Below the pieces are notes generated by a model. That model was not told where the DNA came from and did not search any database. It was given only the letters and a program-made list of their open reading frames with translations. A stretch of DNA of 34,678 nucleotides, taken from Trichomonas tenax. Its lineage: Eukaryota > Parabasalia > Trichomonadida > Trichomonadidae. Every line of letters starts with the position of its first letter. The first letter of the stretch is position 1. Shown here piece by piece: positions 1 to 34,678 of the stretch. The stretch is taken from positions 1 through 34,678 of the forward strand of contig JALKBU010000535.1 of the NCBI GenBank assembly GCA_023091735.1. The letters are read 5' to 3'. A program made the translations under genes and the position numbers.

Positions 1-477
1 AAAGCAACACCTGCAGAAATGATGCAAAACCCAAAATTAGAGAAGGACTATATATTCGACCTATTGAAGAAGAAGGAAAAACAAATGTCAATCAAAGACT
101 TTAAACTTAATGAAGGCGAGAAAGTGAAATACCCAATTGATAGAGATGAAAAAAAGAAACGCTTTCAATTTAGTCCTGAAAGTTATATTATCGCCGGACA
201 TGAGGGTAACAATTATGTTTTACAAGCAAAGGATGGCACAGTTTTAGTCAAACAAAGGTTTAAGTTGCAAGTTGTCAAAAATAATGATTATAATAAATAC
301 CCTTTAGCTAAAACAGTTCCGAATCAATGGAACGGCGAAATTACTGAAATCCTTGAATACTACCCACGAACGAATAAGTATAAAGTCAAATTTTCAATTC
401 CAAACAATAATGATTACATCGACGTTATCCCTGCAGTGAACCTTCATGGACGCTTCCCTGGGAGATTGAGTCAATAA
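1..477 (+). CDS. Maverick integrase, C-terminal end (5' end outside window)
   Basis: The frame is open from the first base (KATPAEM...), so the gene enters from outside and the first ATG at 19 is internal. The visible 158 residues fit the end of a DDE integrase of the Maverick (c-integrase) kind. A TPAEMM-x-NPKLEKDYI segment resembles the end of the retroviral-like catalytic domain, where target-protein placement is followed by YI. Next come a basic linker and a small beta-rich domain with GEKVKYPID, WNGEITEILEYYPRTNKYKVKF and a closing GRFPGRLSQ, which resembles a chromo/SH3-like DNA-binding tail. The catalytic acidic residues lie outside the window, so activity cannot be judged. It is the only plus-strand gene next to the minus-strand fibre genes, with tails facing each other 48 bp apart. 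The family call is inferred from motif and context. Confidence 0.7.
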   Translation, partial: KATPAEMMQNPKLEKDYIFDLLKKKEKQMSIKDFKLNEGEKVKYPIDRDEKKKRFQFSPESYIIAGHEGNNYVLQAKDGTVLVKQRFKLQVVKNNDYNKYPLAKTVPNQWNGEITEILEYYPRTNKYKVKFSIPNNNDYIDVIPAVNLHGRFPGRLSQ

Positions 478-525
478 AAAAAAGAATTTAGAGAAAGGCA
501 AGGATTAATTTCAAAATAAACTTAT

Positions 526-1305
526 TTAATAAACCCTATACCACCCGTAAACAGTCATGAACGGCGGCATGTAATCAGTACCGTTTCCTGTATTTTGAGT
601 ATTACCGTAAACACTATGCGTATGATTTCCATCATTATTCGTATAAGTATTTCTTTTATAAGGTGCTTTGTTTCTATCATCCCAGAAAATGTCATTAGGA
701 ATCGATATTACATCAGTCATATAATTACTTTCATAATTACCATGATTATAATCAAAATTTGAATAATAAGATGTCATTGAGTGTGTATGATTCCCCGCGT
801 CCGATGTTGTACCCGAAAAGTAGTGATTGTGTGAAGGTAAATTATTTACTGAAATCTTTTTACTTCCTCCTGTTTGATTTGATGAATTAGCGCAATATAA
901 GAAGCGATCGAGTATTTGATTCCATTTACCAAAACCAAATATTTGAGCAGGATTTACATTATTCATTGATGTGTAAATTGAACCAACAGGATAAATTGTC
1001 ATTAATGTTTCATATTTAGAATTTAATACAGAATGCTTTAAATTCATTATTTCAGTATTGAATGTTTGTAATAAATTCCAAACACTAGTTTCAGGATTAG
1101 TTGAAGGTGCATCTGTTCCCAATATCTGTTTAATTATTACATCATCAACTTTAATTTTATTTGCATTTATTGCTGTATTGATTTCATTTAATTTTTCATT
1201 TAATCTATTAATATCTGTTATTTCATGTGTATGTTCTTTACCCGCCTTATTGTTTAATGACTGTTGAACATTGATAATTTCATTATTGTTTTTAATTATT
1301 ACCAT
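526..1305 (-). CDS. Maverick tail-fibre-like protein with phage tail-collar domain
   Basis: This is a 259-aa protein. Residues 1-100 are a short trimer-type stalk with NNKAGKEHTHEITDIN, a heptad-like stretch and a linker. From about residue 105 it carries the phage tail-collar signature: YPVGSIYTSMN, FGFGKWNQILDRFLYC, GGSKKISVNNLPSHNHYF, two later GNHTH motifs, and the closing GTDYMPPFMTVYGWYR. Collar proteins with repeated HxH motifs are receptor-binding or structural tips in tailed phages, and here the gene would serve the virion-like form of the Maverick. It lies 36 bp downstream of the 562-residue fibre/coiled-coil gene on the same strand. The ATG at 1303-1305 and the stop are intact, so it is not obviously broken. 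A diverged second copy of its C-terminal half lies at 22066-22449. Confidence 0.75.
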   Translation of the reverse strand: MVIIKNNNEIINVQQSLNNKAGKEHTHEITDINRLNEKLNEINTAINANKIKVDDVIIKQILGTDAPSTNPETSVWNLLQTFNTEIMNLKHSVLNSKYETLMTIYPVGSIYTSMNNVNPAQIFGFGKWNQILDRFLYCANSSNQTGGSKKISVNNLPSHNHYFSGTTSDAGNHTHSMTSYYSNFDYNHGNYESNYMTDVISIPNDIFWDDRNKAPYKRNTYTNNDGNHTHSVYGNTQNTGNGTDYMPPFMTVYGWYRVY

Positions 1306-1341
1306 CTTTGTTTCTAATCCGTCAGTGAATTCAGGAATAAC

Positions 1342-3030
1342 TTATGTAGGAGGTTCTGGTGGTATAATAGTTTCAGTTCCATCTTCATTTTTAATTGTTT
1401 TACCTTCCTTTCCTTCTTTCATAAATCCCCTAATTTCATGAACCGTTAAGCGTTTGATGTTTTGATGTTCATAGTTGATATCTGCCTTATTATTTAATTC
1501 TGTCATTAAATCTTTATCATTAATATCTATTTCCTGAGTATATATTTTACCCACTTTTATATTTGTCTGTTCTTGTGTTTCTTCTAAAAATTCAGTATCG
1601 TGATCATCGGGGTATTTTGTGAAAGGTGTAAGATTATCATTAATTAAACATATTTGTCGTAATAATTCAGCAACTGTGAATGTAATAGTTAAATCATTAT
1701 TTCTTTCTGTACCTTCAAAGGTTATATTATTATCTTTTATAACTTGATTTATATAATTTAATAACACACCGTAACGAGAATATAATTTAATAAATTTTTC
1801 AGCAATTGTGAGTTCATGTACTTCTTCTTCAGATACTCCGCCATTCTCAGGGATTTCATTTCCTGTTTCATCAACAGCCCTTAATTTTACACTACGAGGT
1901 ACGACATTACTACCAGCATGTGATAAATTCTGTAAAAACCACTGAACTCGTTGAAATAGACTTAAATGACTGTCCATTACCTGGCCAGTTAGTGATTCAA
2001 CACTTGAAATTGCGTTCTGTGTTGCTCTGTTAGTTTCATTAACGAAAGTCGTGAATTGATTCAGTGCATTATTGATGACACCTATGCTATCCTCTAAACC
2101 ATTAACGATTCCAGTCATATTATGTGTGAAATCATCAATTCTCTGAATCCATGTTGATAAGCTACTGAAAACATCATTACCCGTCGATATAGTATTTAAC
2201 ACAGCCCTTAACGTGTCCAATCCTTCTGCTTTAGCCATAAATGCTGAAAGTTTTGTTACTTGTAACTGTAATGTAGTAAATGAAGCTGCAGTTAGACCTG
2301 TGTTGAATGCGTTCCAAAGAAAATTAAAGAATGATTTCCTCGATGATTCGTTGTCAATATCCACTAAGTCCTCAATGTGATTTTTAAGCCAGTCTTTGGT
2401 AATTAATGCACCCGACCCTAAAATTTCATCAGCATAATTGCCTTTAATTTTTAACTTTTCAGTATATAACGTCGGTGTATTGAATTGATAATTAGTATTT
2501 ATACCGTTGTCGTTCATGTAAAACATTTTACTTAATTCTTTGTTCAAATGTAATATCGACGTCTGAAGTAATGTAAGTGTAACCTCTGTGGCATCTATTT
2601 TTGCTGTTGCTGATTTCAAACGTTCCTCTGCATCAATGAGGACAAAGTTGATCTGATCTGTTTTAATCTTCAATGCATTCAATAACTCGGTCGCTTGATC
2701 GATGAATTGTTGAATTGTTTTTGAATCTTCCCATAACTTCTTTATTTTCTCTAAATACTCAGCGAATCGTTCGTCAGTCAATATTGTTTCAACAGGGATG
2801 TTATTTATATATTGCAAATTTCTGATGGCTCTGTCGGTAAGATTTACATTTAAACGTTGTTCCCCGTATTCGAAAACAAAAGTTTTGCTCGAAGGCTCAA
2901 TATAAACTTTACACAACCCATTACTCACTGTCTCCGCCAATTTTGATATTTGACTAAATGATACGGTGTTCTTATTCATTGCCATTAATGCTAATTCTCT
3001 ATTTTTCTCTATTTCGTTTTGAAAATTCAT
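1342..3030 (-). CDS. Maverick fibre/coiled-coil structural protein (hypothetical)
   Basis: This is an intact 562-residue frame from ATG to TAA. The N-terminal region (about 1-200) has long charged and hydrophobic heptad stretches (ISKLAETVSNGL, EYLEKIKKLWEDSKTIQQFIDQATELLNALK). The middle (about 230-370) is rich in helices with many Ser, Thr and Asn. The last 50 residues end in the fibre-type phrase LNNKADINYEHQNIK and a proline-rich tail. The NNKA-x-x-x-H motif recurs at the start of the next gene, suggesting the two proteins form successive parts of one fibre or a shared attachment unit. No enzymatic motif is visible. The start lies close to the divergent ATG at 3049, so the two genes share an 18-bp head-to-head gap. 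The structural role is an inference from composition and position. Confidence 0.6.
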   Translation of the reverse strand: MNFQNEIEKNRELALMAMNKNTVSFSQISKLAETVSNGLCKVYIEPSSKTFVFEYGEQRLNVNLTDRAIRNLQYINNIPVETILTDERFAEYLEKIKKLWEDSKTIQQFIDQATELLNALKIKTDQINFVLIDAEERLKSATAKIDATEVTLTLLQTSILHLNKELSKMFYMNDNGINTNYQFNTPTLYTEKLKIKGNYADEILGSGALITKDWLKNHIEDLVDIDNESSRKSFFNFLWNAFNTGLTAASFTTLQLQVTKLSAFMAKAEGLDTLRAVLNTISTGNDVFSSLSTWIQRIDDFTHNMTGIVNGLEDSIGVINNALNQFTTFVNETNRATQNAISSVESLTGQVMDSHLSLFQRVQWFLQNLSHAGSNVVPRSVKLRAVDETGNEIPENGGVSEEEVHELTIAEKFIKLYSRYGVLLNYINQVIKDNNITFEGTERNNDLTITFTVAELLRQICLINDNLTPFTKYPDDHDTEFLEETQEQTNIKVGKIYTQEIDINDKDLMTELNNKADINYEHQNIKRLTVHEIRGFMKEGKEGKTIKNEDGTETIIPPEPPT

Positions 3031-3048
3031 ATTTTTAATAATATTAAA

Positions 3049-3681
3049 ATGTTTGATTCACAAAATAATTTAAGTAAACGTTCATCAACAAAAGCAGTAG
3101 AGGAAATTTTCACCGATAACGATGTAGCACGTAACAGTTCGGATCTCTCGCCTTCATATACGAAGGATGTCGGATTCAGTTTTGATTACCCGATGCGATG
3201 GTTAAATGATCCCAGTGATATGAAAGCCATAGGTCTCAGACGTTGCAAAGTTATTCCAACATCTCATGTTATTCGCATTTGGTATGCTTATTCGTACACA
3301 ACATCTACAAGGCAAGTAGTCAACGGCGGAACTGAAATTCAATTATCAATCACTCCTGAAAATTCATTCGACGAAATCATTGCAACCTTTATTACACAAG
3401 CGAACGATTACATGAACAAGAAACATCTGAATGCACAATTAACATTAGCGTATGAATTCGATTATCGTACATGTGTTTTCAGTTTAATGCTGTCCAAAAG
3501 TTCTGCTTCCACAGCTGAAACAATATCATTTCACTTTGTAAACAGCGATAAGACGTATGTTAATAAAAATATTTGGCGGGAAAATTGTAAAAGTGACAGA
3601 AATATCATGGTCAGCAACTACACAACAGAAGTCATAGCAATACAGGGAAGTAGTGCTCCTTGTGGCATCAGATGCTTGTAG
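3049..3681 (+). CDS. Maverick-associated protein, probably 3' altered
   Basis: The frame opens at ATG 3049 (MFDSQNNLSKRSS...); an earlier in-frame TTG at 3019 is not a credible eukaryotic start. The 210-residue product is mixed alpha/beta. Aromatic beta-strand-like segments (GFSFDYPMRWLND, HVIRIWYAYSYTT, TLAYEFDYRTCVFSLML, ETISFHFVN) would fit a small virion protein, but I recognise no family. The last 20-odd residues (TTEVIAIQGSSAPCG...) fall inside a sequence that is repeated 132 bp downstream. The natural C-terminus was therefore probably replaced when this repeat arrived, and the stop at 3679-3681 is likely secondary. It is divergent from the 562-residue fibre gene. Confidence 0.45.
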   Translation: MFDSQNNLSKRSSTKAVEEIFTDNDVARNSSDLSPSYTKDVGFSFDYPMRWLNDPSDMKAIGLRRCKVIPTSHVIRIWYAYSYTTSTRQVVNGGTEIQLSITPENSFDEIIATFITQANDYMNKKHLNAQLTLAYEFDYRTCVFSLMLSKSSASTAETISFHFVNSDKTYVNKNIWRENCKSDRNIMVSNYTTEVIAIQGSSAPCGIRCL

Positions 3682-3840
3682 TTGGTGATCACAAAAGAGG
3701 TGTCTATATTCTCAGGCAAAAATTTGATATGCAAGCTCATACCCAACATCTACACAACAGGAGTCATAGCAATACATGGAAGTAATGCTCCTTGTGACGC
3801 TATGGCACCAGATGTTTGTAGCTCGTGATCATAATTTTAA
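3618..3840. repeat. Imperfect tandem duplication, period about 132 bp
   Basis: The segment from CTACACAAC at 3618 recurs at 3750. The shared text runs through GTCATAGCAATACA, GGAAGTA-TGCTCCTTGTG and the CAGATG-TTGTAG block, to GTGATCA near 3690 and 3828. There are scattered mismatches and one small insertion in the second copy. The first copy overlaps the end of the 3049-3681 gene. The unit looks like a foreign short repeat placed into the element rather than part of it. Confidence 0.8.
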
Positions 3841-3844
3841 TTTG

Positions 3845-3940
3845 CAAACAAGCTCATTCACTACAAATCAGATCGAAATAAGCTCAGTCAGTACAAATCA
3901 GATCGAAACAAGCTTAATATTAACAAATCAGATCGAAACA
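3845..3940. repeat. 30-bp tandem repeat, three units
   Basis: The 16-mer ACAAATCAGATCGAAA starts at 3863, 3893 and 3923, exactly 30 bp apart, with a weaker partial unit before it. The spacers between copies (for example TAAGCTCAGTCAGT) are partly conserved. In one plus-strand frame it reads as a decapeptide repeat beginning TNQIE, but no convincing gene surrounds it. The last unit abuts the broken 3' end of the capsid-like gene. Confidence 0.85.
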
Positions 3941-4578
3941 CATTGGAAATTCAGCATAAAATTACTAGCATCACTTAACGGATTAACATATCTGGTACCT
4001 TTGCTGGATTCATTTTTAACCATTGTTAACGAATCTTCATATTCCTTAGTACATCTCAAACCGCTTGAAAGATCTGATGTAACTAACTGGTACTGTAAAA
4101 ATCTTGCACCAAGAGTTGAAATAACTTGATCTGGTATATTTTTACCATTAACTGTTAATTGGACATTATCATAAATAGGATTTTTGAAAACAGTATAATC
4201 GTTAATATGTTTAGGGAACATTACTGAAATACATGTTACGTTATTCAATGGCATGTTAACTGTTGATTGGACACCAGCTTCTGTAGCAGCTAATGGAAAT
4301 GCGTTATATTCTAATTCTTGTGATGAAATAATTAATGGTAAATTTGATAATTGGTTACGAATTAATGATAAAGCATTATCAGTAATATTAAATCCGAACA
4401 TATTGGACTTAAGCATTGTGATGGACATACTATTAACCATTAATTTAAGATTTCCTGGTGTTGCTGTATATTGAATTATATCGTTAGAAGAACCAATTGT
4501 TGTTTTAAAAAATTTTACGATACCCTTTGCTGTATTATTTATCTGAATAAATTGATGTGTAAAAATTCTGAAGGATTT
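3928..4578 (-). pseudogene. Major-capsid-like gene, downstream fragment
   Basis: This frame opens at 4578 after a stop and overlaps the upstream fragment in another frame. It contains phrases expected of the second jelly-roll of a Polinton-type capsid: LIISSQELEYNAFPLAATEAGVQ, NMPLNNVTCISVMFPKHIND, a LGARFLQYQLVTSDL segment and RYVNPLSDASNF. The tail is cut short at 3928, inside the 30-bp tandem repeat, so the C-terminal part is missing. Together with the upstream fragment it represents one virion gene broken by a frameshift and truncated at both ends. It would not give a working capsid. Confidence 0.5.
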
Positions 4579-5057
4579 TTAGTAAATATACCATCAATTT
4601 GTTCATTTTCTTTTATTAGCTTATAATCCTTAACTTTTTCTGGGTTTATTAAACACCAGACTAATCCCTTAGATCTTGGATAAAACTTCAATTCACTGAT
4701 AATTTTATTAACAAACATATCGAAAGCTTGTAAACACAAAAGATCTTCAATATGAACATTAAGTTCAAAGCTCACTTCCTTATATCCGTTATTTTCTTTG
4801 AAATCCATTAAATTAACGTATGTTCCAGCAATAGATTCAGAAAGATTTTCAACGTTTTCATATAAAGAATGTGTATATTTCTTAGTCTTTTTCTCATTAT
4901 GTGGTTTGATAATACTATAAGCAAATCCTTCACGTACACATTCATTTTGCTGATTTTTAGGGGTTAGCCAAATTTTTGGATTACCCCGAAAAATCACAAT
5001 CTGTATACTACTAATTTCGAAATGAAATCGAGAACTGGGATGAAAAACATTGATTTC
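4539..5057 (-). pseudogene. Major-capsid-like gene, upstream fragment
   Basis: This minus-strand open frame has no ATG. It runs from a stop at 5058-5060, and the first plausible residue, at 4995-4997, is encoded by GTG. The readable part (FRGNPKIWLTPKN..., ELKFYPRSKGLVWCLINPEKV) has the strand-rich look of the first jelly-roll of a Polinton-type capsid protein. The frame ends at 4539 soon after NPSEFLHINL. A second open frame on the same strand overlaps it and continues with capsid-like sequence, implying a frameshift near 4540-4580. The 5' end is missing where host DNA begins. Identification as the major capsid protein is an inference from overall character and Maverick context, since no catalytic motif exists to test. 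Confidence 0.5.
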
Positions 5058-5101
5058 TCAAAAAAAAGTCAAAAAAATATAAATCGAGAAAAAAAAGAAA
5101 A

Positions 5102-6328
5102 ATGTTCATAGTCTCGATTTGCTACACCAACAGTCTATCCCGAATCAACGCGATCATAGGCTCCACAAATGCTACGCTTAAATCCAGCGTCGTTATCACA
5201 GGCAAATACTTAAATTCGCCTCTTATAACAGATATAAACCGCTTTGACCAGCGAAATCTGAACTTAAGATCGTTCAACTTCTTCAAACTCGCTCAGCCTG
5301 TCGTCAACGCTAAGTCAAACATGGCTTTATCAGTCACACACTCAAGTTTCGTAAATTCAATTTCTCCAATCCGTTTAAACCAACTCGATAGATCCAAATT
5401 CAAGCCGTTCACACAGAGAAAGGCGAGAAAGGGCACAATATTGACACTCCGCGATGTTTTGTTCGACTTCTGCTCCTCACCATCCGACGATGGCGGGTCT
5501 CTCTATTGCACTGAGTGCACAGTCACGATAAGAGACGTAGAGTTTGTTTCTTCGACAGGACGTGTCGGTGGTGGCTTCTTCGCACGTAACTCTAAGATTT
5601 CAATGACCGGAACTTCGATTTTCCGCTGCAACGCGCACGTCGAAGGCGGTGGCTTCGAGGCTAAGGACTGTGACAATGTCCAAATGACAAGATGTTACAT
5701 CGTTGCAAACTCAGCTGATCAGAAATACGGTGGTTTCCTTTTAACACAGGCTGCATTCAAATTCACTGAGAACTACGTCTACGAGAACACCGCTACACGT
5801 AACTACGGTGGTGGCGCCTTCGATCACTGCACAGGTGAGCTCACACAATGCAAATTCGTTGACAATAAATCCCCGATCGAAAGTGGCGGTACATCACTCT
5901 ACGTCATGGAGACAAAGGATAAATTCTTCATTGAGTACAATACATTCGGTGGACAAACACCGAAATTCATTTTGGTTGCTCCAAACGCTGGCGTCACACT
6001 TTCTGAGAACTGCTTCTCTCTTTCCTACGAGGAGAGCTTCCAGATCGGTGAGGGTACGCCAGGCACAACACTCGACGACACACCAAGAGTTTTCAACAAC
6101 AGATATGACTCACAATGCGCTCCAGCACCAAAGCTTCCACCAAGGTTCTACAAGGAAATCTTTCACCATCCAGAAACAGCACCAGTCATTGAATGGTGGA
6201 AGCTTTACGCTGGTCTTGCAATCTTCATTTTCATTCTCGCTCTCATGGCTTTCACAGTTCCATCTGTTTTCTTCCCGCTTGTTGTTCGTGGTGCTTCTCG
6301 TAAGGGTGACTCAAAGAACACCATTTAA
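5102..6328 (+). CDS. Polymorphic-membrane-protein-like beta-helix surface protein
   Basis: This 408-aa protein has a right-handed beta-helix region at about residues 110-320. Glycine-turn repeats recur (DDGGSLYC, VGGGFFARNS, EGGGFEAKDC, YGGFLLTQ, YGGGAFDHC), with CKFVDN and YVYENTATR coils of the Pmp type. A single strong membrane segment lies near 361-390 (WWKLYAGLAIFIFILALMAF), followed by a short basic tail (RGASRKGDSK). This suggests an extracellular beta-helix anchored in the plasma membrane; T. vaginalis has a family of such Pmp-like proteins. The N-terminus (MFIVSICYTNSL...) is not a convincing signal peptide, and the gene starts only 44 bp from the truncated capsid fragment, so its 5' end may have been lost. 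No clear Inr precedes the ATG. The stop overlaps TAAA, the form of the trichomonad poly(A) signal. Confidence 0.7.
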   Translation: MFIVSICYTNSLSRINAIIGSTNATLKSSVVITGKYLNSPLITDINRFDQRNLNLRSFNFFKLAQPVVNAKSNMALSVTHSSFVNSISPIRLNQLDRSKFKPFTQRKARKGTILTLRDVLFDFCSSPSDDGGSLYCTECTVTIRDVEFVSSTGRVGGGFFARNSKISMTGTSIFRCNAHVEGGGFEAKDCDNVQMTRCYIVANSADQKYGGFLLTQAAFKFTENYVYENTATRNYGGGAFDHCTGELTQCKFVDNKSPIESGGTSLYVMETKDKFFIEYNTFGGQTPKFILVAPNAGVTLSENCFSLSYEESFQIGEGTPGTTLDDTPRVFNNRYDSQCAPAPKLPPRFYKEIFHHPETAPVIEWWKLYAGLAIFIFILALMAFTVPSVFFPLVVRGASRKGDSKNTI

Positions 6329-6535
6329 ATTCAAATATGATTTTTTTATCAATATACAATCCAAAATTATACGTATTTTTAAGTATTCCAATAAATATTC
6401 GTTTACACAAGTTTAAATCCCTCCATATTAAAAATATTTTATAATAAAACTAATTTAATTAAGAAAAATAAAAACGTAGCTTGAAAATAGTGTTTGTTTG
6501 AATAGAAAATATGTTTAATTGATTGTTGTATAATG

Positions 6536-6548
6536 TTTGACATGTAAA
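6536..6548 (+). promoter_or_regulatory. TTTGACATGTAAA motif upstream of the SAPS gene
   Basis: This exact 13-mer lies 40 bp upstream of the ATG at 6589. It is followed by a spaced inverted half (CATGTAA-ATTA-TTACATG) spanning 6541-6558. The same 13-mer occurs upstream of three other genes in the window. A promoter element is inferred. Confidence 0.5.
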
Positions 6549-6588
6549 TTATTACATGACATAATTTTAGATCTGTTTAATAAAAAAA

Positions 6589-8025
6589 ATGTCGGCTTGG
6601 TTTCTTGATGAAAAAACTTTGAACAGAATAAACAATATCATCAACAACCCTGATTCGACCATTGTCGATGTTATCAAAGAAGACACGATTAAAACAGCTT
6701 TGAAGCGAAATGTTCCAAAATTATTGGATTTTATTATGAAAAATGCGGGAGATTTCGTTGATATAGCTATTGGCATGATAAAAACGAATGTTGCCATCCA
6801 AAAGAAAGCTCTAGACTTGTTATTATCAAATACTCAGCCATTCACAAGCCAAATGCAAAATAATCCCGAATTTATTGCGCATCTCTACAAGTTCATCACC
6901 CAGGAACAAGATTTTTCAGAAGTCGATTCAACATGTTATTGCAAAATTATCGAGTTTTTCATGAAAGACACAGACTTAGGTATACTAAATAAGCTTCAGC
7001 CTGGAAAATTCATTCCATTGCTTTTGAAGAAAATACACCATCTTTCTGTCTCAAATTTAATGGAAATCATTACATGCGACACAAGAAGATCTATGTGGAA
7101 ATATATCGAAAACACACACGTCGATCAAGCGATTTACAACGCTTTTGGTGATGTTGATTACATCAATGAAAGATTATTGAATTATCTTCGAAATATTATT
7201 TGTTCGGCAGAGCTTGGCTCACCTGTGTTGGATTTGTTCACAAAGAAGGCAAGCATTGCAAAGTTTTTCAACTTCGGATACAACGCTTCAGCACATGTTG
7301 CAGCTGCTGCTTTTAGAGTTGTTTATGAAGTCTTAGGACTCGTGATTTATGAGGAAGAGGCTGAAATGCAAAGTAACATCCTCTTTGGCACAATTTTTGC
7401 TGAAACAGCAGAAAATTTAGAAGCTTTGTGCGAATTTGTACAGCAAGATAGGCCATTTTTAGATGACAAATATAGAGCAATCGAGTTAATTTCAGCAATT
7501 ATAACAGTATATCCTGACCAAGAGCCATGTTTAATTGATATGATGAAATATTTATTCAAGAAATTCTTAGAATTGCCATATCACACATTCCTACATCAAT
7601 CTTTTTACAACATACTTCTTAAACTCGGAAAAAATGACAAATCACTTAGATTACTCGTCAAAAAACTGAATTTATACGAAGAAATTATGAAAGCGTTCGA
7701 CGGTTACGAGCACAAACAGGTGTCATATATTGGGCACTTATATGCAATGTCAAATTACATCAATAAAAAACTTGGATTTGATCCAGAAAACGAAGAATGG
7801 AATAATTTTATAGAAGAGAAGATCACTACAATGAGAGAAGTTATTTCAAGGCCATTTGGCGGTTTAATGCCAAATCAAACATATCACGATGATGACGATG
7901 ATTACGTCACTCCTCGTGAAGCAGCAATTGCAATGTTTGGTAAAGCATTCTTCTTCGGAGGAGAAGAGGAAGATTTTGAGGATGAAGACTTCGATGATGC
8001 AGGATATGAAGAAGAGGATGTATAA
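6589..8025 (+). CDS. SAPS-family regulatory subunit of protein phosphatase 6 (SIT4-associated)
   Basis: This is a 478-aa, largely alpha-helical protein. The N-terminus has the SAPS layout: a W/F-rich start (MSAWFLDEKTLNRINNII), an acidic TIVDVIKED segment, then ALKRNVPKLLDFIMKN, matching the family's conserved stretch ending in LLDFL. Helical repeats follow (IPLLLKKIHHLSVSNLMEII; YRAIELISAIITVYP; LPYHTFLHQSFYNILLKL). The last 60 residues are very acidic (EEDFEDEDFDDAGYEEEDV). SAPS proteins bind the PP6/Sit4 catalytic subunit and direct it to cell-cycle and trafficking substrates in the cytoplasm. This one is shorter than animal and yeast members, lacking most of the long variable tail. A TTTGACATGTAAA motif precedes it. 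Overlapping antisense frames inside are shadows. Confidence 0.75.
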   Translation: MSAWFLDEKTLNRINNIINNPDSTIVDVIKEDTIKTALKRNVPKLLDFIMKNAGDFVDIAIGMIKTNVAIQKKALDLLLSNTQPFTSQMQNNPEFIAHLYKFITQEQDFSEVDSTCYCKIIEFFMKDTDLGILNKLQPGKFIPLLLKKIHHLSVSNLMEIITCDTRRSMWKYIENTHVDQAIYNAFGDVDYINERLLNYLRNIICSAELGSPVLDLFTKKASIAKFFNFGYNASAHVAAAAFRVVYEVLGLVIYEEEAEMQSNILFGTIFAETAENLEALCEFVQQDRPFLDDKYRAIELISAIITVYPDQEPCLIDMMKYLFKKFLELPYHTFLHQSFYNILLKLGKNDKSLRLLVKKLNLYEEIMKAFDGYEHKQVSYIGHLYAMSNYINKKLGFDPENEEWNNFIEEKITTMREVISRPFGGLMPNQTYHDDDDDYVTPREAAIAMFGKAFFFGGEEEDFEDEDFDDAGYEEEDV

Positions 8026-8383
8026 TATTAGAATTGTCGATTAAATATACAAAGTGTTTGTATCCAATCTTATATTTTATTTTTAATTTTTGCAAATATC
8101 AAAATTTGGCCAATTTTTATTATCCACTGAAGATCTGTTGTTATTTTAATAATTATTTTATTATACGATTATGTTGAAAAATCTAATTTTTAATCAAAAA
8201 TCGAATTTTTTTAGAAATCGAAAGTATTTTTTCGTTATTCCGATAAAACAAAATCACTGAAATGACAAAAAAGAATAAGAAATATAAAGAGTTTAGACAT
8301 ATTAACATGCTTTCGTGATGGTTTCGAGGTAATTAGACAAAAAAATTTTGTATTTTAATTGATTTTGATTATCTTTATTAGTC
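8026..8383. other. Intergenic, convergent gene ends
   Basis: This AT-rich spacer lies between the convergent ends of the SAPS and TBCB genes, with only short T and A runs. I see no gene, RNA or repeat in it. Confidence 0.6.
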
Positions 8384-9040
8384 TTACATTTCATCCTCAA
8401 GTTCAGCTTCCCAATCGATCTCTGGGAAGTCTCCTACTTCAACCTTTTCAGCTCTCACGAAAATTCCGTATTTGTTGTCGCATTCGAAGTAGGGCTTTCC
8501 ATCGAGAGAGCCATTGTTTTTGCCGTATGGTTCATCGAGAGCGACGCCAATCCAGTATCCGTTGCTCTTTTCGACCTTTCCAACGTATTTGATGCATCCA
8601 CGGTGGTGGGAGTGGTCAGCCATCTCGATTTGGCATCTGTTTCCTACTTCAATTCCTTGTGGAACGTCATCATATTTGTGATGGACCTCTCCTTTAACAG
8701 GAATACCTGCCTTTCTCTTCATTTCGCGGATTGTTCCTGTACGAGCGTCGTAATCAGTATCGCTAATCTCGTATTTCTTGACAGCATTGACATCGTTTAA
8801 ATCACCGAATTCAGATTTACCAGTGATTTCGATCTCAACAGGTGTCTTGTCGCAGTATATGCTCAATGGTAATGTTTCATCCTGAACTAAGTTGCCATTG
8901 ACTTTGATCTTCATCGAAGAAGGCTCATAACCTGTCATAACGTAGAAGCGAGGACGGAGACTTGCGATGGTGACACTTCCATCAAAGTTTGTGTTTGTGG
9001 CAACACCCATTGCCGCCTTAATAACGCATTCAACAGACAT
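8384..9040 (-). CDS. Tubulin-folding cofactor B (TBCB), UBL plus CAP-Gly
   Basis: This 218-aa protein starts at ATG 9038-9040 (MSVECVIKAAM); an in-frame TTG further upstream is not a start. Residues about 1-105 form the ubiquitin-like domain typical of cofactor B (FYVMTGYEPSSMKIKVNG, then DVNAVKKYEISDTDYDAR). A short basic linker (REMKRKAGI) follows. The CAP-Gly domain lies at about 130-210, with the key GKNNGS motif, GYWIGVALDEPYG and YGIFVRAEKV. The protein ends in an acidic EAELEDEM tail, which in the family helps capture the tubulin C-terminus. TBCB works with TBCE to fold and dissociate alpha-tubulin, fitting an organism with many microtubules. Codons are C/G-rich at third positions, suggesting solid expression. 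The upstream region shared with NOT1 carries a TTTACATGTCAAA motif in the gene's orientation. Confidence 0.93.
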   Translation of the reverse strand: MSVECVIKAAMGVATNTNFDGSVTIASLRPRFYVMTGYEPSSMKIKVNGNLVQDETLPLSIYCDKTPVEIEITGKSEFGDLNDVNAVKKYEISDTDYDARTGTIREMKRKAGIPVKGEVHHKYDDVPQGIEVGNRCQIEMADHSHHRGCIKYVGKVEKSNGYWIGVALDEPYGKNNGSLDGKPYFECDNKYGIFVRAEKVEVGDFPEIDWEAELEDEM

Positions 9041-9787
9041 TTTTTTGAAAATTTTCAAACGTACACTAGCCGGCTAAATAATTAAACTTTCGTTAGTTGG
9101 GTACACATTCATGCACTATCTTTAAATCTCAAAATTTTTCGTTTAAATCTTGTTTCTTTTACTGTTTTCTCGAAGTTCAAAATTGTTGCTTTACATGTCA
9201 AAAACGAATTTTTGAATGTTTTACACATCAGATCATTCAGTATAATGTATTTTGATAAGAATATATTTGAAAAAGTGATTTATATACTGTATGATCATTA
9301 AATCTATGATCATTTCCTTTAAATTATATTTTTAAACAATTAACTCATCAACATGTCATTTTTGTTGATAAATTAGATTCTACATCATATATTGTATTAA
9401 TAATTCATGTTAAAATAAAATTTTGAAGTTTCGATACCTGATTTCAAATTTCACTATGGATTTGTATTTAAATTTGATTTGCGCTAAATTTTTGTTGATT
9501 TGACAAGTAATTTATTGAAAAATTCCTGACAAACAAAAAATTTTGTGATAAACAATCTCTATTTTTATTGTGAAGCTAAAATCATTGGCAATAATTTTTT
9601 TCAAACTTTTACAAAAAATTCCCACATTGCATATTTAGCACTTACAATATGTGTAGATGATATATTTTTAAATAATTTTGAATATTAACAAATTGACATT
9701 ATAAAAAGATTTGGCATACGTAGGAATATTTAAAAATCATGTTTTCGTGAATTTGAAAAAATTAACCGGGAAAAAACGTGACATCCA
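9041..9787. other. Divergent intergenic region TBCB / NOT1
   Basis: This 747-bp, strongly AT-rich region separates two divergent genes. It holds the 13-mer at 9190-9202 and a related ACATGTCATTTTTG at 9351. I see no coding frame, RNA or repeat. Confidence 0.6.
9190..9202 (-). promoter_or_regulatory. TTTGACATGTAAA motif (minus strand) upstream of TBCB
   Basis: The plus strand reads TTTACATGTCAAA. In the orientation of the TBCB gene it is identical to the motifs before the SAPS and CKK genes, here about 150 bp from the ATG. It could also serve the divergent NOT1 gene. The function is inferred. Confidence 0.45.
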
Positions 9788-12700
9788 ATGTCCAAGTCTT
9801 CGATAATTCAGTCCTTATCCAAAGACAGTGGATATCGTTGCATCACCGGATTCTTGTCAGAACTACACAGTAAAGCCGACGTTGAGACAATATTCAACAA
9901 AATCGTTTTAATTATTGAGAATTTGGATATAAATCTGTTTGTTCCTACATTGAAATCAGTTTTTGATTTACTCGGAAAGAAAATTGGTGATATTCATAAG
10001 CAGCAACTTATTTACGTTGCAAATCACTTAATTGAAACTTTCATTAATTACCCGCAGTTCCATTCTCTCGTTTCTATGTTATTTAACTCATTCAATACGA
10101 TTCCTCCCGTTATTTCGATGTTAGAAATCAAAAATTCCCTTTCACTTCTCGTTTTTTCAGATAATACGCTTATTTTCGCTGACGCAAAATTCTATATATC
10201 GAAAAACATCATTCCAAAGTTAGAACCGCAAGACTACGAAAAAATACCTGAAATCGTACTTTACGAACTTTCGAATTTATTCATTCCTGACTTTCAAGTT
10301 CCTGATGTTATTGCGCAAAAGTTGCCGGTGTCGCTGTCGCTATTCGCCGAAGCACCTAGCGCTGACAATAAATTATCACTCAAACTTTCAAATCCTCCGT
10401 TATATGACGTAGTTATTGAAAGTGAGCCGAGAAGCTTAATTTCTTCACAAAATCTCGAGAGGTTATTCAGCTTCTTCCAGGATTTCAATGCTGCACACGC
10501 AGCTTCGTATTTAACCGCAATTTCTTCTTCATCTTGCTCTTTTCGTCAATTTTTCGATACTCTCGAGGAAATGCAGAAGGATAGAGTTGTTTCTTTGATT
10601 ATTACGGCTTTCATTAATCGTGGTGTTGATCCAGCAACAATTGTTAATAATTTAGATCAACCAAGCCTCAAACCGCTTGACAAGGACGGCTGTTCAATGC
10701 TTTTCTCATTCCTTTCGTCAATACCAAAGTCAGAGAACCAAAAAATTGATGCTTATCCTTTCGTTATTCCTTGGAATAATACACGCGCGCAATTGGAATT
10801 TTTATTCTACATTACAAATACTCATTCATGCGTTACATTCAGCAACAAATGCAAAATGATTCCAAACGAAGTATTAAACAATATCAATTTAGATTCAAAC
10901 AACTGCTGGGCCTGCATCGATTTAGTTGAAAGATTTATCGAATTAGCGAACATTTACCCGAAGGATGCCAGTCCATATCTTCAGTCTGCCGTTCAGAAAA
11001 ACGGTCCTGTGATGATTTTCTCTCTTTCTCAAGTCAAAGAACAAAACACGAAAGAATATATCGACTTCATCAATTATATCTTCAATATGATCCTGTTTTC
11101 ACAGATCGGAAACAGCAATTTCTTCGAAGAATTTTGGAAATATTCATCAAAATTCTGCACAAGAGCGATTTTCTTATTCGCAAAGAACTCATCACAGAAG
11201 TTGACCAAAGTTGCAGAAACATTCTCAGCGCATCTTAAAGAATTACTCGATTCTGATAATTTAGAATTTTCAATCGACCTCGCTTTCAATGTTACGATCA
11301 AGGACTCGATAAACATGGACGAGTTTATCGATTCACTCGTCGCAAAATGCGGACAAGACATTTTGATTACATTTTTGCAAATTATTAAAGTTCGTGCTTT
11401 AGAAAGTCAACCAACATCGATGCAAGTTTTCATTGCCACACTTAACTCCGTCTTCAGATGGCTTTCAAATCATTTCACAACGCTTAAAACAGAAACTCAA
11501 TTACTCGCCAACGCTTTGTATTCGATATGCGAAAGTATCGGCAACGGAATACAGAAATTCAACTTCGCTGAGCATCTTCCAGCAGTCAATCCTCCAGATG
11601 CTAAACGTGCTCCTGCTGATTACTTTAAACAATTCGTTTCAGGTGAGATCACATTAGATAACGTCCTTCTTTTTTTCCACCAACTCAAGGCTGTCAACAA
11701 CCAAATTTTCGAATCGATGATTCATTATTTGCTCATGGAGCTTAATTACATGGGCTCTCATGACACAAAGTTCGCTACAAAGATGGGAGAACTCGTCGGC
11801 AATATGGTTTTAGAGAATTTATTTGGAGAATCACAACTTACAACAATTTTCTCGACATTCCACAAAACTTACTCAGAAGAAGTTGATCCTCCTCTTCTTT
11901 CATTCTCTTCGACTGCTTTGAACATCTGCTACATGCGCCTTACGAAAATCCCAATTTACGTGTTTAATCTTACAAAACAGCCGCAATTCAAGCAGCGTGA
12001 GCCGCTTCTCTTCAAGAACCTCAAGAAGATATCGAATCTCTTATCAACACCAATACAGCTCTCTCAGACGAACAAAATCAACATTCACGCGAAGATTCGT
12101 CGCTTCGAGAAACTCGCTCAGCCTCCACCACGTCTGCGCAAGATTCTGCAGAACTTGAATGCAGAGACAGAGCCTCTCGATCATTTGCTTCAGTCATTCC
12201 AAGGCTACGTTGACTGGCTCGCCTTGCATCTTGTTGAAGACATCGAAGATCACCCAGCAATGCTCCACACGTTCCTCCCATACTTCCTTCAGAGCAGGTT
12301 CTTCTCAGAAGTCATCATTCAGGCCGCTTCCTTCGAAGTATACAACCTTGTCGATAAGTCCAACGATATCGCGACATACGAAGGAGGATTCAAGCGCCGA
12401 CGCCTTTCTATTCTTGGTAGATTGATCGGTAATCTCACATTTGCACAAAACCGCCCATTGCTCGCCAAGTACATCGATATCAAGAGACTTCTTCTCTATG
12501 CATTGGCGCACGGAAAGCTTTTCGGTGTTCTTCCATTTGTCAGTGCAGTTTTATGTTGCGCCAACAGTTTCTTCCAGCCGCCAAACCCATACATGAGTGG
12601 TATCCTTCAAGTCCTTGCCAGCATCAACAGCATCGATCTCTTGAAGCTTTCCATCAAGAACCAGATCAGCTTAATCATGTCGCACTTCAATGTTACATCA

Positions 12701-15460
12701 TCTCAATTCATGCTGATTCCACTTATTCCAGACTTCAGTGAAGGAAACTTCGACTTCATCACGGCACCATTCTCTCTTATCTACGTCATGCCGCAGGCTG
12801 AGATCGACAAGATCATCTGCTTCGATGATTCCGCTTTCCACACACTAGCAAGCCAGCACTTCATTGTTCCAGACTACGATGGCCCTAATGCTGAAGAGAA
12901 GCAGATGAAATTCCGCGATGCTCTCACAACAGTGACACTTTCATTCCTCAAACAAGAAGGAAAGAGTCTTTCTCAAGTTGCTGCTTCAACAGCTTCCGAG
13001 CTCATCATGAAGGACTTCGTTATCTGCAACAACTCGCAATTGATTTACCAGACTGCAGAGACACTCACTAAGCAGTTGAGTGCAAGCCTTGCAATGTTTA
13101 CAGTCTTCCAGAAGCAGCAGATCTACTTGCACCACAACGTCCAGCACGAGCTTCCACCAGAGGACTCTGACTGGGCTCTTCAGGGTGTTCAGAGCAACCA
13201 CAACTGGATCGGACAGCTCCTGAAGGATATAGTTTACCTCAAGGCATGGAAGACAGTCCAGAAGAACCTCTCAGACTTTGAGCAGCAGAGGAAGGACTCC
13301 CACAGCACTCGTCATCAGGATCCAATCCCGCAGAAGATTCAGCACATCATCCCACCATCGATTCTTCCAACAGAACAAGGTTTGCTGCCACAGCATAACA
13401 CCATTTACCAGGACCTTGCAGAGTTGGCACTCAACCCAGCGCAAATCCCAGTGATCGACAAACCACCGGAGAAGTATAACAAGTCCATCGAAGCCTTCGA
13501 GTCATTCTTCGCTTGGGTTTCCAAGAGAATCTCCAATGAGACATCCGCAGATGTCCTCAATGAACAGATTCAGTCATTGCTTCAGATGGTCTTCGATAAG
13601 ATCCCTGATGTCGGACCAAGCTTCGAGAGCTTCATGAGCCTCATCAGAACAATGATGAAGTACATGTACAAGAACAACCACAGAATCAACGATGCAGTCT
13701 TCTCAAAGATTCTAGAAAAGATCGTCAGCGATGCGCAGCCTGGTTATGTCACAAGAATGCAGCCCCTCATCTTCTCATGGCTCAGGAACTTCATTCCAAG
13801 TGTTACACTCGTATGCGCATTCCTCAAGACCAACTTACTCACAACGAAGCAACTTGACAGATTCTTCTTCGATCAGTTGAACAGGCAGCCGTTCAATGGC
13901 CGTTTGTTCCTCTTCGCGGTCAGGTTCTTACACCAAACACTCGTCGAGAAGCCTCCGGACATGATCAAGTCAATTGATTTTATCAAACCGAGTGACATGA
14001 TCGACTCCATCTCCTTCGTTGTCTCGACTCCACAGTCTTTGATTGAATCAATCTCACCACAGACACAACCGTTCTCTCTCGATGATCTCCAGAAGGTTTT
14101 AGACAACATGGACGTCCCACTGAATGTTCTCTCAACAAACAGCAAGCTTCAGAACGTTTCATTGTTCGACCCAGTCGAAGAGCTCGCTGGCTTGGATAAG
14201 ATCCAGGCAACATTTGCTGAATGGAAGATTCTAGCCGAAAACGTTACCATTGATGGATCATCATCTGATGGCTCAATGATCATCGACAAGACAACAGAGT
14301 GCGTTGACTTCGGCCGCAACTTCTTCGTTTATCTCTTCTACAGCGAAAGCGAAGAAACTATCAGCAAATTCCTTGCATGCGTCTTCCACTCCAACTTGTT
14401 AGACAACTGCTTCACGGCAGCCATCGAAGCCATCGAACTTGTTATTCAGGGCAACGCCAGTGTTATCAGCTTCGATATGCGCAAATACTACGAGGTAATC
14501 ATCAGGCTCGTTACAGCATCAGTCAACACACCACGTCTCATCAACATTGCTGCGATGTTGCACAATCTCAGACCTCTCCAAGCTCCATCATTTACATTCG
14601 CTTGGACACAGCTCATCACGCATAACCATTTCGTAAGTTATCTCATCGCCAACATTCCAGATGCAATGAAGATCCTCATCGAGGACTACACTGTTTCTGC
14701 AACATACTTACAGGGCGCTCACACACCGGAGGCATTCGATGTCTACTATAGATCACTCCTTAGATTTATATTGATCTTAGTCCATGACTTCCCAGAGTTC
14801 ATGAACTCTATCGCGTTAGAGGTTGTTTCATTGTTTGGATCCCACTTCACACAGCTCCGCAATATCTTCTTGAGTGTTGTTTCTTCGAAGCCACCAAGCA
14901 TCAGCAGTGATCCACACACATTCGATCAATTCACGCCACTTGTTCAGCCTATGCCAGAGCTTTCCAAGGAGCTCGATTTCGACTCAATCATCGCTGGTAA
15001 TGAGGAAGCTATGCGCAAGTTCATACAGGCCGTCGAAAAGCGCTCCGGAACAACAGCGTTAACATCGTTTGTTGTCTACTGCATTAATAAGAAAGAAGGA
15101 AAAGTTTTAACACAAGTTTTGACATCACTTGTTGACAAAGCACCACCAGAGACGTTAATCAACGTTCTCCATGTATTCTTTGATCAGCTCCGCACTCCAG
15201 GACGTGTTACATCCGCATTCATAAAGATCCTTATGTCGCTTGTTTCACGTCCGAAGATTGACGAGCTTATCCTCATTATCGCTGTCGAGAGGTTCTCACC
15301 ACCACCGCCACAGCCATGGGGCCTTCTCGTTTTCGTCAGGATGCTCGTCTTCGACAAGGAGATCAACATCAGCGGAAGGAAGTTCATCGCTGATTGGCCA
15401 GAAGCACGCGAGTTCATTGACGCAATGAAAAAGTCAATCGAACAACAGATGCAAGCATAA
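9788..15460 (+). CDS. CCR4-NOT complex scaffold subunit NOT1 (CNOT1-like)
   Basis: This 1890-aa protein is the platform of the cytoplasmic deadenylase complex, joining CAF1/CCR4, CAF40 and the NOT2-NOT3/5 module for mRNA poly(A) shortening. Residues 1-700 are helical repeats. The MIF4G-like CAF1-docking domain is at about 780-970, with LGRLIGNLTFAQNRPLLAK, IDIKRLLLYA, GKLFGVLPFV and FQPPNPYMSGILQVLA. A DUF3819/CAF40-binding region is at about 1040-1180 (VAASTASELIMKDFVI...LTKQLSASLA). The NOT1 C-terminal domain ends in PQPWGLLVFVRML...FIADWPEAREFI, matching the family's final HPWGLL block. Length is typical (about 2000-2400 in animals and yeast). The stop overlaps TAAA. The first third uses more A/T-ending codons than the rest. 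It is divergent from TBCB and alone in its unit. Confidence 0.93.
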   Translation: MSKSSIIQSLSKDSGYRCITGFLSELHSKADVETIFNKIVLIIENLDINLFVPTLKSVFDLLGKKIGDIHKQQLIYVANHLIETFINYPQFHSLVSMLFNSFNTIPPVISMLEIKNSLSLLVFSDNTLIFADAKFYISKNIIPKLEPQDYEKIPEIVLYELSNLFIPDFQVPDVIAQKLPVSLSLFAEAPSADNKLSLKLSNPPLYDVVIESEPRSLISSQNLERLFSFFQDFNAAHAASYLTAISSSSCSFRQFFDTLEEMQKDRVVSLIITAFINRGVDPATIVNNLDQPSLKPLDKDGCSMLFSFLSSIPKSENQKIDAYPFVIPWNNTRAQLEFLFYITNTHSCVTFSNKCKMIPNEVLNNINLDSNNCWACIDLVERFIELANIYPKDASPYLQSAVQKNGPVMIFSLSQVKEQNTKEYIDFINYIFNMILFSQIGNSNFFEEFWKYSSKFCTRAIFLFAKNSSQKLTKVAETFSAHLKELLDSDNLEFSIDLAFNVTIKDSINMDEFIDSLVAKCGQDILITFLQIIKVRALESQPTSMQVFIATLNSVFRWLSNHFTTLKTETQLLANALYSICESIGNGIQKFNFAEHLPAVNPPDAKRAPADYFKQFVSGEITLDNVLLFFHQLKAVNNQIFESMIHYLLMELNYMGSHDTKFATKMGELVGNMVLENLFGESQLTTIFSTFHKTYSEEVDPPLLSFSSTALNICYMRLTKIPIYVFNLTKQPQFKQREPLLFKNLKKISNLLSTPIQLSQTNKINIHAKIRRFEKLAQPPPRLRKILQNLNAETEPLDHLLQSFQGYVDWLALHLVEDIEDHPAMLHTFLPYFLQSRFFSEVIIQAASFEVYNLVDKSNDIATYEGGFKRRRLSILGRLIGNLTFAQNRPLLAKYIDIKRLLLYALAHGKLFGVLPFVSAVLCCANSFFQPPNPYMSGILQVLASINSIDLLKLSIKNQISLIMSHFNVTSSQFMLIPLIPDFSEGNFDFITAPFSLIYVMPQAEIDKIICFDDSAFHTLASQHFIVPDYDGPNAEEKQMKFRDALTTVTLSFLKQEGKSLSQVAASTASELIMKDFVICNNSQLIYQTAETLTKQLSASLAMFTVFQKQQIYLHHNVQHELPPEDSDWALQGVQSNHNWIGQLLKDIVYLKAWKTVQKNLSDFEQQRKDSHSTRHQDPIPQKIQHIIPPSILPTEQGLLPQHNTIYQDLAELALNPAQIPVIDKPPEKYNKSIEAFESFFAWVSKRISNETSADVLNEQIQSLLQMVFDKIPDVGPSFESFMSLIRTMMKYMYKNNHRINDAVFSKILEKIVSDAQPGYVTRMQPLIFSWLRNFIPSVTLVCAFLKTNLLTTKQLDRFFFDQLNRQPFNGRLFLFAVRFLHQTLVEKPPDMIKSIDFIKPSDMIDSISFVVSTPQSLIESISPQTQPFSLDDLQKVLDNMDVPLNVLSTNSKLQNVSLFDPVEELAGLDKIQATFAEWKILAENVTIDGSSSDGSMIIDKTTECVDFGRNFFVYLFYSESEETISKFLACVFHSNLLDNCFTAAIEAIELVIQGNASVISFDMRKYYEVIIRLVTASVNTPRLINIAAMLHNLRPLQAPSFTFAWTQLITHNHFVSYLIANIPDAMKILIEDYTVSATYLQGAHTPEAFDVYYRSLLRFILILVHDFPEFMNSIALEVVSLFGSHFTQLRNIFLSVVSSKPPSISSDPHTFDQFTPLVQPMPELSKELDFDSIIAGNEEAMRKFIQAVEKRSGTTALTSFVVYCINKKEGKVLTQVLTSLVDKAPPETLINVLHVFFDQLRTPGRVTSAFIKILMSLVSRPKIDELILIIAVERFSPPPPQPWGLLVFVRMLVFDKEINISGRKFIADWPEAREFIDAMKKSIEQQMQA

Positions 15461-15911
15461 AATAACATAATATAGTAATTTCTGAATAAATATCTATGAA
15501 TATTATTACTTACTAATTCTAATTTTCAAAATATTCGAATTACAAATATTTGAATAATTGAATGAAACTTGCAGTGAATTGATTATTTAGATGCAGTTGT
15601 AAGTCGTGATTGAAGCATCTATTGTGAGATCTAACAAACAAATGTTTTTATTCGAATTAAACTTGTAATTTATTTTTGAATAAAGCTTTCATATTTTGGT
15701 ATATAAAAGAATTACGAATTCAACAATAATAACATATATTATATGTTCATAATTCTATATTTCTTTGTGATTCATTCTGTTTGATTCATTTTCAATAATG
15801 AGATATTTTTTATAAGCATAGGAAAAATGATTTTTAAACAGATTTTACAAGACAGATTTTGACATGTAAAGACAACAACATTAAGGTTAATTAAAATTGA
15901 CACTAAAAGTG
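15461..15911. other. Intergenic region NOT1 / CKK gene
   Basis: This AT-rich spacer has several AATATTTGAAT-like short repeats near 15525-15560 and the 13-mer at 15858-15870. I see no gene or RNA. Confidence 0.6.
15858..15870 (+). promoter_or_regulatory. TTTGACATGTAAA motif upstream of the CKK gene
   Basis: This exact copy of the 13-mer ends 41 bp before the ATG at 15912, nearly the same distance as in the SAPS gene. That supports a fixed-position promoter role, which is an inference. Confidence 0.5.
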
Positions 15912-16886
15912 ATGTCGCAGAAAACTCCGAATCCGAAGCAGAAAAAGAGCGAAATAAGGAGGGAGAGGATTATGACGATATCACCGACGAAGGACAACTC
16001 AGACAAAAGGATCAGACACGCTTCAAATTTCTTCAAAGAGAATGAAAATTACGTTTTTCCATCGTATAAAGCAGAGGATGGGTTTAGTGCGACGTTCAGC
16101 ATGCTTTCCACATCAAATTCGTCGATGAATGGCAATATTTCATATTACAACAGCACGTTAACTGATGAAAATCTAGAAGAGAGACGCAACAGCTCAAAGA
16201 ATTCGAGCCAAAGCCCAAACAAACTGCAGCTTACACTAGAACTCACAGTATTGCCAGAAATAAATCCTGATGAGACAGAAGAAGAGGAAATATTCGAAGA
16301 AGAGTCGAATGGAGATGAAACGGGATTGAAAATAGGCGGAGTTTTATCATTAATACAGGCATCCGAAACAGGAACACAAGAATTGATGGCTGCTGATGCT
16401 ACACATATAACAATAAGCTCTTCGGTATCACATAGCAAAGAGGAACAAGATTCAACGAACAGTCCGGAAAAAAGTCACGAATCAGCATTAATTTTTGTTC
16501 CAATTGATACTCCAAAGAAAAAGCACAAAGTCATATCCAGAATCACTCTGCACCTGTCACCGAACTATTCCAAAGTTATTGCAACTCTTCGCAATTTGTT
16601 TGAAGGCACAGAAAGAAATGGAGAACATGTTGACATTGGGAAAGCGATGACTAAAGAACCCCGCAGACATTTCTTGATATACATGGAATCTATGACCGAT
16701 GTTGCTGCTATTTACGTCGTTAAAAAGAATCAGCTCAATCTTTTGTATGGAAAAGGACCCGAAGAAGTTCAGTTCAAAGATATTCCAAAGTATTTCGTTC
16801 ATAACTCCGAATCCGGTGATCTTGAAGAGTGCATAGCAGACCCATATTTGCCCACTGATGAGTGCATCGCATTCATGCTGGAATAA
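15912..16886 (+). CDS. CAMSAP-type CKK-domain protein (microtubule minus-end binding, predicted)
   Basis: This 324-aa protein starts at the ATG at 15912; an in-frame TTG 15 bp upstream is discounted. The N-terminal 200 residues are low complexity. A basic stretch (NPKQKKSEIRRER) is followed by a Ser/Asn-rich region and an acidic DETEEEEIFEEE segment. The C-terminal 120 residues match the CKK fold of CAMSAP/Patronin. HKVISRITLHL begins it, then a long helix, RRHFLIYM, DVAAIYVV, and the family core: a GKGPEEV turn, the DIPKYFVHNSESGDLEE segment and an ending DECIAFML. In animals the CKK binds microtubule minus ends. CAMSAPs also have a CH domain and coiled coils, which are absent here, so this is a minimal form. 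Other readings (unrelated beta-barrel) are possible; the call rests on pattern recognition alone. Confidence 0.72.
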   Translation: MSQKTPNPKQKKSEIRRERIMTISPTKDNSDKRIRHASNFFKENENYVFPSYKAEDGFSATFSMLSTSNSSMNGNISYYNSTLTDENLEERRNSSKNSSQSPNKLQLTLELTVLPEINPDETEEEEIFEEESNGDETGLKIGGVLSLIQASETGTQELMAADATHITISSSVSHSKEEQDSTNSPEKSHESALIFVPIDTPKKKHKVISRITLHLSPNYSKVIATLRNLFEGTERNGEHVDIGKAMTKEPRRHFLIYMESMTDVAAIYVVKKNQLNLLYGKGPEEVQFKDIPKYFVHNSESGDLEECIADPYLPTDECIAFMLE

Positions 16887-17432
16887 TTTTTTTATTTTGT
16901 TTATAAACATATTTTTCTGTTTTGATTTTCTAAATCTGTACAATCAATCAATAGACCAATTTCATTAAGAAAAAAAGTGATTTTTTAACTCTATATAATC
17001 ATTTTAGTCAATCAACATAAATTAAAATTCATTTTCCCTCGAAGATATTAATCTTGTTTAAACTTTGTGATTTATAATGTTTTAGTTCTACAACCTAATA
17101 CAATATATTAATAAAAATCATGCAATAGTTTATACATAAAAATAAATAAGATGTTGCTATGTTAGTATGATATATCAATTGCAAAACTTTTTTCTATACA
17201 AGTAAATTTTTATTGATGGTATTAATCATCAATAAATTGGTTATCATAGAGTTAAATAAAAAATCAATACTGATAAATATACTCTATATGAAGTGCTCCA
17301 TTGTTGAAATTAATATGGAAAATTAAAATCAAGTAAAAAGTTAGTTTTCATTGAATTTTTGGCATTGGTAAAAAACAAGTTTTTAGATGAGAAAAATTTA
17401 ACTATAAAATAAGATTTGGTCAATTGGAGCTG
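16887..17432. other. Intergenic region CKK / RhoGAP gene
   Basis: This is very AT-rich. It has a perfect 10-bp inverted repeat (TTTATTGATG at 17209-17218 and CATCAATAAA at 17227-17236) with an 8-bp spacer. There is no gene, RNA or copy of the 13-mer. Confidence 0.55.
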
Positions 17433-19382
17433 ATGAACCATATAGAGGAGGAATGTTACAAGCGTTCCATTAAATTAAAAATCAAATTTACAAGATTGGA
17501 AAATAAAAAAGTGAACGATGATAGTTTTCTATTCTTTGACATTTTATTCAAAAATCTGACACGTAAATCACTTTTTGCAATATACAATACTATCGAAAAT
17601 TCTCAAAAGTGCCAAAATTTAATGGACGAAGATTGCATCTCCTACTACGCATATTTCGATCAGGAGTCGCAGACTTACTACTACTTCAACAACCAGACTC
17701 AGGAGACTGTCTGGGAGTATCCAACCGATGGAGATGTGCTAGATCCGAAAACCGGAGACCTTTTCCCGAACCCGGAGGCTGAAAAGGAAGAGGAGGAGGT
17801 GGTAGAGGAGGTACCTAAGAAGACCGAAGCGCTAACGACTGGAATTAAACAACCTATGACGCAAACTTCCACGAACGCAAAAAGAGGACCGCCAGAACCA
17901 TTGTTTCGACGCCAAAGATGCTCTACACTCATTATAGATGGTGGAAATAGTAGCGGTAGTTTCCAATTGGATGTTCCTGACGTTGTTCTCAAATACGATC
18001 CAAAATATCACAGAGCGAACGCTAAGGGTCTTGTAATTCCATCTGAACAATATGGGAAGCCACAAAAATCTACAAATGATATGACAATAGAGCAAAAATT
18101 AGAATATTTAGATAAAGTACGTAATCACTCCTTCGATCAGCCCGCAAAGAGAAAGGCGCTTCAGAGTTTGACAGGAGAAAACAGTGTGACATATATGGAA
18201 TCGAAAATACGTGAAAGCGCTAGTGGAGGAATTGCTCTTCAAGATTTTGCGCGTAGACACTTCAAGAAAGCCCACAGAGGACTCACACGTCAACAGGTGC
18301 CGATAGACACACTGACATCATACGAAACAGACTGCATCTCGGAGCCTTTGCTGAACAATCTTCCTGATAATCTTCATAAGTCCGCTGTGAAGATGTTCCA
18401 GTACATCCTCGAGTATACAGGTGCAAACGGAAAGAGTCGTAATGAAAATGCTGCTGTTAACTTGGTCAGAATGATTCAAAAAAAAGAAAAACTGATTGAT
18501 GAATTATTCTTCCAACTCGTGAAGCAAACCAATGGAAACCCTAATAACGACATTCTCGGATACACGTGGGAGCTGTTCTGCATCGTTGCGACAATCTTCC
18601 CGTGCAGCAAAGATGTTGAAGTATGGATTCAAGCACACATTGCATCATCGATCTCCAACGAGGACACCAAGATCCGCCTTCTGACAACATTCACCTACAT
18701 TCGCTTCACTTCGAGATGCTCGACAGGCGAAGTAAAGCAAAATATTACTGACGCTTACATCAAAGAAATACCAATCCATTACCGTGCGACAAATCTCACA
18801 TTTGGCGTCTCTCTTTATGAGCTAATGTGGGGACAGCGTCGCGTCATGCCTCAGGTCCCACTCCCATATTTCCTCGTTCAAATTGTTCGTGCTCTGATCG
18901 ATGCTGGCGCTTTCTCTCGTGAGGGTATTTTCCATATTACGGGCAACATTAAGATGGTCAACGAACTCGAGCATGCGATTAACATGGGCGATGTCGTTTT
19001 AGATACTGCTGATGTCGACGACCTGGCCTCCCTTCTCAAGCGTTTCTTCAGAGAGCTCGTTGGAAGAGTTGTTCCGCAGTCTGAAATCAACTACATGATT
19101 CAGGCGATCAAAGATGGGACAGCTGTTGACTTTGCTGCCGATTTACCACCAGTCAACATGATGACTCTTGGATATCTTGTTGGATTCCTTCAGGACTTAG
19201 TCAAGCACCAGAATAAGACTCACATGAGTTTGAAGAAACTCACTGCACTCTGGGCACCAAACATCATGCAGGAAGACTTAAAGAATCCAAGCAATGTTTT
19301 AATTGCTGAAAAGTTCCTCGAACAACTCATTGAGAACTGGGATGTATCTGCTATATATCCTTTCAAGGGACAGCTGCTGTAA
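17433..19382 (+). CDS. WW-MyTH4-RhoGAP protein (ARHGAP39/Vilse type)
   Basis: The product is 649 aa if it starts at ATG 17433. ATG 17622 is an alternative, because the DNA before it is AT-rich and the codons turn host-like after it. Domains: WW at about 70-98 (AYFDQESQTYYYFNNQTQETVWEYP), an acidic then basic linker, MyTH4 at about 270-440 (LLNNLPDNLHKSAVKMFQYILEY...LGYTWELFCIVATIFP), and RhoGAP at about 456-636. This order is that of ARHGAP39/Vilse, which links microtubule-binding MyTH4 to Rho-family GTPase control. In the GAP domain the Arg-finger position is His (GIFHITGN, codon 18933-18935), while the LLKRFFREL lysine and arginine and the WAPNIM asparagine remain. The first WW tryptophan is Tyr. 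GAP activity may therefore be weak or lost, leaving a scaffold or GTPase-binding role. The family call is strong; the activity inference is moderate. Confidence 0.9.
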   Translation: MNHIEEECYKRSIKLKIKFTRLENKKVNDDSFLFFDILFKNLTRKSLFAIYNTIENSQKCQNLMDEDCISYYAYFDQESQTYYYFNNQTQETVWEYPTDGDVLDPKTGDLFPNPEAEKEEEEVVEEVPKKTEALTTGIKQPMTQTSTNAKRGPPEPLFRRQRCSTLIIDGGNSSGSFQLDVPDVVLKYDPKYHRANAKGLVIPSEQYGKPQKSTNDMTIEQKLEYLDKVRNHSFDQPAKRKALQSLTGENSVTYMESKIRESASGGIALQDFARRHFKKAHRGLTRQQVPIDTLTSYETDCISEPLLNNLPDNLHKSAVKMFQYILEYTGANGKSRNENAAVNLVRMIQKKEKLIDELFFQLVKQTNGNPNNDILGYTWELFCIVATIFPCSKDVEVWIQAHIASSISNEDTKIRLLTTFTYIRFTSRCSTGEVKQNITDAYIKEIPIHYRATNLTFGVSLYELMWGQRRVMPQVPLPYFLVQIVRALIDAGAFSREGIFHITGNIKMVNELEHAINMGDVVLDTADVDDLASLLKRFFRELVGRVVPQSEINYMIQAIKDGTAVDFAADLPPVNMMTLGYLVGFLQDLVKHQNKTHMSLKKLTALWAPNIMQEDLKNPSNVLIAEKFLEQLIENWDVSAIYPFKGQLL

Positions 19383-20376
19383 GCTGTTTATATATTTATA
19401 TATATTGTTTAACCATTATTTTTTTTTATTAAAATGTTTTTTGTTTTAAATTTTAGATTCTTCGTGATTTTTTTTAAATTGAAGGAAACTACAATTATCT
19501 TTAGTTTTAAAAGCTTCATAACATATTTTCATGTGCTTATAAGGGATCGAAATCAAGCAGGGTGTTGGTGGTTTTTCTCAATTTTGATTGTTTTACAGCA
19601 TCGTATTGGGAACAATGAGAGGCAGATTTATGCACCAACACGATAATAAAATAGTTTAATTCAGCATTCTGCTAGAAATTGATGCACTTGGGGCAATTTC
19701 AATCCTGTTTAAAAGAAAAAGGTTATAAAAAATCTCCAATTTCTTTTTCTTTCGATAAAATTGTACAATTTTTAAATAACCAAAACATATTTTAGTGCGC
19801 TTGCTTGTGCTCGCTATGTTTTCTGAATTGAGAAATCTTGGTTATTTTAAGCACCCTTTTGCAAAGTGATTTTGAATAGTCTCCAACCAACATAATCGTG
19901 GATGGTTGATCATAATATCAAGTGTTTAAATAAAATCATGGATACGATATGATGCCTTGACATAAATTCCACTTAAGCGTCATCATATATATCATGAAAT
20001 AATTTTGAAAAGTTTTCATAAACTTTTGATAACACAATTGATAGATGCTATTTCTTATCTAGTATTATAATGTTGAATTTATTTTTACAAAAGAAATTTT
20101 AGAATTTAGCCATTATTACCAGGTTTTGCCGCAGTTTGTACTACTATAATCAAAGCTTGCACGAGTTGAGTTCGTTCTTTTCCTTTCAAATAAATCAGAG
20201 GAAAATCAAATGTAATAAGAAAATAGTATTTGATGAATTCGAAATATTTTCATATTTCATGCGCAGCTCAAATCCTAATAATGATATAAGCGAAAATAAG
20301 TATTTGATAATATGTGTTTTGATATAAAATTGATTTTACATAAAATGATGAAAATTTTAGTAATTAAAACAGAGTT
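19383..20376. other. Intergenic, no gene recognised
   Basis: This is nearly 1 kb of AT-rich DNA between the convergent ends of the RhoGAP and HSBP1 genes. Short open frames exist but have no coding character. A slightly GC-richer piece lies at 19540-19640 (GCAGGGTGTTGGTGG...). I could not fold it into a tRNA or match it to a known RNA. Confidence 0.5.
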
Positions 20377-20577
20377 TTATTTGTCGGATTCTGCCTGCTG
20401 CATGAGGGTGTCGATGGAGGACTCGAGTTCGTTGATCTTTGAAGACATTTCGTCGATCCTCTTCAAAACTTGCTGGGCCATGTCAGTGAACTTCGACTCC
20501 ATCTGGCTGAAAATCTGGTCCATGAAGTTCGCGAGGTCCTCTGGCTGCGTTGGAAGCTGCTCTTCTGGCGCTGACAT
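20377..20577 (-). CDS. Heat shock factor-binding protein 1 (HSBP1)
   Basis: This 66-aa protein is almost all one amphipathic helix. After an acidic start (MSAPEEQLPTQPEDLANFM), the core QIFSQMESKFTDMAQQVLKRIDEMSSKINELESSIDTLM has the heptad pattern and the RIDxMSSxIxxLExxI signature of HSBP1, a trimeric coiled coil. In animals HSBP1 binds the trimerisation region of HSF1 and dampens the heat shock response; it also helps WASH complex assembly. Length is typical (about 75 aa in animals). Codons are unusually C/G-rich for the window (GAG, CTC, AAG), pointing to good expression. The stop reads TAAAA, including the trichomonad UAAA signal. Upstream, TCAAAATTTTAAACGTTCAG leads into the ATG. Confidence 0.9.
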   Translation of the reverse strand: MSAPEEQLPTQPEDLANFMDQIFSQMESKFTDMAQQVLKRIDEMSSKINELESSIDTLMQQAESDK

Positions 20578-20635
20578 CTGAACGTTTAAAATTTTGATTT
20601 TTAGGGCTTGCTGGATTTATTGAGGGTCAACTAAG

Positions 20636-20835
20636 AAGCAATATCATATACAACAAGGATTTGATTATGATGCTGATGGTAAAACCAAAGTTGCAATTTG
20701 TTATCATCAAGAAAGAAAAGTTAAAATTAATCATAAAACAAAAGAAACGGAAGAAGGGAAATGGTTGAATATTGATGTTTTTAAAAAGGTTTGGTTCTAC
20801 AACAGTTTCACAGGAAAGACAAACCAAGACCAAAT
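20636..20835 (+). pseudogene. Fragment of AIG1-like GTPase gene (C-terminal repeat region)
   Basis: Reading plus, this stretch encodes QYHIQQGFDYDADGKTK followed by VAICYHQERKVKINHKTK. That is nearly identical to the middle of the C-terminal half of the intact GTPase at 23434-24723. Similarity continues with small gaps through a GGTTCTACAACAGTT-like part and CAGGAAAGACAAA, then stops. It has no G domain, no start and no CNIA tail. It is in opposite orientation to the intact gene about 2.8 kb away, so it is a dispersed, dead piece of a local or genome-wide family. Confidence 0.85.
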
Positions 20836-20941
20836 TCTGCAGCAATAAAGCTTGTTGTTCGTGTTGAAAATAGGACTAACTTTTAATTTAAACCCGGTAA
20901 TATATACGATGAATTCCAATTCAAATCTGAAGCTCACAAAT

Positions 20942-21069
20942 CGCGAAAACTGGAGAATTTCGTGAAAAACGACAAGAAAACTTATAAATCTATCCCAGAA
21001 CACCATTTTGACTGGTGCCATATTGCAAGATGAATTAACAAGCTCATTTCTTTAAATTTGCCATCTCAG
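20942..21069 (+). repeat. Left copy of a 128-bp inverted repeat
   Basis: It runs from CGCGAAAACTGGAGAATTT to CCATCTCAG and matches the reverse complement of 22732-22858 at roughly 93% by eye. On its minus strand it contains the start of a small hydrophobic frame (MAPVKMVFWDRFISFLVVF..., 20797-21021). It might be the terminal repeat of a small element or an unrelated dispersed repeat. Confidence 0.85.
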
Positions 21070-21112
21070 ATCAAAACCTCTGAAAATTTCACAACTTCAT
21101 TTCAGTTCATTA

Positions 21113-21303
21113 ATGTCGATACCACCAGTAATGATGGACGAATTTAGATTGGATATGCATCATTTCGACAAAGAAATCCACAAACTTAGAATGGCACTGT
21201 GAGAGTTGGTTTTAATCAAGAAAACACTCCTAATCTCTATAAGTTGCTACATATCGTAACTGAAAACCCTCGTAGAAAATCCATTAATATACAAGCATTT
21301 TGA
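21113..21303 (+). pseudogene. Degenerate short reading frame with Inr-like start
   Basis: TTCAGTTCATTA directly precedes an ATG at 21113, resembling a trichomonad initiator. The frame reads MSIPPVMMDEFRLDMHHFDK for 29 codons, then stops. An overlapping frame continues with coding-like VRVGFNQENTPNLYKLLHIV until 21303. One frameshift would join the two. No family is recognised; it could be the dead 5' end of a small gene. Confidence 0.3.
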
Positions 21304-21779
21304 TGTTGTGTGCTGTTTGACAAATAAACTTTATGATATGTCATGTAAAAATTTGTCATGTCAAATTGGTATGTAAACCAAAAAAATATTTTGGAGTGAG
21401 AGTTCGATATATCACTATGCTCATGTATGTGTATATAATGCCGAACTTTGCCGCGAAAATCATTACCATGAGATATCAGTCTCGAAATGTAATGAGTTTT
21501 AATGAGTAGTTAGAGTATTATGATGTATGATATGTGATGCAAAACTAAGCTAGAAGAGGAGAGCTAAGTAATGTCGAAAATTAAATTGATTCAATTCACA
21601 AAATTAGAGATTGAAGAATATTTCTGTTGTGGATGTCATGCGCTCTATGAAATTGTATTGCCGTCATATGATTGATGCCTCTGCAAGCTCATGCAGCGGA
21701 GTTAGCCATTAAGGAGGCCAACATTTTTAAAAATTTGATTTTTTTTGTGATAAAACCTTCGAATTTTACCGAATATATA

Positions 21780-22065
21780 TAAACCGGCAAGTCTCCAGCC
21801 TTCGGCCTCTGACTTCGCCTAAGAAATTCCAGGGTCTCACCCCAGGAAAAAACTGGCAAGCTGCCTGCCTCTAGCTTTTGCCGAAGATACTACGTGACAA
21901 ATGTAGCGCGTTACATGTCAGATTAAATACCACTCATATTAACTAATAAGTTTTATAAATTACATGTAACAATGTAACATACTATACAGTATTTAGACCG
22001 GGGAACAGACCTTTTTCTGGCTCCGCAAGCCGGCAGAACATTCCGTTGAAGCAGAACATTTATCC
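21780..22065. other. GC-richer unexplained patch inside the inverted repeat
   Basis: Around 21783-21900 the base composition becomes clearly richer in C and G (CCGGCAAGTCTCCAGCCTTC, GGTCTCACCCCAGG, CTGCCTGCCTCTAGC), unlike neighbouring intergenic DNA. An ACATGT-containing palindrome-like TTACATGTAAC follows at about 21960. I recognise no gene, and the patch leads into the tail-fibre remnant. Confidence 0.4.
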
Positions 22066-22449
22066 AACTGTGGATTTGGTACATGGACACAAATCGTAGA
22101 TAGATTTCTGTATTGTGCTAATAGTAGTAATCAAACTGGTGGTTCTAAAAATATATCTATTAATAACTTACCAGCACATAACCATTATATTAATTTAAAC
22201 ACTAATAATAGTGGAAGTCATACACACTCAATAAGTAACAGAGGTTATTTCAGCTGCGATAGTGGCAGTAAACATACAATTTCGCGATTTGATATTTCAA
22301 TCGATCCCAGAGAGTATAACACAGGTTTGAACATAGATGAAGCAGGAAATCACTCACATAACGTTAGTGGCAATACTTCTAACACAGGTTCCGGAACAGA
22401 TTACACGCCACCGTATATTACTGTGTATGCTTGGTATAGAACTGATTAA
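22066..22449 (+). pseudogene. Maverick tail-collar fibre remnant (second copy)
   Basis: Reading plus, it encodes NCGFGTWTQIVDRFLYC, NSSNQTGGSKNIS, NNLPAHNHYI, repeated SHTHS and GNHSHNV motifs, and the closing GTDYTPPYITVYAWYR before a stop at 22447-22449. This parallels the last half of the fibre protein at 526-1305, including the collar W-x-QI-x-DRF and HNH motifs. The stalk and the YPVGSIY start are missing, and the upstream sequence is unrelated, so it is a truncated remnant of a different, diverged Maverick insertion. Confidence 0.85.
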
Positions 22450-22463
22450 AAATATATATTTTT

Positions 22464-22545
22464 TTGAAATTTATATTTTAATTATTTTTGTAATTTTTAT
22501 TTTTAATTAATTTTGGAATTTATATTTTTTAATTATTTTTTGAAG
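22464..22545. repeat. AT-only imperfect tandem repeat, about 27-30 bp
   Basis: Three degenerate units of the form GAATTTATATTTTTAATTATTTTTG follow the fibre remnant, then long T and A runs to 22580. It is probably a slippage product. Confidence 0.6.
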
Positions 22546-22601
22546 AGATAAAATAGTATTTTTTTTTTTTTAAAAAAATAGCTTGTTTGTGCCCAGAGTT
22601 T

Positions 22602-22647
22602 AACATTTTGATAAACTATACCGCTAGGTATAGTTTATCAAAATGTT
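22602..22647. repeat. Perfect 21-bp inverted repeat with 4-nt loop
   Basis: The arms at 22602-22622 and 22627-22647 are exact reverse complements around the loop GCTA. Each arm starts or ends with AACATTTTGATAAACTATA. It lies just inside the right copy of the larger inverted repeat. It could form a cruciform or hairpin transcript, or mark an element end. Confidence 0.95.
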
Positions 22648-22731
22648 TATTACTTTCTACAGTGGTAAAGCTGGGTAATAATTGCTTTGCGAGATCTCGA
22701 TTAAATTTTCTAAAATTAATTTGGTTATTCC

Positions 22732-22858
22732 CGAGATGGCAAATTTAAAGAAGTGAGCTTGTTAATTCATCTAGCAATATGGCATCAGCCAAAATGGTGT
22801 TCCGGGTTAGATTTATAAGTTTTCTTGTCATTTTTCACGAAATTCTCCAGTTTTCGCG
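22732..22858 (-). repeat. Right copy of the 128-bp inverted repeat
   Basis: This is the reverse complement of 20942-21069 with about nine differences. On the plus strand it holds the start of a 52-codon frame (22779-22937, MASAKMVFRVRFISFLVIF...) that parallels the frame in the left copy. The similarity stops at both ends at matching points, so the boundaries are sharp. Confidence 0.85.
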
Positions 22859-22922
22859 GATGATATATAGAATGGTTCTACTGGCGCCAGAAATGTCGCC
22901 ACTAGCCCTATTCTATTTTTTT

Positions 22923-23060
22923 GAAACTCACAAATGAACTCATAGATGATTACATAGATGAATATATTTTGAAACTCATAGATGATGAACTCATAAAAAT
23001 GATTACATATATGAGATAAAAAATTAAATAATAAATAAGATAAAGGAAATTAGATTAGAT
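22923..23060. repeat. Low-complexity ACTCATAGATGA-like repeats
   Basis: Short phrases such as GAAACTCA, CTCATAGATGA, GATTACATA and GATGAGATAAAAAAT recur irregularly. No frame or RNA is seen. Confidence 0.5.
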
Positions 23061-23117
23061 GAGATAAAAAATGAATTCATTTTTAATTTTTTTTTATATT
23101 TTTTTATTTCTGAAGAA

Positions 23118-23297
23118 ATGGATAGACAAACACTTGATAAAATGCTTAAGGAAGAGATAGCAAAAGTTAAATTGAAGCAGGTGGAAGATCAAAGGCGAGC
23201 AAAGAAAGTGCAAACTCTGAGGAAAGTAAAAATGAATACAATTGATCGATTGACCCACTTTAACGAAATTTTGTGTGTTCAGCATACTATCTTCTGA
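23118..23297 (+). CDS. Possible 59-aa charged helical peptide or gene fragment
   Basis: An ATG at 23118 opens a frame for 59 residues with strong helix and coiled-coil character (MDRQTLDKMLKEEIAKVKLK, then QVEDQRRAKKVQTLRKVKMN) ending in TGA. Composition after the stop is AT-rich. The opposite-strand frame across it is a shadow, as the plus-strand product has far more protein-like charge patterning. I recognise no family. Its place next to repeat debris makes a fragment of a longer coiled-coil gene the likelier reading. Confidence 0.35.
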   Translation: MDRQTLDKMLKEEIAKVKLKQVEDQRRAKKVQTLRKVKMNTIDRLTHFNEILCVQHTIF

Positions 23298-23433
23298 TAG
23301 TGTATTCGAATCATTAGCAGACTTTTGAATGATGCTTTTAAAAAATGCGATTAAAATCGAAGTTTTTCCATTTGTCAAGAAATTATAAATATTAAAAAAA
23401 ATATTGTTTATATTAAAAACCCAAAATCATGTG

Positions 23434-24723
23434 TTAAGCAATATTGCAAACTGTCTTATGATTGTCTTCATAATGTATATCATAATGTTTAACAATTTTT
23501 TCTGTTGGCTGATTGGCGTTTTCCGGCATCGGCAATTCCTTTTTTGTATCAGGAACCTCTTTATAATCTCCATAGCTCTTAACTCCATCAGGACTGATTG
23601 TAACATCTCTCACCATCTCGTATTGATACAATGACATTTTACCTTCAGCATTCTTTTCATAGCTTGTCTTGATTTGTCTTTCCTGATTAACTATTGCAGA
23701 ACCAACTTTTACTATCTTTTTAGTGCTATCAATATTAGACCATTTGCCTTCTTCCTTTTGTTTTGTTTTATGATTAATTTTAACTTTTCTTTCTTGATCA
23801 TAAAAAATTGCAACTTTGGTTTTACCATCAGCATCATAATCAAATCCTTGTTGTATATTATATTGATTCTCAGTTTTTTCTTCTATTACTGTCTGAGAGT
23901 ACTCGGTAGTAGTTTCCCATTGAGTATAATAAGGCTGGACATTTGGTTCATTAGAAATGATTTTATAGCGCCTGCGATTAATGAAATTCTCTATGAAATT
24001 ACCAGGATTTTCTTTATCTGGGAAAATTCCTAGAGAAACGTTGAATTCTTCTTCTAGCTCCTTTGTATATCCAATGTGAGCATCTTCTTTAAATTCCTTA
24101 GGATTCATTTTCTCTTTCATTAATGACCAGCCAAGGAAATTCGTAACATTCTTCTGTACAAATTCCTTATCGGGTTTTGCACAATTAACATAGTAAATGG
24201 GGATTTCTGGTATTTCGGTTTCACCAGATATTTCCGTTAGGTAATCAGTGAGGATTTTTTTATACTCCCTGTTTTTAACAGTTCTGTCGGGATAATTCTG
24301 ACTAGAGAATGTGAATATAATGCATATATGAGAAATTACTTGCTTTCCCAAGGCATCATAAACAAATTTAATCACATCTTTTACCCCTTGAGTGAATCTG
24401 TTAATCTGTGCTTGTATGACGATTCCGATTGCATTGATCCCTCCTTTATATTTCTTCAACATTAGGGCAAGTTTGCGAATCTGATCATCTGTGAGATTTA
24501 TACCATCACCGAAACCTTCAGTATCGATAACAATTCTTTTTATGCCATTTACAACATTATAAGAGGCCCTTGGTTCATATGTACACGGTTCTGGTAAGTT
24601 ACTTTCTTGAAATGATTTCTTTTGTAGAAATAGGTTGCCGACTGAGCTCTTACCAGATCCTGTGTCACCTATAAACATCACAGTTACTTCTGACTCTTGT
24701 GTGCTATCTCCTTCGGTCGTCAT
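23434..24723 (-). CDS. AIG1/GIMAP-like GTPase with C-terminal repeats and CaaX-like tail (copy A)
   Basis: This 429-aa protein has its G domain at about 13-215: P-loop GDTGSGKSS (19-27), G3 DTEGFGDG, then the AIG1 conserved box INAIGIVIQAQINRFTQGVKDVIKFVYDALG. A clear G4 (TKxD) is not seen; the place reads FTFSSQNYPDRT. The C-terminal half has three related beta-rich units around YKIISN...YYTQWETTTEY, VAIFYDQERKVKI...KWSNID and RDVTISPDGVKSYGDY. The protein ends in CNIA, a CaaX-like tail. AIG1 GTPases act on membranes by nucleotide-dependent assembly; the tail suggests prenyl anchoring instead of a membrane helix. It is divergent from copy B with 237 bp between the ATGs. TTCATTTCTATAA just before the ATG resembles an Inr. 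Confidence 0.85.
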   Translation of the reverse strand: MTTEGDSTQESEVTVMFIGDTGSGKSSVGNLFLQKKSFQESNLPEPCTYEPRASYNVVNGIKRIVIDTEGFGDGINLTDDQIRKLALMLKKYKGGINAIGIVIQAQINRFTQGVKDVIKFVYDALGKQVISHICIIFTFSSQNYPDRTVKNREYKKILTDYLTEISGETEIPEIPIYYVNCAKPDKEFVQKNVTNFLGWSLMKEKMNPKEFKEDAHIGYTKELEEEFNVSLGIFPDKENPGNFIENFINRRRYKIISNEPNVQPYYTQWETTTEYSQTVIEEKTENQYNIQQGFDYDADGKTKVAIFYDQERKVKINHKTKQKEEGKWSNIDSTKKIVKVGSAIVNQERQIKTSYEKNAEGKMSLYQYEMVRDVTISPDGVKSYGDYKEVPDTKKELPMPENANQPTEKIVKHYDIHYEDNHKTVCNIA

Positions 24724-24960
24724 TTATAGAAATGAAGTCAATTTTGTTTAAACAATTTTGGGCTTTGAGATTTTAAATCCCCCACAAAAATGCAATCTTT
24801 CCATCAATATATGTATTGAAAATGTTGGTACCAAGTAATATGTATTGAGCACAATATCGTTGAAAATTTGAAACTGATAAATTCTCCAAAGCATTGAAAT
24901 TTTAGTTGGAGAAATTTTGTTTTATTTTCATTTCTTTTTTATAAGAACGCTTCAATATAT

Positions 24961-26181
24961 ATGAATGTTTCAACAATCATAGCTATTGGAGATACAGGTA
25001 GCGGAAAATCCTCATTACTGAATGCAGTACTTGGTATTGAGCTAATTGAAACATCTGATTCCCCAGAACCTTGCACAAAAGGACCTGCATCATTTTCTTC
25101 CATATTTGGCGATAAGAAGCTAATTGGTATCGACTCCGAGGGTTTTAATGATGGCCAGAATAAAATAGAGGTGCAGATTCAAAAGCTTGGAGATTTTCTT
25201 AGAAGTTGTATGACAGGAGTCAATGTTATTGCGGTGGTTATTCAATACCAGCTCTGCAGATTCTCACAAGGAGTTATGAATACCATTAAGTTTGTTTATG
25301 ATACATTTCACACGAATGAGATGTTATCACATTTCTGCATTGTTTTCACACATTGTCCGTCAAATTGCGACAAAATCGTTAAGGTGAAGACCTACAACGA
25401 GGAAGCAAAAAAATTCTTACAACAGATATCAGGTGTCACAGATATCCCTGATATTCCAATGTTTTTCGTTCAAACACGAAAGAAACACAAACCAGAAATG
25501 ATCAAAGAGCTTGAAAATATTAGAAACTTAATGCTAAGCAAGTCAGTACTATTAACAAAAGAAGTTTATGATGCACTTTATGGATTCAAAGAAGAAATCC
25601 AAAAAGAAAAAAAAGTTTCTCTCGGTTACTCTTTAAGAGGAGATTACAATTATGAAATTTTCATCGACAGAGAGCGTATTGTCAAGATTCCAAATAATGG
25701 GAGTGAGAGTGAATACTCTGAATGGAAAGAAACAAATCGATACGAGGAGCTCGTTGAAGAGGAAAAGAAAGAGAGAGAATATGAAATTTTTGATGGCTAT
25801 GAAATCGATGGTAAATATAGATATAAAGTCTATTACGACAGATATCGCACAGTCAAATACAATTACCGACTTAATCGCAACACTTATGTTTCGGGTTGGA
25901 CATGGATAAACAGGACAAGAAAGTTTGATAAAAAGAAAGAAAAATACTATGAATATGGTGAAGAAAGAACATTCGATGAAGCTACTGAATCTACCGTGTG
26001 GTATCGAGTAAGTAAAATCAAACGAAAAGTTACAATCAATTTTGATGGATCTAAATCATATAATGATTGGAAAGAATATGATTTTGATTATACTTGGGAG
26101 GATAGAGAAGTCAAAGTCAGACATGTCTATCAAACAAAAACAATATCTAGAGATTCTATCACTATATGTAATATAGCATAA
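24961..26181 (+). CDS. AIG1/GIMAP-like GTPase with C-terminal repeats and CaaX-like tail (copy B)
   Basis: This 406-aa paralogue of the divergent neighbour starts directly in the G domain. P-loop GDTGSGKSS is at 10-18, G3 is DSEGFNDG, and the AIG1 box is VNVIAVVIQYQLCRFSQGV...FVYDTF. The G4 site reads FTHCPSNCDK, with no canonical TKxD. The C-terminal half has three beta-rich units with the pattern Y-x-[VI]-[FY]-x-D-R-x-R-x-VK followed by a W: YEIFIDRERIVKI, YKVYYDRYRTVKY and KIKRKVTINFDGSKSYNDW. It ends ...SITICNIA, matching the partner's last four residues. The end lies 57 bp from the convergent end of the 396-aa gene. It is divergent from copy A but clearly diverged in sequence, so the pair is not a recent duplication. 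TTCAATATAT before the ATG is Inr-like. Confidence 0.85.
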   Translation: MNVSTIIAIGDTGSGKSSLLNAVLGIELIETSDSPEPCTKGPASFSSIFGDKKLIGIDSEGFNDGQNKIEVQIQKLGDFLRSCMTGVNVIAVVIQYQLCRFSQGVMNTIKFVYDTFHTNEMLSHFCIVFTHCPSNCDKIVKVKTYNEEAKKFLQQISGVTDIPDIPMFFVQTRKKHKPEMIKELENIRNLMLSKSVLLTKEVYDALYGFKEEIQKEKKVSLGYSLRGDYNYEIFIDRERIVKIPNNGSESEYSEWKETNRYEELVEEEKKEREYEIFDGYEIDGKYRYKVYYDRYRTVKYNYRLNRNTYVSGWTWINRTRKFDKKKEKYYEYGEERTFDEATESTVWYRVSKIKRKVTINFDGSKSYNDWKEYDFDYTWEDREVKVRHVYQTKTISRDSITICNIA

Positions 26182-26238
26182 TTATTTGTTGTCGTGATTG
26201 AAAGTGAGGTTAAAATAAAGTTATCTATGATAAACAAT

Positions 26239-27429
26239 TTATTTTGCGATTTCGAAAGCATTAGGACTTAAGTCATCCATGAAGTTAGCGACACAAAGCC
26301 TTGCAGCTCTCCACTGGTTCAACTCATCACCTGCAAACCACTTTGTTTTATCTTCACCAGCGAATTGGATGATTTCTTTGAGTGTGGATTCTGGAGTTAT
26401 TGGCTCCGGCTTTTGGACTGTGACTTGTTCTTCTTCTGGGACTTCAAACGAGGGGAAGAATGTCTCCTCTTCGATGTCTGTCCAGCTGCACTCTCCGTTG
26501 ATGTCAATTCCTTGCCCAAGCTCTTTTCCAAACTCAAAATGAGAATCTTCTTCGTTCTTCACTGATCTGTTGACAATCTCAATTAATTCTTCACCAGGAA
26601 GACCCAACAATTTGGCAAAGTCGAGAACATACTGTCTATATTTATTAGGCTCGTGTGAGTGTATCAATCCTTCAAGAGCGATGATTAAACAAAGATCATA
26701 ACCAAAGCGTGAAGAATCGAGGCCTTCAACACAAGAAGATGGTTTCGGTGGCATCCTCTTCAATGTTTTATGTCCAGAATCTATCGTTTGTTTGTCTAAA
26801 AAGTCTAAAATTTGATTTGATTCAAATGGAGTGAAATCCTTTGTAGCCATCTTCTGTATACTGGCACCAAGCAGATCTGCATTGTTCACAATTTGCGGAG
26901 TGTTTGTTTTTCCTGTGAATTTAAATGGTGGAAATATTCGTGCAGCAATGATATAAACTCTTCCTGCGAGTAATGTATACCTTTTGCTCCTTGATAGTTC
27001 CAATTCATTTGCAATTAGCTGTTTAGAGCTCATTTGTTCCGAGATATCGATTTTTGTTTCCGGAAGAACGCAAGTTTCGATCTTTTCGATGAGTCGGATG
27101 AATGTAGTTGGAGAAAGGTTTGGAATGTTTGATAGTATGTCAGATTTTTTCTCGAGAGAATTGATAATAAATTCGATATTTTCTGAATTTGAGATTCTCA
27201 GCCACAAAACAAGAAAAGAATCGATATTTTTCTGCTCGTTATCAACAACATAGTCGAAAAACGAACATAGTGCCTCATTATCGTTTTTTTCTGCACATTT
27301 ACTGATAAAATAAGCGATTACACCGCTTGGCTTCGAAGAATACTCTTCGCTGGAGCAAATTTTATGGTAAACATCGTTATTCGGCTGTGATTCGGCCAAA
27401 ATTTTGTCGATGTTTCCAAAACATTCCAT
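26239..27429 (-). CDS. Hypothetical helical protein with acidic C-terminal region
   Basis: The 396-aa start is fixed at ATG 27427-27429 because a perfect Inr ends exactly there; an upstream in-frame TTG is ignored. Residues 1-310 are mainly amphipathic helices with little repeat periodicity (GVIAYFISKCAEKNDNEAL, YTLLAGRVYIIAARIFPPF, FGYDLCLIIALEGLIHSH). Residues 310-360 are acidic and proline-rich (CSWTDIEEETFFPSFEVPEE, VQKPEPITPESTL). A final helical segment ends ...WRAARLCVANFMDDLSPNAF. I recognise no family. HEAT-like or other alpha-solenoid folds are possible, but no motif decides it. It is convergent with GTPase copy B. Confidence 0.7.
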   Translation of the reverse strand: MECFGNIDKILAESQPNNDVYHKICSSEEYSSKPSGVIAYFISKCAEKNDNEALCSFFDYVVDNEQKNIDSFLVLWLRISNSENIEFIINSLEKKSDILSNIPNLSPTTFIRLIEKIETCVLPETKIDISEQMSSKQLIANELELSRSKRYTLLAGRVYIIAARIFPPFKFTGKTNTPQIVNNADLLGASIQKMATKDFTPFESNQILDFLDKQTIDSGHKTLKRMPPKPSSCVEGLDSSRFGYDLCLIIALEGLIHSHEPNKYRQYVLDFAKLLGLPGEELIEIVNRSVKNEEDSHFEFGKELGQGIDINGECSWTDIEEETFFPSFEVPEEEQVTVQKPEPITPESTLKEIIQFAGEDKTKWFAGDELNQWRAARLCVANFMDDLSPNAFEIAK

Positions 27430-27442
27430 TAATGAAAAATGA
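27430..27442 (-). promoter_or_regulatory. Trichomonad initiator (Inr) abutting an ATG
   Basis: On the minus strand the sequence TCATTTTTCATTA is immediately followed by the ATG at 27429. It fits the published T. vaginalis Inr consensus TCA-Y-W-Y-TCATTA type, which both places the transcription start and gives a 5' UTR of about 11 nt. This is the strongest single clue to the organism. Confidence 0.85.
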
Positions 27443-27515
27443 TTTAAAAAGTCTTTAGAAAACAATTTTTGGAATGATAAAAAACATTTATTTAGTCATT
27501 ATTTGAAAGAAAATT

Positions 27516-27528
27516 TTTGACATGTAAA
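27516..27528 (+). promoter_or_regulatory. TTTGACATGTAAA motif upstream of the 396-aa gene
   Basis: This exact 13-mer is about 90 bp upstream of the ATG at 27429 but reads on the opposite strand to that gene. It suggests that orientation is not strict, or that it belongs to a lost plus-strand unit. Confidence 0.4.
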
Positions 27529-27662
27529 TTTTACAAAAGGTCAAAAAACAAAATCGAATAGGAATCAAAAAACTAAATCAATACAGCTAAGAATGCCGCA
27601 AAGTAACCATCCCACCTGCTTTTGTGCTTGAAGCCAAATTAATCAGCTAATGTTGTGCTTGA

Positions 27663-27968
27663 AGTCAAATTACTAATAGAACATTTGTTCATGCAGTTGA
27701 AGGAGGTAACAAAAGCATTATCATGCCCTTATATAATGATAGCCACACAATATCAGATAAAGATTTAGATACAGCAATTGCTTATCACCGCAACGACGTT
27801 TTCAATTGGCTACTTGAAGAAAAAAGATCAATCAGAAGAATGAATGCAACAAACTGTTTTTACGAGGAAATTTTGAGGCCTATTTATTTCATACAGGAAA
27901 AAGAATTACAGATGTTAAGAATAAATACTTTGCTCACCTGCTATTTAAGTAAACCAAACTCATATTAA
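27663..27968 (+). pseudogene. Remnant of an ankyrin-repeat/DUF3447-like gene
   Basis: The open frame includes FVHAVEGGNKSIIMPLYND, then DKDLDTAIAYHRNDVFNWLLE. This A-x-E-GN and A-x-x-YH-x-x-D-V-F-x-W-L-L pattern is typical of the many T. vaginalis ankyrin proteins with a DUF3447-like part. It starts just after a stop, has no full repeat set and ends after about 100 residues, so it is a short decayed piece. A 31-bp duplication (TTGTGCTTGAAG-CAAATTA, near 27621 and 27652) lies just upstream. The family call is by pattern only. Confidence 0.4.
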
Positions 27969-28340
27969 CATCATTTCGATATGACATTAGCTTTATTATG
28001 TTATTGGATCAAACATTCACCTTTGATCATTGTTATGATATTACATCAATCAATCGCATTTAATCATCAATACATATTGAAATGAAGTCTCTTGAAGATG
28101 TTCAATATCTGAAATCGAAAAGCGCCACAAAGTGAATATTCAACTTAGTTTTCTTTAAAACAATGCTAAACTTTTACAAAATCTTGGTCATCTTGCGGAT
28201 TAGTTAATTAAAGTAAATATCGCAATATTCTAAAATGAATTACCTCTTGATATAAAGTCTCAAAGTTATTTTTTTAGGTGGGTATAATAATGTAAGATAA
28301 AAGAGTATTTTTAGGGAAAGAAAAAATAACAACAATGAGA
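27969..28340. other. Intergenic, nothing recognised
   Basis: This AT-rich stretch lies between the ankyrin-like remnant and the kexin-like gene end. It may contain further decayed sequence, but no frame or motif is supportable. Confidence 0.5.
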
Positions 28341-30635
28341 TTAGAGGAGTGCTCCAGTATCATCTAGTTTGTGGTGTATATCTCCATCGAGATGAATTCC
28401 TTTCTGCCAGAATATCTTGATGACAAAAGCAAGTCCTACAACGAACAAAGCAATGATGAATATCAAAACCCATATCTTCTTGAGATCGGACTCGAAAACT
28501 TGATATTTACCGGCTTGTTCCATCACAGAGATTGTAATGGTGAGCGGATCAAACTGCTCAGTTCTTCCAGAAGATGTTGGGGAGAGCTGGAACTTGAAGT
28601 TTCTGTTCGATGGAACAATTGATTTCCAAACTACTTCACCGAGGTTTCTGTTGAACTGTCGGTTAAGAATAACCTTGTTTTCTGAAGTAATGATGGATTG
28701 CGTGATTGAGCTGCTATATCCATCATCTGTAACTCTTGAGAGGTTAAGCGCATAGTAAGCAACAATGCATGGGTAGTCAAACTTGATTGTTGCATCGGTG
28801 ATGCTCTCATTTGATGGCTTTCCCGTGGGCTTGCAATTATCATCTTTGGCTGCCTCAAATAAAATAATTCCGGGCTTGTATTTGTTCACATATTGGATGG
28901 CAGTTGATGCAGTAAAAGAACAATTTGAATCGAGACTTTCGACAGTAAAGTTGATCTCTATTCCGTCTTTGAAAACACTTGGAACGTATGGAAGTGAAAT
29001 TGATGTGTTATCAGGTGAAAAGACACCTTTAACTTTCGTTCTTTGTGTTCCTTCACGGTTTTCGAGGTACATCAACAAGTGATCAGATTTATTACACTTG
29101 GACTCAACATCAACTTTCCAGCTTTGCGCAGCAACCATTGGTGGTACTTCTCCTAAAAATTTGAATTTATTGTCATTCGGGACTCTGGTGAATGGGTTTG
29201 CTTTAGGTGTTTGATCAATTAAATTCGGATCGACCTTCTTGTTTATGTAAAAAATTTTGATGTTGATTGTTGTTACTAAGCCTCTATATGCATCATCGAT
29301 CTTTTTGAATGTTAGTGTCCAATTACCCTTCATTCTGTCTCCCAAAAACTTGTAGGCGGGAAGTTGGACGTTCTTGATTTTGAGGCTTCTATCCGATTCA
29401 CTCAAAATCTTGAGCTCACAGTCAGTGCCATTGGGTGAGATGAGGTGCGGATTCAGAGATCCGAAGCTGAGTTGTGCACCAGACAATCTGACTTCAGCAA
29501 ACAAAACAGTGCTATCTTCGTTAGCGTCGTTGAAATCGAATGTGTATGACTCTTCGATGTCCATTTTCTGCGCTTCTGTGTCCACGTCAACGTTAAAAAC
29601 TTTCTCAGTGAAATTAAAACCACCAACTGAAGTCCACTTCTTCGCATATTCTACAGCCTTGCCGAGGTTTAATCTCCCGAATCCGACTCTTCTGTTAAAC
29701 TTGAGTCCGAAGCTATTGCTGTCCCACAACAAAGAGTCTGGTTGGACGATATCCGCAGTTAAAGCAGTCATGAACATCAAATCTGGAATCGTGAAATCCT
29801 TGTTGATGCCGAGAAGAACCGCAAGACCACCAGCATATATCGCAGCAGAGGCATTGGGCGTTGTAAAGTTCTTCATTTCATAATCTGGCGAAATCGCTGC
29901 GCCAGGTATTGCCGCACGATCAGCAACTGGACAAGCCATGAATATTCCAGATCCTTCACTGCCGTGATCGAGCGGGAGGCCTCTGTTGTTGACGCCTGCA
30001 ATCGTGAAAATCAAAGGCCAACGAGCTGGCGGCGAAAACAAGACATCTGATGCTTGATTGTGTTCAACAGGAACAACAATCGGTTTTGGCTTGTTTGTAC
30101 CAGTGGGGCTGTATAGGCACTTCGCAATCATGTCCTCCTTGAGAGAATCCGGTTCTGGATAAATGCAGAATCGAGATCCAAGGCAAAGATCGTATTGATA
30201 TGAAAGAATCGCAATATCCCATTTGTTGCTATCGTAGCATGCAACGTATTGAAGGGATTCCGCTTCAGTTGAATTGTCGAAAAAATAATATGAGCCAACA
30301 GTAGCTCCAGGTGCAACTCCCGTGAAGTTCGGCATGCATTTTCCTCCCGCAGCGAGTGCGAGTGATGATTGCGAAATATTATAGCTGTAAGAATTATTTA
30401 TCGCTTCTGGGGGCGAATCTATTCGACTTGTCTTGAAGATGTTGATGAAGAGCGCTGAGTTGGCACGTCCTTCATAGGATTTATGCGATATATTCGCTCC
30501 GTCGCCCATTGCAACGATTGTGACGCCTTCTCCTTTCTCTTCTCTGTCAAAAGTCCAGTTTATGTCCTCCCCGGGTATTCCCAGTTCGTAACTTCCGTCA
30601 TTTTGGATCCACCACGTCGCAATTAAAGAAAGCAT
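28341..30635 (-). CDS. Kexin/furin-like S8 family protein, catalytic His lost (pseudo-protease)
   Basis: The 764-aa start is at ATG 30633-30635; an upstream in-frame TTG is not used. The catalytic-domain fold is at about 1-300: WWIQND...GIPGEDINW and a GVTIVAMGDG strand with Asp45. The oxyanion region reads PVEHNQASD, and the Ser site TPNASAAIYAGGLAVL has Ser263. The expected HGT-x-x-A motif is replaced by NISQSSLALAAGG (86-98), so no catalytic His exists. A P (Homo B) domain follows at about 360-460 (SYTFDFND...VRLSGAQL...SPNGTD...GNWTLTF), then Asn-rich lumenal or extracellular sequence, one membrane helix near 715-740 (IWVLIFIIALFVVGLAFVIK) and a short cytosolic tail. No pro-domain is present. 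Kexins cleave secreted precursors; this one likely binds rather than cuts. It sits 45 bp downstream of the DDB1-like gene. Confidence 0.85.
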   Translation of the reverse strand: MLSLIATWWIQNDGSYELGIPGEDINWTFDREEKGEGVTIVAMGDGANISHKSYEGRANSALFINIFKTSRIDSPPEAINNSYSYNISQSSLALAAGGKCMPNFTGVAPGATVGSYYFFDNSTEAESLQYVACYDSNKWDIAILSYQYDLCLGSRFCIYPEPDSLKEDMIAKCLYSPTGTNKPKPIVVPVEHNQASDVLFSPPARWPLIFTIAGVNNRGLPLDHGSEGSGIFMACPVADRAAIPGAAISPDYEMKNFTTPNASAAIYAGGLAVLLGINKDFTIPDLMFMTALTADIVQPDSLLWDSNSFGLKFNRRVGFGRLNLGKAVEYAKKWTSVGGFNFTEKVFNVDVDTEAQKMDIEESYTFDFNDANEDSTVLFAEVRLSGAQLSFGSLNPHLISPNGTDCELKILSESDRSLKIKNVQLPAYKFLGDRMKGNWTLTFKKIDDAYRGLVTTINIKIFYINKKVDPNLIDQTPKANPFTRVPNDNKFKFLGEVPPMVAAQSWKVDVESKCNKSDHLLMYLENREGTQRTKVKGVFSPDNTSISLPYVPSVFKDGIEINFTVESLDSNCSFTASTAIQYVNKYKPGIILFEAAKDDNCKPTGKPSNESITDATIKFDYPCIVAYYALNLSRVTDDGYSSSITQSIITSENKVILNRQFNRNLGEVVWKSIVPSNRNFKFQLSPTSSGRTEQFDPLTITISVMEQAGKYQVFESDLKKIWVLIFIIALFVVGLAFVIKIFWQKGIHLDGDIHHKLDDTGALL

Positions 30636-30653
30636 TAAAAAAATAAAAATTGA
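30636..30653 (-). promoter_or_regulatory. Inr-like start element of the kexin-like gene
   Basis: Minus-strand TCAATTTTTATTTTTTTA runs straight into the ATG at 30635. It fits the TCA-start, T-rich Inr pattern loosely and lies within the 45-bp gap after the DDB1-like stop. Confidence 0.5.
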
Positions 30654-30680
30654 CAAATTTTTCGAAAAATAAAAAAATAT

Positions 30681-33548
30681 TTACAAATATTCAATGGATA
30701 TTTTTCCAATAGATTCGATTACACGCGTTCCTTCTTCTGTTGCAGCTTCTTCTATATCATCAGCGCATGCATAGTTGAATGCTGATTCGCTACAGAAGTA
30801 TGGAATGACTGCTGCGGCAGAGATAGATTCTTCATCCATTTTAGATGAAATGCTGGAAACAATTCGTTTGTTTGTCACGCAGAGCAAATATATGCTTCCG
30901 CAGATTGTTGTGACAGCGAATGTTTCTGAAACATTCTCAATAGACTTCACAGGAGTCCATGGGACGATTGATGAAATGCATTCTCCGAAAGAGAAAAGAG
31001 CGTCAGTAATCAAAGCTGTTTCGCCAGCTGACTCTCTGAGGAAGAAAACTCCACCGCTAATGTCGCATGCAATAACGCCATCTTTACAGAACTCAGCGCA
31101 GTTGAGCTGCTTGGAGTTGTAGTCAACTTTGGAGAGAACTATTGGACTTACATGGCTGTCGTAGACTGCTGCTGACTTAAATATATCGGCGACAAGGAAC
31201 ATTCCGTCTTTGGCCTTCATTTCAACAGCAAGCATCATGCCATCCTTCTTGTTCTCTGGATTAAGTGTCAAACCTCCTGCAGAGTCCTGGTTGACGTTGA
31301 TGACATGGAGTGATGAACCAGCAGCGACGACAACTTTCTTATTCGAATAAGAAACTGCTGTGGCATCGAAATCAAAGTTAATCTTAGCTAGATAATTAAC
31401 ATTCTCTCCATACTCGAAGAAGCATGCCTCACCTTTGCCTGTTTCCTTAAAACCAAGTGCGACAACAATATAATAATGACCATTAATCGAAAAAGTTGTC
31501 ATTCCATTTGGAATTAATGTGTTAACTTCAGCTCTCAAGTGTTGCTTGTAAGAGCACTGAAGAGCATAGTTAACACTGTTGAAGAATGAGAGACCATATG
31601 TGTTGCTATCAACAGACAAGACAGCAATTGTTTGATCATCAAGAACATTAACGCTTCTGACTTCTCCTTCTAAATTCATTCTTGCAATTTCGATGACGTT
31701 TTCTTCTTGAAGAACAATCTGAGAATAACTTCCGTTTCTGATTATGACAACATAATCATTAAAGTCATGAGCAGTGACACATGGAGAGATTCCGCATGGA
31801 TAGAAATCAATACTATCGGCATTAAGTTGTGCAATGCCTGGTTTATCACCAGCAACAAAAATTCCTGGACGACTATGGAGTGATGTGAGGTTGATTGGTG
31901 CCAATCCGCATCTTACTCTCTTAACATCATCGAACTTGTTATCTTTGAACATTGCAGAGAAAACATATCCACTGCTTGTTCCAACCCAAACATTACCCTC
32001 TGCAACTAAAATTGAGCGAACGACAAATGGTGAAGAAATTGGAGAATTCAATGTTGATACAACTTCGCCAGTTGTAACATTGTATGCAATAATTGAGTTG
32101 TTAGACCATGCCGAAACAAATAGTGTGTCGTTATCGAGAGCTAAGCAGCTAGTTTCACCTCCAACATCTATTTCTTTAACAGCATTAATGGATGATGCTA
32201 TTTTATAAACTTTGACAATTGATGTTCCAGGGGATGAAACTGCAACTTTGTTGGCGAAAATTGTGGCATGTTGAACTTGAATATTCTCTAAAACGGAGTC
32301 CTTCGAAATGATCGAGTTCTCTGTAACTTGAATTCCATCAGCTGCTGCTTTCGTTCTTACATTAGTCTTTAAATAAGGAATTTGATTACTTGTTGATTGC
32401 GTGAAACCTTCCCCAGTGATGACAAGTGACCCATCGACAGTGAATGCACGCTCGACTTGAACAGAAGCACCATTTGTCTCATCAGTTTTAATTCCCAAAC
32501 CATAAACAGAGATGAATGAAGGATTTCCGTGCGCTGCAATCAAAGCTTCAGCGTTTTTAACTGTGTGGGCGGTTTTTGTGGATGTAATGAATAATGCAGG
32601 ATCCTGTGTTGTTGCTGATTGTGATCCGGTCTGTGTTTCAATTAATGTCGGTGGATTATATTTCAAATGCGTTAAAATGAAATCTTGGTTAATAAATATT
32701 GCGTTTAATGGGAATGAAACTGATATTTGATGTTTCTTCGTTGTGTTATAGATAATGTAGTTCCTAAATCCGATTGCATATGAATTTTCGAATAATGTAA
32801 CAAATAATGGAACTTGTTCTGTATTTAATTCAATTATTTCTTTCTCATTCAATTTTCCATTATCGACGTTATAAATTTTAAGCTTTGATTCTTCGAAGCT
32901 GCAAATATTTTCATTAATAAAGAAAATATTTTTGCCTTGTAATTCAGATATTTTGGTTGTTATACCATCATTGTATCCTATTGTTGAATTTTCGAATGAA
33001 TCAAGCTTAATTTCAAGAACTTTTAGTTTATCTGTGCTGACAAATAAACTATTTCCTATGCAGTGCATTTTAAGTGGAACAAAGGCTGTAAAGTGAATTT
33101 CTTTGACAACCAATGTGTCGCCTGGTGTAATTAAGAACAATGATGTTGGATAAAGAGAAACAAAAATATATTTTCCGCCAGAAGCGATGATTGGAGCATT
33201 TTTAGTTGGCTTGATTCCTTCATGGCGCAATTCTGTTGACGTAAGTGATGTGATCTCATCATTCTCGAACCATAGAAGCGAGAAAGAAAAATCTGACGCG
33301 ATATAAGCGATTCTTTGCGTTTCCCACGACGCGTTGGAGACAATATGTGCGCTAATTATCGATTTTTTGACAGGTGCAGAGCTTTCTAACTCGATTTTAT
33401 TTGTTTCATTTTCGAAAGAATAAACATCGATCGAGTGAGTCTTGACTTGGATGATATCGTCGGAATCAGCAGCAAGGACATGTCCCTTTGTGAGGAAAAC
33501 GACGTGTCCGGATTGCTTCACTGTCTCTGATAAAAGTCCAGAATCCAT
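30681..33548 (-). CDS. DDB1/CPSF160/SF3B3 (MMS1) family beta-propeller protein, most like DDB1
   Basis: This 955-aa protein is made of WD40-like blades without strict WD motifs. The N-terminus reads MDSGLLSETVKQSGHVVFL. A middle propeller has GGETSCLALDNDTLFVSAWSNNSIIAYNV. The C-terminal CPSF-A region (about 640-900) has the order expected for DDB1: HLRAEVNTLIPNG, a VVALGFKETGKGEACFFEYG turn, LAKINFDFDATAVSYSNKKVVVAAGSSLHVI, then GMFLVADIFKSAAVYD, FCKDGVIACDISGGVFFL and TTICGSIYLLCV. Members are DDB1 (adaptor of CUL4 ubiquitin ligases), CPSF160 (poly(A) cleavage) and SF3B3 (splicing). Length and the GDLMRS-like segment favour DDB1, though the protein is shorter than human DDB1 (1140). A good Inr precedes the ATG, and the stop reads TAAAT. 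Confidence 0.8.
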   Translation of the reverse strand: MDSGLLSETVKQSGHVVFLTKGHVLAADSDDIIQVKTHSIDVYSFENETNKIELESSAPVKKSIISAHIVSNASWETQRIAYIASDFSFSLLWFENDEITSLTSTELRHEGIKPTKNAPIIASGGKYIFVSLYPTSLFLITPGDTLVVKEIHFTAFVPLKMHCIGNSLFVSTDKLKVLEIKLDSFENSTIGYNDGITTKISELQGKNIFFINENICSFEESKLKIYNVDNGKLNEKEIIELNTEQVPLFVTLFENSYAIGFRNYIIYNTTKKHQISVSFPLNAIFINQDFILTHLKYNPPTLIETQTGSQSATTQDPALFITSTKTAHTVKNAEALIAAHGNPSFISVYGLGIKTDETNGASVQVERAFTVDGSLVITGEGFTQSTSNQIPYLKTNVRTKAAADGIQVTENSIISKDSVLENIQVQHATIFANKVAVSSPGTSIVKVYKIASSINAVKEIDVGGETSCLALDNDTLFVSAWSNNSIIAYNVTTGEVVSTLNSPISSPFVVRSILVAEGNVWVGTSSGYVFSAMFKDNKFDDVKRVRCGLAPINLTSLHSRPGIFVAGDKPGIAQLNADSIDFYPCGISPCVTAHDFNDYVVIIRNGSYSQIVLQEENVIEIARMNLEGEVRSVNVLDDQTIAVLSVDSNTYGLSFFNSVNYALQCSYKQHLRAEVNTLIPNGMTTFSINGHYYIVVALGFKETGKGEACFFEYGENVNYLAKINFDFDATAVSYSNKKVVVAAGSSLHVINVNQDSAGGLTLNPENKKDGMMLAVEMKAKDGMFLVADIFKSAAVYDSHVSPIVLSKVDYNSKQLNCAEFCKDGVIACDISGGVFFLRESAGETALITDALFSFGECISSIVPWTPVKSIENVSETFAVTTICGSIYLLCVTNKRIVSSISSKMDEESISAAAVIPYFCSESAFNYACADDIEEAATEEGTRVIESIGKISIEYL

Positions 33549-33566
33549 TTAAATGAAAAAATATGA
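33549..33566 (-). promoter_or_regulatory. Inr element of the DDB1-like gene
   Basis: Minus-strand TCATATTTTTTCATTTAA immediately precedes the ATG at 33548. The TCA start and the later TTCATT core match the trichomonad Inr with a short 5' UTR. Confidence 0.7.
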
Positions 33567-34678
33567 TAATTTTCTGACTTTTGCCATTTTACACGACAAA
33601 TATTATATATTTTCTTCATTCCTGATCAATATTGATTCATTGATAAAAGAAAAGTTAGGCACAATTAACTTTCTGTTTGAGGTGAAGCTAATGCATACTT
33701 AGTGAGGACCTTTATTTAGTATTTAAATTTACCCAGATGTTCAACAAGATGCAAGTCCCCTGCTTAATTTGTGAGGTTTACACAACGATAGCCATTTTGA
33801 TGAATGCTTGCAGGAGGTTGCTACGGGGCAGACCCTAATCTTGAGGTCAGAGCTTCGGCAAAACTCTTAGTTTCAACCTGAGGAACAGTCCAGTGTCCTC
33901 TGCATAGTCTAACAACCACATTCTTCACCTTGATATTCAAATTATCCAGATATCTACTCGGTCAACCATGCATTTTTGCCCTGGATTGAGTGAACTAGTT
34001 ACATGTGGACATCAAAAAGCTAAACTAGGCCAAAAATAATGTTCACGTGTCGACTTTTCAAAAGTTTCAAGTTATATCTCCATCACCAAATAATTTTTTC
34101 GCTTTCATGACGATATACATAAACTAGAGGCAATGCACAATTCAACCACACTACTGCCAATTCCACACGCTCTAGAAACGTCCATTTTTACCTCATTAAA
34201 TTAGATGTTTCTCGATGAATCATAGTATAAGATCTTATCTTTTTGAGGTGATGTTATATGTATACAACAACCTTTCATCCTTTAGATTTTCAAAAATTAC
34301 TGTAAATTTTGCTGAATAAATTGCAGATATAATATGCAACGAGTGTTTTTTTTTATTTATAAAAAGAATAATTATATACAAGCAAACCCCCTAGGTACAT
34401 TCATATTGATATTTTTAACATATTTTGTAATTTTGATAAAAGATTAATAATTTTTTTCCAATTTTAGAGGCAACGGCTTAAAATATCATAAATCATAAAT
34501 TAAATCTTATATCCATTATTCGTGTTTATTTAATAATATGATATTTAAAAAATTTGCACCAAAAAGAAGAAAATTTTATAAAAATTGTGTTTAATTTGTA
34601 GTCCAAGCTATAAGTGAAAACATATTTCATCAGCAAACGTGTTCACACATGATAGAATCTGATAGAAAGAAATATCAT
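33567..34678. other. Non-genic right end with a GC-richer patch
   Basis: This is mostly AT-rich. Between about 33805 and 33935 base composition rises (GGAGGTTGCTACGGGGCAGA, CAGTCCAGTGTCCTCTGC). The minus strand there reads GHWTVPQVETKSFAEALTSR before a stop, which looks protein-like but is not a family I know. Further left on the minus strand (about 34185) MDVSRACGIGSSVVELC starts a short broken frame. This could be a decayed gene or transposon. Nothing is recognised after 34200. Confidence 0.4.

Follow-up and report, generated by a model that had tools for sequence, protein, structure and literature searches.

The window, that is, the whole stretch of 34,678 nucleotides analyzed here from Trichomonas tenax contig JALKBU010000535.1, carries two intact open reading frames for AIG1-type GTPases that are arranged head to head, with their start codons 237 bp apart. 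A preliminary description made from the sequence had pointed to such a divergent pair, with both proteins ending exactly in CNIA and neither containing a membrane helix, and each of these observations was borne out. The features of the locus are as follows.

23434..24723, minus strand: AIG1-type GTPase gene of the minus-type clade, 429 aa, C-terminus CNIA
24961..26181, plus strand: AIG1-type GTPase gene of the plus-type clade, 406 aa, C-terminus CNIA
23434..23448, minus strand: CaaX box CNIA and stop of the minus gene (TGC AAT ATT GCT TAA)
26167..26181, plus strand: CaaX box CNIA and stop of the plus gene (TGT AAT ATA GCA TAA)
24724..24960, no strand: intergenic stretch of exactly 237 bp between the two start codons
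24730..24735, minus strand: Inr-like TCATTT, putative +1 A at 24733, 10 nt upstream of the minus ATG
24928..24933, plus strand: Inr-like TCATTT, putative +1 A at 24930, 31 nt upstream of the plus ATG
25567..26118, plus strand: C-terminal part of the plus protein, residues 203-386; the prediction is a long beta meander in which a unit of about 48 aa repeats

The minus protein ends in HKTVCNIA and the plus protein in ITICNIA, and the two are 38-39% identical over the part that can be aligned. No membrane helix is evident in either protein, with the highest mean Kyte-Doolittle value over 19 residues reaching 1.51 in the plus protein and 1.20 in the minus protein. Each gene is preceded on its own strand by one copy of the Inr-like TCATTTCT, at the distances given above. 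Two back-to-back core promoters are likely rather than proven, because so short a pattern is expected, by our own estimate, to match about 1.5 times per strand by chance.

Several other features share the window. A CCR4-NOT scaffold NOT1-like protein of 1890 aa occupies a single open frame at 9788-15460 (plus strand), and is followed at 17424-19382 (plus strand) by a 652-aa protein that has MyTH4 and RhoGAP domains plus a WW match too weak to reach its cut-off. On the minus strand are a frame at 28341-30656 whose sole match is a proprotein-convertase P-domain (2e-4) and, at 30681-33548, a propeller protein of the RSE1/DDB1/CPSF1 type. Two frames, at 526-1305 (minus strand, 4e-22) and 21997-22449 (plus strand, 9.7e-14), match PF21939, the C-terminal domain of phage baseplate protein Gp10, and the second of them also matches a PHROG tail protein (1.1e-14). 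By sequence similarity, both are phage-tail-like domains within a eukaryotic contig.

Membership of the pair in the AIG1 family (PF04548) is indicated by matches with E-values of 2.8e-14 and 2.8e-11, at 53.4 and 43.6 bits relative to a Pfam cut-off of 27. The G1 P-loop (GDTGSGKSS) and G3 (DTEG or DSEG) are present, and G10, G13, G15, K16, S17, D58, E60, and G61 are invariant across 23 sequences. A canonical G4 of the form (N/T)KxD is absent from the aligned stretch, which reads FTFSSQ or FTHCPS in the pair and FTKC in some outgroup members. The G4 element of animal GIMAPs is degenerate as well, and for this reason its absence was not counted against AIG1 membership. Also invariant in the 23 sequences is R100, which aligns with the Arg of LGRYT in GIMAP7, the conserved-box Arg103 of that protein.

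An AlphaFold2 model of the plus protein (mean pLDDT 83.9, pTM 0.57) contains a G domain whose best fold match is GIMAP7 (3zjc, E 3.8e-11), followed by GIMAP2. The GIMAP-type helical segment that folds back after the G domain is absent from this model, in which a single helix (178-193) is followed only by strands from residue 209 onward. Because the C-terminal half is predicted to lack this segment, we file the pair as AIG1-domain proteins and not as GIMAPs. When the C-terminal 204 residues were modeled alone, with full-length relatives as the alignment, they formed a meander whose strands reach 28 residues in length (pLDDT 91.0, pTM 0.53). The plus protein contains an internally repeated unit of about 48 aa (score 72, equaled in 0 of 500 shuffles); the corresponding figure is 1 of 500 for the relative P0004 and a nonsignificant 67 of 500 for P0014, and a third copy is not supported. 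No confident PDB match was obtained for the C-terminal half, for which the flat beta rods of staphylococcal SasG/Aap came closest (E 0.009). Our guess from the model is that this half may form a stiff spacer. The tail of the plus protein has pLDDT values below 50 at 19 of its last 20 residues in the full-length model (387-398 and 400-406), and is drawn as strands with values of 65-77 in the model of the C-terminal part. The two models thus disagree on the exposed and flexible tail that is expected of a CaaX protein.

Among the AIG1 loci found in the organism's own genome (53.4 Mb in 1528 contigs, of which this contig is C1013), the pair is the only intact set. Broken or partial copies lie on C110, C589, C1017, C1520, and C1140, and these locus counts are lower bounds. 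A degraded 174-bp remnant within the window (20627-20800, plus strand), beyond which the frame is broken, matches the minus AIG1 protein at residues 283-340 with 74% identity and is probably what is left of a third AIG1 copy.

Three protein searches, which gave 13, 14, and 26 hits, identified proteins of Trichomonas vaginalis and Tritrichomonas musculus as the closest named relatives of the pair. Two of these searches returned four TVAG-named AIG1 proteins, where a plant survey puts the number for T. vaginalis at two (PMC12845241). A tree of 31 rows was then built from the two window proteins and 29 of 34 fetched sequences, and because the last 30 residues had been cut from every protein, the tail could not shape it. 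The two window proteins fall in separate starred clades, one of the plus type (six rows, 100/99) and one of the minus type (nine rows, 100/100). Cys at position -4 occurs in nine of the 31 rows, all within these two sub-clades and in none of the 16 rows elsewhere. The ends are CNIA in both window proteins, P0001, and P0014; CYIA in P0002 and P0004; CLLI in P0006 and P0018 (TVAG_226530); and CRII in P0028. At least five changes of state are required.

Homologues without the Cys were among the findings that, according to the preliminary description, would refute its idea, and here the outcome is mixed: nine of the 15 sub-clade rows carry the residue, but six do not. Four of these six (P0015, P0016, P0017, and P0019) end instead in short hydrophobic or amphipathic tails, with mean Kyte-Doolittle values over the last 15 residues of 1.69, 0.03, 1.34, and 1.47, respectively, and the P0016 tail is amphipathic with a moment of 0.50. 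A fifth, P0034 (TVAG_226520), has the hydrophobic end KRDWFSLYIILYLV, and the end of P0003 is odd. The minus-type rows share a stem before the terminus, which reads VVVVKKGG before CLLI in P0018 and VVIVKKHGG, IIINKRSGG, and VVIKKKSGG before the hydrophobic tails of P0016, P0017, and P0019. This common basic-GG hinge is the strongest hint that two kinds of anchor may occupy the same position and do one job.

Another motif, approximately G-[WFH]-[TS]-x-x-[YF] and located a few residues short of the C-terminus (e.g., GFTSGYQRVIS), is conserved in 14 of the 16 outgroup rows, namely P0007-P0009, P0012, P0021, P0025-P0027, P0029-P0033, and P0035, with Cys at -3 in P0025 and P0033. Since these rows keep an end without Cys at -4, the C-termini of the outgroup seem to matter too.

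The tails of Cys-bearing members were compared after alignment from the right end. Ten tails were used, including two own-genome remnants that end in NCYIA and GCLLI and excluding P0001 (86% identical to the plus protein); the presence of Cys in all ten is no result because the tails were picked for it. Position -2 holds only I or L and position -1 only A or I, and pairwise identity from -5 to -30 is 0.00-0.16. Between the window plus protein and P0001, identity is 89% before the last 29 residues and 52% in the 25 residues before the box, and the box itself is identical. From the composition of the available proteins, the probability that a given protein has Cys at -4 together with I, L, V, or M at -2 is 0.0033, and the probability that it ends exactly in CNIA is 2.1e-6. 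The proteins are related, and we therefore neither multiply these per-protein values nor claim a combined p. Both members of the pair have Cys at -4, an aliphatic a2, and a permitted X at the very C-terminus; their a1, Asn, is not aliphatic.

The same boxes recur in the genome. CNIA followed by a stop (TAA or TAG) is encoded at 17 sites in the 53.4 Mb and its reversed pattern at seven, and the corresponding figures for CYIA are 15 and 33, so that its raw count is not enriched. An open frame of at least 60 codons precedes six of the 17 CNIA sites and seven of the 15 CYIA sites, but only one of 21 sites for NCIA, the one permutation used as a control (Fisher p 0.003; 0.012 when the three AIG1 frames are set aside). 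The 13 CNIA/CYIA frames include the AIG1 pair and the broken AIG1 copy on C110 (L073), and a Pfam search covering all but L064, L073, and L085 identified three Ras-family GTPases (PF00071), which end in CCNIA (L067), CYIA (L074), and CCYIA (L080). Ras-type GTPases are classic prenylation substrates, and thus the boxes of the AIG1 pair also end classic substrates in the same organism. Among the remaining seven frames are one of 83 codons that lacks ATG (L064), one of 67 aa (L085), and one for an ankyrin protein (L083). The other four, which encode a cyclophilin (L054), two protein kinases (L059 and L081), and part of an Hsp70 (L071), also end in CNIA or CYIA and are candidate CaaX proteins.

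The genome also encodes beta subunits of farnesyltransferase and geranylgeranyltransferase. The prenyltransferase beta family (PF00432) has nine matches, and none in 14 prokaryote controls. When four of the nine were compared with PDB sequences, two were nearest to farnesyltransferase beta, one to GGTase-I beta, and one to RabGGTase beta. Alpha-subunit repeats were found on four contigs. There are also four Rce1-like matches and three ICMT matches, one of which contains a TGA, but as proof of CaaX processing these are weak, because the same families match 11 and five of the 14 controls, respectively.

Taken together, the CNIA ends, which exceed what chance would produce, are most simply explained if the two AIG1 GTPases are prenylated and their C-terminal anchor is exchangeable, and on sequence grounds it is highly likely that both proteins are prenylated. 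The preliminary description had proposed a farnesylation-type CaaX box kept by selection, and this proposal draws support from the homologues, the Ras-family GTPases with the same boxes, and the transferases, whereas the six Cys-less rows temper it. Because the two genes are adjacent paralogues, their ends could be alike merely through recent copying or conversion of the gene ends, with no function attached. However, three of the four CNIA codons differ silently between the genes, which speaks against a recent copy, the pair falls in separate well-supported clades, and CNIA or CYIA recurs in four homologues (P0001 and P0014; P0002 and P0004) whose upstream tails are different. We regard this explanation as scarcely credible.

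Two further possibilities concern what the kept end does. It might be a short protein-binding or S-acylation motif instead of a prenylation site, as could be argued from the polar a1 of most members (N, Y, or R) and from the other end kept by the outgroup, which indicates that AIG1 C-termini can be conserved for different reasons. The X residue of a CaaX box governs the choice between farnesyltransferase and GGTase-I, and the restriction of X to A or I would divide the members between these enzymes; this pattern, the Ras-family GTPases that bear the same tetrapeptides, and the hydrophobic tails that take the place of the box in relatives make a binding or acylation motif very unlikely. It is also unlikely, though it deserves somewhat more consideration, that the box is prenylated but neither cleaved nor methylated, a "shunted" CaaX as in yeast Ydj1 that would give a weak or protein-directed anchor. 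The nonaliphatic a1 would suit such a fate, and PMC9231725 sets canonical motifs apart from shunted ones; neither CNIA nor CYIA occurs in its main text. According to the same source, the box of yeast a-factor is CVIA, which is both farnesylated and cleaved. CNIA shares the a2 (I) and X (A) of that box, which argues for cleavage, as do the Rce1-like and ICMT matches, though both families match the prokaryote controls.

The prenylated pair with an exchangeable anchor would operate as follows. The Cys of the CNIA box would be prenylated, most likely with farnesyl, since this is the lipid expected for a CNIA-type box from specificities known in other organisms. An Rce1-like protease may then trim the end, and methylation would follow. 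The lipid would hold the proteins at the cytosolic face of a membrane; judging from their sequences, the pair is probably membrane-held by this tail instead of by a helix. G domains may pair through their GTP faces, perhaps between the two paralogues, a guess suggested by the invariant Arg that lines up with the conserved-box residue of GIMAP7, and the beta-rich C-terminal half might space the G domain away from the lipid. The anchor itself would be a replaceable module, since at this position some relatives carry a CaaX box and others a short tail of hydrophobic or amphipathic character. We infer lipidation, trimming, membrane binding, pairing, and the spacer role from the sequences, their conservation, the Ras-type boxes, and the transferase genes, and consider it likely that this reading holds as a whole, from the processed lipid anchor to the pairing of G domains.

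The two paralogues are probably close neighbors in two further species, because P0018 (minus-type) and P0034 (plus-type) have consecutive T. vaginalis tags, and P0002 (plus-type) and P0014 (minus-type) have the same longest contig of 10,265 bases. A bolder idea, which we offer tentatively and with considerable doubt, is that trichomonads have evolved their own membrane-coat GTPase pair. Neighboring paralogues would each contribute a GTPase head, a stiff flat beta stalk, and an exchangeable tip anchor (farnesyl, geranylgeranyl, or a short hydrophobic helix), and would co-assemble on a membrane through their G faces as do GIMAP2 and GIMAP7 or farnesylated GBP1. A clade with CaaX boxes of two kinds or hydrophobic tails offers natural swaps that make AIG1 membrane targeting testable.

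A limited literature search did not turn up any report of prenylated AIG1 proteins in trichomonads. Like animal GIMAPs (1, 2, 5, and 7), the pair has an AIG1 G domain, the fold match, and the conserved-box Arg, and some relatives have a hydrophobic C-terminal end. The earlier statement that animal GIMAPs usually use membrane helices holds for GIMAP1, 3, and 5, which have a C-terminal TM segment, and for GIMAP2, which has a double hydrophobic segment (PMC8201404), but the others have no anchor (PMC8201404; PMC3804274), and according to PMC3804274 no lipidation motifs are known in GIMAPs. Their G domain is followed by a helical segment (PMC8201404), whereas the pair is predicted to be beta-rich and ends in a CaaX box. 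Entamoeba histolytica AIG1 proteins likewise form an expanded protist family and were modeled on GIMAP2 and GIMAP7 (PMC5884625); the words "prenyl" and "CaaX" occur zero times in that paper. Six members were grouped as integral membrane components by GO term (PMC6917348). One protein, EHI_176590, looked cytoplasmic, but it had been tagged with a C-terminal HA (PMC5884625), and a tag in that position would mask a CaaX box if there were one. The clade described here is a warning against assigning protist AIG1 proteins to the cytosol on the basis of C-terminal tags.

Two other groups offer comparisons for the anchor. Human GBP1, 2, and 5 are large GTPases that are CaaX-anchored, although they belong to another G-domain family and have a helical C-terminal part (PMC8565484). 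The plant AIG1/IAN proteins, a far lineage that shares the AIG1 domain by name, include Arabidopsis AIG1 (P54120), which is listed among isoprenylated plant proteins (PMC6866125). In their CaaX ends, the AIG1 proteins described here thus have precedents in the listed prenylation of Arabidopsis AIG1 and in the CaaX boxes of human GBPs.
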